A stretch of DNA of 64,000 nt, from assembly GCA_029556545.1 (NCBI GenBank), contig JAKQEQ010000085.1, positions 1-64,000 on the forward strand, in the 5' to 3' direction. Origin of the DNA: Candidatus Hydrogenedentota bacterium (GTDB taxonomy: Bacteria > Hydrogenedentota > Hydrogenedentia > Hydrogenedentales > JAGMZX01). Position 1 is the stretch's first letter. Every line of letters starts with the position of its first letter. The notes below the pieces were generated by a model. The model was not told where the DNA came from, made no database searches, and saw nothing but the letters and a program-made list of their open reading frames with translations. The translations under genes were made by a program, and so were the position numbers. Shown here in pieces: positions 1-64,000 of this stretch.

Positions 1-30
1 GAGGATGAAAATGCGCGACGCATGTGGACT

Positions 31-100
31 GCGCAAGCTTGCTTGCGCTCTTGTCCGGCAAGCTAGCTTGCTGGACGGGAAAGCTGGAGCAAGCTCCAGC
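31..100. repeat. three consecutive palindromes
   Basis: Three separate hairpins lie side by side: 31-48 (GCGCAAGC arms), 53-76 (24-nt near-perfect palindrome centred on TA with one G-T pair) and 83-100 (GCTGGAGC arms). A GCACGA triplet repeat follows at 129-146. The block lies downstream of the 3' end of the minus-strand foldase gene, so it may act as a terminator or be a REP-like cluster. No gene is seen in 1-173. Confidence 0.7.
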
Positions 101-173
101 ACTCCAAAGCGAGTCGATTTTCGGAGTAGCACGAGCACGAGCACGAACTGTTGGCGACTACCGGACCGTGTCG

Positions 174-2060
174 TCAGGCGGGCGGCGTGTCGGGCGGTAC
201 ATCCTGCGGTGCCTCGTCAGGAGAGGACTCTTCCTCGCGGTCGCGGCCGAGGATTTGGCTCAGAAGCGCGTCATTGCGCTTGACCGGCACAGTTTGCAGA
301 CCCCGTTCGAGCAGGTCGGTGAGGTAGTCCTGAAGGACGGTCCGTTCCTGACGCGAGAGTTCGGACTCGCGCATGCGATCGAGTTCTTCCTTCCAGTCGT
401 CCGCGTTCCGCTCCTCTTCGGTCGGGTCAGTCCGCGCGAGCAGGTCCACGAAGAAGGTCTCGCCCATCCCGTTCACCACCGGTCCCGCCATGACGCCCGG
501 CTCGCCGCGGCCGACCATCTCGTAGAGCTGCGAACAGGGGACGCCTTCGACGACGCCGCGCGTCGCCGCGACCTCCTGCGATTCGCCGATCGCGGCTTCG
601 AGTTCCGGGCACAACGTCGGGATATCCTCCAACGTCTTCGCCTCCGCCTTGATCTTGTCCACGAACTCCTGCACCCGCTCCTCGTACTCGGGGGTGGCCT
701 TGGTTGCCGCAACGACGTCTTCGCGCACGCGGTTCCGCACATCCTCCAAGGGCGGAATGGGGCCCTCGACGCGCTCGATTGCGTCCGCCACGTAGAGGTT
801 CATGGCGCCGGTGATGACGTTGAAGCGCGTGTCGCCTTCCTGTGCGCCGACACCGCGCGCGAACGAACGCGCGTCAAATCGCTCGATACCCTCGATCTCC
901 GTGCTGGCCTCGGTGAACTGGCCGGTTCGCTTCACTTCGATCCCGAGTTCCTCGGCGGCGGCTTCGAGATTGCCCATCTCTTTCGCCTTATCCGTGATGC
1001 GCTGCGCTTCCGCCTGGCGGGCCTGGCGCTCCTCGGGTGTCAACGAGGTCTGGAAGTAAATCTGCCGCGCCAGCACTTCGCGCGCGCCCGTTTCCTCGTT
1101 GGCGCGATCATTTTCAACCTTGTAGATGAAGTAGCCGCCCGGCCCATAAATTGGATCGCTGATTTCGCCCGGCGCCATCTCGAAGAGCGGCTTGCGGTGC
1201 GCCAAGTCGAGCTCGGATGGCTGCTGCCAGCCTATCGATCCGCCGTTCTTGCTTTCCTCGGGCAGTTCCGAGACCTCGTCCGCCAGCGCGCCGAAGTCTT
1301 CGCCGGCCCGCGCGCGTTCGAGAATCCGCCTCGCTTCCTCCGGCACAGGCGGCTGCAATGACACGTGCACGTAGACCGCCGTCAATTGGCTCGGCTCCCG
1401 ATAATCCTCCTGGTGCGCCTCGTAGTGTGCGCTCATTTCCTCTTCCGTGGGCTCGACGGGCGGCGCAATCTTCACGTAGCGCACGCGCATCTTCGTCCGA
1501 TTGTCCACCACGCGCTTCTCGATTTCCGAGTCCATCACGCGCGCCGCAGGCGCCGTGATCAGCGCCATGGTGAGGTCCCGCGCGATCTGCGCGCGGATGT
1601 CCATGTACAGTTGGTTCCAATTGCGGGTCGGATTGCTCTTGAGCCAGTCGTTGTACATCGCGGCGTCGAAATCGCCCTGTTCATTCTTGAACTGGTCGCG
1701 CAACCGCTGCTCGACATATTCCTGCGAGAAATCGAAGGCTTGCTGCTCCTCATAGTAAGTCAACAGCGCCTGCTGCGTCAGCCGTTCGAGGATGTCCTGC
1801 ACCGTTCCGTTCCGTTCGAGGTCCCGGTAGGTGACCCGCTCCTCGCCGCGCGACTGCTGCTGCACCGCTTGGTCCAACTGGCGGAGCAACTGGGATCGAT
1901 ACACCGGCACGCCGCCTACTTCGAGGACGACTTCATCGCCGAACTCGCCCTGCATCTGGCGTGCGCGGCCCGGGGTAACCCAGAAAACGAAGGGGATGCC
2001 GATGATAATAATGACCCCCAAGAGTATGTAGCGCTTATACTTGCGCATCAGGTCCTGCAT
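174..2060 (-). CDS. PpiD/SurA-type membrane-anchored peptidyl-prolyl isomerase
   Basis: The 628-residue protein has a short cytoplasmic N-terminus, one membrane segment at about residues 11-29, then a SurA/PpiD-like N-terminal chaperone region (about 40-200). A parvulin rotamase domain follows at about 205-330 (NGGSIGW and the F-M-x-P-G-E-I-S signature), then a long helical C-terminal region and an acidic, Pro-rich tail. The family helps outer-membrane and exported proteins fold in the periplasm. The length matches PpiD. It lies 143 bases downstream of murB on the same strand. The start used carries the membrane anchor at once, as in PpiD. The exact substrate range cannot be read from sequence. 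Confidence 0.87.
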   Translation of the reverse strand: MQDLMRKYKRYILLGVIIIIGIPFVFWVTPGRARQMQGEFGDEVVLEVGGVPVYRSQLLRQLDQAVQQQSRGEERVTYRDLERNGTVQDILERLTQQALLTYYEEQQAFDFSQEYVEQRLRDQFKNEQGDFDAAMYNDWLKSNPTRNWNQLYMDIRAQIARDLTMALITAPAARVMDSEIEKRVVDNRTKMRVRYVKIAPPVEPTEEEMSAHYEAHQEDYREPSQLTAVYVHVSLQPPVPEEARRILERARAGEDFGALADEVSELPEESKNGGSIGWQQPSELDLAHRKPLFEMAPGEISDPIYGPGGYFIYKVENDRANEETGAREVLARQIYFQTSLTPEERQARQAEAQRITDKAKEMGNLEAAAEELGIEVKRTGQFTEASTEIEGIERFDARSFARGVGAQEGDTRFNVITGAMNLYVADAIERVEGPIPPLEDVRNRVREDVVAATKATPEYEERVQEFVDKIKAEAKTLEDIPTLCPELEAAIGESQEVAATRGVVEGVPCSQLYEMVGRGEPGVMAGPVVNGMGETFFVDLLARTDPTEEERNADDWKEELDRMRESELSRQERTVLQDYLTDLLERGLQTVPVKRNDALLSQILGRDREEESSPDEAPQDVPPDTPPA

Positions 2061-2203
2061 GACGCGGATTCCTCCTGAATCAAGAATGGATTACGTTCGG
2101 CCTGTGCGGCGCGAAGGACGGGTTTCGCGCCGGAAAGTCCCGATAAGCAGCAGAATCTACCACATAACGGCGCGGAGGCGCAAACGAAAGAAGAAGTAAG
2201 GCA

Positions 2204-3076
2204 TCAACGAATAATGCGGACCTCGGGTTCGAGTTCCACGCCGAATTGCTCTCGCACGCGGCTCCGCGCCAGTTGGATCAGGCCGACGATGTCGTCGAAG
2301 CCGGCGTTGTTCTCGTTCATGATGAAGTTGGCGTGCATCGGGCTGATGACCGCGCCGCCCCTGCGCGCGCCCTTGAGGCCGCACGCCTCAATCAGCCGCC
2401 CCGCGTGGTCGCCGGGCGGGTTCTTGAACACGCTGCCGCAGCAATAGCCCCGGGGCTGCTTTTCGAGCCGCCGCGCGATGTAATGGTCGTAAATCGCCCG
2501 CTGGTCCTGGTCCGACACCGTGAATCGGAAGAGGCCGCCCAGGATGACATCCCCTGGCGCGCAGAAATTCTGCCCGCGATAGGTGTAGCGCTCGGGGGTC
2601 ATCGGAATGACGGCAAGCCCCTCCGGGCCGAGGATGTCCACGGATTCCATGAACTGGCACGTGCTGCCGTTGACCGTGCCCGCGTTCATGTAGATGGCCC
2701 CGCCCACGGAGCCGGGAATGCCGGTCAACGCGCCGACGCCGTCATAGTTGTTCGCGAGCATGATCTCGCGGACCACGAAATCGAGGTCGTGGCCGGAACC
2801 GATGGAATAGCGGTGATCGCCCAGGTCGTCCAGCCGCTTCAGGCCCGTCGTGAAGAGGACTACTCCCGGGAATCCTTCATCGGCGATCAGCACGTTTGAT
2901 CCGCCGCCGAGGATCAGCTTGCGTTCCGGCTGCCGCAGCATCCAGGCGTATGCCGCGCGGCACTCGTCCTCGTTGCGGGGCAGCAGAGCCAGGCGCGCCG
3001 GCCCGCCGACGTTGTACAGCGTCGCGGGCGCGAGCGGATAGGCGGCGACCGCGAAGTCGAATGGGGGTGTCTCCAT
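2204..3076 (-). CDS. murB: UDP-N-acetylenolpyruvoylglucosamine reductase MurB
   Basis: 290 residues. It catalyses the NADPH-dependent reduction of enolpyruvyl-UDP-GlcNAc to UDP-MurNAc in cytoplasmic peptidoglycan synthesis. Family landmarks are present in order: the YNVGGPA flavin-domain start (about 21-27), GGGSNVL (about 58-64), GIPGSVGGAIYMNAG (about 118-132), the catalytic CGSVFKNP block containing the proton-donor Ser (about 214-221), and the C-terminal LEPEVR Glu. It lies between trkH (66 bases upstream) and the foldase gene (143 bases downstream), all on the minus strand, so co-transcription is possible. No mur operon neighbours are present. Confidence 0.95.
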   Translation of the reverse strand: METPPFDFAVAAYPLAPATLYNVGGPARLALLPRNEDECRAAYAWMLRQPERKLILGGGSNVLIADEGFPGVVLFTTGLKRLDDLGDHRYSIGSGHDLDFVVREIMLANNYDGVGALTGIPGSVGGAIYMNAGTVNGSTCQFMESVDILGPEGLAVIPMTPERYTYRGQNFCAPGDVILGGLFRFTVSDQDQRAIYDHYIARRLEKQPRGYCCGSVFKNPPGDHAGRLIEACGLKGARRGGAVISPMHANFIMNENNAGFDDIVGLIQLARSRVREQFGVELEPEVRIIR

Positions 3077-3142
3077 GTTCCTTACAATAACGGAAACACG
3101 ACCCAGGTTCCCACAGGGCCGCGTGACGGCCTTGACCGGCGG

Positions 3143-4645
3143 TCACTTCGATCGCCAGAAACCCGGTATGAACATTACCAGAACGGCCATGAGTTCGAGT
3201 CGCCCAAGCAACATGCAGAAACACAAGAGCGCCTGACCGCCGACAGGCACCGCGGAGTACGTCTCGGAAGCGCCAATAAGCCCCAGGCCGGGGCCGGTGT
3301 TGCTCATGCAGGAGGCCACCGCCGACACTGCGGATTCCAAGTCCAGTCCGAAGCCCGTTAGCGCGACCGAGCATCCACCCAGACACAAGAGATAGGCCAG
3401 CACGAACAGGACCACGTTCCGCTGCACCCCGTCATCGACTACTTCGCCGTCAATGCGCAGCATACGAACGATATAAGGCCGAAACATGCGTTCAATGCCG
3501 TGGCGCAGCATCTTGAACACCATGATTACGCGGATCACCTTGAGGCCGCCCGCCGTCGAGCCGGCCGAGCCGCCAACACACATCAGAATGATTAGAAGAA
3601 TGCGCGAAAAATGGGGCCACCGATCGAAGTCATCTGTGGTGAATCCCGTATTGGTGGCAATCGAAGTGACACTAAACGCCGCCGCGCGCAAGCTGCGCCA
3701 AAAATCGGGGAACTCGCCAGCGGACGACGTGGCGGGACCCGCCGGGGTCGCGCCCCAGTAACCTGCGACGTTCGTGGCGGCCAACAGGATGGCTCCGGCC
3801 AGCACAAGGATCATCACCCGCCACTCCGTGTTCTTGAAGAAAGCAAGCCCGTCGCCCCGGAGCACGGCAATGTACAAAGCGAAACTCGACGCGCAGCAGA
3901 CCATGAAAAGGATTGTCACCAACTCGACCGAGATACTGTCGTATGCCGCGATACTCTCCTGCCGGGTCGAGAAACCGCCCGTTGCAAACGTGCCGAAGGC
4001 GTGGCACAAGGACTCGAAGAGGTCCATTCGGCCTGTCAACCGCAACGCGAGTGTGTTCAGGACGGTCAGGGCGATACAGGTCTTGAGCAGGATGATCGCG
4101 GCGTCGCGGAGGTGCGGCCGCAGCGCCCGCGGGTTCGGGCCCGAGGCTTCGGTCTTGTAGAGGAGCTTACCGCCCGCGCCGAGGTACGGCAGGATGGCGA
4201 TAAACAGAACGACGATCCCAATGCCGCCCAGCCAGTGGGTGAACGATCTCCAGAACAGCAGGCTGCGCGGCCATGCGCCCAGGTTGTCAATCACACTGGC
4301 GCCGGTCGTTGTAAGGCCGGACACGCTCTCGAAGAAAGCGCCCATCGGCCCAAGCATTCCCGTACACAAGAACGGAAGCGCGCCCAGCGATCCAGCAAGC
4401 ACCCAACTGAAGACGACGATGATTAGCGCCTCGCGCTGATACAGTTGATCGTCCGCGCGTCTCCCGAGCAGAGAAAGCAGCCCCGCCACTATCCAGGCGA
4501 TGCCGACGGCGGTCAGGATGCCCGAAATCGTGCCGTACTCGCCGTAGTAGAGCGCCCAGCCGACAGCAGGCAAGAACGCCGCGCCGGAGCCCGCAGCCAC
4601 GGCGCTGAGCACCCTGGAAATAAGACGCCAGTTGATGATGTGCAT
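3143..4645 (-). CDS. trkH: TrkH/KtrB-family potassium transporter subunit
   Basis: About 500 residues, with many membrane segments and the four half-pore loops of the Trk/Ktr/HKT family: TTTGAS, FATGGFS, TNTGFTTD and SNTGPGLG, plus the GSAGSTAGG stretch. It moves K+ across the inner membrane, normally gated by a cytoplasmic NAD-binding TrkA/KtrA protein, which is absent from this window. I chose the Met at 4645 (MHIINWRL) because the longer reading frame adds only nine unconserved residues; 4672 is the alternative. It is divergent from the D-cysteine desulfhydrase-like gene across about 200 bases. Confidence 0.92.
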   Translation of the reverse strand: MHIINWRLISRVLSAVAAGSGAAFLPAVGWALYYGEYGTISGILTAVGIAWIVAGLLSLLGRRADDQLYQREALIIVVFSWVLAGSLGALPFLCTGMLGPMGAFFESVSGLTTTGASVIDNLGAWPRSLLFWRSFTHWLGGIGIVVLFIAILPYLGAGGKLLYKTEASGPNPRALRPHLRDAAIILLKTCIALTVLNTLALRLTGRMDLFESLCHAFGTFATGGFSTRQESIAAYDSISVELVTILFMVCCASSFALYIAVLRGDGLAFFKNTEWRVMILVLAGAILLAATNVAGYWGATPAGPATSSAGEFPDFWRSLRAAAFSVTSIATNTGFTTDDFDRWPHFSRILLIILMCVGGSAGSTAGGLKVIRVIMVFKMLRHGIERMFRPYIVRMLRIDGEVVDDGVQRNVVLFVLAYLLCLGGCSVALTGFGLDLESAVSAVASCMSNTGPGLGLIGASETYSAVPVGGQALLCFCMLLGRLELMAVLVMFIPGFWRSK

Positions 4646-4843
4646 GATCGTGTATGCGCACGCGCGAGGCAAGACCGCCCGCTCCGCCGCGAAAACCCTT
4701 CCTTGGTCCTGGCTGCCTGCGCATCCTGGAAATGGTGGTGCCTAGAGCATAGCAGATTCCCGGATTGCGCCGCCAAGGGTCTGCCGGATAGGATAGGAGC
4801 TGGCAAGCGCGAGGGCGCTGCCGGTGACCGCGGGCACGGGCAC

Positions 4844-5953
4844 ATGCACGACGATCGAGGAAGTACAAACGTTCTGCGGCCGTTGCTGGAGGCTTATCCG
4901 AAGTTGGGCGGCCGTGTGCCGCTCGCGCCGCTCGCGGACTTGCCTACGCCAGCCGAGCGCCTGACCGCGTTCGAGCAGGAACTGGGTCTCGCCTCCCTGC
5001 ATATCAAGCGAGACGACCTCAGCGGGGCCGCCTATGGCGGCAACAAGGTTCGGAAGCTGGAATTCCTCCTGGGCCGGGCACGGCGCGACGGTTGCCGCGC
5101 CGTCATGACCTTCGGCGGCGCCGGATCGAACCATGCGCTCGCCACGGCCATTTACGCCCGGCGTCTCGGCATGGACGCCATCTCGATGCTCGTCCCCCAG
5201 CCCGCCTCCGATGCCGTGCGGCACAATCTGCTCATGGGGTTTAAGGCCGGCGCGGAACTCCACCTTTACCCCGACAAGCGCCGCCTCAAGGCGGGTGTCG
5301 CCGCAGTCACGTACCGACGGCGACGGCGTGACGGACGGCCCCCGATGAACATCCCGGCCGGCGGTTCCTCGACCACGGGCGCGCTTGGCTTCGTCAACGC
5401 CGCGCTCGAACTTGCCGAGCAGGTCGCCGAGGGACTCCTTCCGCCGCCCGACGTGGTCTACGTCGCGGCGGGCACCCTGGGCACCTGCGCGGGGTTGGCG
5501 CTCGGGCTGCGCGCCGCGCACATCGAGACTGCGATCATGGCTGTCCGGGTGACGGAACCAGACTTGGCGAACGAGGCCAAGGCGCGCGCGCTGTTCCAGG
5601 AGACGAACGCGCTTCTTCACGGACTCGACCCCGCGTTCCCGGTCCTCAAGTTCCCCGCGCAGCACTTCACGCTGCGGCACGATTTCTTCGGCGAGGGCTA
5701 TGGGGTATCCACGCCCGCGGATGCCGAGGCGGTGCGTCTGCTCCACGAGACCGCCGGCGTATTGCTGGACCACACCTACACAGGCAAGGCGTTCGCCGCC
5801 CTCATCGCCGATGCGCGGGCGGGCAGGCTGCGAGACAAGAACGTGCTCTTCTGGAATACGTACAACTCGCGTGACCTCACTCAGGCCACAGCGGAAACCG
5901 ACTATCACGACCTGCCCACCGAGTTTCACCCCTATTTCGAGCGGGACGGCTGA
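4844..5953 (+). CDS. PLP-dependent D-cysteine desulfhydrase / ACC deaminase family enzyme
   Basis: 369 residues of the tryptophan-synthase-beta fold. The PLP lysine lies in GGNKVRKLE (about residues 66-74), and the GGAGSNHA loop binds the cofactor/substrate carboxylate. C-terminal features match the D-cysteine desulfhydrase/1-aminocyclopropane-1-carboxylate deaminase group. Members release ammonia and pyruvate, with or without sulfide, from small amino acids; the substrate here is undetermined. The open frame extends to 4445, but everything before residue MHDDRG overlaps the trkH promoter and looks non-coding, so the ATG at 4844 is used. A glycerophosphodiesterase follows after 57 bases. Confidence 0.85.
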   Translation: MHDDRGSTNVLRPLLEAYPKLGGRVPLAPLADLPTPAERLTAFEQELGLASLHIKRDDLSGAAYGGNKVRKLEFLLGRARRDGCRAVMTFGGAGSNHALATAIYARRLGMDAISMLVPQPASDAVRHNLLMGFKAGAELHLYPDKRRLKAGVAAVTYRRRRRDGRPPMNIPAGGSSTTGALGFVNAALELAEQVAEGLLPPPDVVYVAAGTLGTCAGLALGLRAAHIETAIMAVRVTEPDLANEAKARALFQETNALLHGLDPAFPVLKFPAQHFTLRHDFFGEGYGVSTPADAEAVRLLHETAGVLLDHTYTGKAFAALIADARAGRLRDKNVLFWNTYNSRDLTQATAETDYHDLPTEFHPYFERDG

Positions 5954-6010
5954 ATCCACCGCCGCCCTTTCAAGCCCCGTAACAACCCAGAGCGAAAGTG
6001 AACCAGACCA

Positions 6011-6847
6011 ATGACCCAATCAGCCCGAATCTTCGCGCTTGCCTTCCTTCTGTCGTGCCTGGCCTTTTCCGGCTTCGCCGAGCCGCGCGCGTGCGCCCAT
6101 CGCGGAGACGTCGCCGCGGCGCCGGAGAACACCATGCCGGCGTTCGCGTCGGCAGTGCGGAAGCGGGCGCCGATGATCGAGTTCGACGTCCAGAAGACAA
6201 AGGACGGATACCTGGTCATCATGCACGATGAGAGCGTGGACCGCACAACGAACGGGAAGGGCATGGTCGCGGACCTGACCTTTGATGAGGTGCGCGCGCT
6301 GGACGCGGGCGCGTGGTTCAGCCCGGAATTCACTGGAACGCGCGTGCCGACGTTCGAGGAAACGTTGGACGCGATTCCGCCGGGAATTCTATGCAACGTT
6401 CATCTGAAGATGGGACCCAAGCTTGCCGCGGATGCCGCGCGAATAATCAAGGTAAAGGGCCGGCTGGTGGATTGCTTTCTCGCGTGCACGGAAGACCAGG
6501 CCATCGAGGCGAAGGCCGTCGTGCCGGAAATCCGCATCTGCAACATGACGCGGCAAGGAACGAACCGCAAGGCCTATGTGGACCGGACCATCGAGCTCGG
6601 GAGCGAATTCATCCAGCTTCCCTTCACGGGCGGCCTCGACGGACTCAAGGAAGACGTGGACCGGCTCCACGCCGCCGGCGTGACGGTGAACTGGTTCCAC
6701 GCCACGAAGGAGCCCGTAATCCGCGCGGTGGCGGCGGCGGGCGTCGATTATCTGCTCACCGATGATCTGGACCTGTGCATGCGTGTCTTGAAAGAGTGCG
6801 GGCGTTCCGAAACCGGCGCGGATTCGCTCATCTCGGGTCTTCGCTAA
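6011..6847 (+). CDS. exported glycerophosphodiester phosphodiesterase
   Basis: 278 residues with an N-terminal Sec signal (hydrophobic stretch about 6-22, cleavage near GFAEP). The GDPD TIM barrel carries HRG (about 31-33), PENT (about 40-43), the EFDVQKTKDG metal-binding block and MHDES. These enzymes hydrolyse glycerophosphodiesters to glycerol-3-phosphate and an alcohol. With the signal peptide it should act in the periplasm. The gene ends 13 bases before the convergent DUF202 gene. Confidence 0.92.
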   Translation: MTQSARIFALAFLLSCLAFSGFAEPRACAHRGDVAAAPENTMPAFASAVRKRAPMIEFDVQKTKDGYLVIMHDESVDRTTNGKGMVADLTFDEVRALDAGAWFSPEFTGTRVPTFEETLDAIPPGILCNVHLKMGPKLAADAARIIKVKGRLVDCFLACTEDQAIEAKAVVPEIRICNMTRQGTNRKAYVDRTIELGSEFIQLPFTGGLDGLKEDVDRLHAAGVTVNWFHATKEPVIRAVAAAGVDYLLTDDLDLCMRVLKECGRSETGADSLISGLR

Positions 6848-6860
6848 CTGCCGCACATTT

Positions 6861-7193
6861 TCAGGTGTCCGGCGTGTTTTCCCCTGCATCCAACGTCGTG
6901 GCGTCGCCGACTTTCGCGCGAAGCGCGATCAGCGTCCGCCACATCCGCCGGTAGCGACGGACCCCGATCGCCAGCAGCAGCGCGCCGGCCAGCAGACAGG
7001 CGAGCCCGACGACCGAGAACCACAGCGCGCGGGAAAAATGGACGAACGTGACGCCGGCCAGCAGCAGCGCGAGCGCGGTTCGCACGTAGGCGAGGAGCGT
7101 TCGCTCATTGGCCAGAACGGTCCGGTCCAGCGCCAACTCGTCGCGCAGAATGAGTTGCTTCTCGTCAAATCGGGCGTATGGGGCGTTTCGCAT
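6861..7193 (-). CDS. DUF202 family small membrane protein
   Basis: 110 residues. The N-terminus carries the family signature around LANERTLLAYVRTALALLLAG (about 27-47), and a second membrane segment spans about 56-79. It resembles YidH/DUF202 proteins, whose biochemical role is unknown. It starts 35 bases after the stop of the penicillin acylase gene on the same strand, so the two are probably one transcript. Confidence 0.85.
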   Translation of the reverse strand: MRNAPYARFDEKQLILRDELALDRTVLANERTLLAYVRTALALLLAGVTFVHFSRALWFSVVGLACLLAGALLLAIGVRRYRRMWRTLIALRAKVGDATTLDAGENTPDT

Positions 7194-7228
7194 GGCCGTC
7201 TTCGCGCCTTACGGTTCCGTCGAATAGC

Positions 7229-9745
7229 TTATCGCGGCAGGAACCGCATTTCATGTTCTTTCGCGGCCTCGATCTCGTTCCACAGGTAAAGGGCCACGCG
7301 ATACTCGCCCCGAACGAACATCTCGGCCTGATTGTCGTACTGCTTGCTCAGCACGTGGCCGGAATTGCCGGTCGGCAGAACCGTCAGCGAGTGAGCGGGG
7401 TCGGCGAAATCGATCAGCCGCCGCGTCGAAGGTCCCGCCAGCACGTCGAAGTCCGTGCCGCGCCGGTACAGCATATTGTTGATGACCTGCGCCGCGCCCG
7501 GCGAGGGAAACGGCCCGATGTTGAAGATACGGTCGAACAGCGGCAGATAGCCGAACGGATGCTTGAACTCCATCGTATGGAGCGCGCCCCAGGTCCACCG
7601 CGCGGCATCGGGGCCGATGCGCGCATCGAGTTCCGCCTGCGTTTCCTTCAGCGCCCGCAGCAGAATGTCCGACCGCGTCTCGATAATGTCCGGCGTGGCG
7701 ATATCGTCCCAGAACGGCGACGCCTCGTCGTGGATGAAATGCTTGAAGAAGTTCCAATGGTCCGCGACCGTCATGTACGTGGCCAGATTCTCGGGGCCTA
7801 ATTCGTCCTCGATGGCATGCTTCAGCGTCAGGGACCAGAGTATCTCGTAGATGACCGCGCCCTGTGACTCGATGTTGTGGCGGTAGTCCCACGCTTCGAG
7901 CAGCGCGAGCGCCTCGCGCTGCCGCTCGCTGAGCAGGTCTTCGCGGGCGCGCAACTCGCGCGTCAGCACCGGCACGATTTTCGGCGCGGCCCACGCCGTG
8001 TCGTCCATCTGCACGGCCTTCAAGTCCTCGATGGTCCAATCGTGACGCGGCGACAGCAGTTCGACGATGCGCCCCGCGCGGTCCGCCGGTTGCCAGTAGC
8101 CCTGCAATTCGGGGATCACCTTCGGCGACTCGCCCAACGGCTTGAGCGTGGACATATTATTCGCGGTTACGATGAAGCCCCATTCCGGGTTGATCAGATG
8201 CGGGTTGTGCGCGCGGGGCAGGTAGTCGTCCGGACCGATCTCGTCGCGGCCCGACGCGCCGTCGAGCAGCGCCTTGGGGTTCACATGATCCGGCCTGATC
8301 GGCAGCAGCCCCGCCGCCCACCACGCGATGTTGCCCTCTTTGTCGGCGTAAGAGATGTTGATGCCGGGCGACGTGATGAGCGCCACGGCCTGCCCGAAAC
8401 TCTCGAGGTCGCGCGCGTAGCCCATCTGGTAGACCGCGAGGATGTCCGTGTAGGGCACGTTCTGCCAGACCCACCGTAGCGACACGGGCGGCCCGTCGTA
8501 ATGATTGAGTTCGCGCAGGAGGTCAGTGACCACCGGCCCGTGCGGCGTGATCCGCACCTCGCACGTCACGTCGCGCCCGAAGCGGACCCCGATCCGTTCG
8601 CGCTCGACTCGCACGTCCACCCACTCGCCGCGGTGCCGGACCTTGAGCGGGTCGGCCGGGTGGAACGTCTCGATGTACATGTCCACGTCGTCGTTCGCGA
8701 ACATGGTCATGCCCCAGCCCCGGTCCTCGTTGTGGCCGAGCAACGCGAGGGGCACCGGCGCAAGGTAGTAGCCGTAATTCTCGAAGTCGCCGAATTTCAG
8801 ATGCGCCTCGTACCAGATGCTCGGGTTCGTGAACCCGATGTGCGGGTCGTTCGCCAGGATCGCCTTGCCGGATTTCGTGCGCGACGGCGCAAGCACCCAC
8901 GAGTTGCTGCCCATCTGCGGCCCGTAATGGTCCGAGACCAATTGCAGCCCGCCGATCCAATCGCGCAGGGCGTCGAACGCCGCAACCGCCTGCGCCGCGC
9001 CTGCCTCGCCGCCGAGCCGCTGCTCGATGATCGCGCGCGCCTCGTCGATGTTCTCCATCACCGTCACCGCGTCATACTTGTAGCCCGGAAAGAGCGCGTC
9101 CATATCCTTGTCCGGGTGTCGCTGCTTCAGGACCGAGCCCAGCGGGTCCTGCCGGATGCCGTCCGCGAACGTAATGGGCAGGATCGCCGCGACGGCCAGG
9201 CAGTCCACCTTCGTAAACGGTCGCGACGGGATTTGCAGCATGGTGAATTCGAGCGGCAGCGGCCCGTCCTGGATGAAATCGTTCACGCCCGCCACGAAAG
9301 CGTTCATGGCCTCGTTCAGCGGAGCCGGCAGGGTCTTGGCTTCCGTATCGAGATATTCCTCCGCCTTGGCGCGCAGGCGGAACGCGCGCATGATGCGGTC
9401 CACGCGCACCACCGGCGGCCCGAGCAGTTCCGCCAGTTCGCCCCGGGCGAGCCGCCGCATCACCTCCATCTGGAACAGGCGGTCCTGCGCCATGCAATAG
9501 CCGAGCGCGTAATAGGCGTCCGCCTCGTGCTGCGCCAGGATATGCGGCACGCCCCAGTAGTCGCGGACGACACGCACCTCGGCCTTCAGCAGCGGGCTGC
9601 GCACCGTGGCGTCGAGATTCGGCACGGTGCGCGGCGCGAGCGCGTACAGGTAGCCCGCGACGCCCAGCACCGCCAGAACGATTACGAGGAAGCCCCACGT
9701 GAACAGCTTCCAGACGAGACGAAACAAGAACTTCACGATACGCAT
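7229..9745 (-). CDS. penicillin acylase family protein (first copy)
   Basis: 838 residues. An N-terminal membrane anchor or signal (about 13-33) is followed by an alpha-subunit region, then the autoproteolytic junction GSNSW, with the presumptive N-terminal nucleophile Ser at residue 280, then the long beta region. Ntn-hydrolases of this family self-cleave and hydrolyse amide bonds in N-acylated compounds such as beta-lactams, acyl-homoserine lactones or lipopeptides; the substrate cannot be told from sequence. The downstream DUF202 gene is probably co-transcribed. A second, divergent acylase is encoded at 45996-48467. Confidence 0.9.
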   Translation of the reverse strand: MRIVKFLFRLVWKLFTWGFLVIVLAVLGVAGYLYALAPRTVPNLDATVRSPLLKAEVRVVRDYWGVPHILAQHEADAYYALGYCMAQDRLFQMEVMRRLARGELAELLGPPVVRVDRIMRAFRLRAKAEEYLDTEAKTLPAPLNEAMNAFVAGVNDFIQDGPLPLEFTMLQIPSRPFTKVDCLAVAAILPITFADGIRQDPLGSVLKQRHPDKDMDALFPGYKYDAVTVMENIDEARAIIEQRLGGEAGAAQAVAAFDALRDWIGGLQLVSDHYGPQMGSNSWVLAPSRTKSGKAILANDPHIGFTNPSIWYEAHLKFGDFENYGYYLAPVPLALLGHNEDRGWGMTMFANDDVDMYIETFHPADPLKVRHRGEWVDVRVERERIGVRFGRDVTCEVRITPHGPVVTDLLRELNHYDGPPVSLRWVWQNVPYTDILAVYQMGYARDLESFGQAVALITSPGINISYADKEGNIAWWAAGLLPIRPDHVNPKALLDGASGRDEIGPDDYLPRAHNPHLINPEWGFIVTANNMSTLKPLGESPKVIPELQGYWQPADRAGRIVELLSPRHDWTIEDLKAVQMDDTAWAAPKIVPVLTRELRAREDLLSERQREALALLEAWDYRHNIESQGAVIYEILWSLTLKHAIEDELGPENLATYMTVADHWNFFKHFIHDEASPFWDDIATPDIIETRSDILLRALKETQAELDARIGPDAARWTWGALHTMEFKHPFGYLPLFDRIFNIGPFPSPGAAQVINNMLYRRGTDFDVLAGPSTRRLIDFADPAHSLTVLPTGNSGHVLSKQYDNQAEMFVRGEYRVALYLWNEIEAAKEHEMRFLPR

Positions 9746-9924
9746 GGTCCGCCCGCCCTCCTTAAGGCGCCGCGATTATAATGCACCGGCCCCCGTGTCT
9801 CCAGCGAGCGGCCGCGCCCTCTTGTTGATGCCTGCGAAGCGCCGCCGCGCGTTTGGACAACCGCCCCGAAATCGAGTACAGTCCATCCACCAATGCCGGA
9901 TGAAATAGAAGGGAGTTTCTTGCC

Positions 9925-10851
9925 ATGAGCATGCACACGTCACGACGCGATTTTCTGCGGACGGTATCGGCGGGCGCGGCGGCGGCCGCGTTGGGCGGGG
10001 CGCTGCCCGCCTTCGCGCAGGCCCCCAAGCGAACCTTCGGCATTTCGCTCGCCTTCTGGTCGTTGCATCGGACCGTAGGCAAGAAGGAAGGACAGGTCTC
10101 CGCGCTCGACGTGCCGAAGATGGCCCGCGAAGAATTCGGCATCGACGCCGTCGAACTGGTGAACCACATGCTGGCCTCAGACGAGAAGCCGTACCTCGAC
10201 GAGTTCGCCAGGAACGCCGCCGCGGCGAACACGAAGATACTGCTCATCATGGTCGACGGCCAGGGCGACGTCGGATCGCGCAGCGAGAACATCCGCGGGC
10301 GCTGCGTTGAAAACCACAAGAAATGGATCGACATCGCGGCGGATTTCGGCTGCCACTCGATCCGCATGAACTGGGGCGGCGCGCCGAAGGAGTTCCTGAC
10401 GAACGCCGAGGAGTTGCAGGCGTTCATCGAACGGTCCGTGCCGGGGTTCCAGTCGCTGTGCGTCTACGGAGAGACGAAGAACGTCAACATCCTGCTCGAA
10501 AACCACTGGGGACCGTCGTCCTACCCCGACATTGTCGAGCGGCTCATCGCCGCCATCGACCACCCGCGCTTCGGCATGCTCCCCGATTTCGGCAATTTCC
10601 CCGAGGACGTGGACCGCTATGACGCGATCGACCGCCTGATGAAGCACGCGAAAGCCGTATCCGCCAAGTGCTACGACTTCGATGACGCCACCGGCGAGGA
10701 AACGACCATGGACTTCCCGCGCATCCTCGATGTCGTCTGCGACAAGCACGGCTACGACGGCTACATCGGCATCGAATACGAGGGCAACCGCCTCCCCGAG
10801 CGCGACGGCATCCTCGCGTGCAAGAAACTGCTCGAAAAGCTCCGCGGCTGA
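9925..10851 (+). CDS. Tat-exported sugar phosphate isomerase/epimerase-like TIM-barrel protein
   Basis: 308 residues. The N-terminus SRRDFLRTVSAG followed by an Ala-rich stretch and a FAQA-like cleavage site is a Tat signal. The rest is an AP-endonuclease-2/xylose-isomerase-type TIM barrel with metal-ligand candidates in ENHWG, DFGNF and IEYEG. Such proteins are common in carbohydrate-degrading planctomycete-like bacteria and act on sugars or inositols; the substrate is unknown. The SD-like AAGGGAG lies nine bases before the ATG at 9925; the Met two codons later is an alternative. Confidence 0.87.
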   Translation: MSMHTSRRDFLRTVSAGAAAAALGGALPAFAQAPKRTFGISLAFWSLHRTVGKKEGQVSALDVPKMAREEFGIDAVELVNHMLASDEKPYLDEFARNAAAANTKILLIMVDGQGDVGSRSENIRGRCVENHKKWIDIAADFGCHSIRMNWGGAPKEFLTNAEELQAFIERSVPGFQSLCVYGETKNVNILLENHWGPSSYPDIVERLIAAIDHPRFGMLPDFGNFPEDVDRYDAIDRLMKHAKAVSAKCYDFDDATGEETTMDFPRILDVVCDKHGYDGYIGIEYEGNRLPERDGILACKKLLEKLRG

Positions 10852-10862
10852 CCATAGGAGCG

Positions 10863-10879
10863 GGGGCGTCCCGCCCGTG
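10863..10879 (-). repeat. single-hairpin copy of the dispersed palindromic element
   Basis: GGGCGTCCCGCCCGTG matches the GC-rich hairpin half of the two-hairpin element seen at 38618, 45752, 49092 and 60433, in reverse orientation. It sits between two convergent genes, where it could serve as a bidirectional terminator. Confidence 0.55.
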
Positions 10880-10914
10880 ATTGCACCGGGTGTGCCCCCC
10901 GATGAAAGCGTGAA

Positions 10915-11142
10915 CTACGCGCGGCGTGGCGCGCGCTCGTGAATCCTGTCCTTGGCGCGCGCCCACTCGTCGAACCGCGCGACGCCCTCGTGAACACGCC
11001 GCTCCCTGGCCTCGAGGACATCGCGATGCCACGCGGGGACCGGAACCTCGTCCGGCGTGCGCAGCAGGTCGTCCCAGACCGCCTCCAACACCTGGAGTTT
11101 TTCGGAAATGGACATCCGGTCGAGTGGAAGGGTGACTTCCAT
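10915..11142 (-). CDS. addiction-module component, TIGR02574-like putative antitoxin (orphan)
   Basis: 75 residues. The text resembles the small TIGR02574 family: MSISEKLQVLEAVWDDL near the N-terminus, then PAWHRDVLEARERR. These proteins usually precede a RelE/ParE-type toxin gene. Here no toxin follows: the next sequence downstream is a repeat and a convergent gene. A good SD (GGAGG) lies five to six bases before the ATG. It comes 57 bases after the three-Cys-motif gene on the same strand and may be the last gene of that run. Family call is by recognition only. Confidence 0.7.
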   Translation of the reverse strand: MEVTLPLDRMSISEKLQVLEAVWDDLLRTPDEVPVPAWHRDVLEARERRVHEGVARFDEWARAKDRIHERAPRRA

Positions 11143-11199
11143 AACGCCTCCGTTCTCAACCGAATGCTACCACTCGCGGAAAATGACCGCAATTCACCG

Positions 11200-11949
11200 C
11201 TACAATCCCGCGCGGCGGGAAACCCTCGGGACCGCCGCGGAGGCCTCCGGCATCTCGTCCCACGTGCGACCGTCCAGCAGGCGGCCCGCCTTCTTCTTGT
11301 TCACGCCGCCCCACTGCTTGAAAAAGAACGGCACGCCCGCGTCCGCGCACTGGTCCCGAATCTCACGCACCCAGCCCGCATCCATCGCCCGCGCCTTCGG
11401 CCCCGACTCGCCCCCGACGATCACCCAGTCAATCCCGCGTAAATCGAGGTCCGGCAACGGGCCGAGCAGCGGTTCGAGCGACAGGAACTTCACGTGCGCG
11501 CCCGTCTCGCGCAAGTCGTCGATTCGCCGCGCATACGCGCCATTCTCGACGCTCACGCCCATCCAGATGTGCCCCGCCCACGGCAACTCCCCGCTCAACG
11601 CGCGCAGCCGCGCCGACCGCTTCGTCAACACCTGGTACCGGTGCCAATGCGCGCGGTTCATCACGTCGAACACGCGCAGCACGAACGACGCCGGCACCTC
11701 CTGGTGGAACAAATCGCTCATCGAATTCACGAATATCGTCTGCGGCTTCCGCCACGACAACGGCAACGCGAGCGCCTGCTCATGCAGCGTCAACCGGAAC
11801 CCGTTCGCGTAATTCGCCGACCCCATCGCCGCCAGCCGCTTCGCCATCCGCTCGGCGTAACACATCTTGCAGCCGGGGCTGATCTTCGTGCACCCCGTCA
11901 GTGGATTCCACGTCGATTCCGTCCACTCTATCGCCGAGGTCTGGGCCAT
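11200..11949 (-). CDS. three-Cys-motif protein (phage Gp37/Gp68 family, DUF5131)
   Basis: 249 residues. The N-terminus has [14 protein letters not shown] followed by Cys20-x6-Cys27-x2-Cys30-Y, the metal or Fe-S binding motif that names the family. Later blocks ([44 protein letters not shown]) are characteristic. The fold is thought to be radical-SAM-like, but the reaction is unknown to me. It begins 41 bases after tcmP, its usual partner, and is very probably co-transcribed with it. Its base composition is as GC-rich as the core genes, unlike TcmP. An SD-like GTAGGA lies upstream of the ATG. Confidence 0.9.
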
Positions 11950-11990
11950 AACCTGTTCCTACCTTGCGCATCTATTATACACGTTGGTAC

Positions 11991-13178
11991 TCATGACTGC
12001 TCGTTATGCGACTTTCCGGATGTCTCGTTGAGCCCTGCTGTCTTGTAAGACAATCTGACCCGTGGGGACGACGACTTGTAATATTTCCAGGCCAAGTAGA
12101 AGGAATTCTTTCGAGCGTTCTTGCCGCTTTCAAGATCGGTCACCAGCAGCACATCTTGACCTTGAAGCTCTCGGAGGATAGCCGTCGTGTGCTTCGGCAA
12201 GAATCCGCTCTCAAGAGTAAACCGATATATCGCTCGATTATCGGGACTACAGTCTCCGATGAATGCAATCACATCCTGTCGAAAGACATCCAGCTTCTTT
12301 GCATCTCTATCTTCAGGAAGCAGAGGCAGGTATCCATACCCTATTAGGTCATCATCAATACTATAATTTGCCTCACCCGTGACTGTGTCTTGGCGCCAGC
12401 ACACTTCGAGAAACTTTTCTAGTCCAAGAAGCACGCTGCTTCCGAATATTACGCCATAGATGTTCGCGCCGGCATCTTTTTCGATGGAAAACGGCGCCAC
12501 AAAGTAGTCACAGTCATGCGGAATCTGCTTCCGATAATATTCATGGCATATGTATCTATGTATATGCTTCGATTTGACTCCACGCATCGTTTCCTCGGCA
12601 ATTGGGAAATACTGTTGAATAGAGCCCTCAGTAATGAAGCGTCGGATAATGCTCGACGAAATAAAGAAAAGCAAATCCGTTGTGGAACATTGAATCAGAA
12701 GTCTAAATATCGACTCGTTTACTTCCTTGATGCCGCATTGATCTATGATAACCAGATTGGCTGTGTGTCTGTCCTGAATCAAGGTCAGATTGTCTTCGAA
12801 CGCCTCCGAGAACGGCTTCCGCGAATATTCCACTTTACACCGCAAATCGGCTAGTCGTCGGTCTACCAGCGCCTCCAGAGCATTAATCTTGTCTGGGTCG
12901 ACATCATTGAAGTGGACGTGCACGGGGATAGCACAATTCTGAGAGTCGCTTGAGACTGAGAGGTAAGGGCGTAATTCATTAAGAATAACTAGTGGCGATC
13001 CGGGGTTTCCGGCGGCATCCATCCCAGGGCCAGCGAAGAAATCATAAATATGCACCTGTTCAAATTGCTTCTTGGAGAGAAATACTGGTAGCCACTCACG
13101 AACGTACCCTCGAAAGATCTCTAGCTTTAGCAGTGTCGCCGCATCGTAATCGCGCTCGTGAAAGCCTATTCTTTGCAT
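11991..13178 (-). CDS. tcmP: three-Cys-motif partner protein TcmP
   Basis: 395 residues. The N-terminus has IYDFFAGPGMDAAGNPGSPL (about 44-63), the methyltransferase-like motif I block of the TcmP family, which is encoded next to Gp37/Gp68 three-Cys-motif proteins. The middle contains VIIDQCGIKEVNE. The C-terminal third is predicted helical, with a short winged-helix-like stretch near 325-350, but I cannot assign it. The gene is strikingly AT-richer than both neighbours and uses AT-ending codons freely, suggesting recent acquisition. GGGGGAAG precedes the ATG. It follows the SANT/HTH-like gene by 55 bases. The pair's function is undescribed as far as I know; mobile or defence associations are suspected. 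Confidence 0.88.
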   Translation of the reverse strand: MQRIGFHERDYDAATLLKLEIFRGYVREWLPVFLSKKQFEQVHIYDFFAGPGMDAAGNPGSPLVILNELRPYLSVSSDSQNCAIPVHVHFNDVDPDKINALEALVDRRLADLRCKVEYSRKPFSEAFEDNLTLIQDRHTANLVIIDQCGIKEVNESIFRLLIQCSTTDLLFFISSSIIRRFITEGSIQQYFPIAEETMRGVKSKHIHRYICHEYYRKQIPHDCDYFVAPFSIEKDAGANIYGVIFGSSVLLGLEKFLEVCWRQDTVTGEANYSIDDDLIGYGYLPLLPEDRDAKKLDVFRQDVIAFIGDCSPDNRAIYRFTLESGFLPKHTTAILRELQGQDVLLVTDLESGKNARKNSFYLAWKYYKSSSPRVRLSYKTAGLNETSGKSHNEQS

Positions 13179-13233
13179 GTTATCTTCCCCCTTCGGCTAT
13201 GCCGACGTCCAGTCGTGACTGATGCCCGATAGT

Positions 13234-13743
13234 TCATTTTTCGATAAGCCCGTGCTTGCACAGGCGGGATCGTATGCCCCCGGGCTGACGCTGGAGATGC
13301 GCCGCAATCTCCGCAATTGTCTGTCCCTCGTGAAATGCGGAGCGCAGCACGTCGTCTTCCTCGACGGTCCATTTCTCGTACGCCCGAGGATGGGTCTTGC
13401 GAACTTGTCGTAGAGACTTCTCGTCGACGGCGCTGTCTCGCTTCCGGTCACGGTGCCGGCGGACGATCAGGACGTCCTTTTCTTCTTTGACCGTTGCAAC
13501 GCCCGTGGTCTTTTCTTCTCTCTTGATCTCGGAGAGCGCGGCCTGAAGTTTTTCAACCGCGGACGAGAAGTTCCACGTGGTAAGGCGACTGGCAATGAAA
13601 TCGAAGCCGTGGGCGGTAATCGAGCGGCTTCCGGTATTTCGTATGTAGTCCAGGACTGCCGGACGCAGTGCGTCTATCTGGGACTCGATTTCGGTAAGCT
13701 GCGTCTTCAGATCGAGGTATCTCCTCAGGCGGTCATCAATCAT
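13234..13743 (-). CDS. putative DNA-binding protein with C-terminal SANT/HTH-like domain
   Basis: 169 residues from the ATG at 13743, chosen because AGAGGGA lies about seven bases upstream; the frame is open a little further only from TTG. The N-terminal half is helical and charged (possible coiled coil about 5-30). The C-terminal 45 residues read W-T-x-E-E-D-x-x-L then T-I-A-E-I-A-A-H-L and a basic R-S-R-L-C-K-H-G-L. This is the Myb/SANT-like helix-turn-helix seen at the ends of some bacterial helicase-associated proteins. It lies 55 bases upstream of tcmP, so it could regulate or work with the TcmP/three-Cys pair. No enzymatic motif is visible. Confidence 0.65.
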   Translation of the reverse strand: MIDDRLRRYLDLKTQLTEIESQIDALRPAVLDYIRNTGSRSITAHGFDFIASRLTTWNFSSAVEKLQAALSEIKREEKTTGVATVKEEKDVLIVRRHRDRKRDSAVDEKSLRQVRKTHPRAYEKWTVEEDDVLRSAFHEGQTIAEIAAHLQRQPGGIRSRLCKHGLIEK

Positions 13744-13954
13744 GGTTTCGTTCCCTCTCAATGGCGCATTCCCATAACCGCGAAGGAGTCCCCAGACCCG
13801 CGCTCAGCGGTGGCGCGAGCGGTTGCATTGCTACTCTCGGATGATTGCTGAGAAATGGCTTGGTTGTCAAACAAATAGCGCGTCGCGCGCTTTCTCGGGG
13901 TGAAGACAGCGGCAACCGCATTCATGCGGGGTGAAAAGAAGACTCCCCTCCGCC

Positions 13955-14100
13955 AGAGCCCGCTTCAGCGCGGCTTTTCAACCGCTTCAGCACTGAAGCC
14001 ATCCGGAAAGCGGCGCTGAAGCGCCCTGTCCGGAAAGGCACCCCCTGCACCCCTGCTAAAGCAGGGTGCAAAGAGGAGCGCGCTGAAGCGCGCTGACAAG
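13955..14100. repeat. cluster of short palindromes in a gene-free stretch
   Basis: The stretch 13744-14253 has no credible gene. It holds several hairpins: 13984-13999 (GCTTCAG arms), 14012-14025 (GGCGC-tgaa-GCGCC), 14047-14069 (GCACCCCTGC-taaa arms) and 14078-14093 (GCGCGC-tgaa-GCGCGC). GGAAAGGC/CCGGAAAG words recur between them. An open frame across it (13922-14323, minus) translates only the repeats. This looks like a REP-type repeat cluster between the TcmP run and VapBC. Confidence 0.7.
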
Positions 14101-14253
14101 TCGTCCGCGCTATCCGGGACATGCGGCACGATTCGACCGCGACTCCGTCAAGAATCCGGCAACTCGGCGGTAATAGCGGAACAGCACCCTTTTCAAGTCT
14201 GATGATGACGACAAACTCCCCGGAATGTGTCGAGGGTCCAGGGAGCCTGACGT

Positions 14254-14661
14254 TCACAAGTCGTAGAGCGGGAGTGGACTGGAAGAGAAATGCTTGCGGT
14301 TGAAGGTGGCGATGCTGTCGCACCCTTGTGCCGCGGCGAGTGCGGCGATGTAAGCGTCCGCGAATTCCTGGTTATCACGTCTCGCCCGCGCGATCGCCTC
14401 GTGAACCAGCGTTGCGTCCACGACCTCCAACGCCGGCAGCGAGAGGGCCGCGAGCAACGCCTGCAAAACGCTCTCCCGCGATGCTCCATATGCGGTGCGC
14501 AGGGTCCACGCCACTTCGAAGAAGACCGGCGGGCCCGTAACCAAGCCGACCTTGCCGCGCGCGGCCTCGCGGAACAGCCGCGCAGCCGACGCGTGTTGTC
14601 CCTCTTCGTCTCGGGTGAGAAAACGCAGGAACACGTTGGAGTCCACGAACACGCGCTTCAT
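14254..14661 (-). CDS. vapC: VapC-family PIN-domain toxin
   Basis: 135 residues. The PIN-domain acidic residues are visible: Asp in VDSNVFLRF at the N-terminus, Glu in PVFFEVAW (about 49), and the C-terminal Asp in NQEFADAYIAALA followed by the late F-N-R-K-H-F block. PIN toxins cleave specific RNAs. It overlaps the AbrB-type antitoxin stop codon by an ATGA junction, the usual antitoxin-first order. Expression should be autoregulated through the operator at 14972-15003. Confidence 0.92.
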   Translation of the reverse strand: MKRVFVDSNVFLRFLTRDEEGQHASAARLFREAARGKVGLVTGPPVFFEVAWTLRTAYGASRESVLQALLAALSLPALEVVDATLVHEAIARARRDNQEFADAYIAALAAAQGCDSIATFNRKHFSSSPLPLYDL

Positions 14662-14900
14662 TCACGGACGCCCTTCGTGCGACGCACTACGGCGTCAAGC
14701 ATCGCCGCCCGCTCCTTGGCCGGAGAGACGCGCTTGCCGAAACAGCCCTCGAGAGCAAAGAAGTCCGGGGCTTTGCGCACCACAATCGCGTCCTGCGCCG
14801 CCTCGAGCACCACGCGCTCGTGCGGCTCGATGCCCAGTTGCTTGCGCAACGACAGGGGCAGCGTAATCTGCCCCTTTGCGGAGACGGTCGCGACTTTCAT
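14658..14900 (-). CDS. vapB: AbrB/SpoVT-family antitoxin (VapB-like)
   Basis: 80 residues from the ATG at 14900. The N-terminus KVATVSAKGQITLPLSLRKQLGI is the swapped-hairpin AbrB DNA-binding fold; the C-terminal half is the toxin-binding tail. Neutralises the VapC encoded directly downstream (ATGA overlap). The open frame continues to 14993, but that part covers the promoter and would disrupt the family N-terminus, so the internal Met is used. Confidence 0.92.
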   Translation of the reverse strand: MKVATVSAKGQITLPLSLRKQLGIEPHERVVLEAAQDAIVVRKAPDFFALEGCFGKRVSPAKERAAMLDAVVRRTKGVRE

Positions 14901-14964
14901 CGGTGTCACGGTCCTTTCGGCGTTTCCGGTGCTTTTCGAGCGGGAGCAACCGGCGTCTTTACTT

Positions 14965-15003
14965 ATTGTATCAGGTAAAGACACGGCAGTCAATCTTTAC
15001 CTG
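14965..15003 (-). promoter_or_regulatory. vapBC promoter with inverted-repeat operator
   Basis: Reading the minus strand, TTGACT (14993-14988), a 17-base spacer and TACAAT (14970-14965) form a near-consensus promoter ending about 65 bases before the vapB start. A perfect 10-bp inverted repeat (CAGGTAAAGA at 14972-14981 and TCTTTACCTG at 14994-15003) puts one arm in the spacer and one just upstream of -35. This is as expected for an operator bound by the VapB-VapC complex. Confidence 0.75.
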
Positions 15004-15117
15004 CAGCCGCGCGGCACCCGAGTCGCGCCGAGTGGAATCCGTTAGCCCCATGTGCGCTTTGGCGGTGTCCTGGCCACATTGCAGGAAGGCAAGATGCGCC
15101 GCGCGTGCCGCGGCCCT

Positions 15118-16347
15118 TCACGATAGCCGGAATTCGGCGACGACCTCGACGTGCGGCGTATGGGGGAAAAGGTCTACGGCCTGCACTTCATGCAGGCGGT
15201 AGACTTTCAACAGGTCCGGCAATTCGTGGGCGAGTTGTTGCGGATTGCACGACACGTAAACGAGCAGCGGCGCGCGCAACGCGCGGAGCCGTTTAATCAC
15301 CTTGGCCTGCAGTCCCGCGCGGGGCGGGTCCACGACGACCGCGCTCTCGGGCGGCAGGCCCGTCGAACGCTCCAGGTCGAGCAGATACCGCTTCGTGTCG
15401 GCGGTGATGAACGCGACATTTGCGACGCCGTTCGCGCGGGCGTTGTCGCGTCCGTCCAGGGTGGCCTGGGCGACGCTCTCGACGGAGTACACCCGCTCGA
15501 CGAGGTCCGCGCACGCCAGCGCGATGCCCCCCGAGCCGCCGTAGAGATCGTACAGGAATCGCGGCCGCCACGCCCGCACCGTCGCGCGAATCTTCCCGTA
15601 CAAGAGTTCCGTTGCGAGCGTGTTGGTCTGGAAGAAGCCGGCGGGCGAAATGTGGAACAGAAGTTCGCGCGGCGCGGCCTCGTCGGGAACGATCAGCCGT
15701 TCGCGAATGCGCGGCGGCCCGTGCAACACCTCGACTGTCTCGGGCAGCGATCCGTCCGCCGCGCCGCGATGAACCCCGTGCTGGACACTCGTCGCGGGAA
15801 ACGCATCCAACACCACCCGCACGAACGACGCCTTGTCGAACGACTCGCCGCGCGTCAGCAGCACGACCATCCGCTCGCCGGTCCGCTTCCCTTCCCGCAC
15901 CAGCAAAGCCCGCAACGTGCCCTCGCCCGTGCGCGGGTCCCACGCGCGCAGCCCCCGCGCCTCGGCCCACCCGCGCACCGCCGCGAGCAACCTGTCGAGT
16001 CCCTCCGGGCCGATGCGGCATTCGTCGATGGCCAGCGGCGCGAACCAGCGCCCCCGCTGCTTGAACCCGAGCACCGTCTCGCGCACGAAGTCCGGCGGCG
16101 GCGGCGCGTCATAGCGCTTCCGCGCGAAGGTCGGGTCCACCTTGTTCCGGTAATGCCAGACCGCCGGCGACGGCGTCACCGGTATCGGGAATGGCCAGCA
16201 CTCGCCGAATAACGCCTCGAGCATGGCCGCCTTCCGCGCCGCCTGCTCCGCATACGGGACGTCCTGCGCCGTGCACCCGCCGCACACCCCGAAGTGGGGG
16301 CAGAGGCCGCCGGCGCGGTCTGTTCCGATCTCGTCTTGGGGCGTCAT
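15118..16347 (-). CDS. rlmD: TrmA/RlmD-family 23S rRNA (uracil-5-)-methyltransferase
   Basis: 409 residues. An N-terminal Fe-S site is present (Cys16-x5-Cys22-x2-Cys25, with a further Cys in ECRIGP near 155), but no TRAM domain, so the protein is shorter than E. coli RlmD. The C-terminal SAM fold carries LYGGSGGIALACAD, YSVES, VVDPPRAGL and VYVSCNP with the catalytic Cys. It methylates U at C5 in rRNA; RlmD versus RlmC-type specificity is not certain. It lies nine bases downstream of the HAD gene on the same strand. Confidence 0.88.
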   Translation of the reverse strand: MTPQDEIGTDRAGGLCPHFGVCGGCTAQDVPYAEQAARKAAMLEALFGECWPFPIPVTPSPAVWHYRNKVDPTFARKRYDAPPPPDFVRETVLGFKQRGRWFAPLAIDECRIGPEGLDRLLAAVRGWAEARGLRAWDPRTGEGTLRALLVREGKRTGERMVVLLTRGESFDKASFVRVVLDAFPATSVQHGVHRGAADGSLPETVEVLHGPPRIRERLIVPDEAAPRELLFHISPAGFFQTNTLATELLYGKIRATVRAWRPRFLYDLYGGSGGIALACADLVERVYSVESVAQATLDGRDNARANGVANVAFITADTKRYLLDLERSTGLPPESAVVVDPPRAGLQAKVIKRLRALRAPLLVYVSCNPQQLAHELPDLLKVYRLHEVQAVDLFPHTPHVEVVAEFRLS

Positions 16348-16356
16348 GGTCTTCTC

Positions 16357-17127
16357 TTACGAATCCAATAGCGCAGCGATCTCCCTCAAGTGCCCGATTA
16401 CCGCGTCGGGTTCGAGGTCGCCGGGTTGCGGCGCGAACGGTTCGGCGGGCGCGAACTGGGTGGTGTGAATCATGGCCATGCCGGCGCGCTTCGCGCCTTG
16501 CACGTCCGCGAGCCAATTATCGCCCACGTAGACTGCTTCGGACGGCGCGACGCCGAGTTGATCGAGCACGGTCGTGAACGTGATCGGGTGCGGCTTGCAG
16601 TACCCGAGGTCGCCTGAGACCACGACGCACGCGAACAGGTCCGCGAGGCCGCCGCGCTCGAGCCCTTCGCGGATGGCCGCGCCGTTCGGGTAGTTCGAGA
16701 GCAGGGCCAGGGGCCGCCGCGCGGCCAGCCGTTCGAGCACGCCGCGCGCGTATCCGGGTGTGTCGATCACGTCGAGGAACGCCTCGTGGCGCACGCGCAG
16801 CAGGTGATCAAGTTCGGCCTCGGACGGGTCCCGGCCATACAGTTCGCGGACCATCGCCATCGTGATGTCGCGCAGGTCGTTTTCCCGATACGCCGGGGGA
16901 TCGCCCGCGTAGGGGGCCATGCGGTTGCGGTCGCGAATCGCGGCCACGCGCGCTTCGTCCGGCGTGGGATAGTGCCGCGCGAGGCCGCGCGTCAAGGCCG
17001 CGTCCAGGCGCGCGATCTCGGGCCGCCCGAAGGGAATGATCGTGTTTCCGTAGTCGAAGACGACGGCCTTCAGGCGTTCGGGGCACAGGGTCATGTGGGG
17101 CGTTCCATTCCGGGCCGCGCCGGTCAT
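16357..17127 (-). CDS. HAD-superfamily hydrolase (subfamily IA)
   Basis: 256 residues from the ATG at 17127, which overlaps the acyltransferase stop as ATGA; the longer frame to 17247 lies inside the acyltransferase gene. Motif I is VVFDYGNT (nucleophile Asp, second position Gly as in several IA members), motif II LLSNYP, motif III Lys in GYCKPHP and motif IV VGDNWLADVQGA. It is a likely phosphatase or phosphoglycolate-type enzyme acting on a small molecule; the substrate is unknown. Confidence 0.85.
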   Translation of the reverse strand: MTGAARNGTPHMTLCPERLKAVVFDYGNTIIPFGRPEIARLDAALTRGLARHYPTPDEARVAAIRDRNRMAPYAGDPPAYRENDLRDITMAMVRELYGRDPSEAELDHLLRVRHEAFLDVIDTPGYARGVLERLAARRPLALLSNYPNGAAIREGLERGGLADLFACVVVSGDLGYCKPHPITFTTVLDQLGVAPSEAVYVGDNWLADVQGAKRAGMAMIHTTQFAPAEPFAPQPGDLEPDAVIGHLREIAALLDS

Positions 17128-17720
17128 TGCGGCTCCGACGGCACCGTGACGCCGAACATGGCGACGAGGTCCAGGTGGCGGCGGAGGGTCGAGTAGACGC
17201 GCTGCTCGGTGCGGTGTGCGATGAGGGAGGCCGGGTACCCGGCCCAAATCTCGAAGGGGCCGATATCCTTGCTGATGACGCTGCCCGGCCCGATAACCGC
17301 GCCCTCGCCGATGGTCACGCCCGGACCGATGTAGGCGTGCGCGCCGATGTAGCAGTTCGGTCCGATGCGGATGGGCTCGGTGATGTGGGGGGTGAGCCGC
17401 CAGTGGACGTCAGTCCCGCGCATGACGTGGTTCGTGTCGCGCACCACGCAGTATTCCGAGATGCGCGTGCCCGCGCCGATCTCGAGGATGGTGTTGCAGT
17501 GCAGGAGCGCGAAGTCGCCGATCTCGACGTCGTCCCCCAGCAGGATACGACCGTCCTTGTGCGTCCGCAGGACCACGCCCTCGCCGATGACGCAGCGGTC
17601 GCCCGCCTCGACGGGACCCTTGATCTCGATACGGCCGCCGAGAAATTGGACGTCGTGCCCGTGCCGGGCAAACTGCCGCCCGAGCCGCCAACGCCGCCAC
17701 CATTGTCTGAACCCTGCCAT
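17124..17720 (-). CDS. hexapeptide-repeat (left-handed beta-helix) acyltransferase
   Basis: 198 residues dominated by the hexapeptide pattern: CVIGEG, RILLGD, IEIGAG, IRIGPNCYIGAHAYIGPGVTIGEGAVIGPGS. The active-site-type His is in CVVRDTNHVM. It is similar to CysE/WbbJ-like O-acetyltransferases that modify sugars or lipids. It is the first gene of a run with the HAD hydrolase and the RNA methyltransferase. The acceptor is unknown. Confidence 0.87.
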   Translation of the reverse strand: MAGFRQWWRRWRLGRQFARHGHDVQFLGGRIEIKGPVEAGDRCVIGEGVVLRTHKDGRILLGDDVEIGDFALLHCNTILEIGAGTRISEYCVVRDTNHVMRGTDVHWRLTPHITEPIRIGPNCYIGAHAYIGPGVTIGEGAVIGPGSVISKDIGPFEIWAGYPASLIAHRTEQRVYSTLRRHLDLVAMFGVTVPSEPQ

Positions 17721-18366
17721 GAACGTCTCCGAAAAACCGCCGGCGTAAACGTTTTCTACTTATGCCCGCAACCGCATGGACACGCTGTGCGCCCCTCGCG
17801 CGAGACCTCGCGGCGGTGAATTCAATCGCCAATGCTGACATTCTACCGAATCGCTGCGCATGCAGCCAAGGCTTGGCCCGTCCGTCAGATAATCACGTCT
17901 ACGTAGCCGCATGCAACGTGGAAATATCAAGTGTGAAGCATGAGATTGCAGTGCTTACTTCTGCGCTCGCTCCACGCCGAGCGCCTTGGTGCCCATCAAT
18001 GGAGAGTTATGCCCGACAGAATAGAGCCATCAGGGCGTATCGGTCTGGCCGCCTTGTCCTGTCTCGCATCTGCATGCCCTCGCCCGTCGTGGGTACATAT
18101 GTGTACAGGTGTGGAATCACTGCTCCGTATGTAAAGTAAATCTCACATTTTCGGTGTGTTGGCACGTTGGAAGGGCGCTGCCAGAGCGCAATCGGGCCGT
18201 TTTATTTCAACATCTAGGGGTCAAAATTCGTGCTTGCATATATGTTGTGTTCGTGTTACCATGTTGCCAATATCTATGGTGTATGTAGCGGTTCTCGGCC
18301 ATATGTTGTGGTTATTGACACAATGCCGCGACATTGGTCGGAATATGGGAGGAAGGAGACGCTTAC
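17721..18366. other. gene-free leader region upstream of the 18.4-27.1 kb operon
   Basis: This intergenic stretch of about 650 bases is visibly AT-richer than its surroundings from about 17870. It contains a GTACA-tatg-TGTAC palindrome at 18093-18106 and a TTGACA at 18315-18320 with only a weak -10 (GAATAT, 18341-18346, long spacer). A strong SD, GGAGGAAGGAG, ends seven bases before the ATG at 18367. Open frames here have no protein-like character. It probably holds the operon's control region. Confidence 0.5.
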
Positions 18367-20055
18367 ATGACCCGCAGCCTGCTTGTCTACCTGCCCGGTT
18401 ATCCCTATGCGGCGGAAACCCTTACGCCGCAACACATGCTTGCCGCGATGGCGGGGGCGCTGATGGACGCCGGGCATGAGACGCAGATTCTCGATTTCGG
18501 CGTCGTGGAAGAACTGGGCACGTTGACTTCCGGCAGGCTGGCGAACGCTTTGCTGGGTGCGTCCGCGGCGGACCTGTGGGAGGAACGCGCGGGGGTATGC
18601 TCGCGCTGGACCGCGCGGCGGCGGCGCCGGACACTTACTCGGATGATTCGCGCGGCGGAGGCGCGCCAGTGGGCGACCACTGCGGCGGAACTCGGCACGC
18701 ATACGGGTCTGGACTTCATCGTGCTGCACGTGCCCCGGCGGGAGGACGTCGCGCCCGCGTTGGCGTTGGCGTCCATCGTGCGCGCGGCATCGCCCAGCAT
18801 CCGTATCCTTGCATCCGGGCGGCACGCGGAACGGTACGCCTCCTTCGTGATCGAGGCCGCGCCGGCCATTGACGCCTGTATCGTGGGCGACGTCGAGCCG
18901 GCGATCATCGCGGTGGCGGATCACGTCCGCGCCCCGGAAACGTGGTCCGGACTGCCGAACCTGGTGATTCGCGACGGGGCGCGCGCTTTCGCGACGCCAC
19001 GAGAGGAGGTCCTGCGCCTCGATGGGCTGCCGCGGCCATCGTACCGGCGCGAGGTGTATCCCGCGCTGTATCACGGCGGCAAATTCCGGCTGTTTCCCGT
19101 GCGTGAAAGCCGGGGGAGCGATCATCTCCCACACGCGACGCCGCGTCCGCCGTTCGAAGCGTTTCAGGCGCGGGTGCGGTCGCCGCGCAAGGTGTGCGAT
19201 GAGTTGCGTGGACTTGGGCGGGACTGCGGCGCGCGGGCGTTCCACTTCCTGGGCGATGCGACCCCGGCGGCCACGTTCGACGCGCTGTGCTATGAGATAC
19301 TCGCGGAGTGTCTGCACGTGTTCTATAGCCGTTCCGCGCATGTCCACGACACGGACCCGACGACCCTGTCCACGCTGCACGCCTCGGGGTGTCGCGCCGT
19401 TTCGTTTCGGATCGATACGGGCAGCCAACGGTTACTCGAGGACTATTACGGTCATGAATTCGGCGTGACTCAGATCGAGACGGTGCTGAGCGCTTGCCGC
19501 GAGGCGAACCTTTTCACCGTGGCGGCGTTTACGTATCCGTGTCCCGAGGACGATTACCACGCGCGGGCGGAGACGCTGCGGCTGGTGCGGCGGGCGCGGC
19601 CGCACGCGGTGCGGCTGGGACTGCCCGAGGTGCTGCCCGACTCGGATTGGTGGGACTTCGCCCGCGAGTTCGGGTTCAAGATCGACGCGCGCGCCGTCGC
19701 GCGTTTGGCGACCACGGCGCCCGATCCGTTCGCGACGCCCGGCGCGGACCTCGCCTACGCAATGAAAGGGCGGTCCGCCGCGGCCGTTGGCCAAGAACAC
19801 ACCGGACTTCTCGATGATTTCCGTTTTGAGGGCTTCGCGACGGCGGTGTCGGTCCATGAGGCGCTGCTTGCGCGAGTGTGCGGGCGGCACGACGCCGAGG
19901 CGGAGTACGCCGAACGCCTGCGCGAACTTCTGTTCCTGGGCGACGCGGAGGAGCTTGCGGCGGCGGTGCGCGCGTTCAACGATCGGGCGGTGGCGCCCGC
20001 GAACACGATTCCGTTCGTGCCGTATGCCACGGTGCGCGCCGCCGTGGGGAACTGA
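18367..20055 (+). CDS. B12-binding/radical SAM-like protein lacking the cluster cysteines
   Basis: 562 residues. It is built like B12-binding radical SAM enzymes: an N-terminal Rossmann-like cobalamin-binding-type domain (about 1-190, beginning YLPGYPYAAETLTP, with GDVEPAI near 175), a linker LDGLPRPSY, then a TIM-barrel-like region. Where the family has S-R-G-C-x3-C-x2-C, this protein has S-R-G-Ser251-D-H-L-Pro255-H-A-Thr258, so no 4Fe-4S cluster can form there. The barrel-like SFRIDTGS and downstream helices persist. The reading frame is intact, so this is not simple decay. Strong SD; ends three bases before the ketosynthase gene. Role unknown: perhaps a binding or structural subunit. Confidence 0.75.
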   Translation: MTRSLLVYLPGYPYAAETLTPQHMLAAMAGALMDAGHETQILDFGVVEELGTLTSGRLANALLGASAADLWEERAGVCSRWTARRRRRTLTRMIRAAEARQWATTAAELGTHTGLDFIVLHVPRREDVAPALALASIVRAASPSIRILASGRHAERYASFVIEAAPAIDACIVGDVEPAIIAVADHVRAPETWSGLPNLVIRDGARAFATPREEVLRLDGLPRPSYRREVYPALYHGGKFRLFPVRESRGSDHLPHATPRPPFEAFQARVRSPRKVCDELRGLGRDCGARAFHFLGDATPAATFDALCYEILAECLHVFYSRSAHVHDTDPTTLSTLHASGCRAVSFRIDTGSQRLLEDYYGHEFGVTQIETVLSACREANLFTVAAFTYPCPEDDYHARAETLRLVRRARPHAVRLGLPEVLPDSDWWDFAREFGFKIDARAVARLATTAPDPFATPGADLAYAMKGRSAAAVGQEHTGLLDDFRFEGFATAVSVHEALLARVCGRHDAEAEYAERLRELLFLGDAEELAAAVRAFNDRAVAPANTIPFVPYATVRAAVGN

Positions 20056-20058
20056 GCC

Positions 20059-21303
20059 ATGACGCCGGTCCCGGTGGTGATAACGGGGCTGGGCGTGTTA
20101 GCCTGCAACGGGATCGGGCGACGCGCCTTCTGGGACGCCCTGGCCGCCGGCAAATCGGGGATACGGCCCCTGAGCCGTTTCGATGCTTCGGAGTTTCCGT
20201 GCCGGATTGCGGGGGAACTCTGGGACTTCCGCCCCGAGGATTTCATGAGCAAGCGGGTGGTGCAGCACTGGCATCGCCACGTGCATCAAGCCGTGGCCAG
20301 CGCGCGGCTCGCGGTCGAGGACGCGGGGCTGGCGGCGGCCGCGTATCCCGATGATCGCGTCGCGGTGGCTGTAGGCACGAGCATAGGATCGCCCAATGAG
20401 GCGTATCAGGAACAAGTCGAGGCGCTTCAGTCGGGCGGCTTCCGGAAGGTGAGCAAGTTCGCGTCATCCGCCTTTTCCGGGCACTCGGCCACGGCCCATG
20501 TATCGGTCGATTTTGGATTGCGCGGCCCGGCGATTACTATTGCAAGCGGTTGCGCCACCGGCCTGGACGCGCTGGCCTGGGGCGTAAATCAGATACGGCT
20601 GGGCAACGCCGACGCGGCCGTCGTCGGCGCGACCGAGTCGCCGTTGTTCCCGATGTCCTTCGCGACGCAATGTTCGCTGGGTATTCTCTCGCGGCGTAAC
20701 GACGAACCCGAGAAGGCGATGCGCCCCTTCGACCGGGGCCGGGACGGCATTGTGCTGAGCGAGGGCGCATGCACCGTGGTGCTCGAACGGCTGGACCACG
20801 CGCGATCGCGCGGCGCGCGCATTCTCGCCGAAGCGGCGGGCAACGGGTCCGCGGCGGAAGCGCGTAATCCGCTGTTGCTCGAACAGGACGGCAAGGCGCT
20901 GTCGCGCGCGGCGCGCATCGCGATGCGCGAGGCGGGAGTCGCCCCCGGGGATATCGACCACATCCAGTGTCATGGCGTATCCATCGAGATGTATGATCGG
21001 TGCGAGACGAACGCGTACAAGGAGATTCTCGGCGACCGCGCGTACCGGGTCCCGATCTCGGCGGCGAAATCGATGGTGGGACAGGCGTATGCCGTGGGCG
21101 GGTTGTTTGGCGTGGCTGGCGCGCTGCTGGCGCTTGTCGAGGATATCGTGCCGCCGACGCGCAATCTGGACGACCCGGACCCGCGGTGCGACCTGGATTA
21201 CGTGCCTCACCAGGCGCGGCTGAACGACGTGCGCACGGCGCTGGTGGCGGCCATCAGCTTCGGCGGCACGCACAGCGCGGCCGTATTACGGCGATGTAAC
21301 TGA
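20059..21303 (+). CDS. FabF-like beta-ketoacyl synthase with Cys-His-Gln active site
   Basis: 414 residues of the thiolase-fold KAS I/II family. The nucleophile Cys165 lies in IASGCATGLD, the first His is His305 in QCHGVS, and the conserved Lys337 is in AAKSM. The second catalytic His, expected at KSMxGH, is Gln342 (KSMVGQ). Numbering runs two ahead of E. coli FabF (163/303/335/340), so the alignment is firm. Cys suggests acyl loading is retained; loss of the second His may impair decarboxylative condensation. No acyl carrier protein, reductase or dehydratase is adjacent. It is coupled to the upstream radical-SAM-like gene and to the downstream kinase (TGATG junction). Confidence 0.88.
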   Translation: MTPVPVVITGLGVLACNGIGRRAFWDALAAGKSGIRPLSRFDASEFPCRIAGELWDFRPEDFMSKRVVQHWHRHVHQAVASARLAVEDAGLAAAAYPDDRVAVAVGTSIGSPNEAYQEQVEALQSGGFRKVSKFASSAFSGHSATAHVSVDFGLRGPAITIASGCATGLDALAWGVNQIRLGNADAAVVGATESPLFPMSFATQCSLGILSRRNDEPEKAMRPFDRGRDGIVLSEGACTVVLERLDHARSRGARILAEAAGNGSAAEARNPLLLEQDGKALSRAARIAMREAGVAPGDIDHIQCHGVSIEMYDRCETNAYKEILGDRAYRVPISAAKSMVGQAYAVGGLFGVAGALLALVEDIVPPTRNLDDPDPRCDLDYVPHQARLNDVRTALVAAISFGGTHSAAVLRRCN

Positions 21304-23822
21304 TGTTTCCACTGGACCAGACGGCATCGGCGAGCGTGCTGCTGGGTCTCTCGGCGGTATCGAGCTTGGCCCTCGGCGGGGTGGTGCTGTATCGCAACCC
21401 GGCCAAGCTCGCCCACCGCGTATTCGCCCTCCTGACCGTAAACATCGCGCTGTGGGCGCTGGGCGTGCTCACCATCATCCATTCGCATACGCCGGAAACG
21501 GCCCGGTTTCTTATTCAGGTCACGTTTATCGTCGCGGGATTCCTGCCGGCCACCTTCTATCACTTCTGCGGGTGTTTCCCGAACAATCGCTTCTACGGTT
21601 CCCGGATCGCGCTCGTGGTGCTTTACGCCGGCGCGGCGCTCATGGCCATTATTTCGCAGACGCCGTCGTACATCCGCGATCTGCTCGTGTTTCCAGACCA
21701 GCCGCCGCGCGTCACCTACGGTCCGGCGTTTAACGCCTATGGACTGCTGGTACTGGCTTCGATGGTCGTTTCTTTCGGTAACCTGCTTGTGAAACACCGC
21801 ACGGCGGCGGGGGTGCAACGCCGCCAGCTCCAACATGTTTTCCTCGGCATTTTCGCCTCGACCGTACTGGCCACCTTGACGAACGTCCTCGCGCCCGTCA
21901 TGAACATCGGGTCGCTCGAATTGTACGGGCCGTGTTTTATGGTGCTCCTGATGGCCGTGCTCGCGTACAGCATGGTCCGCTATCAGTTGCTCGACATCTG
22001 GGTCATCGTCTCGCGCAGCACCATCTATGCGGTGCTCACCGCCACCGTGGTCGCCATCTTCCTGGGCTCCGTGGCCATCGTCCATTGGCTGGTCAGCGCC
22101 ACGGGCCACGCACGCGACGTGCTGACCACGGCGCTGGCCGCGATGCTCATCGCACTTGTGATTCAGCCGTTGAAGGAGCGGCTGCAACTGGTGCTGGACC
22201 GTCTCATCCTGAAGCGGCGCTATGACGCCCGGTTGATGACCGAGCGGATCAGCCGCGAAGCGGCGCAATTCATGCATCTTCACGCCTTGCTCGAGCGGGT
22301 CTGCCAGGATATCCTCCATACCCTCGGCGTGGGACTGAGCAGGGTGTTGTTGGTGTGCGAGAAACAGCGCGACACCCTGATCACCGAGTACTCGACGCGC
22401 CCGGAGGAAATCGGCAGGGAAACCATCGACCTCGATATCCTGCTCGAATATGTGGCGAAGCACCCGGAGCCGATCGCGCTCGAGGAACTGCTGCACAGCC
22501 GCCCCACCGAGGAGCGCATACGCGTAGCGGAGCAATTGGCGGAACTGGACGCCTTTCTGTGCGTGCCGCTCAAGACGAAGTCAGGAATTGTCGGACTGCT
22601 GCTTCTGGGCGAGAAAACATCCCGCGACATCTACACCGCCGAGGACGTCACGATGTTCTCGACACTGGCCGGGCCGCTGGGCGCGGCAATCGAGAACGCG
22701 CGACTCTATCGCAAGATCGAAGAGGTGAACCTGCACCTCGAGCGCATCATGGACAACATGCGCGGCGGCGTGATCGCCGTGGACGTCAACGGCGTGATCA
22801 CGACGGTAAACCAGGGCGCGCGCGACATCCTGGGCAAGATCAACGTCGGAGACCGCATGGACGGCCTGCGACCGCCCCTGGCGGACCTGCTGCGACGCAC
22901 CCTCGCCGAGCAACGCTCGATCAGCGACTTCGAGACCGTCATCGCTGGTCCGGACGGTGAGCGCATCCCCGTGCTGCTATCCGCGTCGTTACTGGCCCGC
23001 AGCGAGTGGGAAAGCCTCGGTGCGATGGCGTTGCTCTTCAATCTGACGCAGATCAAGCGGCTCGAGGCGAATGTGCAGCGCGCGGACCGTCTTTCGTCGC
23101 TGGGCACGGTGGCGGCGGGCATGGCGCATGAGATCAAGAACCCGCTCGTATCGATTCGGACCTTTACCCAACTGCTGCCGACCCGGTATCAGGACCCGGA
23201 GTTCCGGGCGAGTTTCTCGGAGATCGTGCTTCAGGAGGTGGACCGGATCAACACGATCGTCTCGCGGCTGCTCGACTTTGCCCGCCCGAGACCGGTCCAG
23301 TTCGCGCCGCAGAACCTGCACCGCATTCTTAGCGACACGCTGGCGCTCATCGAAAGCCAGACCCGCAAGTCCAACATCAAAGTCAACGCGGTCTTTCCGG
23401 AAAAGGATCGCGAGGTCAGCGGCGATGAGCAGCAGTTGCACCAGGTGTTTCTGAACCTCCTGCTCAATGCGATCGAAGCGCTCCAAGAAAGCCGCGAGCG
23501 CCAGATCACCGTCACCATGCGGTATGATCGGGCGCATCTGCGGCGCAAAGACGCGCCCCCGCTCTTTGACGCGGAATGTGTTAAGGTGTCGATTGCGGAT
23601 ACGGGATGCGGTATCCCGCAGGACGCGCTGGACCAGGTGTTTACTCCGTTTTTCACGACTAAGGCCAACGGCAGCGGGCTCGGATTGTCCGTCGTGCAGG
23701 GCATCGTCACGAGTCATGGCGGCGTGATTGATGTGTCGAGCATTCCGGGCATGGGCACGCTGTTCACCGTCACTTTCCCGCTCATGACCGCCGGACGACC
23801 GGCCCAGAGGCAGACACAATGA
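21303..23822 (+). CDS. membrane sensor histidine kinase (7TM-type, GAF, PAS, HisKA, HATPase)
   Basis: 839 residues. About eight membrane segments lie in residues 10-300, then a GAF domain (about 320-470), a PAS domain (about 475-590), HisKA with the phospho-acceptor His609 in MAHEIKNPL, and HATPase_c with N box (LLNAIEA), G1 (DTGCGIP) and G2 (GSGLGL). It autophosphorylates and should pass phosphate to the NtrC-type regulator encoded two genes on. The ATG shares one base with the ketosynthase stop, so translation is coupled. The cue is unknown; a membrane lipid or ketosynthase product is only a guess from context. Confidence 0.92.
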   Translation: MFPLDQTASASVLLGLSAVSSLALGGVVLYRNPAKLAHRVFALLTVNIALWALGVLTIIHSHTPETARFLIQVTFIVAGFLPATFYHFCGCFPNNRFYGSRIALVVLYAGAALMAIISQTPSYIRDLLVFPDQPPRVTYGPAFNAYGLLVLASMVVSFGNLLVKHRTAAGVQRRQLQHVFLGIFASTVLATLTNVLAPVMNIGSLELYGPCFMVLLMAVLAYSMVRYQLLDIWVIVSRSTIYAVLTATVVAIFLGSVAIVHWLVSATGHARDVLTTALAAMLIALVIQPLKERLQLVLDRLILKRRYDARLMTERISREAAQFMHLHALLERVCQDILHTLGVGLSRVLLVCEKQRDTLITEYSTRPEEIGRETIDLDILLEYVAKHPEPIALEELLHSRPTEERIRVAEQLAELDAFLCVPLKTKSGIVGLLLLGEKTSRDIYTAEDVTMFSTLAGPLGAAIENARLYRKIEEVNLHLERIMDNMRGGVIAVDVNGVITTVNQGARDILGKINVGDRMDGLRPPLADLLRRTLAEQRSISDFETVIAGPDGERIPVLLSASLLARSEWESLGAMALLFNLTQIKRLEANVQRADRLSSLGTVAAGMAHEIKNPLVSIRTFTQLLPTRYQDPEFRASFSEIVLQEVDRINTIVSRLLDFARPRPVQFAPQNLHRILSDTLALIESQTRKSNIKVNAVFPEKDREVSGDEQQLHQVFLNLLLNAIEALQESRERQITVTMRYDRAHLRRKDAPPLFDAECVKVSIADTGCGIPQDALDQVFTPFFTTKANGSGLGLSVVQGIVTSHGGVIDVSSIPGMGTLFTVTFPLMTAGRPAQRQTQ

Positions 23823-25768
23823 GGGTAATTCTCGTCATAGCCCAGGACCGGGCCGTGCGCGAGTCCATACGCGCCGCCTGGCCCGAGGGGGACCTGCTGC
23901 TCTTCGAGGACCGCATCGATGCGGCCGGACGCCGCCTGGTGTCGCTGCAAGCCGACGCCATCGTGCTCGACGACGCGCCGGGTCTCGGCATGGAAGCCCT
24001 TGCGCCCATCAAGGCGCTCGCGCCCGGCACGCCCGTCATCGTGATTGCATCACGCGGCGACCTGGTCACGCAGGCCGCGTTTACCCGCGGCGGCGCGGAC
24101 GCCAGCGTGGCGAAGCCGTTCTCCTGCGAGACGCTGCGCGCGGAAGTAGACCGGCTGACGATGCCCGTACCGACGCAGGACGTCGCGCCCGCGCCCGCGG
24201 CGCCCGGCGGAACCGGGGGCGGCCTGCTGCTTCAACAACACCAGATGGCCTTACGTTGGCTGAGCCGGGCTTCGAGTCACAGCGAGGACCCTTGCCGCCT
24301 CAGCCAAGCGCTTATCGAGGCGACGGTGGATATCTTCGGCGCGGCGCGCAGCGCGGTTCTCCTGGAGGAGGAAGGCCTGGTGCGCGTGGCTGCCAGTCAG
24401 GGGTTGCCCGAGAACGTGGCGCAGCCGCTTCGGTTGAGTTTCTCGACAGGACTCATGCGGTGGTTTGACGCACACGCGTGTCTTATAGACCGCCGCGCCG
24501 TCGAGGATCCGAGCGCGCAGGCGGACCCGCACGCGGCGGCCGCGGCGAAGGAGATGCGCCTGCTCCACGCGGTGCTCGGGGCGCCGCTGCTTCGCGTGGG
24601 CCAGGTGTTCGGCGCCGTGTTGCTGGGTGAGCGCGTGGCGGGCGGGGCCTATACCCTCGAGGAACGGGAAATCCTGGCCCTCGTGTGCCGCTGTGTCTCG
24701 CTCGCCTTCGAACGCGCCCACGTCCACGCGGAAACGGCGCGGGGCCAGGCGCGGCTGGACCGCATACTGGCCCACATCAACGCCGGCGTGGTTACGGTGG
24801 GCTCGAACAAGATCATTGTGATGATGAACCGGAGCGCCGAGCAGTTGCTTAACGTGCGCGCTATCGACATGGTCGGGCGTAGCGTGCAGCGGCTGGGCTC
24901 CGCGTTCGCCGACCTTGCCCTGCGCACGCTGGCCGACGGCGCGCCGCGCCTGCGTCAGGAATTTCATGACCCCGCGATCAACGCGACACTCGGCCTTAGC
25001 GCGACGCCGCTGGGCGACGAGGGTGTCGTTATCGTATTTGCCCGTCTTCCGGCGCGGGACGGGAACCGGGAGGATCTCGCGCTCAGCCCGGTGTGGGGGT
25101 ATCTGGCCTCGCGCGTCGCGCAGGAAATCAAGAATCCGATGGTAGCCATTAGTACCTATGCGCAGTTGCTCCCCAAGAAATATGACGCACCGGACTTCCG
25201 TGACTCCTTCTCGGAGGTTGTCCAGAAGGAAGTTGCCCGCATCAACGCGGTGGTCGAGACGCTGTATGCGTTCGCGGAAACGCCGCGCCTCGCGCTCGAA
25301 GCCGCCGACGTGGACGAGGCCGTGCGCGCCGTGCTCGATTCCATGCGCGATGAGATGCGCGAGCACGCGATCACGGTGGACGCCGAGTTCCAGGCGGGCG
25401 GCGCGCTGGCGGAGATTGATCGGAGCCGCTTCGCGACGGCGCTGGCGCACGTCGTGCGCAACGCCATCGACGCCATGGCGCACGGCGGCACACTTTCGGT
25501 GCGCACGAGCCGCGAGAACGGGTGCGTCGAAGTGCGCGTCACGGACACCGGCCCCGGTATCCCGGAAGAGGATGCGGCCAACATCTTCCTGCCGTTCTTC
25601 AGCACGCGCGAGAGGGGTATGGGACTGGGGCTCGCCATCGCGGGACGCATCCTGAAACAACACCAAGGCGAACTGAGGCTGCTGCACAGCGAGCACGGCG
25701 GGAGCTGCTTCGCCCTCGAACTCCCGGCGTCGGAAAAGACTCATGCAAACCATACTCGCGGTGGATGA
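23819..25768 (+). CDS. hybrid sensor kinase with the phospho-acceptor His replaced by Gln
   Basis: 649 residues, apparently soluble. The N-terminus is a receiver-like domain (phospho-acceptor candidate Asp51, Lys in AKPFS, but only a partial acidic pair), then GAF (about 145-300), PAS (about 310-415), a HisKA-like helix pair and an intact HATPase_c (RNAIDAM, DTGPGIP, GMGLGLAIAG). The H box reads VAQEIKNPM: Gln435 occupies the His position, so trans-autophosphorylation there is impossible. It closely parallels the preceding kinase through this region (TYAQLLPKKYDAPDFRDSF versus TFTQLLPTRYQDPEFRASF), which marks it as a diverged paralogue. It overlaps the upstream kinase (ATGA) and the downstream regulator (26 bases). 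Confidence 0.87.
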   Translation: MRVILVIAQDRAVRESIRAAWPEGDLLLFEDRIDAAGRRLVSLQADAIVLDDAPGLGMEALAPIKALAPGTPVIVIASRGDLVTQAAFTRGGADASVAKPFSCETLRAEVDRLTMPVPTQDVAPAPAAPGGTGGGLLLQQHQMALRWLSRASSHSEDPCRLSQALIEATVDIFGAARSAVLLEEEGLVRVAASQGLPENVAQPLRLSFSTGLMRWFDAHACLIDRRAVEDPSAQADPHAAAAAKEMRLLHAVLGAPLLRVGQVFGAVLLGERVAGGAYTLEEREILALVCRCVSLAFERAHVHAETARGQARLDRILAHINAGVVTVGSNKIIVMMNRSAEQLLNVRAIDMVGRSVQRLGSAFADLALRTLADGAPRLRQEFHDPAINATLGLSATPLGDEGVVIVFARLPARDGNREDLALSPVWGYLASRVAQEIKNPMVAISTYAQLLPKKYDAPDFRDSFSEVVQKEVARINAVVETLYAFAETPRLALEAADVDEAVRAVLDSMRDEMREHAITVDAEFQAGGALAEIDRSRFATALAHVVRNAIDAMAHGGTLSVRTSRENGCVEVRVTDTGPGIPEEDAANIFLPFFSTRERGMGLGLAIAGRILKQHQGELRLLHSEHGGSCFALELPASEKTHANHTRGG

Positions 25769-27128
25769 CGAATTCAGCGTCCGCAAGTCCTACGAACTGG
25801 TTCTCGGCGATGCCTACCGGCTCCTGCTGGCGGAAGACGTCGCGAAAGCGTTCGCCGTGCTTGAACAACAGCACGTCGATCTCATCCTGCTCGACCTGAT
25901 CCTGCCCGGCATGACGGGGCTCGAATTTCTTGCTCAACTGCAGGAACGGGGCGAATTGACGCCGGTCATCGTGGTAACCGGTTCGAACACCGTGCAGACG
26001 GCGGTCGAAGTGATGAAGCGCGGCGCGCGCGATTTTGTCGTCAAGCCGTTTGACGTGGAGGATTTGCTCCGGCTGGTCGATCGTGTGCTGCGCGAGCGGC
26101 GTGAGCAACTGGAGCTTTATGCGCTCCGGGAGCGCGACGCCGCGGGCTTCGAGCAGATCATCGGCGACGCGCCCGCCCTGCGCGAGGCGTTGGCCAAGGC
26201 GCGTCAGGCCATGCAGGTGGACTCCACGGTGTTGATCACCGGAGAGAGCGGCACGGGCAAGGACCTGCTCGCGCGCGCCATTCATTGCGGCGGCAGGCGC
26301 GCCGCGGGCCCCTTTGTGCCCATATCCTGCTGCGCGATCCCCGAGCAACTGGTCGAGAGTGAACTGTTCGGCCACATGAAGGGCGCGTTCACCGGCGCGA
26401 CCGAAACGCGCGTCGGCAAACTCGAAGTGGCGGACGGCGGCACCTTGTTCCTCGATGAGATCGGCGAAATGCCGCTCGACGCCCAAGCCAAGCTGCTGCG
26501 CGTGCTCCAGGACGGCGCCTTCTATCCGGTCGGCGCGACCAAGACGATCCACGTGGACTTGCGCGTTGTCTGCGCCACCAATCGCGACCTGTGGCGGACC
26601 GTGCGCGAGGGCGGGTTCCGGGAAGACCTTTTCTATCGCGTGAACGTGCTGCCCATCGAGATGCCGCCGCTGCGCAAGCGGCGCGAGGACATCCCCCGGC
26701 TTGTCGCGCATTTCGTCGCGAAGCACGCGCCTCACGTGAACGCGCGTTGCGAGAGCGTGGCGCCGAAGGCGCTGGCGCATCTGGCGGCGTACGGGTGGCC
26801 GGGGAACGTGCGCGAGCTGGAGAACACGATCGAGCGTCTGCTCGTGATGCACAGCGCCGAACCGGTATTGCAGGCCGAGCATCTCGAGGGCATATTGCCG
26901 GGCACCGGCCGCGAGGCCGCGCGCGGGGTTGATGAATTCGAGGGGCTCCCGCTCACGGAGGCGACTGACCGCCTCGAGCGACATTTGATACTGCGCGCGC
27001 TGGATCGAGCGGATTACGTGCAGTCGCAGGCCGCCGAACTCTTGGGCACGACGCGCCGCATTCTCAAGTATAAGATGGATCATTTGGGCATAACGCCTCC
27101 CGGCGAACCGGACGACGAAGCCGGGTAA
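25743..27128 (+). CDS. NtrC-family sigma-54-dependent response regulator
   Basis: 461 residues. The receiver domain has phospho-acceptor Asp51 (LLDLILPGM) and Lys101 (VVKPFD). The AAA+ domain has Walker A GESGTGKD (167-174), the sigma-54-contacting GAFTGA loop (214-219), FLDEIGEM and the sensor Arg block. A C-terminal Fis-type HTH ends [13 protein letters not shown]. It activates transcription from sigma-54 promoters when phosphorylated, presumably by the His609 kinase two genes upstream. It overlaps the pseudo-kinase gene by 26 bases. Its target promoters were not located. Confidence 0.94.
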
Positions 27129-27189
27129 ACGCAAACGAAGGCGCGGCGCAACGCCGCGGCCCGGGCGTAATCATCAAGGAGAAGTTGCT

Positions 27190-28089
27190 GTGAGCATTAC
27201 GGTAGTGGGATCGGTGGCGCTGGATACGGTGGAAACCCCGTGGGGAAGGAACGAGGACGGCTTGGGCGGCGCGGCGGTCTATTTTGCCTTGGCGGCGGCG
27301 AACTTCACGCCTGTGCACATGGTGGGCGTTGTGGGCGACGATTTCCCGGATCGGCACATGCAATTGCTGGCTGCGAAGGGCATCGATCTCACGGGACTCG
27401 AACACGCCTCGGGTGCGACGTTCCGCTGGTCGGGCCGCTACCACGAGGACGTGAACATTCGCGACACCCTCGATACGCAATTGAATGTGTTCGAACAGTT
27501 CCATCCCAGCATTCCCGAGACCGCCCGGACCGCCGAGCTTCTTTTTCTTGGAAACATCCATCCGGCACTTCAGGCGGAGGTGCTTGCACAGACGCGGCCT
27601 CGCTTCGTCGCGATGGATACGATGAATCTCTGGATCGCAACCACGCCGGATGCGCTGCGCGCCGTGCTGCGGGAGGTGGACGCCATTGTCATTAACGACG
27701 GCGAAGCCCGGCAGTTGACCGGAGAGGCCAACGTGGTGGCGGCCGCGCGGCAGGTGCAGGCGCTCGGGCCGAGGATCGTCGTTGTGAAGAAGGGCGAACA
27801 CGGCGCTATGCTCTTCACCGAGGCCGACGCGGTCTTCGCCATACCCGCGCTGCCGCTGAAGACAGTGGTGGATCCGACGGGCGCGGGCGACAGCTTCGCG
27901 GGCGGATTCCTGGGCTGTGTCGCGCAATCGGGCGATACGTCCTCCGCCACACTGCGGCGCGCGGTGGCCTACGGCACGGTGGTCGCGTCGTTTACCTGCG
28001 AAGCATTCGGGCCGGCCCGGCTCGCCGAGATTGGGCCGGCGGACATCGAGGCGCGCGCGGCCCTGCTTCGGCGGCTCTCGGAATTCTGA
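27190..28089 (+). CDS. PfkB-family carbohydrate/nucleoside kinase
   Basis: 299 residues. The GTG start at 27190 has AAGGAG about nine bases upstream. N-terminal GGAAVYFALAAA and C-terminal VVDPTGAGDSFAGGFLGC (anion hole and catalytic Asp) define the ribokinase fold. It phosphorylates a sugar or nucleoside with ATP; the substrate is not readable. It lies 61 bases after the response-regulator gene on the same strand and may be read from the same operon. Confidence 0.9.
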   Translation: MSITVVGSVALDTVETPWGRNEDGLGGAAVYFALAAANFTPVHMVGVVGDDFPDRHMQLLAAKGIDLTGLEHASGATFRWSGRYHEDVNIRDTLDTQLNVFEQFHPSIPETARTAELLFLGNIHPALQAEVLAQTRPRFVAMDTMNLWIATTPDALRAVLREVDAIVINDGEARQLTGEANVVAAARQVQALGPRIVVVKKGEHGAMLFTEADAVFAIPALPLKTVVDPTGAGDSFAGGFLGCVAQSGDTSSATLRRAVAYGTVVASFTCEAFGPARLAEIGPADIEARAALLRRLSEF

Positions 28090-28184
28090 GCGGCGTGGAC
28101 AAGGGTGACTGCTCGCCGTTGGGCGCGCAAGAGACTTTCTAGAACAAGAATCCGCCGGCGACTGAGCCGCGTTAGGACCGAATT

Positions 28185-29366
28185 ATGTGCGATACCGTGG
28201 TGGCGATTACCGCCGAAGGCGTGCTGTTCGCCAAGAACTCCGACCGGGACGTAAACGAGGCGCAGTGCCTCGAGTGGCATCCCCGGCGTGAATACGCGGC
28301 GGATGCGTATCTTCGCTGCACCTGGATCGAGATTCCGCAGGTCCGCGAGACCTGCGCTCTGCTCATCAGCCGCCCGTTCTGGATGTGGGGCGCCGAGATG
28401 GGGGCCAATGAACACGGCGTCGTCATCGGAAACGAGGCGGTCTTCACGAACCAGCCCTACGCGCCCACCGGCCTCACGGGTATGGACCTCGTGCGTTTGG
28501 CCCTCGAACGGGCCGACACCGCGCAACGCGCCTGCGAGACGATCGTGGCGCTCCTCGAGGAACACGGCCAAGGGGGCGGATGCGGTTACGAGAACCGGCG
28601 CTTCACGTACCACAACAGCTTCCTCGTCGCCGACGCCGGGGCGGCATTCGTCCTCGAAACAGCCGGGAGGCACTGGAGCGTTGCGCCTGTTGCCGACGTG
28701 CGCGCTATCTCGAACGGGCTGAGCATCCCGGGCTTCGCGCAAGAGCATGCCGACCCCTTGCGCACGCGCATTGCGGGCTGCGCCATCCGCCGAGCGCGGT
28801 CCGAAACCCTTGCGCGCCAGGACCCGACGGTCGCCGGGATGATGCGCCTCCTGCGCGATCACGGCGCGCCGGGCGCCCCGCCGAAATACAGCGCGCTGAC
28901 TGGGGCGCTTTGCGCGCCGTGCGTGCATGCCGGCGGCCTGCTGACGGCCGTGCAGACGACGGGCTCCTGGGTCGCGGAACTCCGGCGCGACGGCGCGCGC
29001 CACTGGGTCACGGCCACGTCGGCCCCTTGCACGAGCCTCTTCAAGCCCGTGTCCGTGAACGATCCGTCGGATACCGGCCCCGCGCCGGGTCCCCACGCCG
29101 ACGACTCGCTCTGGTGGCGGCACGAACGGCTCCAGCGCCGCATTGCCCGCGACCCCGCCGCCTGGACCGCCTATTTCGCCGAGCGCGACGCGCTTGAGGC
29201 GGCGTGGTTGGCCGCGCCGCCGCCCGCCGCCGTGGCATTTGCCGAGCACCAGGCGCTTCTTGACCGGCAGACCGGGATCGTCGACGAGAAGCCGGGGCGC
29301 GACCGACGGCCATGGTGGATGCGGCGTTTCTGGCGCGTCCGAGATCGCCTCGCGGGACTTTGCTGA
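28185..29366 (+). CDS. secernin-like C69-family dipeptidase
   Basis: 393 residues. The N-terminus MCDTVVA followed by LFAKNSDRDVNEAQ is the signature of the secernin/C69 Ntn-hydrolase group, in which Cys2 becomes the catalytic N-terminal nucleophile. NEHGVVIGNEAVF and YHNSFLVAD follow as expected. It probably hydrolyses dipeptides or related amides in the cytoplasm; no signal peptide is present. It ends 12 bases before the convergent UroD-like gene. Confidence 0.88.
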   Translation: MCDTVVAITAEGVLFAKNSDRDVNEAQCLEWHPRREYAADAYLRCTWIEIPQVRETCALLISRPFWMWGAEMGANEHGVVIGNEAVFTNQPYAPTGLTGMDLVRLALERADTAQRACETIVALLEEHGQGGGCGYENRRFTYHNSFLVADAGAAFVLETAGRHWSVAPVADVRAISNGLSIPGFAQEHADPLRTRIAGCAIRRARSETLARQDPTVAGMMRLLRDHGAPGAPPKYSALTGALCAPCVHAGGLLTAVQTTGSWVAELRRDGARHWVTATSAPCTSLFKPVSVNDPSDTGPAPGPHADDSLWWRHERLQRRIARDPAAWTAYFAERDALEAAWLAAPPPAAVAFAEHQALLDRQTGIVDEKPGRDRRPWWMRRFWRVRDRLAGLC

Positions 29367-29378
29367 TTCCGCGGCCGC

Positions 29379-30500
29379 TCAGTACGCGCCGAATTCGAGG
29401 GCGGCGTCGATCCAGGCGAAGTAGTTTCGCTCGGTCCGTGGGGACAGCGGCTCGTTGATGGGGGCGGCCGTGGGCATGATCACGTAGCCGCCGCCGGCCT
29501 TCGCGGCGTTCATCTGCTCGCGCACGGCTTCGCGGATCTGTTCGGGCGCGCCGTGTTCGAGCATCTTCAACTCCGTGTTGCCGAAGAGCACAAGCCTCTC
29601 GCCATAGCGCTCCTTCACTTCGCGGAGCGTGATGTCGCCATCGGGCGGGGGTTCGATGGGGTCGAGGCCGTGCGCGCCCGCCGCGACGATGTGGGGGAGC
29701 GCCTCGCGGATGCGCCCGTGACAGTGCGCGCGTACGAAGATGCCCGCATCGGAGAAGACGCGCGTCGCCGCCGCGAGACTGGGCAGGACCATCTCCTCGA
29801 AGAACGGCGGCGGAAGATAAGGCGGCGTGTAGTATTCGGGTCCGCAGAGGCGGATCATCGGCCCGAACCCCAGTTCAGCGTCCAGGCGCAGCCGTTCGAG
29901 GACGGGGCCGGTGAAGGCGTCGATTAATTCCACTATTTTGTCGCGGTGTTCGTAGCACATCGTCGTGAACAGGCCGAACTCGAAGAGGTCGGGCACGCAT
30001 GCCGAGGGATCGCTGCCGTCGTTCATTAGGATTCCGCGGTCGCCGAGGCGTTCCAGCGCCTCCGCATACTGGGCGACGGCCGCGGGCACGCGCGATTCAT
30101 CGATGCGATAAAGATCCGGCAGCACGCGCAGGAACGCATCGACGTCGCGCGGGCCTTTGAGCAGGTGCTCCGTGGTCCAGACCGTGTGGACGTCGGGCCG
30201 CTCGACGGAGGCACGCGTGAGGTCGCCCAGCGGCGTGTGGAGGCGCGCATGTGTCACGCTCGCGCCGTCAGGGCGCGTCTCGCGGCGCGTGTCCCACAGT
30301 TCGGAATCGGCCCAGGCGTTCCAACCCCACATGTAGAGGCAGTCGGTGTCCGCGCGGATTCTGTCCATGAGCCGTCGGTACGACGGCGCGCGGTTCTCGA
30401 AGTGGTCGGGATTCCAGCCGACGAGTTCATATGTCGAAATAGGGACGCGGTCGACGCGCTCGCGCCGCAACGTGCGCAGCAATCGCTCGCGTGGAGTCAT
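29379..30500 (-). CDS. uroporphyrinogen decarboxylase-family (MtaA/CmuA-like) protein
   Basis: 373 residues from the ATG at 30500 (MTPRERLLRTLRRE, the typical family start); the longer frame to 31073 lies over the YhhN gene. The UroD barrel contains a HCHG block (about residues 255-258) and a downstream DPIEPPPDGD, resembling the zinc/corrinoid methyltransferase branch rather than haem UroD. Such proteins are abundant in planctomycete-like genomes, mostly of unknown substrate. It starts 11 bases after the YhhN gene stop, so probably one transcript. Confidence 0.85.
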   Translation of the reverse strand: MTPRERLLRTLRRERVDRVPISTYELVGWNPDHFENRAPSYRRLMDRIRADTDCLYMWGWNAWADSELWDTRRETRPDGASVTHARLHTPLGDLTRASVERPDVHTVWTTEHLLKGPRDVDAFLRVLPDLYRIDESRVPAAVAQYAEALERLGDRGILMNDGSDPSACVPDLFEFGLFTTMCYEHRDKIVELIDAFTGPVLERLRLDAELGFGPMIRLCGPEYYTPPYLPPPFFEEMVLPSLAAATRVFSDAGIFVRAHCHGRIREALPHIVAAGAHGLDPIEPPPDGDITLREVKERYGERLVLFGNTELKMLEHGAPEQIREAVREQMNAAKAGGGYVIMPTAAPINEPLSPRTERNYFAWIDAALEFGAY

Positions 30501-30511
30501 CGTGCCGTCCT

Positions 30512-31174
30512 TTACGCCGGCGGCAACACGAGGCCCGCGGTATAGGCGAGGACCATCTGGCCGCCGTAATAGAGCGGCAGGCCGATCCATCGGTTCCAGG
30601 CGTCGCTCTTGACGAATCGGTCGCGCGCCACCATGACATCGGACACGTAGAAGAGCACGGCGCCAATGACCATCGGCGTCGCGCCGCCCCGGCCCACCGC
30701 ACCGGCGGAAAACGCGACCATGAGACTGATCACGACGATATAGGCGTACACCGGCGCGCGCATGTTCCCGAGATTCGGTGCGAGCCACAAAATGACGGGG
30801 ATGGCGACGACGACCAACGCCGCCGCCGCGCCGAGCGTCCAGGAGATCGCGATGCCGTGCAGCAGGAACGCCGTCACGTAGGCCACGTGGCCGAGGAGAA
30901 AGCTGACCAACCCAGCCAGAAACACGCGCGGCTCGCGGAAAAAGAGAAACAAGTCGCCCCACCACGACAGAAAGAGCCCCGCAAGCAGACCGCAGCCATA
31001 CGGCGTATCGAGCGCGCCACGATGGACGGCCAGCGCCAGGAACGCCGTCGAAGCGATCATCTTCGCGACGCACCCGAGCGCCTTGCCGCGACCCAGCGCG
31101 TCCGTTACCAGCAGTACCGCGACCCCGGCAACTACGACAAGAATGCTCCCCATGATCATATAGTGCTTCTCCAT
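30512..31174 (-). CDS. YhhN-family membrane protein (lysoplasmalogenase-like)
   Basis: About 220 residues with about eight membrane segments. SWWGDLFLFF with its conserved Asp and the later YVSDVMVARDRFV block are typical of the YhhN/TMEM86 family, which includes lysoplasmalogenases. I chose the Met at 31174 (MEKHYMIMG); the frame is open to 31222. It lies upstream of and close to the UroD-like gene. Whether it cleaves vinyl-ether lipids is inference from the family. Confidence 0.8.
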   Translation of the reverse strand: MEKHYMIMGSILVVVAGVAVLLVTDALGRGKALGCVAKMIASTAFLALAVHRGALDTPYGCGLLAGLFLSWWGDLFLFFREPRVFLAGLVSFLLGHVAYVTAFLLHGIAISWTLGAAAALVVVAIPVILWLAPNLGNMRAPVYAYIVVISLMVAFSAGAVGRGGATPMVIGAVLFYVSDVMVARDRFVKSDAWNRWIGLPLYYGGQMVLAYTAGLVLPPA

Positions 31175-31298
31175 AGTCAGACGCGGATACTCACGCGGCG
31201 GCACGGACATCCGCTGCTCCATTCGCGAGGCAAGAACTGCTATGTCTTCCGAGTGCCCCGAGCTTATGCACGTCGACGGGGCGCCCGTTACTGCCTTG

Positions 31299-32264
31299 TT
31301 ACGTTTTTCGGTTCTTGTCCGCCAGTTCGTTCTCGATGTTGCGGACCCGCCAGCGGAGGTCCTCGAGCAGTTGCCGGTTCACGCCGATCAGGTCGGCCAG
31401 GAGCCCGACGACAATCAGCGAGACGCCGGTGCCGAGGAACAACACGCCGAAAATCAGAGACTGGATGTGCCCTGCGCTGTTAGCGGTGAAGTAATAATAG
31501 AGAAAACGAATGCTCGGGATGAGGCCGACGGCCAGCGAACACAGGCCGAGCAGCGCGAAGAACCGGAACGGGCGATAGGTCATGAAGATCCGCACGATGG
31601 TCAAGACCGACCGCCGCAGGTATTCCGGGATGCTGCTGATTAGGCGCGAGGGCCGCGTCTCCGGGTTCACGCGCACGGGCACGGACATGATCGCCATGTT
31701 CTTGCGTCCGGCCTGGATGATCGTTTCCAGCGTGTAGGTATAGCTGTCGAAAACGTTGAGGCGCATGGCGGCTTCGCGCGTCATGGCGCGAAAGCCGCTC
31801 GGCGCGTCGAGCACGTCCGTCCGACTGGCCAGCCGAACCACCCACGAGCCCGCCTTCTGCAATAGCCGCTTGAACGGCGAGAAATGCGCGATTTCGTCGA
31901 TCGGCCGCTCGCCGACGACGATTTCCGCCTTGCCTTCGAGAATCGGAGCAATCAGGCTTGGGATATCCTCCGCCTTGTACTGATTGTCCGCATCCGTGTT
32001 GACGATGATGTCCGCCCCGGCGCGCACCGCGAAGTCCAGCCCGGCCATGAAAGCCCGCGCAAGGCCCCGATTGACCGTGAAGCGAATGACGTGGTTCGCC
32101 CCGGCCTCACGGGCGACTTCGGTAGTGCGGTCCGTCGAGCCGTCGTCAATGACGAGCCATTCCACGACGTCCACGCCCGGCAACTGCCGCGGCAGTTCGG
32201 CCAGCGTGACGCCGAGCATGGCCTCTTCGTTGTAGCATGGAATCTGGATGATCAGTTTCAGCAT
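31299..32264 (-). CDS. GT2 glycosyltransferase with C-terminal membrane anchor (DPM1/GtrB-like)
   Basis: 321 residues. The GT-A domain has QIPCYNEE, DDGSTD and the NTDADNQY metal site (about 90-97). Two membrane helices follow (about 228-254 and 262-290), with a short amphipathic or coiled tail. Proteins of this shape move a sugar from a nucleotide donor to polyprenyl phosphate at the membrane. Donor unknown. It is divergent from the second GT2 gene at 32436. Confidence 0.88.
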   Translation of the reverse strand: MLKLIIQIPCYNEEAMLGVTLAELPRQLPGVDVVEWLVIDDGSTDRTTEVAREAGANHVIRFTVNRGLARAFMAGLDFAVRAGADIIVNTDADNQYKAEDIPSLIAPILEGKAEIVVGERPIDEIAHFSPFKRLLQKAGSWVVRLASRTDVLDAPSGFRAMTREAAMRLNVFDSYTYTLETIIQAGRKNMAIMSVPVRVNPETRPSRLISSIPEYLRRSVLTIVRIFMTYRPFRFFALLGLCSLAVGLIPSIRFLYYYFTANSAGHIQSLIFGVLFLGTGVSLIVVGLLADLIGVNRQLLEDLRWRVRNIENELADKNRKT

Positions 32265-32435
32265 GTACAGTCCCCGACTTCCACAAGGAGCCGATTATAG
32301 CAGAAGCAGACCGGCATGTATTCCGAACGCCGCTTGGCGCGGTGGTCGCGCACGGTGGGGCGTGTTTTCGTTCGGCGGGGGTTGAATACCCCATCGAGCG
32401 CGGTGTAGAACGCCGGGATGGGGCAGGAGGCCGGC

Positions 32436-33179
32436 ATGTCGGGGTGGACGCAGGAACAGTTGGAACAGATGAAACGCGCGTTGGCGTGCGTTGTGCCGAG
32501 CTATAACGCCGGGGCGCGGGTGCGGCCCGTCGTCGCGCGCTTGTGCGCGATGCTCGAACGGGTGATCGTCGTGGACGACGGCAGCACCGACGGTGCGGCG
32601 CAGGCGCTGTGCGATTTGCCGGTCCGGCTTTTGTCGTTCCCGGAGAACCGCGGAAAGGGCCATGCGCTGCTGGCGGGCTTTGCCGAAGCCCTGCGCGAAC
32701 CCTGGGTCGAGGCCGTGTGTGTGTTGGACGCGGACGGCCAGCACGACCCGGAGGAGCTACCCGGGCTCTACGAGGTTTGCATCGAGCGGCAGGCGGACCT
32801 GGTCATCGGCGCGCGCACTTTCGACAAGAAGGGGGTTCCTTGGCGCAGCCGCGTCGGGAACCAGGTGAGTGCGGCGATCCTGCGGCGCGTGCTCGGCACG
32901 GACCTGACGGATACGCAGTCCGGTTATCGGGTGCTGTCGCGCCGGTTCGCCGAGGACGTGGTGCGGAGCGTCCCCGGGGGGCGGTACGAAACAGAGATGG
33001 CCATTCTCCTGAAAGCGCTGGGCGAGGGGCGCCGCGTCATGTCCATTCCCATTCGCACCATCTACGAGTCCGGCAATCCTTCCTCGCACTTTCGGAGGAT
33101 CAGGGACTCCTATCGTGTCCTGTGGACTTTGCTTCGGGCCATCTTGGGGGCGAAGGCCCGACGCGCCTCGGCCCGGTAA
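32436..33179 (+). CDS. GT2 glycosyltransferase (polyprenyl-phosphate type, no membrane anchor)
   Basis: 247 residues from the ATG at 32436, preceded at a good distance by CAGGAGG; an upstream Met at 32418 lacks an SD. CVVPSYNAG, VDDGSTDG, DADGQHDPEEL (DXD) and DTQSGYRVL are typical of DPM1-like transferases. It has no hydrophobic C-terminal anchor. It is divergent from the related transferase at 31299-32264, and the two may serve the same surface-glycan pathway. Confidence 0.87.
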   Translation: MSGWTQEQLEQMKRALACVVPSYNAGARVRPVVARLCAMLERVIVVDDGSTDGAAQALCDLPVRLLSFPENRGKGHALLAGFAEALREPWVEAVCVLDADGQHDPEELPGLYEVCIERQADLVIGARTFDKKGVPWRSRVGNQVSAAILRRVLGTDLTDTQSGYRVLSRRFAEDVVRSVPGGRYETEMAILLKALGEGRRVMSIPIRTIYESGNPSSHFRRIRDSYRVLWTLLRAILGAKARRASAR

Positions 33180-33493
33180 CGCGGGGCGAGAAGCCGGGTA
33201 CAATTAGCGCAGGCAGGTCGCGGCGCTGGTAAACGGTATGGACGGCATGGTCAAGATGGACGGCAGGAGATTTCCATATGGGATGGACGACTTTTGCGGA
33301 GCATCCTGTCACCGATGCGGGCCGGTTGTGCGTTTCTGTTAGCGTGGGACGCGCGGTGTGCCTTTGGCATAGTGATTTGGCCGCGACTAATGCGATCCCG
33401 TCAGCGCCACCGAGCCGCCCCGGACGTGGGAATGCCGTGGATGGTGGCGGTGTTACCAAGCGTTCCGCGAAAACGCAACAGCAAGGGCCTGCA
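33180..33493. other. intergenic region upstream of the first DUF5011 gene
   Basis: No convincing gene. A strong SD-like AGGAGA at 33264-33269 precedes an ATG at 33278, in frame with the DUF5011 gene, which would add 72 residues that look non-coding and would bury the signal peptide. I therefore prefer the start at 33494 but record the alternative. Confidence 0.4.
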
Positions 33494-34603
33494 ATGAAAG
33501 GTCAACTCGGCTTCGGTCTGCTCACGGGTGCGATGTGTGCCGCCATCGCGTTAGCGACGGCCCCCGCGCGTGCCCAGGATATCGATAATCCTTTGGGCAT
33601 GACTGTGACTCATGACCTGCCCAACGGCTATACGGCGGGGCAGGACGTCACGGTGGCGGTAACCCTCGCCGTGGCCGAATCCGGGACGATCTTGGCGCTC
33701 GGGCTGGTCGAGGAACTACCTCCAGGATGGTCCTTCAAGGCGCTGGGAGAGTCTTCCGCACCGTTACCGGCAATCTTTCCCGCCGCCGGCGCTGGAGGCG
33801 AACTCGGGTTTGTCTGGATCACCGCGCCAAGCACGTTTCCCTACACGTTGCGTTTTGTGTTGACACCGCCAGCCACCCAGACGGAATCCCAGGAATTACG
33901 TGGCCAGGCGGAATATCGATTGGAGACGGGCGGAGCGCGCCGTACGGACGTGGCCGTGCTGGTGCTGGACCCGGGTATCGACTATGAGCCGCCGGTGATC
34001 ACGCTGCTGGGCGGGGAAATTGTAGCGGTCGAGCAGTATCAACCCTACATCGAGCCGGGCTACACCGCCGTCGATGATGTGGACGGCGACATTACCGGCT
34101 GGGTCGAGGTCGAGGGCGCAGTGGACACCGCGGTTCTGGGCGATTACGAACTGACGTACCGCGTCAGCGACAGCGCGGGCAACGCCGCCTCGGTAACGCG
34201 GACAGTCCGGGTCATCGACTATGAGCCGCCGGTGATCACGCTGCTGGGCGGGGAAATTGTAGCGGTCGAGCAGTATCAACCCTACATAGAGCCGGGCTAC
34301 ACCGCCGTCGATGATGTGGACGGCGACATTACCGGCTGGGTCGAGGTCGAGGGCGCAGTGGACACTGCGGTCCTCGGCGATTACGAACTGACGTACCGTG
34401 TCAGTGACAGCGCGGGCAACGCCGCCTCGGTAACGCGGACAGTCCGGGTCGTGGAACCGAATACGACGGTCAAGGGATTCTTCTGTTGTTCGGGGGACAT
34501 GGCGGCCTCGGGGCCGGGCCGGTACTGCGATCTGGGTGTTCTTGTAGGTGTCGGACTGAGTCTTTTTCTGCTGCGTCGCCCGCGACGAGGCGAGATTTTG
34601 TGA
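33494..34603 (+). CDS. exported surface protein with two identical DUF5011 Ig-like domains
   Basis: 369 residues. A Sec signal (about 1-27, ARAQD cleavage) is followed by an N-terminal beta-rich domain shared with the next gene's product (about 30-155). Two 79-residue DUF5011 domains then follow directly (about 162-240 and 241-319; ITLLGG, EPGYTAVDDVDGDIT, YRVSDSAGNAAS), identical in protein sequence. The tail has a Cys pair (FFCCSG), another Cys, one membrane helix and RRPRRGE. The last part resembles C-terminal sorting signals of the Cys/helix/Arg type. Probably cell-surface attached. Function unknown. Confidence 0.78.
   Translation: MKGQLGFGLLTGAMCAAIALATAPARAQDIDNPLGMTVTHDLPNGYTAGQDVTVAVTLAVAESGTILALGLVEELPPGWSFKALGESSAPLPAIFPAAGAGGELGFVWITAPSTFPYTLRFVLTPPATQTESQELRGQAEYRLETGGARRTDVAVLVLDPGIDYEPPVITLLGGEIVAVEQYQPYIEPGYTAVDDVDGDITGWVEVEGAVDTAVLGDYELTYRVSDSAGNAASVTRTVRVIDYEPPVITLLGGEIVAVEQYQPYIEPGYTAVDDVDGDITGWVEVEGAVDTAVLGDYELTYRVSDSAGNAASVTRTVRVVEPNTTVKGFFCCSGDMAASGPGRYCDLGVLVGVGLSLFLLRRPRRGEIL
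33977..34450 (+). repeat. tandem 237-bp duplication encoding DUF5011 domains
   Basis: Two copies, 33977-34213 and 34214-34450, in exact tandem with a period of 237 bases (79 codons). I count six base differences, all synonymous (for example ATC/ATA Ile, CGC/CGT Arg), so the two protein repeats are identical. Confidence 0.92.
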
Positions 34604-34647
34604 TAGTATTCAAATGTGGACGAATGACCCGAACCAACGGGGTGATT

Positions 34648-36204
34648 ATGAGTCATTGGACGAGAATATTGCATCGGCTGGCGCTGTGCGCGCTTGTGTT
34701 ATGCCTTGTGTCGCACGGGTTTGCGGAGATCAAGCCGCCTGAGGGCAACACGGCGGACTATAACCCGTCCGGCATGTTTGTATCCCATGTGGTTCCGGGT
34801 ACGTATGTGGCGGGACAGCCCGTCGAGGTGAGCATTATCATCAACTTCACGGTCGTGGATGGTATCACCGCGATGGGTTTCACGGAGATCATTCCGCCCG
34901 GCTGGACTTTCCAGTCCATGGGCAACCTCATTGCCGGATTGATGCCGACCATCACGCCGCAACCCGGGGCGCAGGAGGAACTCGGGTTCGCCTGGATCAC
35001 GATTCCCCCCGATTTTCCGTATCAATTCAGTTATTTCCTTATGCCGGACGAAGGGGCAGCGGGAGTCCAAAGTATCACCGGCCAGGGCATGTATCGGACG
35101 ATCGCCGGCGAATTGAATTCCGATCCGGATACGGTGGTGATGAACGGCAGAGATACGACGCCGCCGCTCATCACGCTGTTGGGCGACAACCCCGTGACCG
35201 TCGAGCAGGGAAGCCCGTATTTCGAGCCGGGGTTCACCGCGACAGACAACGTGGACGGCGACGTGAGCAGCCGCGTGCAAGTGCAAGGAGCGGTGAACAC
35301 GGCTGTCGTGGGCACGTACACCCTGACCTACAGCGTCCGCGACTCCGCGGGTAATGCGGCCACGCCGGCTTCGCGGACCGTGATCGTTGTGGAGCAGGCG
35401 AGTGAGGGCGGCGGAGGCGGCGGTACGGTGACCCCGGGCGGGGGGGGAAGCACCCCCCGGCGACCGCGCACCGCAAGCCGCGGCTACGGCTACTACGCGG
35501 GCAACTACGACCCAATGGAACAGTTCGACCGCTTGGCGGAGGGCAGTGGTCTCGATACGTTGCAGCAAGCCGTGCAACAGGCGCAGCAGGCGCAGGCGGA
35601 GCAAGCCAAGGCGCAGGCGGCGCAAGCCAAGCCGCCGCAGCCTCCAACTGTGGGTTCTTCGAACATGCCGGGCGTGTCGTCCGGCCCCATGACCGTTGCC
35701 GTGCCGCCGACAGCCGGCGCTCCCCAACCCGGCGCCCTCAACGCGGGGGGGGTCTGGCCCCTGCCGAACGTCGCCGGCGAGACGCCCGGGAAAAACGATA
35801 AGGGCGGAACGCCCGACGCGGAGGAAAACCAACCGGCCGCAAACGCGCCCGTAACCGCAACGAATGCGCCGCGCATGGCGGCCCGCGACGCCGGGTCGCC
35901 GACGGATATCTCGGTCGCGGCCCCGCACTCCGAGCCGTCTGCTACGCCTCCCGCGGCGGCCCCCGCAACGCCTCCATCCGCGCCGGCGTCGCCGGATGCG
36001 CCCTCACGCGGCTTTTTTGGCGGGATTGCCGCCGCTGTCGCGGCGATGCAAACGGCCGATTGGGTGCGCCTCGCCGTGGTGCTTGGCGTGCTGGGCGTGA
36101 TTGCGGGCTTCGCGGCCGCGGCATGGCGTTTCGCGTACAGCCCGGCGCCCCAACGCAAGAACGGCCACGGCAAGAATCCAGCTAACGGCACGCCCGCGCG
36201 GTGA
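34648..36204 (+). CDS. exported DUF5011 protein with Gln/Ala/Pro-rich stalk and C-terminal membrane helix
   Basis: 518 residues from the ATG at 34648 (signal peptide about 1-26, GFAEI). The N-terminal domain is paralogous to that of the preceding gene (PPGW, ELGFAWIT, FPYQF). One DUF5011 domain lies at about 172-250, then a Gly-rich linker, a Q/A repeat (QQAQQAQAEQAKAQAAQAK), a long Ala/Pro-rich stalk, a membrane helix (about 475-495) and a basic tail. It is likely anchored in the envelope with the beta domains outside. It starts 44 bases after its paralogue. Confidence 0.75.
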   Translation: MSHWTRILHRLALCALVLCLVSHGFAEIKPPEGNTADYNPSGMFVSHVVPGTYVAGQPVEVSIIINFTVVDGITAMGFTEIIPPGWTFQSMGNLIAGLMPTITPQPGAQEELGFAWITIPPDFPYQFSYFLMPDEGAAGVQSITGQGMYRTIAGELNSDPDTVVMNGRDTTPPLITLLGDNPVTVEQGSPYFEPGFTATDNVDGDVSSRVQVQGAVNTAVVGTYTLTYSVRDSAGNAATPASRTVIVVEQASEGGGGGGTVTPGGGGSTPRRPRTASRGYGYYAGNYDPMEQFDRLAEGSGLDTLQQAVQQAQQAQAEQAKAQAAQAKPPQPPTVGSSNMPGVSSGPMTVAVPPTAGAPQPGALNAGGVWPLPNVAGETPGKNDKGGTPDAEENQPAANAPVTATNAPRMAARDAGSPTDISVAAPHSEPSATPPAAAPATPPSAPASPDAPSRGFFGGIAAAVAAMQTADWVRLAVVLGVLGVIAGFAAAAWRFAYSPAPQRKNGHGKNPANGTPAR

Positions 36205-36438
36205 CGTTCCTCCCCGGCAACTGAAGGATCAGCGCGGGTGCCCTCCGAACGGTTCCGGGAAAAGTGTGCTATTATGGCTCGCGTAAGGGGTAACGCCCGC
36301 GCCATCGGCAGAGGGCGAGCGTCGCCAGCGCGCTGGCGGGAGTGAATGTGCTCCAGTCTGCTAGTGCGACGTAAGTCTCGCCCGTTGCGACGGCGCTCGC
36401 GGGCGTGGCCCGCTTGACGTCGGGAAGGGGTCGGTGTC
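36205..36438. promoter_or_regulatory. structured leader upstream of a histidine kinase
   Basis: No gene is present. A -10-like TATTAT lies at 36270-36275 without a good -35. Downstream is a perfect 16-base palindrome (36323-36338, CGCCAGCG arms) and further GC-rich self-complementary words. It could be a regulatory leader, but I recognise no riboswitch class. Confidence 0.3.
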
Positions 36439-38175
36439 TTGTATTGGTTTCTTGCGGTCGAAGCGCTGATACTGTGCAGCAGCGGAGCCGGTTTCTTTCT
36501 CGCTTGGTACGCCTGGCGCCAGCGTGCAATCCCCGGCAGCGCCTACTTTTCGGTCATAATGGCCGGTATGGCGCTATACTCCCTGAGTGTGGCCTGTGAA
36601 TTGGCGAGCAGCGGCATACCCGCGAAAATCCTCTGGTCGAAGATTCAATATCTTTTCACAGCCGCCTTTGCTCCGCTGTGGCTGCATTTCGCGTTGAGTT
36701 TTGGGCAGTATGGCGACTGGAGCAAGCGCCGCGGTCTCGCGGTGATCTGGCTTCTTCCCGTAGTCGTTCTGGCCTTGGTCTGGACCAACGAGCGGCACGG
36801 GCTGGCGTGGCCCGACGTTTATCCGATACCGAACCATCCCGCGGGCCTGGTGGTCTATGAACACGGCCCCGCGGTGTGGGCGCTGGTCGCGTACTCGTAC
36901 CTGTTGCTCCTGATGGGGTGGGGCCTGTTGTTGCATAAGGCCTATCGTTCCGCCCACCTGTATCGCAGCCAGATGGCCGCGCTGCTGGCCGCGGTCGTGG
37001 TGCCGTTAGCCGTCAACATGATCTATCTGAGCGGGACCTACGAGGGGTTCGACCTGTCAAGCTTGGTCTTTGTGGCCTCGGGCGCCGTTATCATCTGGGC
37101 CATATTGCGTCTCCGGCTGCTGCGGGTCTTGCCTATCGCCTACGATGCGATGCTGGCGAACATGCGGGACGGGCTTGTGCTCGTCGATGCGCAGGGCCGG
37201 CTTGTCGACGTGAATGCCGCCGCGAACACGCTGCTCCGCCTGCCTCCCGACGCCATCGGCCGCGACGCGGGGGAGGTGCTGCATGCGTGGCCCGCATTGT
37301 TGGGTCTCAAGGACGATGCCATCGAGATTTCGATACCGGCGGCGCCCGAGACGACGCGGTGGCTCGAAGCGGGGGTGACCCCGCTGCGCAACGCGCGCGG
37401 CGCCAACCTCGGCCGGTTGCTCCTGGTTCGGGACATCTCGGAACGAAAGAACGCTGAAGAGGCGCGACGCAGGCTGGATGCGCAGTTGGTCCAAGCACAG
37501 AAGGTCGAGAGCCTGGGCGTCCTCGCCGGCGGCATCGCCCACGATTTCAACAACATGCTGATGGTGATACGCGGCAACATAGAACTCGCCGTGGCCGAAC
37601 TGCCCGCGGATGCAAGCGTTCGCGATCACCTTGAGGTGGTAAACGCGACCGTCGAGCGCGCTGCGGAACTCGCCCGGCACATGCTCGCCTATGCGGGCAA
37701 GGTACACATCCGGCTTGCCCGCGTGGACCTGTCGGAAGTAGTCCGGCACGTCGCCCCCATGGTCCGCGTTGTCGTCCCCGACCCCATAACGGTGCGCTGG
37801 GAACTGGCCGAAGGGCTTCCCCACGCCCAGATTGACGTCGTTCAGATGCGCCAGGTGGTCATGAATCTTGTCCGCAATGCCGTGGAAGCCATCGACACGC
37901 GGCCGGGCGTGATAGTCCTCAGGACGGGAGAGCAGAACGGGCCGGAGGAGCGCTGTGTCTTCCTCGAAGTGGCCGATACCGGGCCGGGCATCGATCCGTC
38001 CGTCATTGACCGAGTCTTCGACCCCTTCTTCACCACCAAGTTCATTGGGCGCGGGCTCGGTCTTGCGGCGGCACTCGGCGTAGTTCGCAGCCACAACGGG
38101 ACTGTCGAGGTTACGAGCGTGCCCGGCCAGGGCGCCAAGTTCCGCGTGTCGCTTCCTGTCGAGACCACCGCCTGA
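36439..38175 (+). CDS. membrane sensor histidine kinase (7TM, PAS, HisKA, HATPase)
   Basis: 578 residues. The TTG start at 36439 has GGAAGGGG upstream. Seven membrane segments of the HisKA_7TM type lie in about 1-225, then PAS (about 235-345), HisKA with His368 in GGIAHDFNNML, and HATPase_c (RNAVEAID, DTGPGID, GRGLGLAAALG). No response regulator is encoded alongside, so it is an orphan kinase whose partner lies elsewhere. It follows the DUF5011 genes after a 234-base gap. Confidence 0.9.
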   Translation: MYWFLAVEALILCSSGAGFFLAWYAWRQRAIPGSAYFSVIMAGMALYSLSVACELASSGIPAKILWSKIQYLFTAAFAPLWLHFALSFGQYGDWSKRRGLAVIWLLPVVVLALVWTNERHGLAWPDVYPIPNHPAGLVVYEHGPAVWALVAYSYLLLLMGWGLLLHKAYRSAHLYRSQMAALLAAVVVPLAVNMIYLSGTYEGFDLSSLVFVASGAVIIWAILRLRLLRVLPIAYDAMLANMRDGLVLVDAQGRLVDVNAAANTLLRLPPDAIGRDAGEVLHAWPALLGLKDDAIEISIPAAPETTRWLEAGVTPLRNARGANLGRLLLVRDISERKNAEEARRRLDAQLVQAQKVESLGVLAGGIAHDFNNMLMVIRGNIELAVAELPADASVRDHLEVVNATVERAAELARHMLAYAGKVHIRLARVDLSEVVRHVAPMVRVVVPDPITVRWELAEGLPHAQIDVVQMRQVVMNLVRNAVEAIDTRPGVIVLRTGEQNGPEERCVFLEVADTGPGIDPSVIDRVFDPFFTTKFIGRGLGLAAALGVVRSHNGTVEVTSVPGQGAKFRVSLPVETTA

Positions 38176-38329
38176 CGACCGGTTTCGCAGCGCCGCCGGA
38201 CCGCGGCGAACACCCGAACGCGTCACCGCGATCTGACGAGGGTTCCATGAACGCGTGTTTGACGCGCGTGTATGAGTCCGCGCACGATGGTCGCTTGCAG
38301 CCCGTGCGCTCGGCCCGTTGCTTACCTTG

Positions 38330-38509
38330 TAGCGACCATCCCTCGCGGAAGTCGCGGCGGAGGAAGCGGACCGCACCGGGTTCGTTGGCGAACGTCATGT
38401 TCGCCGCGTCCCACTCGATGCGGTTTCCGCCGTCTCCCCCTCTACGGCGAGACCGACCTCGCCGAACTCGCGTAATCCGGTGAGCGCGGCCAGTTCTAAG
38501 TGCGAGCAT
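38330..38509 (-). pseudogene. fragment of a Gfo/Idh/MocA-family oxidoreductase C-terminus
   Basis: On the minus strand, LALRTGR is followed after about 20 unrelated residues by NRIEWDAANMTFANEPGAV and RFLRRDFREGWSL. These match the end of planctomycete-like Gfo/Idh/MocA dehydrogenases, where ALRTG(K/R) normally runs straight into IEWD. The intervening bases contain a CGGCGAG/CTCGCCG inverted repeat, which looks like an inserted palindromic element. No upstream part of the gene is present. The remaining 38176-38701 holds nothing else I can identify besides a repeat. Confidence 0.5.
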
Positions 38510-38617
38510 GATAACTGCTTACATCGCGTGGCACTTTCGCCATAAAGCTCTTGACTTGGCGGGTTGATTGTTGGCGGGGGCGGCGGCTAGACTGCGGTTG
38601 GTGGGCGGTTGTCTCAT

Positions 38618-38666
38618 GTGGCATGAGCATCTTGCTCAGGGTCCACGGGCGGGACGCCCGTGCCAC
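38618..38666 (+). repeat. two-hairpin dispersed palindromic element, copy A
   Basis: GTGGCATGAGCATCTTGCTC followed by the hairpin CACGGGCGGGACGCCCGTG and CCAC. It lies 35 bases before the GH2 start, in the possible 5' leader. Confidence 0.85.
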
Positions 38667-38701
38667 GGTAGAAGTTCGGAACGTCGAAGCAAGTTGAACA
38701 C

Positions 38702-41700
38702 ATGATGGATGGCACGCGCAGGGAGTTGTCGCTGAATGGCGAGTGGCGCCTGGTTCTGGACCCGGAGGACGTCGGGGTCGCGGGGCGTTGGTTCGAGGGG
38801 GATGCGGCGGGGGAGTCGCTTGCGGTGCGTGTGCCGAGTGTGTGGGATTTGTGGGTCCCGGATTATGACGGGGTGGGCTGGTATTTCCGGGAGTTCGAGG
38901 TCGCGCCGGGTCTGATCGACGGGTGCGCTTTCCTTCGTTTCGAGGCGGCGGATTATTACGCCGAGGTCTGGCTGAACGGCCGGCGCCTGGGCGACCACGA
39001 GGGCGGCTATACCCCCTTTAACTTCGATGTCACCGGCGTGTTGCGCGCGGGCGAGAACCGGATCGCGGTGCGGCTTATCGACCCGCACGGCCCGGAGGGC
39101 TATGGGGATTTCCTGCCTCGGGAAATCCCGAGCGCGAAGGAGCACGGCTATTTCTCGTTTGCCGGCATCTGGGGCGACGTTTCGCTCGAATTCATGGCGC
39201 CGGTTCACATCCGGGACGTGTTCGTGCAGCCGGACATTCGCCGGAAACTCGTGGTGGCGCACGTCGAGACCTCCGGCTCCGGCGCGGTCGATCTGTCCAT
39301 CGCGGGCACGCCGCACCGCGCGGCGGGCGGGCCGGGCAGGCACGTCATCGAGTTCCCCGATTGCGACCTGTGGTCGCCGGAGTCGCCCCGGCTCTACACG
39401 CTCGAGGCGCGCCTGACGGCCGCGGACGGGCGCGTGGACGCGGTGGCGGTCCGTTTCGGGATGCGCGAGTTTACAGTGAAGGACAACCGGTTCCACCTGA
39501 ACAACCATCCGGTCCACGTGAAGGCGGCGCTGCACCAGCCGGATTACGCGCGGTCGCTGGTTGCGCCGGAGTCGGTCGAATTGGCCCGTCGCGAACTCGA
39601 ATTGGCGAAGGAGGCGGGGTTCAACATGCTGCGCCTGCACATCAAGACGGCGCCGCGCGTTACGCTCGACCTCGCAGACGAGATCGGCCTGCTACTCTAC
39701 GCGGAGCCGCCCATCGGTTGGATCAAGGCGTCGCCGCACATGCGCCGCCGCTGCGAGAACGAGGTGCGCGAGATGGTCCTGCGCGACCGGAACCATCCGT
39801 CGGTCGTGGTCTGGGGCATGCTGAATGAAACGGGCAACGCGGGCTACGTCACGGGCGGCGGCGCGCAGGTAATCAAGGAAGACCTGTGCCGCCTGGCGCG
39901 GTCGCTCGATCCGACGCGGCTGATTATCGACGACAGCGGCGGCGTGAACGCGACGCGGGAGCCGGCGCGGTTCCTGCGGCCGTATCGCGACGAATTCGAG
40001 GTCTATGACGACCTGCACATTTACCAGCGCGCGCCGGTGGACCGCGACATCGAGTCGTACTACCAGCACAACGGCGCGCCGGACCAACTGTATTTCCTGT
40101 CCGAGTTCGGGTTCGGCGGCCCGGAGAACCTCGCCGACGTGATCGCGCAATACGGGCCCGACGCGGACCGTTGCAAGGACGCGCGTTTCCTGAAGAAGAT
40201 GCTCGATGCCGGAGAACAAGGGTTCGCCGAGCGGGACCTCGATCGCATCTTCGGCGATTTCTCGGGGTTCCTCGAGGCGGCGCGGGAGCTCCAGTGCGAC
40301 GCGGCCCGGTTCCAGATCGACGCCATCCGCGCGAACGCGAAGAACGCGGGGTATTGCTACACCCAGTTGTGCGACGCGGGCCACGAGTTTTGCGCGGGCG
40401 TGCTCGATCGGTGGCGCAGGCCGAAGCCGGTCTTCGAGACGATGAAGGAGGCGCAGCGGCCGCTCCGCCCGATTATCCAGATGTCGCGCACGAACCTCGT
40501 GATCCGCGAGGAGGTCCCGGTCGTGGTCCTCCTGGCGAACGAGGACCGCGTCGAGGGCCGCGCGGAACTGAGCCTCCAGGTGGTCGGCCCCACGCAGCAG
40601 GTGTTGTGGAAGAAGGTGCGGTCCGCGAAAATCCCGCGTCATGGCAAGGAACTCTGGCGCGGCGACATCGCGGCCTCGGGCTCGCCGGGCCCGCACCGCT
40701 TCGTGGTGCGCCTGCTGCAAGAGGGCCGCGTGATCGCCGAGAGTTCCGTCGCGTTCCACGTCCTGGTGAAGACCCCGCGCGGCGACCACGCGATATACGT
40801 GCTCGATCCCCAGGAGACGTGGCGGACCCGCTGCGCGGCGCTGGCCCCGATCGGCGGGCTGACCGCGCCCGTGCTTGTCGTGCCGCCGCTGGGCAACACC
40901 TTGCGCGCGTATCCCGAGACCGATCTCCCGCGCGTGCTGGCGCAGGTCGAGGGCGGCGCCGTGGCCCTGTTCTTCGGGCCGCCGGACGACTGGAACGACC
41001 TCGCCGCGCGCCTCGGGGAGGACATCCGGGCCACGTCGAAGGACGCCGTCGGCGCGTTCCTGCCCGTGTTCCACTACGTGAAGCTGCACCCCGTCTTCGA
41101 CGGGCTTCCGACGCGCTGCCTCATGCGGCAGCCGTACCGCAACGTCGTCCCGGCGCGGACCTTCCTCGAAACCGGCGACGAGGACATCTGCGGCAGCTTC
41201 GATACGACGCCCATCGCCACCGGCCACTACATGATGGGCCAGACCGCATGGTGGGGCAGCGATATCCTCGTGCGGCGATTCGGGGCCGGGCGCGTCGTGT
41301 TCACGCACCTGCGGGTCCTCGAACACCTCGGAAGCGACCCGGTGGCGGACCGCCTCTTCGTGAATTTGATCAACCACTTCGCGCGGCGGTCCGTGCCCGC
41401 GGACAAGGCGCTGCAGCACGACCCGCGCGCGGCGGAGTGGCTGCGCACCGAGCGGGCGGAAAGCGTGCGCAAATGGATGGTGCTCGGCGAATTCCCGAAT
41501 TGGGAAAACGGAAAAGGGCACGATACCGCGTATCCGCCCGAACACACCATCGAATTCGACGCGATATACCCCGGCTGGTACCGGTCGATTGCGTGGAAGC
41601 CGTGGTACTCGACGGCGGTTAACGACCACGTCGTGGACCTCCAGGCCGCGTTCACGCCCGTCTTCGAGTACTATCCCCGCTTCGACCACGGTACGGGCTA

Positions 41701-41977
41701 CGCCTACGCCGAGTTCTCCGCCGAGAAGCGCCAGGACGTCACCGTGCGCCTCGGCGTGCAGAACGCGATGAAGGTGTGGCTCAACGGCCGCCTTATCCAT
41801 GAAAGCCGGAATCAAGTACCGCACGACCAGTTCGGCACGGAGATCGCCGAGGGCCAACTGCGTCAGGGACGCAACACCGTGCTCGTGAAATGCTCGAAGG
41901 TCCCCGGCCCGTTCCGCTTCTCGATCCACTTCGAGAAGAAAGGCGACGTGCCGGTTCCCCTGAAGTGGTGGCGGTGA
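38702..41977 (+). CDS. glycoside hydrolase family 2 (beta-galactosidase/glucuronidase-like)
   Basis: 1091 residues with no evident signal peptide. A jelly-roll sugar-binding domain (about 1-175), Ig-like domain (about 180-265) and catalytic barrel (about 270-590) carry the acid/base Glu376 (MLNETGN) and nucleophile Glu468 (FLSEFGFGG). A beta-sandwich and a class-I-amidotransferase-like domain (about 690-900) follow, then a C-terminal carbohydrate-binding-like domain (VWLNGRLIHE). The two extra C-terminal modules make it longer than simple GH2 enzymes. Substrate unknown: a beta-galactoside, glucuronide or mannoside. A second ATG at 38705 is equally possible as the start. Confidence 0.9.
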   Translation: MMDGTRRELSLNGEWRLVLDPEDVGVAGRWFEGDAAGESLAVRVPSVWDLWVPDYDGVGWYFREFEVAPGLIDGCAFLRFEAADYYAEVWLNGRRLGDHEGGYTPFNFDVTGVLRAGENRIAVRLIDPHGPEGYGDFLPREIPSAKEHGYFSFAGIWGDVSLEFMAPVHIRDVFVQPDIRRKLVVAHVETSGSGAVDLSIAGTPHRAAGGPGRHVIEFPDCDLWSPESPRLYTLEARLTAADGRVDAVAVRFGMREFTVKDNRFHLNNHPVHVKAALHQPDYARSLVAPESVELARRELELAKEAGFNMLRLHIKTAPRVTLDLADEIGLLLYAEPPIGWIKASPHMRRRCENEVREMVLRDRNHPSVVVWGMLNETGNAGYVTGGGAQVIKEDLCRLARSLDPTRLIIDDSGGVNATREPARFLRPYRDEFEVYDDLHIYQRAPVDRDIESYYQHNGAPDQLYFLSEFGFGGPENLADVIAQYGPDADRCKDARFLKKMLDAGEQGFAERDLDRIFGDFSGFLEAARELQCDAARFQIDAIRANAKNAGYCYTQLCDAGHEFCAGVLDRWRRPKPVFETMKEAQRPLRPIIQMSRTNLVIREEVPVVVLLANEDRVEGRAELSLQVVGPTQQVLWKKVRSAKIPRHGKELWRGDIAASGSPGPHRFVVRLLQEGRVIAESSVAFHVLVKTPRGDHAIYVLDPQETWRTRCAALAPIGGLTAPVLVVPPLGNTLRAYPETDLPRVLAQVEGGAVALFFGPPDDWNDLAARLGEDIRATSKDAVGAFLPVFHYVKLHPVFDGLPTRCLMRQPYRNVVPARTFLETGDEDICGSFDTTPIATGHYMMGQTAWWGSDILVRRFGAGRVVFTHLRVLEHLGSDPVADRLFVNLINHFARRSVPADKALQHDPRAAEWLRTERAESVRKWMVLGEFPNWENGKGHDTAYPPEHTIEFDAIYPGWYRSIAWKPWYSTAVNDHVVDLQAAFTPVFEYYPRFDHGTGYAYAEFSAEKRQDVTVRLGVQNAMKVWLNGRLIHESRNQVPHDQFGTEIAEGQLRQGRNTVLVKCSKVPGPFRFSIHFEKKGDVPVPLKWWR

Positions 41978-42085
41978 GCGTCCACCTTCATATGGCCGCG
42001 CCGCTCGCCGAACAGCGCTGGGAATAACCGATGGGTGGCCGGTGTCCTAGCTGACAGCTCAACGCGGGATTTCGAGTATTAAGTT

Positions 42086-42739
42086 ATGGTGGGAACGAAA
42101 GGACGCATCATGGGCGCAATAGTCGCCGGAGTTGTGGTGGTATTGCTGGGCGCTTGGACCGCTGTGGGATATACCTCGGCCAAGGGTATCGAGACGCCGC
42201 AATATACCGTGGTGCGCGAGGCCGACGGGTACGCGATTCGCGAATACGCGGGGTATATCCGCGCGGAAGTCACGCTGACCGGGAAGTACCGGGAGACGTT
42301 GTACGGCGGGTTTCGCGAAGTGGCGGACTATATCTTCGGGAACAACTCCCAACGCGCGGACATCGCCATGACGGCGCCGGTCATGTCGGAGAAGTCGGGC
42401 AAGATCGCCATGACCGCACCGGTCCTACACGAGAAGGGCGATAGTGAAGCCTCGTATAGCGTGGCATTCATCATGCCTCGTGAATACAGTATGGAAACGC
42501 TTCCGCGGCCCAACAACCCGAAGGTGCGCCTGCGCGAAATCGTTTCCCAGCGCTTCGCCGTGCTCGAATTCGGCGGCTACGCCACGGAGCGCCGGGCGAG
42601 AAAGAAGACCGAGCGTCTCGTAAGCATGCTCGAACGGGATGGCGTTCGCGCGGTGGGAGAACCGATTGTGGCGCAATACGACCCGCCCTGGACGCCTTTC
42701 TACATGCGCCGCAACGAGATTCACGTTCCCGTGGAATAA
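42086..42739 (+). CDS. SOUL-family haem-binding protein
   Basis: 217 residues. An N-terminal membrane helix (about 8-28) precedes the SOUL domain, recognisable by IETPQYTVV, YAIREYAGY, IAMTAPVM and the repeat-like IAMTAPVLHEK. Family members bind haem or tetrapyrroles. It is likely membrane-anchored, facing the periplasm. It converges on the membrane-protein gene with a nine-base gap. Confidence 0.9.
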   Translation: MVGTKGRIMGAIVAGVVVVLLGAWTAVGYTSAKGIETPQYTVVREADGYAIREYAGYIRAEVTLTGKYRETLYGGFREVADYIFGNNSQRADIAMTAPVMSEKSGKIAMTAPVLHEKGDSEASYSVAFIMPREYSMETLPRPNNPKVRLREIVSQRFAVLEFGGYATERRARKKTERLVSMLERDGVRAVGEPIVAQYDPPWTPFYMRRNEIHVPVE

Positions 42740-42748
42740 CCCGGCGGT

Positions 42749-43537
42749 TCAGGCTTGATCCGGCAGAAGCCGCTTGATCGCGCGTTCCAACCGAAACGCG
42801 ATGTCTTTCCAGATCAGAACGGCCAGGAGCCACCAGACGACGATCCACAGCGGCACGCCGCCTATCCACCCCAAGTGATACCGGTGAAGGCCCCCGACGT
42901 TGATGTAAAGGATTTCCACCAACGGCCCGACTATCAACACCACACCCAGAAGCCGCGCGTCGTGACGCTCCGGCGGGCACACGATCAGGTAGACGGCCAG
43001 CGCAAGCAGGAACGGCAGCCAGGACCAGACCGGGTCGAGATAGGCGCGGTAGATGGTGTATCGCGTGACGAACACCAGCACCAGGAGGAATCCGACCTTC
43101 ACCGCGCCGCTTTCGACGCGCCAGCGTCCGATCCCCACCGTGCTTGCGGGGCGCGGCGGCGGGCCGAGCGCCCGCCAGCGCGCGAATCGGGCCATGAATC
43201 GCAGAATCATGCCCCAGTACAGCAGCATCCAGACAGGAAGCGTGGAAAAGGCGAACTCATGCGGCACGGTGTAATCGTAGACGCCCCGCACGCATACCGT
43301 GCTCCAGTCATTGTACGCGCCGAGCAGCGTACATACGGTGTAGAAGGCCGCCTCGGCCCGGAAGTTGACGCCTTCCGTCTTGCGCACGAGGTATAGCAGC
43401 AACAGACGGAGGATCAGCGTCAGCGGAACCAGAATGCTCATCAGGACCAATCGGTCGGCGGCCAGACAAATCGCAACGCTGATGAACAAAACGACGCCGG
43501 CGTCAAGGGCGGTGAGTCGGTTCGAGTCGGGTTTCAC
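42749..43537 (-). CDS. polytopic membrane protein of unknown function
   Basis: 262 residues with about eight hydrophobic segments. A conserved-looking HRYHLGWIGGVPLWIVVWW stretch near the C-terminus recalls carotenoid-synthesis or DUF2878-like membrane proteins, but I do not claim membership. It starts 15 bases after the radical SAM/SPASM gene, so they are probably co-transcribed and may act together. Confidence 0.7.
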   Translation of the reverse strand: MKPDSNRLTALDAGVVLFISVAICLAADRLVLMSILVPLTLILRLLLLYLVRKTEGVNFRAEAAFYTVCTLLGAYNDWSTVCVRGVYDYTVPHEFAFSTLPVWMLLYWGMILRFMARFARWRALGPPPRPASTVGIGRWRVESGAVKVGFLLVLVFVTRYTIYRAYLDPVWSWLPFLLALAVYLIVCPPERHDARLLGVVLIVGPLVEILYINVGGLHRYHLGWIGGVPLWIVVWWLLAVLIWKDIAFRLERAIKRLLPDQA

Positions 43538-43552
43538 GACAGGTATGCTCCC

Positions 43553-44776
43553 CTATTGATCGCGGCTGCCCAGGGCGAACTCGCGCAATTCCTCGACGAA
43601 CCCGCTGCGCAGCGGATGCACCAACCCCTCGATATAGCGCGAGGTCGTGTAATTCTGCATCCAGGCGCAATCGCCCCCGCACTGCCGATCACCGTTCCCA
43701 TGAAAGCCGTCCGGGTTGATTTGGGCGCGCCCGGCTGCGTAGGCCTCGTCGAACGTCCGGTAATCCAGCAGATTGATGTCCACCGGCGGCACGTGTACGG
43801 ACGCGCGACACGGCCAGCAGATCGCGCCGTTCGACCAGACATGCGGTTTGAGCGCGGTCAGGCACGCGTGCGGTTCCGCAAATAGTAGTCGGCGCAGCAG
43901 GGTTTCCGATCCGATGATCTTGCAGCCTTCCCGCTTGCGCGCGAGGATGAGCGCGGCGAAATCCCGGTAGTCCGCGCATTCGAGTAGCGCGGCCTCGGGC
44001 CGATGCTTGAAATTCACCGGCACCGGCACGAACCATAGGTCGAGATCGCATGCAAGATCGAACACGGCGCGCGCCTCCCCGATGGTCTCGGGTGTAATCA
44101 CGGTGTTCACCGCAAGTTTGAACGTCACGTCGCGACGGAGTTCGCGCAACAGCAACAGATTCACGAGGACCTGCCGCGCCGCGTCGACGCCCCAGAGCCG
44201 CGCGAGGGTGGAGGCGTCAAGCGCGTCCAGGCTCACGATCACGACGTCCATCTGCACGAGGAACTTCCGCCACGCCGGGTCCCGCAGGCGACGATGAACC
44301 AGGCTGCCGTTGGTGTTGATCATGTTGGGAAAATACCCGAGATTCCAGGCGTAATCGAGCAAGTCCGGCAGATCGTTTCGCAACATCGGCTCGCCGCCGC
44401 ACCAATAGAGGGCGGGCGTGCCGGTGATCATGACATCCAGCAGGCGTTTCCCCTGTTCCGTGTTCAGACGGTCTGAATCGGCGATGTCGTAGTAGTGCCG
44501 GCCCTGGTGATTGTCGCAATAGGCGCAGCGGAAATTGCAGCTATTGCACATGGTCCAGATTGCGTACAAGGGCCGCAGCGCGTGGTTGCCCGTCTTGTAG
44601 CGCCTTCGGTTGATCAGGTAATTTGCCGCCGTCTTGCACAGCGCCCGGAACTTGCGCCGCCGGTCCCGCAGGCGGTCCTGGAAGGTCAGGTCTTCATCCT
44701 TGAGAAGCCGCGGCCGGACCTCGTCCGCAAGACGGCGGGCGTCCGCCAGGCATTCCTTGATGTCCGGGTGTCCCAT
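43553..44776 (-). CDS. radical SAM protein with SPASM-like C-terminal cysteines
   Basis: 407 residues from the ATG at 44776; the longer open frame has no coding character. The radical SAM cluster motif is CNFRCAYC (Cys-x3-Cys-x2-Cys, about residues 81-88), followed by WCGGEPML. The C-terminal third holds further cysteines (ICWPCRAS; RQCGGDCAW) typical of SPASM/twitch auxiliary cluster domains. It may modify a peptide or act as a sactionine/quinone-type maturase; no precursor peptide gene was found nearby. It is the first gene of a pair with the unknown membrane protein. Confidence 0.87.
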   Translation of the reverse strand: MGHPDIKECLADARRLADEVRPRLLKDEDLTFQDRLRDRRRKFRALCKTAANYLINRRRYKTGNHALRPLYAIWTMCNSCNFRCAYCDNHQGRHYYDIADSDRLNTEQGKRLLDVMITGTPALYWCGGEPMLRNDLPDLLDYAWNLGYFPNMINTNGSLVHRRLRDPAWRKFLVQMDVVIVSLDALDASTLARLWGVDAARQVLVNLLLLRELRRDVTFKLAVNTVITPETIGEARAVFDLACDLDLWFVPVPVNFKHRPEAALLECADYRDFAALILARKREGCKIIGSETLLRRLLFAEPHACLTALKPHVWSNGAICWPCRASVHVPPVDINLLDYRTFDEAYAAGRAQINPDGFHGNGDRQCGGDCAWMQNYTTSRYIEGLVHPLRSGFVEELREFALGSRDQ

Positions 44777-44923
44777 TGCAGGATGATAGTATCGAAATCT
44801 AACACCATTACCGGACACTGGCAACTCCTTGAACGTCTCGCAGGGGCGTCCCCTAAGAAACGGCCTGAGCGTACCATGCGTCGCGGGGACCGTCAAGCGG
44901 TGCGAGAAGGACGAAGCGGCGCG

Positions 44924-44952
44924 TTGACTTTGCGGGCGATTCCCGCAATACT
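44924..44952 (+). promoter_or_regulatory. putative sigma-70-type promoter
   Basis: TTGACT (44924-44929), a 17-base spacer and AATACT (44947-44952) lie 33 bases before the TTG start at 44986, a fitting position for the gene pair 44986-48467. Confidence 0.5.
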
Positions 44953-44985
44953 GCCGACAGGCGCGGCGGAGAGGATTTTCCAGTC

Positions 44986-45995
44986 TTGCAAGGCGTACCC
45001 GGGCATAGCAGCGAACAGAAACGTCCTGGCAGACGCCGCATCGGGCGTTGCCGTATCGCCTTGTTTGCCGTTGTCGCGGTCGCGGCGGGATGGATTCTGT
45101 ACTGCGGATACCGCTTCGAGATAGTGTTTCCCGCGCCCGTCGTCCGTCACGGCGGCGCCCCTGAAGACAGTGTCCGTTTCGAGGCTGTGGTGCGTCCGTC
45201 GCTCGCAATGGACTGGCTCGAAGACCGAGCGGGGCTCGACGGCGGGGCCCGTTTCCTGGCGTCATTCCTTCCGCCCCGGGAGATCGGCGTGCTGCTGAAA
45301 CCTGCTCCCGATGCGATGGTGCTGGTGCTCTACGCGAATTCGCGGCGTTTGACGCCGCTCATCGCGCATGTGCTCAACCAAGGCCGCATACTTCCGGACC
45401 TGCCGTGTCTTAGTTGGGACGCGATGGGATTTCACGTCGCGCGACGCGGGCTTGTGGCCGCGCACGCGATCATCGAGTCAGACGAAGCGTTCCAGGCATC
45501 GTTTGAAGACTACCGCGAGGTAACACCCGTCCCCGCACCCACGGGAGAAGCGGCCCTCATAGAAGTCACCTTAGATAATCGCGATGGCCGCGCCCTCGCC
45601 GCGCTGATGACCCTGCACGCCGCTGTGGACGGACCGCCCTTCTATACCCCGCGCGAACTGGCCCGGAGCTTAGAGTCGATCGCGCGCATTGACGCCAAGG
45701 CAGACCTCGTAGAGGACGCTCTGGTCGGCCAAGGTCGGTTTGTTGCTGTCGGTGGTACGGGCGTCCCAGCCGTGTTTCAAGAACATGGGCAGGATGCCCA
45801 TGCCACGCTCGACGCCGCGATGCGGGAATTGGCCTATCTCGTCGAGGTGGTCCGCGACGAGTTGCGGCCCGTTTTGCGCGACAACTGGGGACTCGCGCTG
45901 TTCGTGGACATCCGGCGCGAGGAGGCGGATATCATTTGCGAATTTCGCCTTGAAGGCATCACGCAAGCTCTCGAGCGCATGTGGGGGATTGAGCC

Positions 45996-45999
<4 letters not shown>
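44986..45999 (+). CDS. unknown membrane-anchored protein carrying an in-frame palindromic element
   Basis: 337 residues. The TTG start has GGAGAGGA upstream and leads into one membrane helix (about 23-40). The remainder is a periplasmic-type domain I do not recognise. Residues around 256-274 (GGTGVPAVF...GQDAHAT) are the translation of a dispersed two-hairpin repeat. The stop overlaps the penicillin acylase start (ATGA), so the two are coupled and the protein may assist or be the partner of that acylase. Confidence 0.65.
45752..45806 (-). repeat. two-hairpin element, copy B, inside a coding sequence
   Basis: GTGGTACGGGCGTCCCAGCC then CATGGGCAGGATGCCCATG and CCAC match copy C (49092) read in the opposite direction. 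The copy keeps the reading frame of the host gene open. Confidence 0.85.
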
Positions 46000-48467
<2,468 letters not shown>

Positions 48468-49091
48468 GGAAGAGCTTGTCCGCGAGCCGTTCGGCCTCAT
48501 GGCGGTCGTGGGTAACGTGCAGGACCGTGACGCCGAACCGGTCCTTGACCGAGGCGAGCAGCGCGTGCATTTCGTGGCGCGTGTCCTGGTCGAGCGCGCT
48601 GAGCGGTTCGTCGAGGCACAAGACGCGGGGCCGAAAAGACAACGCGCGCCCGAGGGCCACGCGCTGGGCTTCGCCGCCGCTGAGCCCCGCCGGTTTGCGT
48701 GGCAGCAGATGCGTAATCCCGAGCGCGTCCGCCAGTTCCGCGACGCGATCCGCGACGTCGCGTCGGGGCCAGCGACGAATATGCAACGCAAAGGCGAGAT
48801 GATCGCGCACGGACAGCGTCGAGAAGAGGGCGGTGTCCTGCGGAACGTAGCCGATACCGCGTTCCGCGGGCCGAAGCCGCGTCACGTCGCGTCCGTGCAG
48901 TTCGATGCGCCCGGCAGCCACGGCGCGCAATCCGCAGACGGCCTCGACGAGCGTCGTCTTGCCGCAGCCGGTCTTGCCCATAAGCACCGCGTACTGGCCG
49001 GTGGGCACAGCCAAGCTGACCTCGGGCAGAACAAACGCCCCCGCGCGTACAGTGACTTTGTCAAGAACAATCACGCGACGCCCCCCACCGC

Positions 49092-49143
49092 GTGGCATGG
49101 GCATCTTGCCCATGTCTCTTCACGGGCGGGACGCCCGTGCCAC
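49092..49143 (+). repeat. two-hairpin element, copy C, inside the ABC operon
   Basis: GTGGC + CATGGGCATCTTGCCCATG hairpin, a short spacer, then CACGGGCGGGACGCCCGTG + CCAC. It lies between the permease stop and the ATPase start. Confidence 0.9.
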
Positions 49144-49157
49144 AACCATGCCGTTGT

Positions 49158-50003
49158 TCAGCGCACATATTCCGCATATCCGAAAACTCTCACGATAACC
49201 AGCACAAACAGCGACGCGATGATCATCAGGAGCGAGACCGCGACGGCGGCCTCGACGTTGCCCACGCTCATTTCAAGAAAGACCGTGGTGGACAGCACCT
49301 CCGTCTTGAGGCGGGTCGCGCCCGCGAAGATCAGGATCGGCCCGAACTCGCCGAGCGAACGGGCCCAGGCGAGCGTGGCCGCGACGACGATTCCCTTGCG
49401 CGCCTCGGGCAGCGCGACGCTCCAGAACGCCTGGCCGCGCGAGCAGCCAAGCGTGAGTGCGACCTGCTCGCGGCGGGGGCTGATCCCGTCGAAAGTGGCG
49501 CGCATCGTGCGCACGGCAAACGCGCAGGCGACCATGAACTGCGCCAGCACGACGCCGGCGACGGCGTAGGTGATGCGCGCGCCGGTCGCGCGCTCGTACA
49601 GGGTCTCGAAGGCGATGCCGGGCGCGGTGCGGAACAGGATCAGCAGGCTCAATCCGACCACGAGAGGCGGCAACACAATCGGGATATCGAGCACGGAGTC
49701 GAGCAGCGCCTTACCGCGAAACTTGTAGCGCGAAAGTAAATAGCCGGTCGGCGCGGCGACCCACAGCGAGAAGATCGTGGTGATCGTGCACGAAACGAGG
49801 CTCAGCTTGATGGCGTAGCGCGTCTCGGGCGAGGTCAACGCGCGCAGCAACGCGCCGGGCGTGGTGTACGCGAGGTCCGCAAGCAACATGGCCGAGATCA
49901 GGAACACATACAGGCCGCTCAACACGAACAGGCCGATATAGAACGGGAGGTCGGATCGCACGGGCGGCTCGGGACCGGCTTGTGAGGGCGGCGGCGCGTT
50001 CAT
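49158..50003 (-). CDS. ABC transporter permease (ModB/TupB-like)
   Basis: 281 residues with six membrane segments. The cytoplasmic EAA-type loop is ALTLGCSRGQAFWSVALPEARKGI (about 197-220), which contacts the ATPase. IPIVLPPLVVGLSLLILF is typical of the molybdate/tungstate permeases. The start overlaps the binding-protein stop by four bases (ATGA). It forms the membrane channel of the oxyanion-type importer with the genes on either side. Confidence 0.9.
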   Translation of the reverse strand: MNAPPPSQAGPEPPVRSDLPFYIGLFVLSGLYVFLISAMLLADLAYTTPGALLRALTSPETRYAIKLSLVSCTITTIFSLWVAAPTGYLLSRYKFRGKALLDSVLDIPIVLPPLVVGLSLLILFRTAPGIAFETLYERATGARITYAVAGVVLAQFMVACAFAVRTMRATFDGISPRREQVALTLGCSRGQAFWSVALPEARKGIVVAATLAWARSLGEFGPILIFAGATRLKTEVLSTTVFLEMSVGNVEAAVAVSLLMIIASLFVLVIVRVFGYAEYVR

Positions 50004-51496
50004 GGAGCGCTCGCGCCTTCCACAATCTCGAATCCGGCGGCGAGGAAGCGCTCGCGGCCCGCTTCCGAGCGAAGTCGATCGAGGAACCGCCCCATAAGCT
50101 GGGGATAGCGGCTGCTCTTCCCGATGGCGTAGGTTTGCGTGGCGACGGCGTTCGGGCGGTCGATGGCGACGACTTCGGCCTTATCGCGCACGGACTTGGT
50201 GTTTGCCTCGTAAACGATCGCGGCGTCGAGACCGCCCGCGACCAGTTGCGCTACGAGGAGATCCGCCGTAGGCGTATTCACCACGACGTTCGGCGTCACG
50301 CGCTCGTAGAGCCCTTCCTGCCGCAGCAGGCGCGCCGTCAGCCAACCAAGCGTGCTCTGCTCCTCGTGCGCAAGGCCGAGGCGAAGCCCCGCCGCGGCGA
50401 GGTCTTCGAGCGACGCGATGCCGCGCGGGTTGCCCTTCGGCGTGAGGACGACCATGTCCGTGCGGCTGAGTTCCAGCGGGGCCGTAAAACGGTCCTCGAC
50501 GCCCTGCATGAACGCGCCGTCGCAAGTGTGATACACGTCGGGCTGTTCCCCAAGCTTCAACTGGCCCAGAAGGATGCCGCAGCCGTTGTACACCGTCGTG
50601 ACCTTGCATCCCTCCCGCTGCTCGAAGTTACGGATAAGATCCTCGATCGCGACCCGGTTCACGCCACCGCTGAAGTAAAGGATTTCCGGGGTCCAGACCC
50701 AGGCATCGCCCGCGAGGGGCGTGAAACCGTTGCGCTCGAAGACCGGCAGGCCGCGGTCGCGGGCGGCGAGATACCGGGCGAAGCGCAGGGCGTCCGTGGG
50801 CCGCGCGCTGCACGTAAGCACGCCAACGCTGACTTCCTGCTCGTAGCGGTCGGCGGCCGCGATGGGCACGGCTTCAATGGGAGCGAATTGCGGCACGAGA
50901 ACGTCCCAGATGATCGCCGCGTCCACCGTGCCCAACTTCACGTCGTTGGCCAAGTCGTTTACCGTGGGCTTGAACACGCCCCGGGCCGTGACCGCCGCGT
51001 GCGCCCCGTCCCATAGGCCGAGGTCCTGCAACATCCGGCGCGTCACCTGTCCCACGGAAGCCGCGTCCGGGTTCGCCAGGGCAACGCGCAAGTCGTCGCG
51101 CAAGAGGTCCTCGATCGCGCGCACGCCCTTGGGATTGCCCGGCGCGACGGCAATCACGGGGCGCATCCGCGCGACGGGTATCGTTTCCGCCACAAGGCCC
51201 TTCTCGCGGGCGAGCGTGGTGTAGGTGGCGTCCGCGGCCAGATACAGGTCCCCTTGCCGGGCGACTTCGAGGTTGCTCAGCAGCGTGCCCGATCCGCCGA
51301 ACTGGAGGGCTACCTTGACGCCGTGTTCCCGTTCGTATTGGGCTGCAATCTGTTCGACGGGGGCGGTCATCCCGGCGGCGCAGTAGAGCAGCAACGCCGG
51401 CGCCTTCTGCTCCTCGCCCACCTCGACCACGAGGAGGCCAATCAACACGACGCATGCAATGAGGCTTATCGCTAAAGCTTTCCAGAGTCCGCGCAT
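50000..51496 (-). CDS. tandem (duplicated) ModA-like periplasmic binding protein
   Basis: 498 residues from the ATG at 51496 (GGGGAGTG upstream). A signal anchor (about 5-24) is followed by two consecutive substrate-binding domains. The first, about 33-265, begins LLLYCAAGMTAPVEQIAAQYE; the second, about 272-490, begins ILYFSGGVNRVAIEDLIRNFE. Each has the (V/L)xxTPKGNP-type hinge block (AVAPGNPKG, LTPKGNPRG) and an AAI(I/V) block. ModA-type proteins are normally one such unit of about 250 residues, so this is a fusion. Ligand probably an oxyanion; two ligands or a dimer-in-one are possible. First gene of the transporter operon. Confidence 0.85.
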   Translation of the reverse strand: MRGLWKALAISLIACVVLIGLLVVEVGEEQKAPALLLYCAAGMTAPVEQIAAQYEREHGVKVALQFGGSGTLLSNLEVARQGDLYLAADATYTTLAREKGLVAETIPVARMRPVIAVAPGNPKGVRAIEDLLRDDLRVALANPDAASVGQVTRRMLQDLGLWDGAHAAVTARGVFKPTVNDLANDVKLGTVDAAIIWDVLVPQFAPIEAVPIAAADRYEQEVSVGVLTCSARPTDALRFARYLAARDRGLPVFERNGFTPLAGDAWVWTPEILYFSGGVNRVAIEDLIRNFEQREGCKVTTVYNGCGILLGQLKLGEQPDVYHTCDGAFMQGVEDRFTAPLELSRTDMVVLTPKGNPRGIASLEDLAAAGLRLGLAHEEQSTLGWLTARLLRQEGLYERVTPNVVVNTPTADLLVAQLVAGGLDAAIVYEANTKSVRDKAEVVAIDRPNAVATQTYAIGKSSRYPQLMGRFLDRLRSEAGRERFLAAGFEIVEGASAP

Positions 51497-51597
51497 GCCA
51501 TTCACTCCCCACGCGATCGTCGCGCGCCCCATGGCGCATGATCCAAGCTATTACTCTATCGTATTGCCTGCATCCTCCGCGACCTCGCGGCAAGCAT

Positions 51598-51659
51598 CCC
51601 CTCTCCCTCGGGGAGAGGGTAAGGGTGAGGGCAAAATATCCCCTCTCCCCGAGGGAGAG
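51598..51659. repeat. paired CCTCTCCC/GGGAGAGG hairpins
   Basis: Two hairpins, 51598-51619 and 51643-51659, of the common CCCTCTCCC...GGGAGAGGG type. They are separated by GTAAGGGTGAGGGC, a dispersed repeat seen in many high-GC genomes. They lie downstream of the yfiH gene and upstream of the transporter operon. Confidence 0.75.
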
Positions 51660-51681
51660 AGTTGGTGTGGGGGTGCAAGAC

Positions 51682-51704
51682 CACGGGCGGGACGCCCGTG
51701 CCAC
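51682..51704 (+). repeat. single-hairpin element, copy D
   Basis: CACGGGCGGGACGCCCGTG + CCAC, eight bases beyond the stop of the minus-strand yfiH gene; possible terminator stem. Confidence 0.8.
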
Positions 51705-51712
51705 AGGCCGGA

Positions 51713-52414
51713 TTAGAGCATAAACAGGGCCAACTGGCGGGCGGCGGCGCCGTCGCGTCGATACGAAAAGAAATCCGGGTCGCATATCGTGCATCGGCCC
51801 GCGACCGTGATGTTCTCGAGCGGCACCCCCGCCGTCATCAACAACATCCGGTTCGACTCCCACAAATCGAGCAGGAGGCCCCGGGTAAACAGGCACGCCG
51901 CCGTGAACGTATCCGCCAGTTCCTCCGATACCTCGTAGCAACACGGTCCCGCAGACGGCCCGATGACCGCATGGATGTCGCGCGGGTTCGCGTGCAGGTC
52001 CGTTTCAAGACGCCGGACCGCCGCGCCCGCCGCGTCGCGCAGGGTTCCCTCGCGGCCCGCATGCACCACCCCGCCCACGTTCCGGCGCGGGTCATACAGG
52101 TAAATGGGCGCGCAATCCGCGCAGGTCACCCCGAGCGGCAACGCCGTCGCCGCAGTAATCAATCCGTCCGCCTCCCCGACGGCGGTTTCGGGGGACAGCG
52201 CGCCCCGTCCGGCGTCGCCCTGTTCCACCAGCAGGATTTCCGCGCCATGCACCTGTATCGGGCAGACCAGGTCCTGCCACGCTGCGTCGCAGCGCCGCAG
52301 GACGCCTTGCCGCGCTTCCGCTTGCGGCGCGGACCACGCGCAGTCACCGTCCGCCTTGTCCGAGAAGGCCGCGACGGCTACACCCAGATTTTCCAGCACT
52401 TCAAAACGTATCAT
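51713..52414 (-). CDS. pgeF: YfiH/PgeF-family purine nucleoside phosphorylase (laccase-domain protein)
   Basis: 233 residues from the ATG at 52414 (MIRFEVLENLG); an upstream Met at 52465 adds a weak extension. VTCADCAPIYLYD and VVHAGREGTL carry the Cys and His metal ligands of the DUF152 fold, and GPSAGPCCYEV follows. The family acts on purine nucleosides and edits peptidoglycan mistakes (L-Ser for L-Ala). Adjacent and divergent to the SOS cassette. Confidence 0.9.
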   Translation of the reverse strand: MIRFEVLENLGVAVAAFSDKADGDCAWSAPQAEARQGVLRRCDAAWQDLVCPIQVHGAEILLVEQGDAGRGALSPETAVGEADGLITAATALPLGVTCADCAPIYLYDPRRNVGGVVHAGREGTLRDAAGAAVRRLETDLHANPRDIHAVIGPSAGPCCYEVSEELADTFTAACLFTRGLLLDLWESNRMLLMTAGVPLENITVAGRCTICDPDFFSYRRDGAAARQLALFML

Positions 52415-52588
52415 GGCTTGTTTCCCGATAGGCAACGGCCTCATAGGCCGTCCCGGGCCGCTCATTTCAATTCCTTATAGCATATACGGGGGAGGGCCTT
52501 CTCTGTGTAGCCTGTGGGGAGGATGCGGGTGAGCCGGTGGACGGGGTGGATGTTATGGGTGCGCCCATGCCAAGGAGTTTTTTGGGGT

Positions 52589-52617
52589 TTGAATACTGAA
52601 TATTTATTCAGTATAAT
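52589..52617 (+). promoter_or_regulatory. SOS promoter with LexA box for imuA-imuB-dnaE2
   Basis: TTGAAT (52589-52594), a 17-base spacer and a perfect TATAAT (52612-52617) form a strong promoter. Inside it, 52593-52614 is a perfect palindrome containing CTG-N10-CAG (52596-52611), flanked by TA and TA, which matches the E. coli LexA operator layout. A bound repressor would cover the spacer and part of both hexamers. The imuA start lies about 75 bases downstream of the expected transcription start. Confidence 0.85.
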
Positions 52618-52696
52618 AATCGATTGGCGCCTGTCCCGGGTCCGTCAAGGCATGGGGCGTGGCGCGTGGATTCGACCGATGATAGGAGTGCGCTTT

Positions 52697-53323
52697 ATGG
52701 GCGCTTTGCCGGGTTATGTTCTGGAGACGAGATCGATCCCTGCCGCGCCGCATCGGGTCTCGGACCAAGCGTCGCTACGGCTGGAGACGTTCCTGGGGCG
52801 CTTTGTGGAAATCGGGGGCGGTTCGGCGACGGCGGGGCTGACGCTGTGCGCGCGGCTGATATGCGAGGCGCAGCGCGACGGCGGCATGGCGGCGTGGGTC
52901 GGGGGAACGTGTTCCAGTTTCTTTCCGCCGGACCTGGCGGCGGCCGGCGTGGACCTTGCCGCGCTGGCCGTGGTGCGGGTGGAGGACAGTGGGCAACAGT
53001 GGCGCGCATGCGACATCTTGCTGCGCTCGGGCGGGTTCGTGCTGGTCGTGGCGGACATGGCCGGCGGCATCGGGCTGCCGCTCTCGGCGCAGTCGCGACT
53101 GGCCGGTCTGGCGCAGCATCACCACGCGGCGTTGATCGCGCTGACGCGGGAGATCCGGCGGGAAGTTTCGCGTGGTTCCCTGGTGTCCCTGCGCGCGGAG
53201 ACGACGAAGCGCCGCGCGGGCCATGATTGCTTCGTGTGTGAGGCGCGGGTGGTAAAGGATAAGCGCCGCGCGCCCGGTTGGGCGCATGAGGAACTTCGCC
53301 GTGGAACGGACGGCCTGTGTTGA
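52697..53323 (+). CDS. imuA: ImuA-like RecA-fold mutasome protein
   Basis: 208 residues from the ATG at 52697, eight bases after ATAGGAG; Met codons further upstream lack an SD. It resembles ImuA/SulA-like proteins: RFVEIGGGSATAGLT at the Walker A position, without the GKT lysine, then AAWVGGTCSSFFPPDLAAAGVDLAAL and VVRVED. ImuA bridges the SOS-induced mutasome with ImuB and DnaE2. It overlaps imuB by 38 bases. Confidence 0.78.
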   Translation: MGALPGYVLETRSIPAAPHRVSDQASLRLETFLGRFVEIGGGSATAGLTLCARLICEAQRDGGMAAWVGGTCSSFFPPDLAAAGVDLAALAVVRVEDSGQQWRACDILLRSGGFVLVVADMAGGIGLPLSAQSRLAGLAQHHHAALIALTREIRREVSRGSLVSLRAETTKRRAGHDCFVCEARVVKDKRRAPGWAHEELRRGTDGLC

Positions 53324-54785
53324 TATCCGGGCGCTGCCGCTCCAACTGCTGCTGCGGGCGCATCCCGAATGGAGGGCGCGCCCCGTGGTGGTGGTGGACC
53401 GCGACCGGCCGCAGGGGATTATTCTTTGGGCCGACCGGCATGCGTGGGCCTGCGGCATTCTCCCGGGCATGCGTTACGCGGCGGGCTTGTCCCTTTCCCG
53501 CGCATTGTGCGGCGGGGTGGTGTCCGACATGGCAATCAGCGAGGCCGTCGCCGGCATTCTTGGGCGTCTCTGGCGTTTCAGCCCGCGCATCGAGCCGTCT
53601 GCGCGCGAGGCGGGGGTTTTCCGGCTTGACGCATCGGGGCTGCGTTTCCTTTACCCGTCGCTGGATCAGTGGGCGGCAAGTATCCGTGACGATCTGCGCG
53701 AAGCGGGCTTCCACGCGGTAGTCGCCGTAGGGTTCTCGCGCTTCGGCGTCTACGCCGCCGCGCGGGCCGGCATGCACAACGTCGTTTTCCAGGACGTGGT
53801 CGAGGAACGCGCGCGGGTGCGCCGCGTGCCCCTCGTCCGGCTTGGCTTCGATCCCGCACTGGTGGACACGCTCCTCAAACTGGGCGTCGAGACGCTGGGC
53901 GGCTTTATCGACCTGCCCCCGGCGGGAGTAGTCCGGCGTTTTGGCGCGGAAGCGGGAGAATGGCATCGTCTCGCCCGGGGCGACACTTGGTCGCCGCTCG
54001 ATCCCGTGCCGCCGCAAGAACCGATCGAAGCGGGCATGGGGCTGGACTACCCCGAGAACAATGTCGAGCGGTTGCTGGCGGTGCTGGCCGTCCTGTTGCA
54101 GTCCTTGCTCCGGGAACTCGCCGTCCGGCACGAGCAATTGGCCTCGCTGCGGCTCCGGCTGAAGCTCGACAACGGCGAGGAACAGCGTGAGGAAGTGTCG
54201 CCCGCCGCGCCCACGCTCGAGGCCGCTCACATTCTCGCGCTCTGCCGCCTGCGAATCGAGGGTCTCTCGCTACGTTCCGGGGTGGTCGAGGTGAAGGTGC
54301 GGGCCGTGGGCGCGGAAAGGGTCGAACAGCAGGACACGCTCTTCCCCGAGGGGTCGGCCCGCGGCCTCGAAGCGGCGGAGCGGGGTCTGGCCAAGGTCCG
54401 CGCGGCGTTCGGCGACGGCGCGGTCGTTCGTGCCTGCCTGCACGAAGGCTACCTGCCCGAGGCGCGCTACGGCTGGGAACCGCTGCGCCGTCTCAGCCCG
54501 CCCCAACCCGGTATGCCGCTTGTCGCTCCCGTCGTGCGCCGCATCTATACCCCGCCGCGCTCGCTGCCGCCGCGCGAGCACCGCGAGCCGGACGGCTGGC
54601 TGGTGGCGGGAGTGACCGAAGGGCCCGTCGAGGAGGTCATCGGCCCGCACCTGGTAAACGGGGGGTGGTGGCTGCGCGAGGCGGCGCGGGCCTACTACTA
54701 CGTGCGCACGCGCAGCGGGCGCTGGCTGTGGATATACCACGATCAGAAACGCCGCCGCTGGTTTCTGCAAGGGGAAGTGGAATGA
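53286..54785 (+). CDS. imuB: ImuB, catalytically degenerate Y-family polymerase homologue
   Basis: 499 residues. The N-terminal Y-family palm retains an Asp (ACVDIRALP), but the SxDE catalytic box reads RLDASG, losing the Glu, as expected for non-catalytic ImuB. The little-finger region follows, then a beta-clamp binding motif Gln349-D-T-L-Phe353 and the C-terminal ImuB domain. It acts as the hub that ties DnaE2 to the sliding clamp during translesion synthesis. Overlaps imuA (38 bases) and dnaE2 (ATGA). Confidence 0.9.
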
Positions 54786-57700
54786 GCGCGTGGTCTCCAC
54801 TGGACACACCGTATGCGCCGTTGTGGTGCAAGAGCAACTATTCCTTCCTCGAAGGGGCCAGCCACCCGGACGAATTGGTCGAGGAAGCGCATCGACTGGG
54901 ATTGCAGGCGCTGGCCTTGACCGACCGGGACGGCGTCTACGGCGTGGTGCGCGCGCTGGTGAAGGCGGAGGAATTGGGCGTGCAACTAATCGTGGGCGCG
55001 GAGGTTACGCTTTTCGACGATTCCCACCTCGTGTTGCTCTGCGGCGACCGCGCCGGCTACGCGAACCTCTGCCGCCTGATCTCGAAGGGGCGGCTGCGTT
55101 CGCCCAAAGGAACGAGCCGGGTAAGCGTCGAGGAGGTCTGCGAGCACGCCCCCGGCCTGATTGCCCTATGGGGCGGCGACCGCAGCGCGCTGGCGCGGGA
55201 ACCGGAGCCCGTCCTCATGGCCCGGCAATTGCGCGAGGCCTTCGGCGATCGGCTCTACGCCCTGCTGACGCGCCATCACGAAGAGGGCGAACAGCGTCGG
55301 GAGCACCGCCTTCGCGAGCGCGCCACGCGCTGGGGCATGCCGCTGGCGGCGGGCGCCGAGGTGCTCTACCACACGCCCGCGCGACGTCCCCTGCAGGACG
55401 TGCTCACCTGCATTCGCCACGGCGTTACGCTCGCCGCGGCGGGCCGCCGCATCCGCCCCAACGCCGAGCACGCGCTGCGCGCTCCGCGCGGCTTCGCCAT
55501 GCTCTACCCGGACGATTCCGGCGCGGTGTCGCGCACGGCGGAAGTGGCGGCGCGCTGTCGCTTTTCCTTGCGGGAAATTCGCTACCGGTACCCCCTCGAA
55601 CGTCTGCCCGATGGAACCAGCCCCGCCGAATGGCTGCGGGAACTGGTTCTCGAGGGCGGGCGGCGGCGCTGGAACGGCCCCATGCCCGCCGAAGCGCGCC
55701 GGCAAATCGAGAAGGAACTCGCGCTCATCCGCGAACTGCAATTCGAGGGCTATTTTCTCACCATGCGGGAGATTGTCGCGTTCTGTCGGCACAAAGACAT
55801 TCTCTGCCAGGGTCGCGGATCCGCCGCGAACTCCGTCGTGTGCTACTGCCTCGGGATTACCGCTGTGGACCCCATTCGCATGGGGCTGTTGTTCGAGCGG
55901 TTTCTCTCGCGCGAGCGGGCCGAGCCGCCGGACATCGATCTCGACATCGAACACGACCGGCGCGAGGAGGTTATCCAGCACGTCTACGCGAAATACGGGC
56001 GCACCCACGCGGCGATGGTGGCCAACTTCATCCGCTATCGCGCGCGGTCCGCCGTCCGCGACGTGGGGAAGGTCCTGGGTATTCCCGAGACGGGACTCGA
56101 GCGCCTGGCCCGCCTGTTGGCCCATCACGACTTTCCCTCGCCGGAACTCTGCGGGCAGGCGGGCTTCGACCCGACGAGTCCCGTCAACGAACATTTCTTC
56201 CGGTTGACGAAGGAAATCGAGGATTTTCCCCGCCATCTTTCGATTCACCCGGGCGGTTTCCTCCTGGGTCACGAGCCGGTCCATGACCTCACGCCTATCG
56301 AGAACGCCACGATGCCCGACCGCACGGTCATCCAATGGGACAAGAACGACGTCGAGGACTTAGGCCTCTTCAAAGTGGACCTGCTTGGGCTGGGCGCGCT
56401 GAACGTGGCCCATCGAACGTTCGACCTGATTGAACGCCACGGGGGGCCGGCGCTCTCGCTGGCGACGATTCCGCCCGCGGACCCGCCCACTTTCGAGATG
56501 ATCCGGCGGGCCGACACGGTGGGCGTCTTTCAGATCGAGAGCCGCGCGCAGATGTCGATGCTCCCGCGCCTGCGCCCCGAGAACTACTACGACTTGGTCG
56601 TGCAGATCAGCATCGTGCGGCCCGGCCCCATCACCGGCGGCATGGTGCATCCCTATCTCCGGCGACGGCGCGGCCTCGAGCCCGTCACGTATCCCCACCC
56701 CTGCCTGAAGCCGGTGCTCGAGAAGACCCTCGGCATTCCGCTGTTTCAGGAACAGGTCATGCAACTGGCGATGGCGGCGGCGGATTACACGCCCGGCGAG
56801 GCGGACCAACTTCGGCGCGACATGGCCGCATGGCGCAGCGCGGGCCGCATCGAACGCCACCGCGAGCGCCTCATCGCGCGCATGATGAAGAAGGGCATCG
56901 AGAGGGAATTTGCCGAGCGGGTTTTCGAGCAGATTCGCGGTTTCGGCGACTACGGTTTCCCCGAGAGCCACGCCGCGAGTTTCGCGCTCATCGCCTACGC
57001 CACCGCGTGGCTCAAGCGCCATTACCCGGCGGCCTTCCTGTGCGCCCTGCTCAACGCGCAGCCCATGGGGTTCTACAGCCCGTCCACGTTGGTCGAGGAC
57101 GGGAAACGCCGCGGGATTGCGGTCCGGCCGGTGGACGTGCGCCACAGCGCTTGGGGCTGCGCCCTCGAACCGTGCCCCGAAAGCGGCGAGGGCTTCGCCG
57201 TGCGGATGGGTCTGCGCTACGTGAAGGGTCTCCGCGAGGAGGACGCCGGACGCATCCTCGACGCGCGGCAGGGCGATGGCTGCCGCACCGTCGACGCGCT
57301 GGCGGCAAAGGCCAGGCTCGATAGGGCCGTGTTGGCGCGTCTCGCGGAGAGCGGCGCACTGCAAGGACTGCGCGCCGATCGGCGCGATGCGCTATGGGAG
57401 GCGCTGGGCGCGGACGGTGGACAAGACCGGCTGGCGCTCGATCGCGCCGAGGCCGATACGGCCTTCGCCCCGCTCGACGCCTTCGAGGAAATCCACTGGG
57501 ACTACGCCTTCACCGAGCACAGCACGCGCGGCCATCCGCTGGCGCCCCTGCGCGAGGACCTCGCCGCGCAAGGTCTGCCCGCCGCCGCCGCCGTGCAACA
57601 CATGAAGAACGGCAGCCGCGTGCGCTACGCGGGCATGGTGATCTGCCGGCAGCGCCCCGGCACCGCCAAAGGCGTGCTCTTTATGACGCTCGAGGACGAG

Positions 57701-57895
57701 ACCGGCCTCGTCAATCTCGTCGTCTGGCAAAAGGTCCTCGAAAAGTACGAACTGATCGCCAAGACCCAATCCTTTCTCGGCGTCACCGGCAGGCTCCAAA
57801 TCGAGTCCGGCGTCGTCCACGTCGTCGTCGAGGAACTCTGGCGGCCCCGACTCGACCGGCGACCCACTGAAACCAAGAGCCGGGACTTCCACTAA
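54782..57895 (+). CDS. dnaE2: error-prone DNA polymerase III alpha subunit DnaE2
   Basis: 1037 residues, the usual DnaE2 length. PHP domain ([19 protein letters not shown], about 11-29), C-family palm with the catalytic [32 protein letters not shown] motif and a C-terminal OB fold ([13 protein letters not shown] ... FMTLEDETG). It performs mutagenic lesion bypass with ImuA/ImuB under SOS control. The ATG at 54782 overlaps the imuB stop as ATGA; the longer frame lies in imuB. Confidence 0.95.
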
Positions 57896-57904
57896 GAGAC
57901 GCCC

Positions 57905-57953
57905 CCGCGGCAGGGCATCCCGCCCGGAACACACCATGAACAAGATACTCATG
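57905..57953 (-). repeat. two-hairpin element, degenerate copy F
   Basis: Reverse-orientation, diverged copy: CATGAGTATCTTGTTCATG-type hairpin (57935-57953) and CGGGCGGGATGCCC (57914-57927). It sits between the convergent dnaE2 and lipoprotein genes, where a terminator is expected. Confidence 0.65.
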
Positions 57954-58007
57954 AACCTTGCGCCGGGCATAGCAGCGGGCCCCGGCGACTGCAGATGGCG
58001 ACCGCTG

Positions 58008-59000
58008 TCACATCCGCCAGCCGTTGAGGGCGAGAAAACCGGCGTAGTCCGACATGTCGGAGGCTTCTTTCTTGTTGGGGTTCAGCGTCGTGTAGAAGAG
58101 TTGTCCGGTTTCCTCTCTCGATCCGAATTCGCGGTCTTGACCGACGCGGCTGTCCTGGACCCATGCGCCAAGCAACGCGGTTTCCCACGGCTTGCGCGCG
58201 CCCTTGACAAGCCCCTTCTTATCGCCTTCCTCGTAGTAGAAGGAAGTCTCCTCGCCGTCGCCGAGGGGCAGGTGTTTGAGGGCCTCCATCGGGGCCAGGG
58301 GCGCCGTCACGACGTCGCCGTGGGCGGAGGTAATCGCAAGGGTCCCTGCTTCGAGATTCTTGACCCGGTGCGTCTTCGCGCGCAGGTACAGGACGGGCCG
58401 CACCGCAGGATCGAACATTTCGGGATACCGCACGACACCCGGGAGGCGCTCGCCGTAGTTGGCGAATTCGTCGATGTTCCATTTCTCGGGAAGCGCGTCT
58501 TGCGGCAGGTAGCTGGTCGGGATCACGGCGTGGTAGCAGCCGCAGGTGTGCACGGTGTTGATGAGCAGAGGCGATCCCGCGTCGTCGATAGTAATCACCG
58601 TCATGAGGCCGACGTTCTTGCCCGCCGACGGATTGAAATTGCCGAAGCTGAACGGGCTTTCCTCGAAGTGCACGCGGTAAATCAGATTGGTGTAATGTCC
58701 GTGTTCCGTTTCGAACTCCTGTTCATCGACGTAAATTGTCGGCGTGCTCGCGTCGACGTATACGTCCTCCTGGCCATCGGCTTTGTACCGCGCCGCGGGG
58801 GCGCCGATGCGGTTGTAGGCGTTCTCCGCGTGCTCGACGACAAAAAGAGGCGCGTACCGCGCGAGGCGGCTGCCGTCGTCTTCGGCGCTGTACACGCGGA
58901 CCGGGCCGCGCGTATCGAGGTCGCGATTGCCGCCGCCGGCGGTCATGCAACCCGAGAGTGCGCCGGCCATGACAAGCATGCAGTAACCGATGTTGCGCAT
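58008..59000 (-). CDS. putative lipoprotein of unknown function
   Basis: 330 residues. The N-terminus ends in the lipobox LSGC (Cys18), so the mature protein should be lipid-anchored in the envelope. Later features are a HTCGCYH block and many Asp/Tyr residues; I recognise no domain. A good SD (AAGGAG, eight-base spacing) lies inside the 3' end of the upstream gene, whose stop is three bases away. The two unknown genes are probably co-expressed and follow the menaquinone genes. Confidence 0.75.
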   Translation of the reverse strand: MRNIGYCMLVMAGALSGCMTAGGGNRDLDTRGPVRVYSAEDDGSRLARYAPLFVVEHAENAYNRIGAPAARYKADGQEDVYVDASTPTIYVDEQEFETEHGHYTNLIYRVHFEESPFSFGNFNPSAGKNVGLMTVITIDDAGSPLLINTVHTCGCYHAVIPTSYLPQDALPEKWNIDEFANYGERLPGVVRYPEMFDPAVRPVLYLRAKTHRVKNLEAGTLAITSAHGDVVTAPLAPMEALKHLPLGDGEETSFYYEEGDKKGLVKGARKPWETALLGAWVQDSRVGQDREFGSREETGQLFYTTLNPNKKEASDMSDYAGFLALNGWRM

Positions 59001-59003
59001 GAC

Positions 59004-59540
59004 TCAATCTCCTTTCCAGTGGAAGTCGTCCGGCACGTTCATGAGCACGCCCGCGCCGAACATGCGGTCGAGGGCCTTCCAGAAGTTGCGAATCCAGATT
59101 TCCGAGGCCTTCCGATTGCCCAGTTCGAGTTCGTCCAGGAGAAACTTGCCCCACGCGGCCTGCTTCCACGCCACGAAGTGCAGCACGGCTCTTTCACCCG
59201 CCGCGCCGGGCTGGGGCGTCGCCTTGCCGAGCGGCGCATGGATCGCGCGCAGGAGCGCGTTTACACCCGGCCCCGCGCAGATCGTGTGGCCGTAGATATT
59301 GACGTTCTCTTTTCGGTCGAATAGGCACGTAATCGCGATGACCGAGCCTTCCTCGAGGTTCGTAACATCGGTCGGGAACACCACGCGCACGTGGTCGTCC
59401 TCGAGTTCCTTGTACAGCCGCGGATCGGGCAACGTACGGTAGCCGCCGCGCGCGGCGTAGGCCTCTTCGGCCTGAAAACACGCGCTTTCGCGCACCGCCT
59501 CGATCACTTCTTCCTTCGTTAAGGTTCTCGTTTGTTTCAT
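59004..59540 (-). CDS. unknown soluble protein paired with the lipoprotein gene
   Basis: 178 residues from the ATG at 59540 (MKQTRTLTKEEV), which has AAAGGA about ten bases upstream; the ATG at 59549 would place the SD too close. The sequence is a compact mixed alpha/beta type with no motif I know. It ends three bases before the lipoprotein start. Confidence 0.65.
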   Translation of the reverse strand: MKQTRTLTKEEVIEAVRESACFQAEEAYAARGGYRTLPDPRLYKELEDDHVRVVFPTDVTNLEEGSVIAITCLFDRKENVNIYGHTICAGPGVNALLRAIHAPLGKATPQPGAAGERAVLHFVAWKQAAWGKFLLDELELGNRKASEIWIRNFWKALDRMFGAGVLMNVPDDFHWKGD

Positions 59541-59591
59541 GCGTTCCATGTCCTTTCTTTACTCGTATTCTCGAATGCTTTTCGCTCTCGG

Positions 59592-60392
59592 CTAGGCCGC
59601 GGGGCGAAGATATTCCTTTCGAATGATCTCGACAGACGCGCGCAGTTCGTCGTTGAATGCGAGACTGTCGGTATTCACGTACATGCCGACGAAGCGGTCC
59701 GCCAGATCGCGCGAAAGGCCGCGCGCGAATTGCAGGCTGTACGCGACCGCCGCGTCGCGTTGCGCGAGCGCAATCTCGACGGATCGGCGGTAGGCGTCGG
59801 CGACCGCCGCGCGCAAGTCCGGCGGGAGATCGCCGCGCACGCAATTCACGCCCAACGGCAGCGGCAGCCCGCCGTGCCGCTCGGCGAACAGTTCCCCGAG
59901 GTCGGCGAGGAGCACGAGCCCCGCCGCCGCATAAGTCAACTGGCCCTCGTGGATGAGGACGCCCGCGTCGACGTCGCCCGCCGCCACCGCGTCCATGATG
60001 GTCGTAAAATCCATGTGGACTTCGTTGAACGGCGGCAACAGGCCACCCGCGACAAGTGTCGCCGTGGTGCTCGGTCCGGGCAGGGCGACGCGCTTACCGG
60101 CCAGCGCATCGAGCGGTACGGCATCGCGCGCCACAAGGCGCGGGCCGTAGCGCCGCCCGACGCTTGTGCCCACCTCGAGCAGGGAATAGCGGCTTTCGAG
60201 GTGGAGAAATGCATGAAGCGACAGGGCCGTCACCTCGAGCGGGTCGTCGCCCGCCGCCCGCTCATTGAGTGATTGAATATCCGCGAGCACGTGCTCGATG
60301 GCGCAGCCCGGCACGGCGACCTGGCCGGATGCGAAGCCGTAGAACATAAAGGCGTCGTCAGGGTCCGGGCTGTGTCCGATTCGGAGTCGCAT
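59592..60392 (-). CDS. mqnD: 1,4-dihydroxy-6-naphthoate synthase MqnD
   Basis: 266 residues from the ATG at 60392 (MRLRIGHSPDPDDAFMFYG, the typical MqnD start). The open frame continues to 60461, but that part reads through repeat copy E. SLHAFLHL, TSVGRRYGPRLV and IHEGQLTY are family landmarks. It converts cyclic de-hypoxanthine futalosine to 1,4-dihydroxy-6-naphthoate in the futalosine route to menaquinone. Fourth mqn gene of the cluster, separated from mqnC by 132 bases. Confidence 0.93.
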   Translation of the reverse strand: MRLRIGHSPDPDDAFMFYGFASGQVAVPGCAIEHVLADIQSLNERAAGDDPLEVTALSLHAFLHLESRYSLLEVGTSVGRRYGPRLVARDAVPLDALAGKRVALPGPSTTATLVAGGLLPPFNEVHMDFTTIMDAVAAGDVDAGVLIHEGQLTYAAAGLVLLADLGELFAERHGGLPLPLGVNCVRGDLPPDLRAAVADAYRRSVEIALAQRDAAVAYSLQFARGLSRDLADRFVGMYVNTDSLAFNDELRASVEIIRKEYLRPAA

Positions 60393-60432
60393 GGGGTTCC
60401 TCGCTGTTTGAGTAATAACGTTCAACTTCCAC

Positions 60433-60481
60433 GTGGCATGAGTATCTTGCTCATGGTCCACGGGCGGGACGCCCGCGCCAC
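60433..60481 (+). repeat. two-hairpin element, copy E, between mqnC and mqnD
   Basis: GTGGCATGAGTATCTTGCTC + ATG, then CACGGGCGGGACGCCCGCG + CCAC. It lies in the 132-base mqnC-mqnD gap of the minus-strand operon, so it may set relative expression. Confidence 0.88.
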
Positions 60482-60524
60482 GCGATAATGCTTCTCGGCA
60501 TTCCCGACAGGGCTCATGGCGGCT

Positions 60525-61664
60525 CTACGCTCGGGCAATGAGTACGGGCTCGGCCTCCGGCGCGCCGTCGTGGCCGCGCGCACGCAAGATCGGGCCGTCG
60601 AAAGGATTGTCGGCATCATCGAATCGGCGCAGGCGCTCGTATGTCGTCGTGCGCTGCACCGGCGTGAAGCCCGCGTCGCGGATGGCGGTCAACACCGCAT
60701 CGAGCGTGGTCGCCACGTTATGGTCGGCCTGCCGCAGCACGTTTTCCTCGAGCAGCAGCCCGCCGAAATCGTCGGCGCCTGCGTGGAGCGCCAATTGCCC
60801 CGCGCGCCACCCCTCGCCGAACCACGACGCCTGGATGTGCGGGAAGTTGTCGAGCACAAGCCGCGCGACGGCGATCACGCGCACGTAGAGGCTCGGCAGT
60901 TCCTCCTCCGCCACGAGGCGGCTCAACGGCGAACGGCCCGGCTTCAAACTCCACGGAATAAAGGCGTAGAAGCCGCCGGTCTCGTCCTGCAGCCGACGCA
61001 GACGCAGGAGATGGTCGATAATGTCCTCGGGCGACTCGCGATGTCCGTAGGTCATAGTGGCGCTGGTCTTCATGCCGATGCGGTGCGCCGCGCGCATGAT
61101 ATCGATCCAATCGTCGCTCGAAATCTTCTTCGGCGAGACCCCGCGCCGCACGTCGTCCACCAGAATTTCCGCGCCGCCGCCGGGCATGGTTCGCATGCCC
61201 GCGTCCCAGAACGCGCCCAACACCGCTTCCCGGGTCCTGCCGCAGGTCTCGGCGATGTGGGCGATCTCGGGCGGCGAGAATAGGTGCAGGTGGATATCAG
61301 GCGCGGCGGCGCGGATGGCGGCGATCAAGTCGAAGTAATAGTGAAAAGGCAACGCGGGATTGTGGCCGCCCTGAAGCAGTACGGTCGTCGCGCCGAGCGC
61401 GTGCGCGCGCGCCACCTTCGCCGCCACCTGTTCAGGCGTCAACGTATAGGCTTCCGGATGGCCGGGCTTGCGGTAGAAGCTGCAAAACGTGCATTCGGTC
61501 ACGCACACGTTTGTATAGTTCGGGTTCGTGTCGATGACGAAGGTAACGTCATCGCCGGGATGCCGCGCGCGGCGCACGGCGTCGGCCTGCTCCATCAAGG
61601 CCAGTTGCGGCGCATCGAGCAGCAAGTACAGGGCTTCGCGAAAACCTATGCGCTCTTGACCCAC
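60525..61664 (-). CDS. mqnC: cyclic dehypoxanthinyl futalosine synthase MqnC
   Basis: 379 residues. Radical SAM motif CVTECTFCSF (Cys-x3-Cys-x2-Cys, about 62-69), GGHNPALPF and MPGGGAEIL mark the MqnC/MqnE/CofH group. It cyclises dehypoxanthine futalosine. Its start overlaps the 3' end of mqnA by 19 bases. Confidence 0.94.
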   Translation of the reverse strand: MGQERIGFREALYLLLDAPQLALMEQADAVRRARHPGDDVTFVIDTNPNYTNVCVTECTFCSFYRKPGHPEAYTLTPEQVAAKVARAHALGATTVLLQGGHNPALPFHYYFDLIAAIRAAAPDIHLHLFSPPEIAHIAETCGRTREAVLGAFWDAGMRTMPGGGAEILVDDVRRGVSPKKISSDDWIDIMRAAHRIGMKTSATMTYGHRESPEDIIDHLLRLRRLQDETGGFYAFIPWSLKPGRSPLSRLVAEEELPSLYVRVIAVARLVLDNFPHIQASWFGEGWRAGQLALHAGADDFGGLLLEENVLRQADHNVATTLDAVLTAIRDAGFTPVQRTTTYERLRRFDDADNPFDGPILRARGHDGAPEAEPVLIARA

Positions 61665-62431
61665 AGGTCGTGCTCCCGCTCTTCCTGCAAGCGCAGGAAG
61701 GCGCTCAGTCCGTGAAGATCAGCCAGTGTCAGGCGCGCGTGAATGCTCGAGAAATAGCGGCGCGCCGCCGATTCAGCCTCCGCGGCGTCCACGCCGGGAA
61801 TGCCCGCCTCAGCGAGACAGCGCATGCCGTCGGGCGACTCCGCGAGGGCGGTGGTCTCCTCGAGCCACCGCCGCAACAAGTCGCGCTCATCTCCTGACAG
61901 GTCGCGTCGCACGATCCAACGCGCGAAGACGAAGGGGAGCCGCGACCTGTCGAACCACCACTGCCCCAAATCGCACTGGTGGGACCAGGTCAATTCTTCG
62001 CGCGAGGTGTCCAAGGCCTCATCGCCGATGAGCAGGCGCGCGGCCGCCTCTTCGGCATGGATGGTGGTTACAGGTTCACAGCCGAAGTCGCGCCGACAAA
62101 GCAGCGCGAAAAGCTCCCTCGAAGTCTGCGATTTAGGGGTCAAATATACGGGGCGGCCCGAGGTCACCGCGGATTCGAGCCGGGTCCTTGAAAAGACCCG
62201 CACGCTATACGCCGGGCCGTGCGCGGCGATGCCGTAGGGGCCGAACGGCTCGTAGCGGTCCTGCAACTCGCGGAGGCGCGCCACCGGCAACAACGCGGCG
62301 TCGCACATGCCTGTCACCGCGCGGCTGTACACCTCGCTCGGCGTGCAGGGCATCACGTCGGCGGGAAACGCCGGCGCAACCAGTGTGTAGGGCCGCGCGG
62401 AGAGATTATCGATACGCGCTATACGCAGCAT
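61646..62431 (-). CDS. mqnA: chorismate dehydratase MqnA
   Basis: 261 residues of the periplasmic-binding-protein-like MqnA/MqnD fold: RIDNLSARP at the start, DAALLPVA, YGIAAHGP and LTPKSQTS. It dehydrates chorismate to 3-enolpyruvylbenzoate, the first futalosine-pathway substrate. It lies 11 bases after mqnE and overlaps mqnC. Confidence 0.9.
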   Translation of the reverse strand: MLRIARIDNLSARPYTLVAPAFPADVMPCTPSEVYSRAVTGMCDAALLPVARLRELQDRYEPFGPYGIAAHGPAYSVRVFSRTRLESAVTSGRPVYLTPKSQTSRELFALLCRRDFGCEPVTTIHAEEAAARLLIGDEALDTSREELTWSHQCDLGQWWFDRSRLPFVFARWIVRRDLSGDERDLLRRWLEETTALAESPDGMRCLAEAGIPGVDAAEAESAARRYFSSIHARLTLADLHGLSAFLRLQEEREHDLWVKSA

Positions 62432-62442
62432 GGCGGGAATCC

Positions 62443-63513
62443 TTACGTCGCCGCGAGCGCCGGCGATGCATTCGCAACCGGGTCGAAGACTCCGTCGCGC
62501 TCGACCGGCGTCTGGCCGGCCTGGCGAATCATGCGGTCCATCAAACGCGCGGACATTGCGGCGGGCGCGGCGGTCCCCGCGTATTGCATGATCCGCTCGT
62601 GACCGAGCGTGCCGTCGAGATCGTCGGCGCCGAAGGTCAAAGCGGCCGCGGCGGTCTCGACGCCGAGGGTGGGCGTATAGGCTTTGACATGCGGCACGTT
62701 ATCGAGAACGAGCCGCGCCAGCGCGACGATGCGCAGGCAGCGCGGCGCGCCCGGCGGCCGCGGCGCGAGTCGGGTAGTACCAGGTAAATAAGCGAGTGGA
62801 ATAAAGCTCTGGAAGCCCGGCGCACGGTCTTCGAGTTCGCGAAGCCGCAGCAGGTGGTCCACAATCTCCTCATCCGTCTCGATATGGCCGAAGAGCAGTG
62901 TGGCGTTGCTCGGGAGCCCCAGGCAGTGCGCCTTTTCGTGTATCTCGATCCACTCGTCAGGCCCGATCTTGTCCGGGTAAAGCGCCCGATGCACGCGCGC
63001 GCTCAGCACCTCCGCCCCGCCGCCAGGCATCATGTCCACGCCCGCGTCGATCATCTCGCGCAGCACGGACTCGGCATCGGTCTGTTCCATGCGCGCGAAG
63101 TAGGCGACCTCGACGGCGGTGAACGCCTTGATGTGCAGGTCGGGCCGGGCCGCGCGGATGCGCCGCACCAGCGCTGTCGAGCGATCGAAGCCCCACTTGG
63201 GCCAGAGGCCGCCGACGATGTGCGCCTCGCGGATACTCGGGTCCGCGAGTCCGGCGAGGATTTCGTCGTCCGTCAGGGAATAGGCGTGGTCGTCGCCGCG
63301 TTTTGCGGCAAAATCGCAGAATGCGCATGCGTAGACGCACAGGTTCGTGGGATTAACGTGCCGGTTGCGCACATAAGTGACCCGGTCACCGCACAGGGCC
63401 CGCTTGCGGTCGAAGGCGCGGCGGCCCAGTTCGAGCAGAGGTGCGTTGCGCAGGGCGTCCAGCGAGGCGCCGCGATCGAGTCTATAAGCCGATGGCTCGG
63501 TCTCCGAAGACAT
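62443..63513 (-). CDS. mqnE: aminodeoxyfutalosine synthase MqnE
   Basis: 356 residues from the ATG at 63513, with GGAG eight bases upstream; the longer frame to 63930 lacks coding character. Radical SAM motif CVYACAFCDF, VGGLWPKWGFD and MPGGGAEVL. It joins 3-enolpyruvylbenzoate and SAM to make aminodeoxyfutalosine. First gene of mqnE-A-C-D. The futalosine hydrolase gene mqnB is not in the window. Confidence 0.94.
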   Translation of the reverse strand: MSSETEPSAYRLDRGASLDALRNAPLLELGRRAFDRKRALCGDRVTYVRNRHVNPTNLCVYACAFCDFAAKRGDDHAYSLTDDEILAGLADPSIREAHIVGGLWPKWGFDRSTALVRRIRAARPDLHIKAFTAVEVAYFARMEQTDAESVLREMIDAGVDMMPGGGAEVLSARVHRALYPDKIGPDEWIEIHEKAHCLGLPSNATLLFGHIETDEEIVDHLLRLRELEDRAPGFQSFIPLAYLPGTTRLAPRPPGAPRCLRIVALARLVLDNVPHVKAYTPTLGVETAAAALTFGADDLDGTLGHERIMQYAGTAAPAAMSARLMDRMIRQAGQTPVERDGVFDPVANASPALAAT

Positions 63514-63864
63514 ACTCGTATCTCCTGGCGTCGGCGTCGTTTCGCGTCGGCGCGTAGTCAAGCTTTCCAGGCATCCGGAAACGGCGCTCCCCCGTTCCGA
63601 CTCAGGCTTCTTCCGCCAAAACACGGTGGCCGAAACGGAAATTCCCCGTTTTTTGGCGCGGGCTGCATCACAAGCGGAAATAAGCGAATCGGACCGCCTA
63701 CGAATACAAAGGACGCGCGACGCACGTTTGTATTCAGCGCGCGGCGGATTTCGCTTTGGCGGCGCGACTGTGCTATATGCGCATAGAGACGCGGATTGCG
63801 CGGCGGCGGCACGGAACCATACCATGTGGCCCGCCGCGACAAGACGGAAGGGCGGACCTTCGCT
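63514..63864. promoter_or_regulatory. divergent control region between mqnE and the last gene
   Basis: 351 bases without a credible gene. It contains a perfect 9-bp inverted repeat, GAATACAAA (63702-63710) and TTTGTATTC (63727-63735), spaced by 16 bases. A looser CGCCAAAA/TTTTGGCG repeat spans about 63612-63656. These could be operator sites for one or both flanking genes; no promoter hexamers stand out. Confidence 0.4.
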
Positions 63865-64000
63865 GTGAACGATGCTATAACAGATGCACGTAACTATTTC
63901 ACCGTATTTCTGCAGAGCATTCTGGGGCAACTTCTGATCGAGGACCTGCGGGCGTTGAGCGTGTGCTTCGAGATCGCCGTGAGCGACGGCGGCGATCCCC
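63865..64000 (+). CDS. 5' end of an unknown protein (runs off the window)
   Basis: A GTG at 63865, preceded by GGAAGGGCGGA, opens a frame that stays open for 45 codons to the window edge. The product begins VNDAITDARNYFTVF and continues with an alternating hydrophobic pattern. I do not recognise the family. Partial. Confidence 0.5.
   Translation, partial: MNDAITDARNYFTVFLQSILGQLLIEDLRALSVCFEIAVSDGGDP

Follow-up and report, generated by a model that had tools for sequence, protein, structure and literature searches.

The synthases CqsA and LqsA are PLP-dependent acyltransferases, and the pseudo-kinase DivL carries a Tyr at the phospho-acceptor position. In the CqsA/CqsS and LqsA/LqsS systems the synthase is encoded with a multi-TM histidine kinase (PMC3285556, PMC3376566). 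In DivL, a kinase core has been converted to sensing a response regulator (PMC4211667); this His-less core, described with CckA, retains a conserved DHp domain and acts on an active kinase (PMC4211667, PMC5361649). PrsK/PrsR and AtoS/AtoC each combine a kinase that has an N-terminal TM region with an NtrC-type regulator. Two further points of comparison are the proposed ladderane clusters of anammox bacteria, which contain pairs of B12 radical SAM and FabF genes (PMC2649909), and NrdR, which has a characteristic arrangement of paired boxes about three helical turns apart (PMC12051234).

Here we describe an operon in a 64-kb stretch of DNA (the whole of the sequence analyzed, hereafter the window) from a 6.1 Mb Candidatus Hydrogenedentota genome. 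It is real, conserved and apparently undescribed, consisting of known parts in a new combination; no description of the A–E operon was found in the literature searched. It may be likened to CqsA/CqsS and LqsA/LqsS, with a ketosynthase (KS) as the synthase-side partner rather than a PLP-dependent acyltransferase. The genes are as follows.

Gene A, 18367..20055, plus strand, predicted cobalamin-binding radical SAM fold without the [4Fe-4S] Cys triad
Gene B, 20059..21303, plus strand, FabF-like KS with a Cys165-His305-Gln342 triad and an SFGGT gating loop
Gene C, 21303..23822, plus strand, membrane histidine kinase, 7TM-GAF-PAS-HisKA(His609)-HATPase
Gene D, 23819..25768, plus strand, soluble REC-GAF-PAS pseudo-histidine kinase, His replaced by Gln435, REC Asp51 and ATP-binding boxes kept
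Gene E, 25743..27128, plus strand, NtrC-type sigma-54-dependent response regulator with REC Asp51, GAFTGA and a Fis-type HTH
Gene F, 27190..28089, plus strand, PfkB-family sugar kinase, usually, though not always, the sixth gene

Gene order and distribution of the operon

Genes A to E occupy positions 18367–27128 with gaps of +3, −1, −4 and −26 bp, as a first-pass annotation of this DNA had listed them, and the catalytic-residue replacements that it read in A, B and D were all confirmed in the residues of the window. Pfam assigned B to the ketosynthases, C to HisKA_7TM-GAF-PAS-HisKA-HATPase and E to REC-sigma54-Fis, and matched D weakly as REC-GAF-PAS-HisKA-HATPase. A KS orthologue with the same Cys-His-Gln (C-H-Q) triad was present in 38 of 68 sampled Hydrogenedentota genomes, where only matches far stronger than those of ordinary FabF (near 1e-92) were counted, and a search of order-level genomes recovered the KS orthologue at 54–85% identity in 33 of them (own genome included). 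Named records of operon orthologues were overwhelmingly from the same phylum. A contig labeled Nitrospiraceae bacterium OTbin.67 (L066/L035) also bears a Hydrogenedentota-type operon, and its public label is probably wrong.

The order A-B-C-D-E was kept in every Hydrogenedentota locus long enough to hold it, with near-identical junction overlaps (−23 or −26 for D/E in most), and the arrangement is therefore not a product of chance. The earlier proposal of a fixed multi-gene unit is borne out by this conserved order in Hydrogenedentota, and the genes recur in a different order in Planctomycetota. Among the sampled genomes of the phylum, the complete set was missing from families f6 and f10. A PfkB kinase directly followed E in 15 of the 23 loci with room for one. 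Between the source genome and its sister, dN/dS (NG86) was 0.10–0.16 across all five genes (0.16 for A and 0.10–0.12 for the others). Followed into orthologues, the three substitutions fared differently: the His-to-Gln changes in the KS and in D were invariant, which rules out local decay of these two copies, but Cys loss in the radical SAM protein was not fixed.

A ketosynthase clade with an altered triad

B has Cys165, His305 and Lys337, with Gln342 (KSMVGQ) in place of the second catalytic His. The Cys-His-Gln combination occurred in 33 of 33 Hydrogenedentota rows and in all Planctomycetota rows, and Cys165, His305 and Lys337 were likewise invariant in rows with letters at these positions (n = 33 for Gln342). 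Like FabF (TIGR03150, PF00109/PF02801), B has the full-length fold, the catalytic Cys, the first His and the Lys; unlike FabF, with its Cys-His-His triad, every member of the B clade has Gln for the second His and an SFGGT/SVGGT gate instead of GFGG. B also scores 368 bits against an equivalog cut-off of 493.75 bits (TIGR03150) and adjoins a sensor kinase gene. Given that the second His of KS enzymes has an established role in malonyl decarboxylation (PMC2649909), we infer that B is acylated but does not elongate. The first-pass annotation had the degenerate enzymes bind, rather than make, a lipid or acyl ligand. This was not supported: the nucleophile Cys, first His and Lys are retained, and over its full length the KS is better conserved than the other four proteins (63% mean pairwise identity).

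Related operons in Planctomycetota and Verrucomicrobia

In a quick tree, C-H-Q KS sequences of Hydrogenedentota and Planctomycetota formed one clade (SH-aLRT 99). Among Planctomycetota, including the anammox genera Brocadia and Jettenia, the gene for the C-H-Q KS (44–47% identity) lies after a radical SAM gene and before a 7TM kinase gene, the product of which has ~29% identity to C. The order there is D'-E-A'-B-C, in which A' has an intact C-x4-C-x2-C and D' is a REC-GAF-PAS protein with no kinase core at all; an E-like regulator lies inside the operon in Brocadia (L087 and L090–L092). The proposed unit of KS, kinase, D-type protein and sigma-54 regulator was accordingly seen in two phyla, with E in part of Brocadia. 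Brocadia sp. AMX1 has two extra KS genes between E and A' (L087:4203-6784); the triad positions are Ala/Ser/Phe in one of them, and the other has a canonical C-H-H triad.

A sister KS clade in Verrucomicrobia has Cys or Ser at the nucleophile position, keeps both His, and is encoded directly before a 7TM kinase, with a REC-GAF kinase next in the loci where this was read. Ser replaces the catalytic Cys in three verrucomicrobial FabF-like proteins (L100, L105 and L106); in L105 and L106, a 7TM kinase gene comes directly after it, then one for a REC-GAF kinase whose His is intact, and L106 has a FadL porin downstream. FadL-type outer-membrane transporters were found beside homologous operons in L084, L088 and L106, and by sequence reading in L090.

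These neighborhoods bear on an explanation in which A and B form a pathway to an unusual lipid or polyketide, with C-D-E only controlling that pathway or its precursors according to membrane state. The FadL neighbors, the canonical and further altered KS genes of Brocadia sp. AMX1, and the B12 radical SAM and FabF pairs of proposed ladderane clusters (PMC2649909) all speak for such a biosynthetic role. Those clusters resemble the operon in placing a B12 radical SAM gene beside active-site-altered FabF paralogues in anammox Planctomycetota, but the altered Kuenenia FabFs listed for them have lost the Cys and first His, with Glu or Asn at the second-His position rather than C-H-Q, and the text on the clusters mentions no kinase, unlike the operon with its C and D (PMC2649909). 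Against the ladderane-type B12/radical SAM model TIGR04072 (cut-off 360 bits), A scores 30.4 bits and Planctomycetota A' 45–47 bits. With no recurring acyl carrier protein, ketoreductase, dehydratase or acyltransferase gene beside Hydrogenedentota operons, and radical SAM activity dispensable in most lineages, we consider this explanation unlikely.

Recurrent loss of the radical SAM cysteines in A

At the positions expected for CxxxCxxC, A has Ser251, Pro255 and Thr258 (SRG-S-DHL-P-HA-T). Pfam returned no match for A, which lacks the CxxxCxxC of radical SAM proteins (PF04055), and NCBIfam cobalamin radical SAM models matched it weakly. An AlphaFold2 model (pLDDT 90.4) had TsrM, AprD4 and MgmA as its top Foldseek matches (best structure 6wte, E 3.7e-18), and a profile match was obtained to 9ccb (E 4.8e-12). 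The model has a Rossmann-type N domain and a SAM barrel, a predicted fold in common with the cobalamin-dependent radical SAM enzymes TsrM, AprD4, MgmA, TokK and CysS, from which A here and most of its orthologues differ in missing the cluster Cys. The second half of the core, including TGSQRLL and YPCPxDDYHTRAETLRL, reached 45% mean pairwise identity versus ~25% elsewhere in A; these motifs are a signature within the A family. The fold modeled for A is a complete B12-radical-SAM one, and the gene is under purifying selection. Three other matches to radical SAM lie on the minus strand of the window (44054-44551, 61005-61520 and 62848-63357).

The CxxxCxxC motif was present in seven Hydrogenedentota orthologues (L025, L026, L035, L037, L038, L039 and L068) and absent from the others. 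These Cys-keeping lineages fell in four places on a tree of B+C+D+E, requiring at least five state changes. Because they are scattered, and a Cys triad, once gone, is unlikely to return, A appears to have lost its triad repeatedly. Cys loss had been taken as part of a fixed design, an idea that fails on the three Cys kept in the seven orthologues and in all Planctomycetota homologues read; the same retention makes it very likely that the radical SAM enzyme was functional in the ancestral unit and that this function has disappeared several times since. A recent origin of A as a pseudogene is ruled out by the widespread and recurrent nature of the loss and the dN/dS reported above.

The C-terminal AVGN of A (20041-20055 here, and compared over the A ends of L021–L052) is conserved as a peptide with varying codons and lies in a predicted disordered tail. 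It is disfavored as a by-product of a ribosome-binding site given this codon variation and its retention where the KS starts >100 bp downstream. Stand-alone A homologues occur in two family f10 genomes without KS or kinases (L160:4024-5541 and L161:3920-5413), divergent from a gene that reads as RNase H and with the same box pair in front (see below). The L160 copy, for which these features were read, lacks both the cluster Cys and AVGN. Since A persists alone in these genomes, at least part of its role is independent of KS and kinases.

In a reading that follows the first-pass annotation, the KS and degenerate A are non-catalytic receptors that, on binding a lipid or acyl-ACP, pass a signal by contact to the kinase pair. 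A protein that stays folded without its cluster, ending in a conserved and possibly docking AVGN tail, would suit such a receptor, as would the clade-wide loss of the second KS His and the loss of the D His everywhere. However, the KS nucleophile Cys, His and Lys are all kept, and the radical SAM site is intact in the seven orthologues and in Planctomycetota, so that the ancestral unit was not non-catalytic; we regard this reading, too, as rather unlikely.

A kinase and pseudo-kinase with equally conserved DHp domains

The HisKA His of C (His609, AHEIKNP) was kept in 27 of 27 rows, while D had Gln (Gln435, AQEIKNP) in all 25 of its rows, as the earlier reading of the window copy had it. D lacks the phospho-acceptor His of an active histidine kinase and retains its ATP-binding boxes and the REC Asp and Lys. 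Mean pairwise identity of the DHp was 78% in D versus 80% in C, compared with 42–53% for the other domains of the two proteins (44–50% for those of D). The DHp domains of C and D are 47% identical and have a common face, EIKNPxVxIxTFxQLL, around the His/Gln. Such close conservation without a phospho-acceptor suggests that the DHp of D may have a binding role, and the Planctomycetota D', without any kinase core, fits a non-catalytic core in D. No co-variation signal was found between the C and D DHp domains (identity 0.466 within genomes versus 0.473 across genomes).

DivL offers the closest published mechanism to D, by resemblance of mechanism rather than membership, with D differing in its Gln in place of Tyr, its REC-GAF-PAS front end and its sigma-54 regulator output. 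C and E resemble PrsK/PrsR and AtoS/AtoC in layout, but fall below all four NCBIfam equivalog cut-offs for these systems (for example, 117 versus 300 bits for PrsK, TIGR02916, and 368 versus 502.6 bits for PrsR, TIGR02915).

E has the GAFTGA motif, Walker A/B and HTH of a sigma-54 activator, with an intact phospho-acceptor Asp51. A search for sigma-54 promoters near co-occurring genes, as the annotation had suggested, did not link the operon to target genes, and none could be assigned to E: strict sites in its own genome barely exceeded the reversed control (8 versus 6), sigma-54-type sites also occurred in genomes without the operon (L195 and L196), and rpoN is near-universal. With the consensus used, no sigma-54 promoter was found upstream of A. 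Strict −24/−12 sites in the same genome precede two type IV pilin-like genes and one PII-like gene (L191, L193 and L190).

NrdR-box-like arrays upstream of the operon

Upstream of A, the window contains the following features.

Four direct NrdR-box-like repeats, 18208..18308, plus strand, 30, 30 and 31 bp apart
First box core, 18208-18217, plus strand, CAACATCTAG
Second box core, 18238-18247, plus strand, ATATATGTTG
Third box core, 18268-18277, plus strand, CAATATCTAT
Fourth box core, 18299-18308, plus strand, CCATATGTTG
Putative sigma-70-like promoter TTGCAT-N17-TACCAT, 18234..18262, plus strand, read from sequence only, overlapping the second repeat

A similar TTGCAT-N17-TAnnAT precedes A in most orthologues, and the repeats upstream of A are close to CWATATNTWG. 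Over 27 promoters, box spacing peaked at 30–32 bp and again at 60–62 bp, and chains of at least three boxes occurred in 11 of 27 promoters versus 0.15% of shuffled sequences. NrdR is encoded in 39 of 40 genomes, with matching boxes before nrdR itself in most genomes looked at. The operon is a putative member of an NrdR regulon, given boxes paired at a distance of about three helical turns and the presence of nrdR.

Across 40 genomes, ~42 strict box pairs were detected versus 3 for a reversed-pattern control. They lie before genes reading as mraZ, ftsK, thyX, recF, fliF, fliR and type II secretion or type IV pilus (T2SS/T4P-type) genes, names that come from reading translations rather than from a family search. 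It is possible that these genes form a replication-division-motility regulon, which would reflect either a broad NrdR regulon in Hydrogenedentota or another factor with the same site. NrdR-box-like pairs in this phylum were seen at L143 (G000:C134 around 15617), L126, L130, L131, L137–L141 and L150–L152. Class I/II ribonucleotide reductase was rejected as the main box target, with PF02867 in only 4 of 40 genomes and NRDD-type matches in most genomes.

The shared boxes raise the prospect that KS, kinase pair, regulator and PfkB are joined solely by a replication-linked promoter and are uncoupled in function. The same boxes before nrdR, ftsK, thyX, mraZ, recF, fliF and fliR would agree with this, as would the separability of A and PfkB from the rest. 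Nevertheless, KS, histidine kinase and D-type protein occur together in Planctomycetota without a box promoter and in another order, and families f6 and f10 lack the whole set, making co-transcription alone highly improbable. No box arrays were found upstream of Planctomycetota or Verrucomicrobia operons.

A putative acyl- or lipid-signal module

The reading we favor, tentatively and at somewhat less than even odds, is that the operon is an acyl- or lipid-signal module in which C senses the acyl state of the KS and D tunes the kinase and E. The C-H-Q KS always adjoins a 7TM-GAF-PAS kinase C and a REC-GAF-PAS D, the His-less kinase core of D being found in Hydrogenedentota, and E in Hydrogenedentota and part of Brocadia. 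Also in favor of this reading are the single C-H-Q clade over two phyla, the strong conservation of the KS and of the D DHp, the FadL-type neighbors of homologous operons, and the related verrucomicrobial KS genes placed directly before 7TM and REC-GAF kinases. B would load an acyl group on Cys165 and, without the second His and hence normal malonyl-decarboxylating elongation, make or present an acyl product that A may originally have modified. C would sense this product via the membrane or its GAF domain (a step suggested by the conserved pairing alone) and phosphorylate E. D would take no phosphate on its DHp, which may instead bind C or E and so set the balance of kinase and phosphatase activity, as the pseudo-kinase DivL does. 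In Hydrogenedentota, the level of the operon would additionally be set by a factor binding the box arrays, probably NrdR, and such control would make it responsive to nucleotide or replication status. A would have lost its radical chemistry in many lineages but persisted as a folded component that presumably binds a ligand or a protein.

Counted against the acyl-signal reading are the lack of an acyl carrier protein gene in the operon, the absence of FadL neighbors from the 18367–27128 operon, the partial independence of A, the lack of within-genome co-variation between the C and D DHp domains, and (for its NrdR component) the absence of box arrays in Planctomycetota. It is just as possible that the KS is conserved as an ordinary enzyme sharing a transcript with regulators. 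More broadly, and quite doubtfully, there may be a family of KS-based synthase/receptor two-component systems in Hydrogenedentota and anammox Planctomycetota, with a sister clade in Verrucomicrobia, in which a 7TM kinase receives an acyl signal from an altered KS and a DHp-preserving pseudo-kinase sets the response, the Hydrogenedentota unit being under NrdR and so linking lipid-type signaling to the dNTP pool.

The operon points to an undescribed way of sensing a lipid-like signal. If true, synthase-sensor signaling would extend to ketosynthases, and a C-H-Q clade of biosynthetic enzymes would have been fixed in a signaling operon over deep time. The lineages of A are natural replicates in which an enzyme lost its cofactor but the protein persisted, and the box arrays offer a testable link between nucleotide sensing through NrdR and a lipid-type signaling operon. 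For anammox bacteria, the related operons would place a defined candidate for a sensor system beside genes of fatty-acid type.
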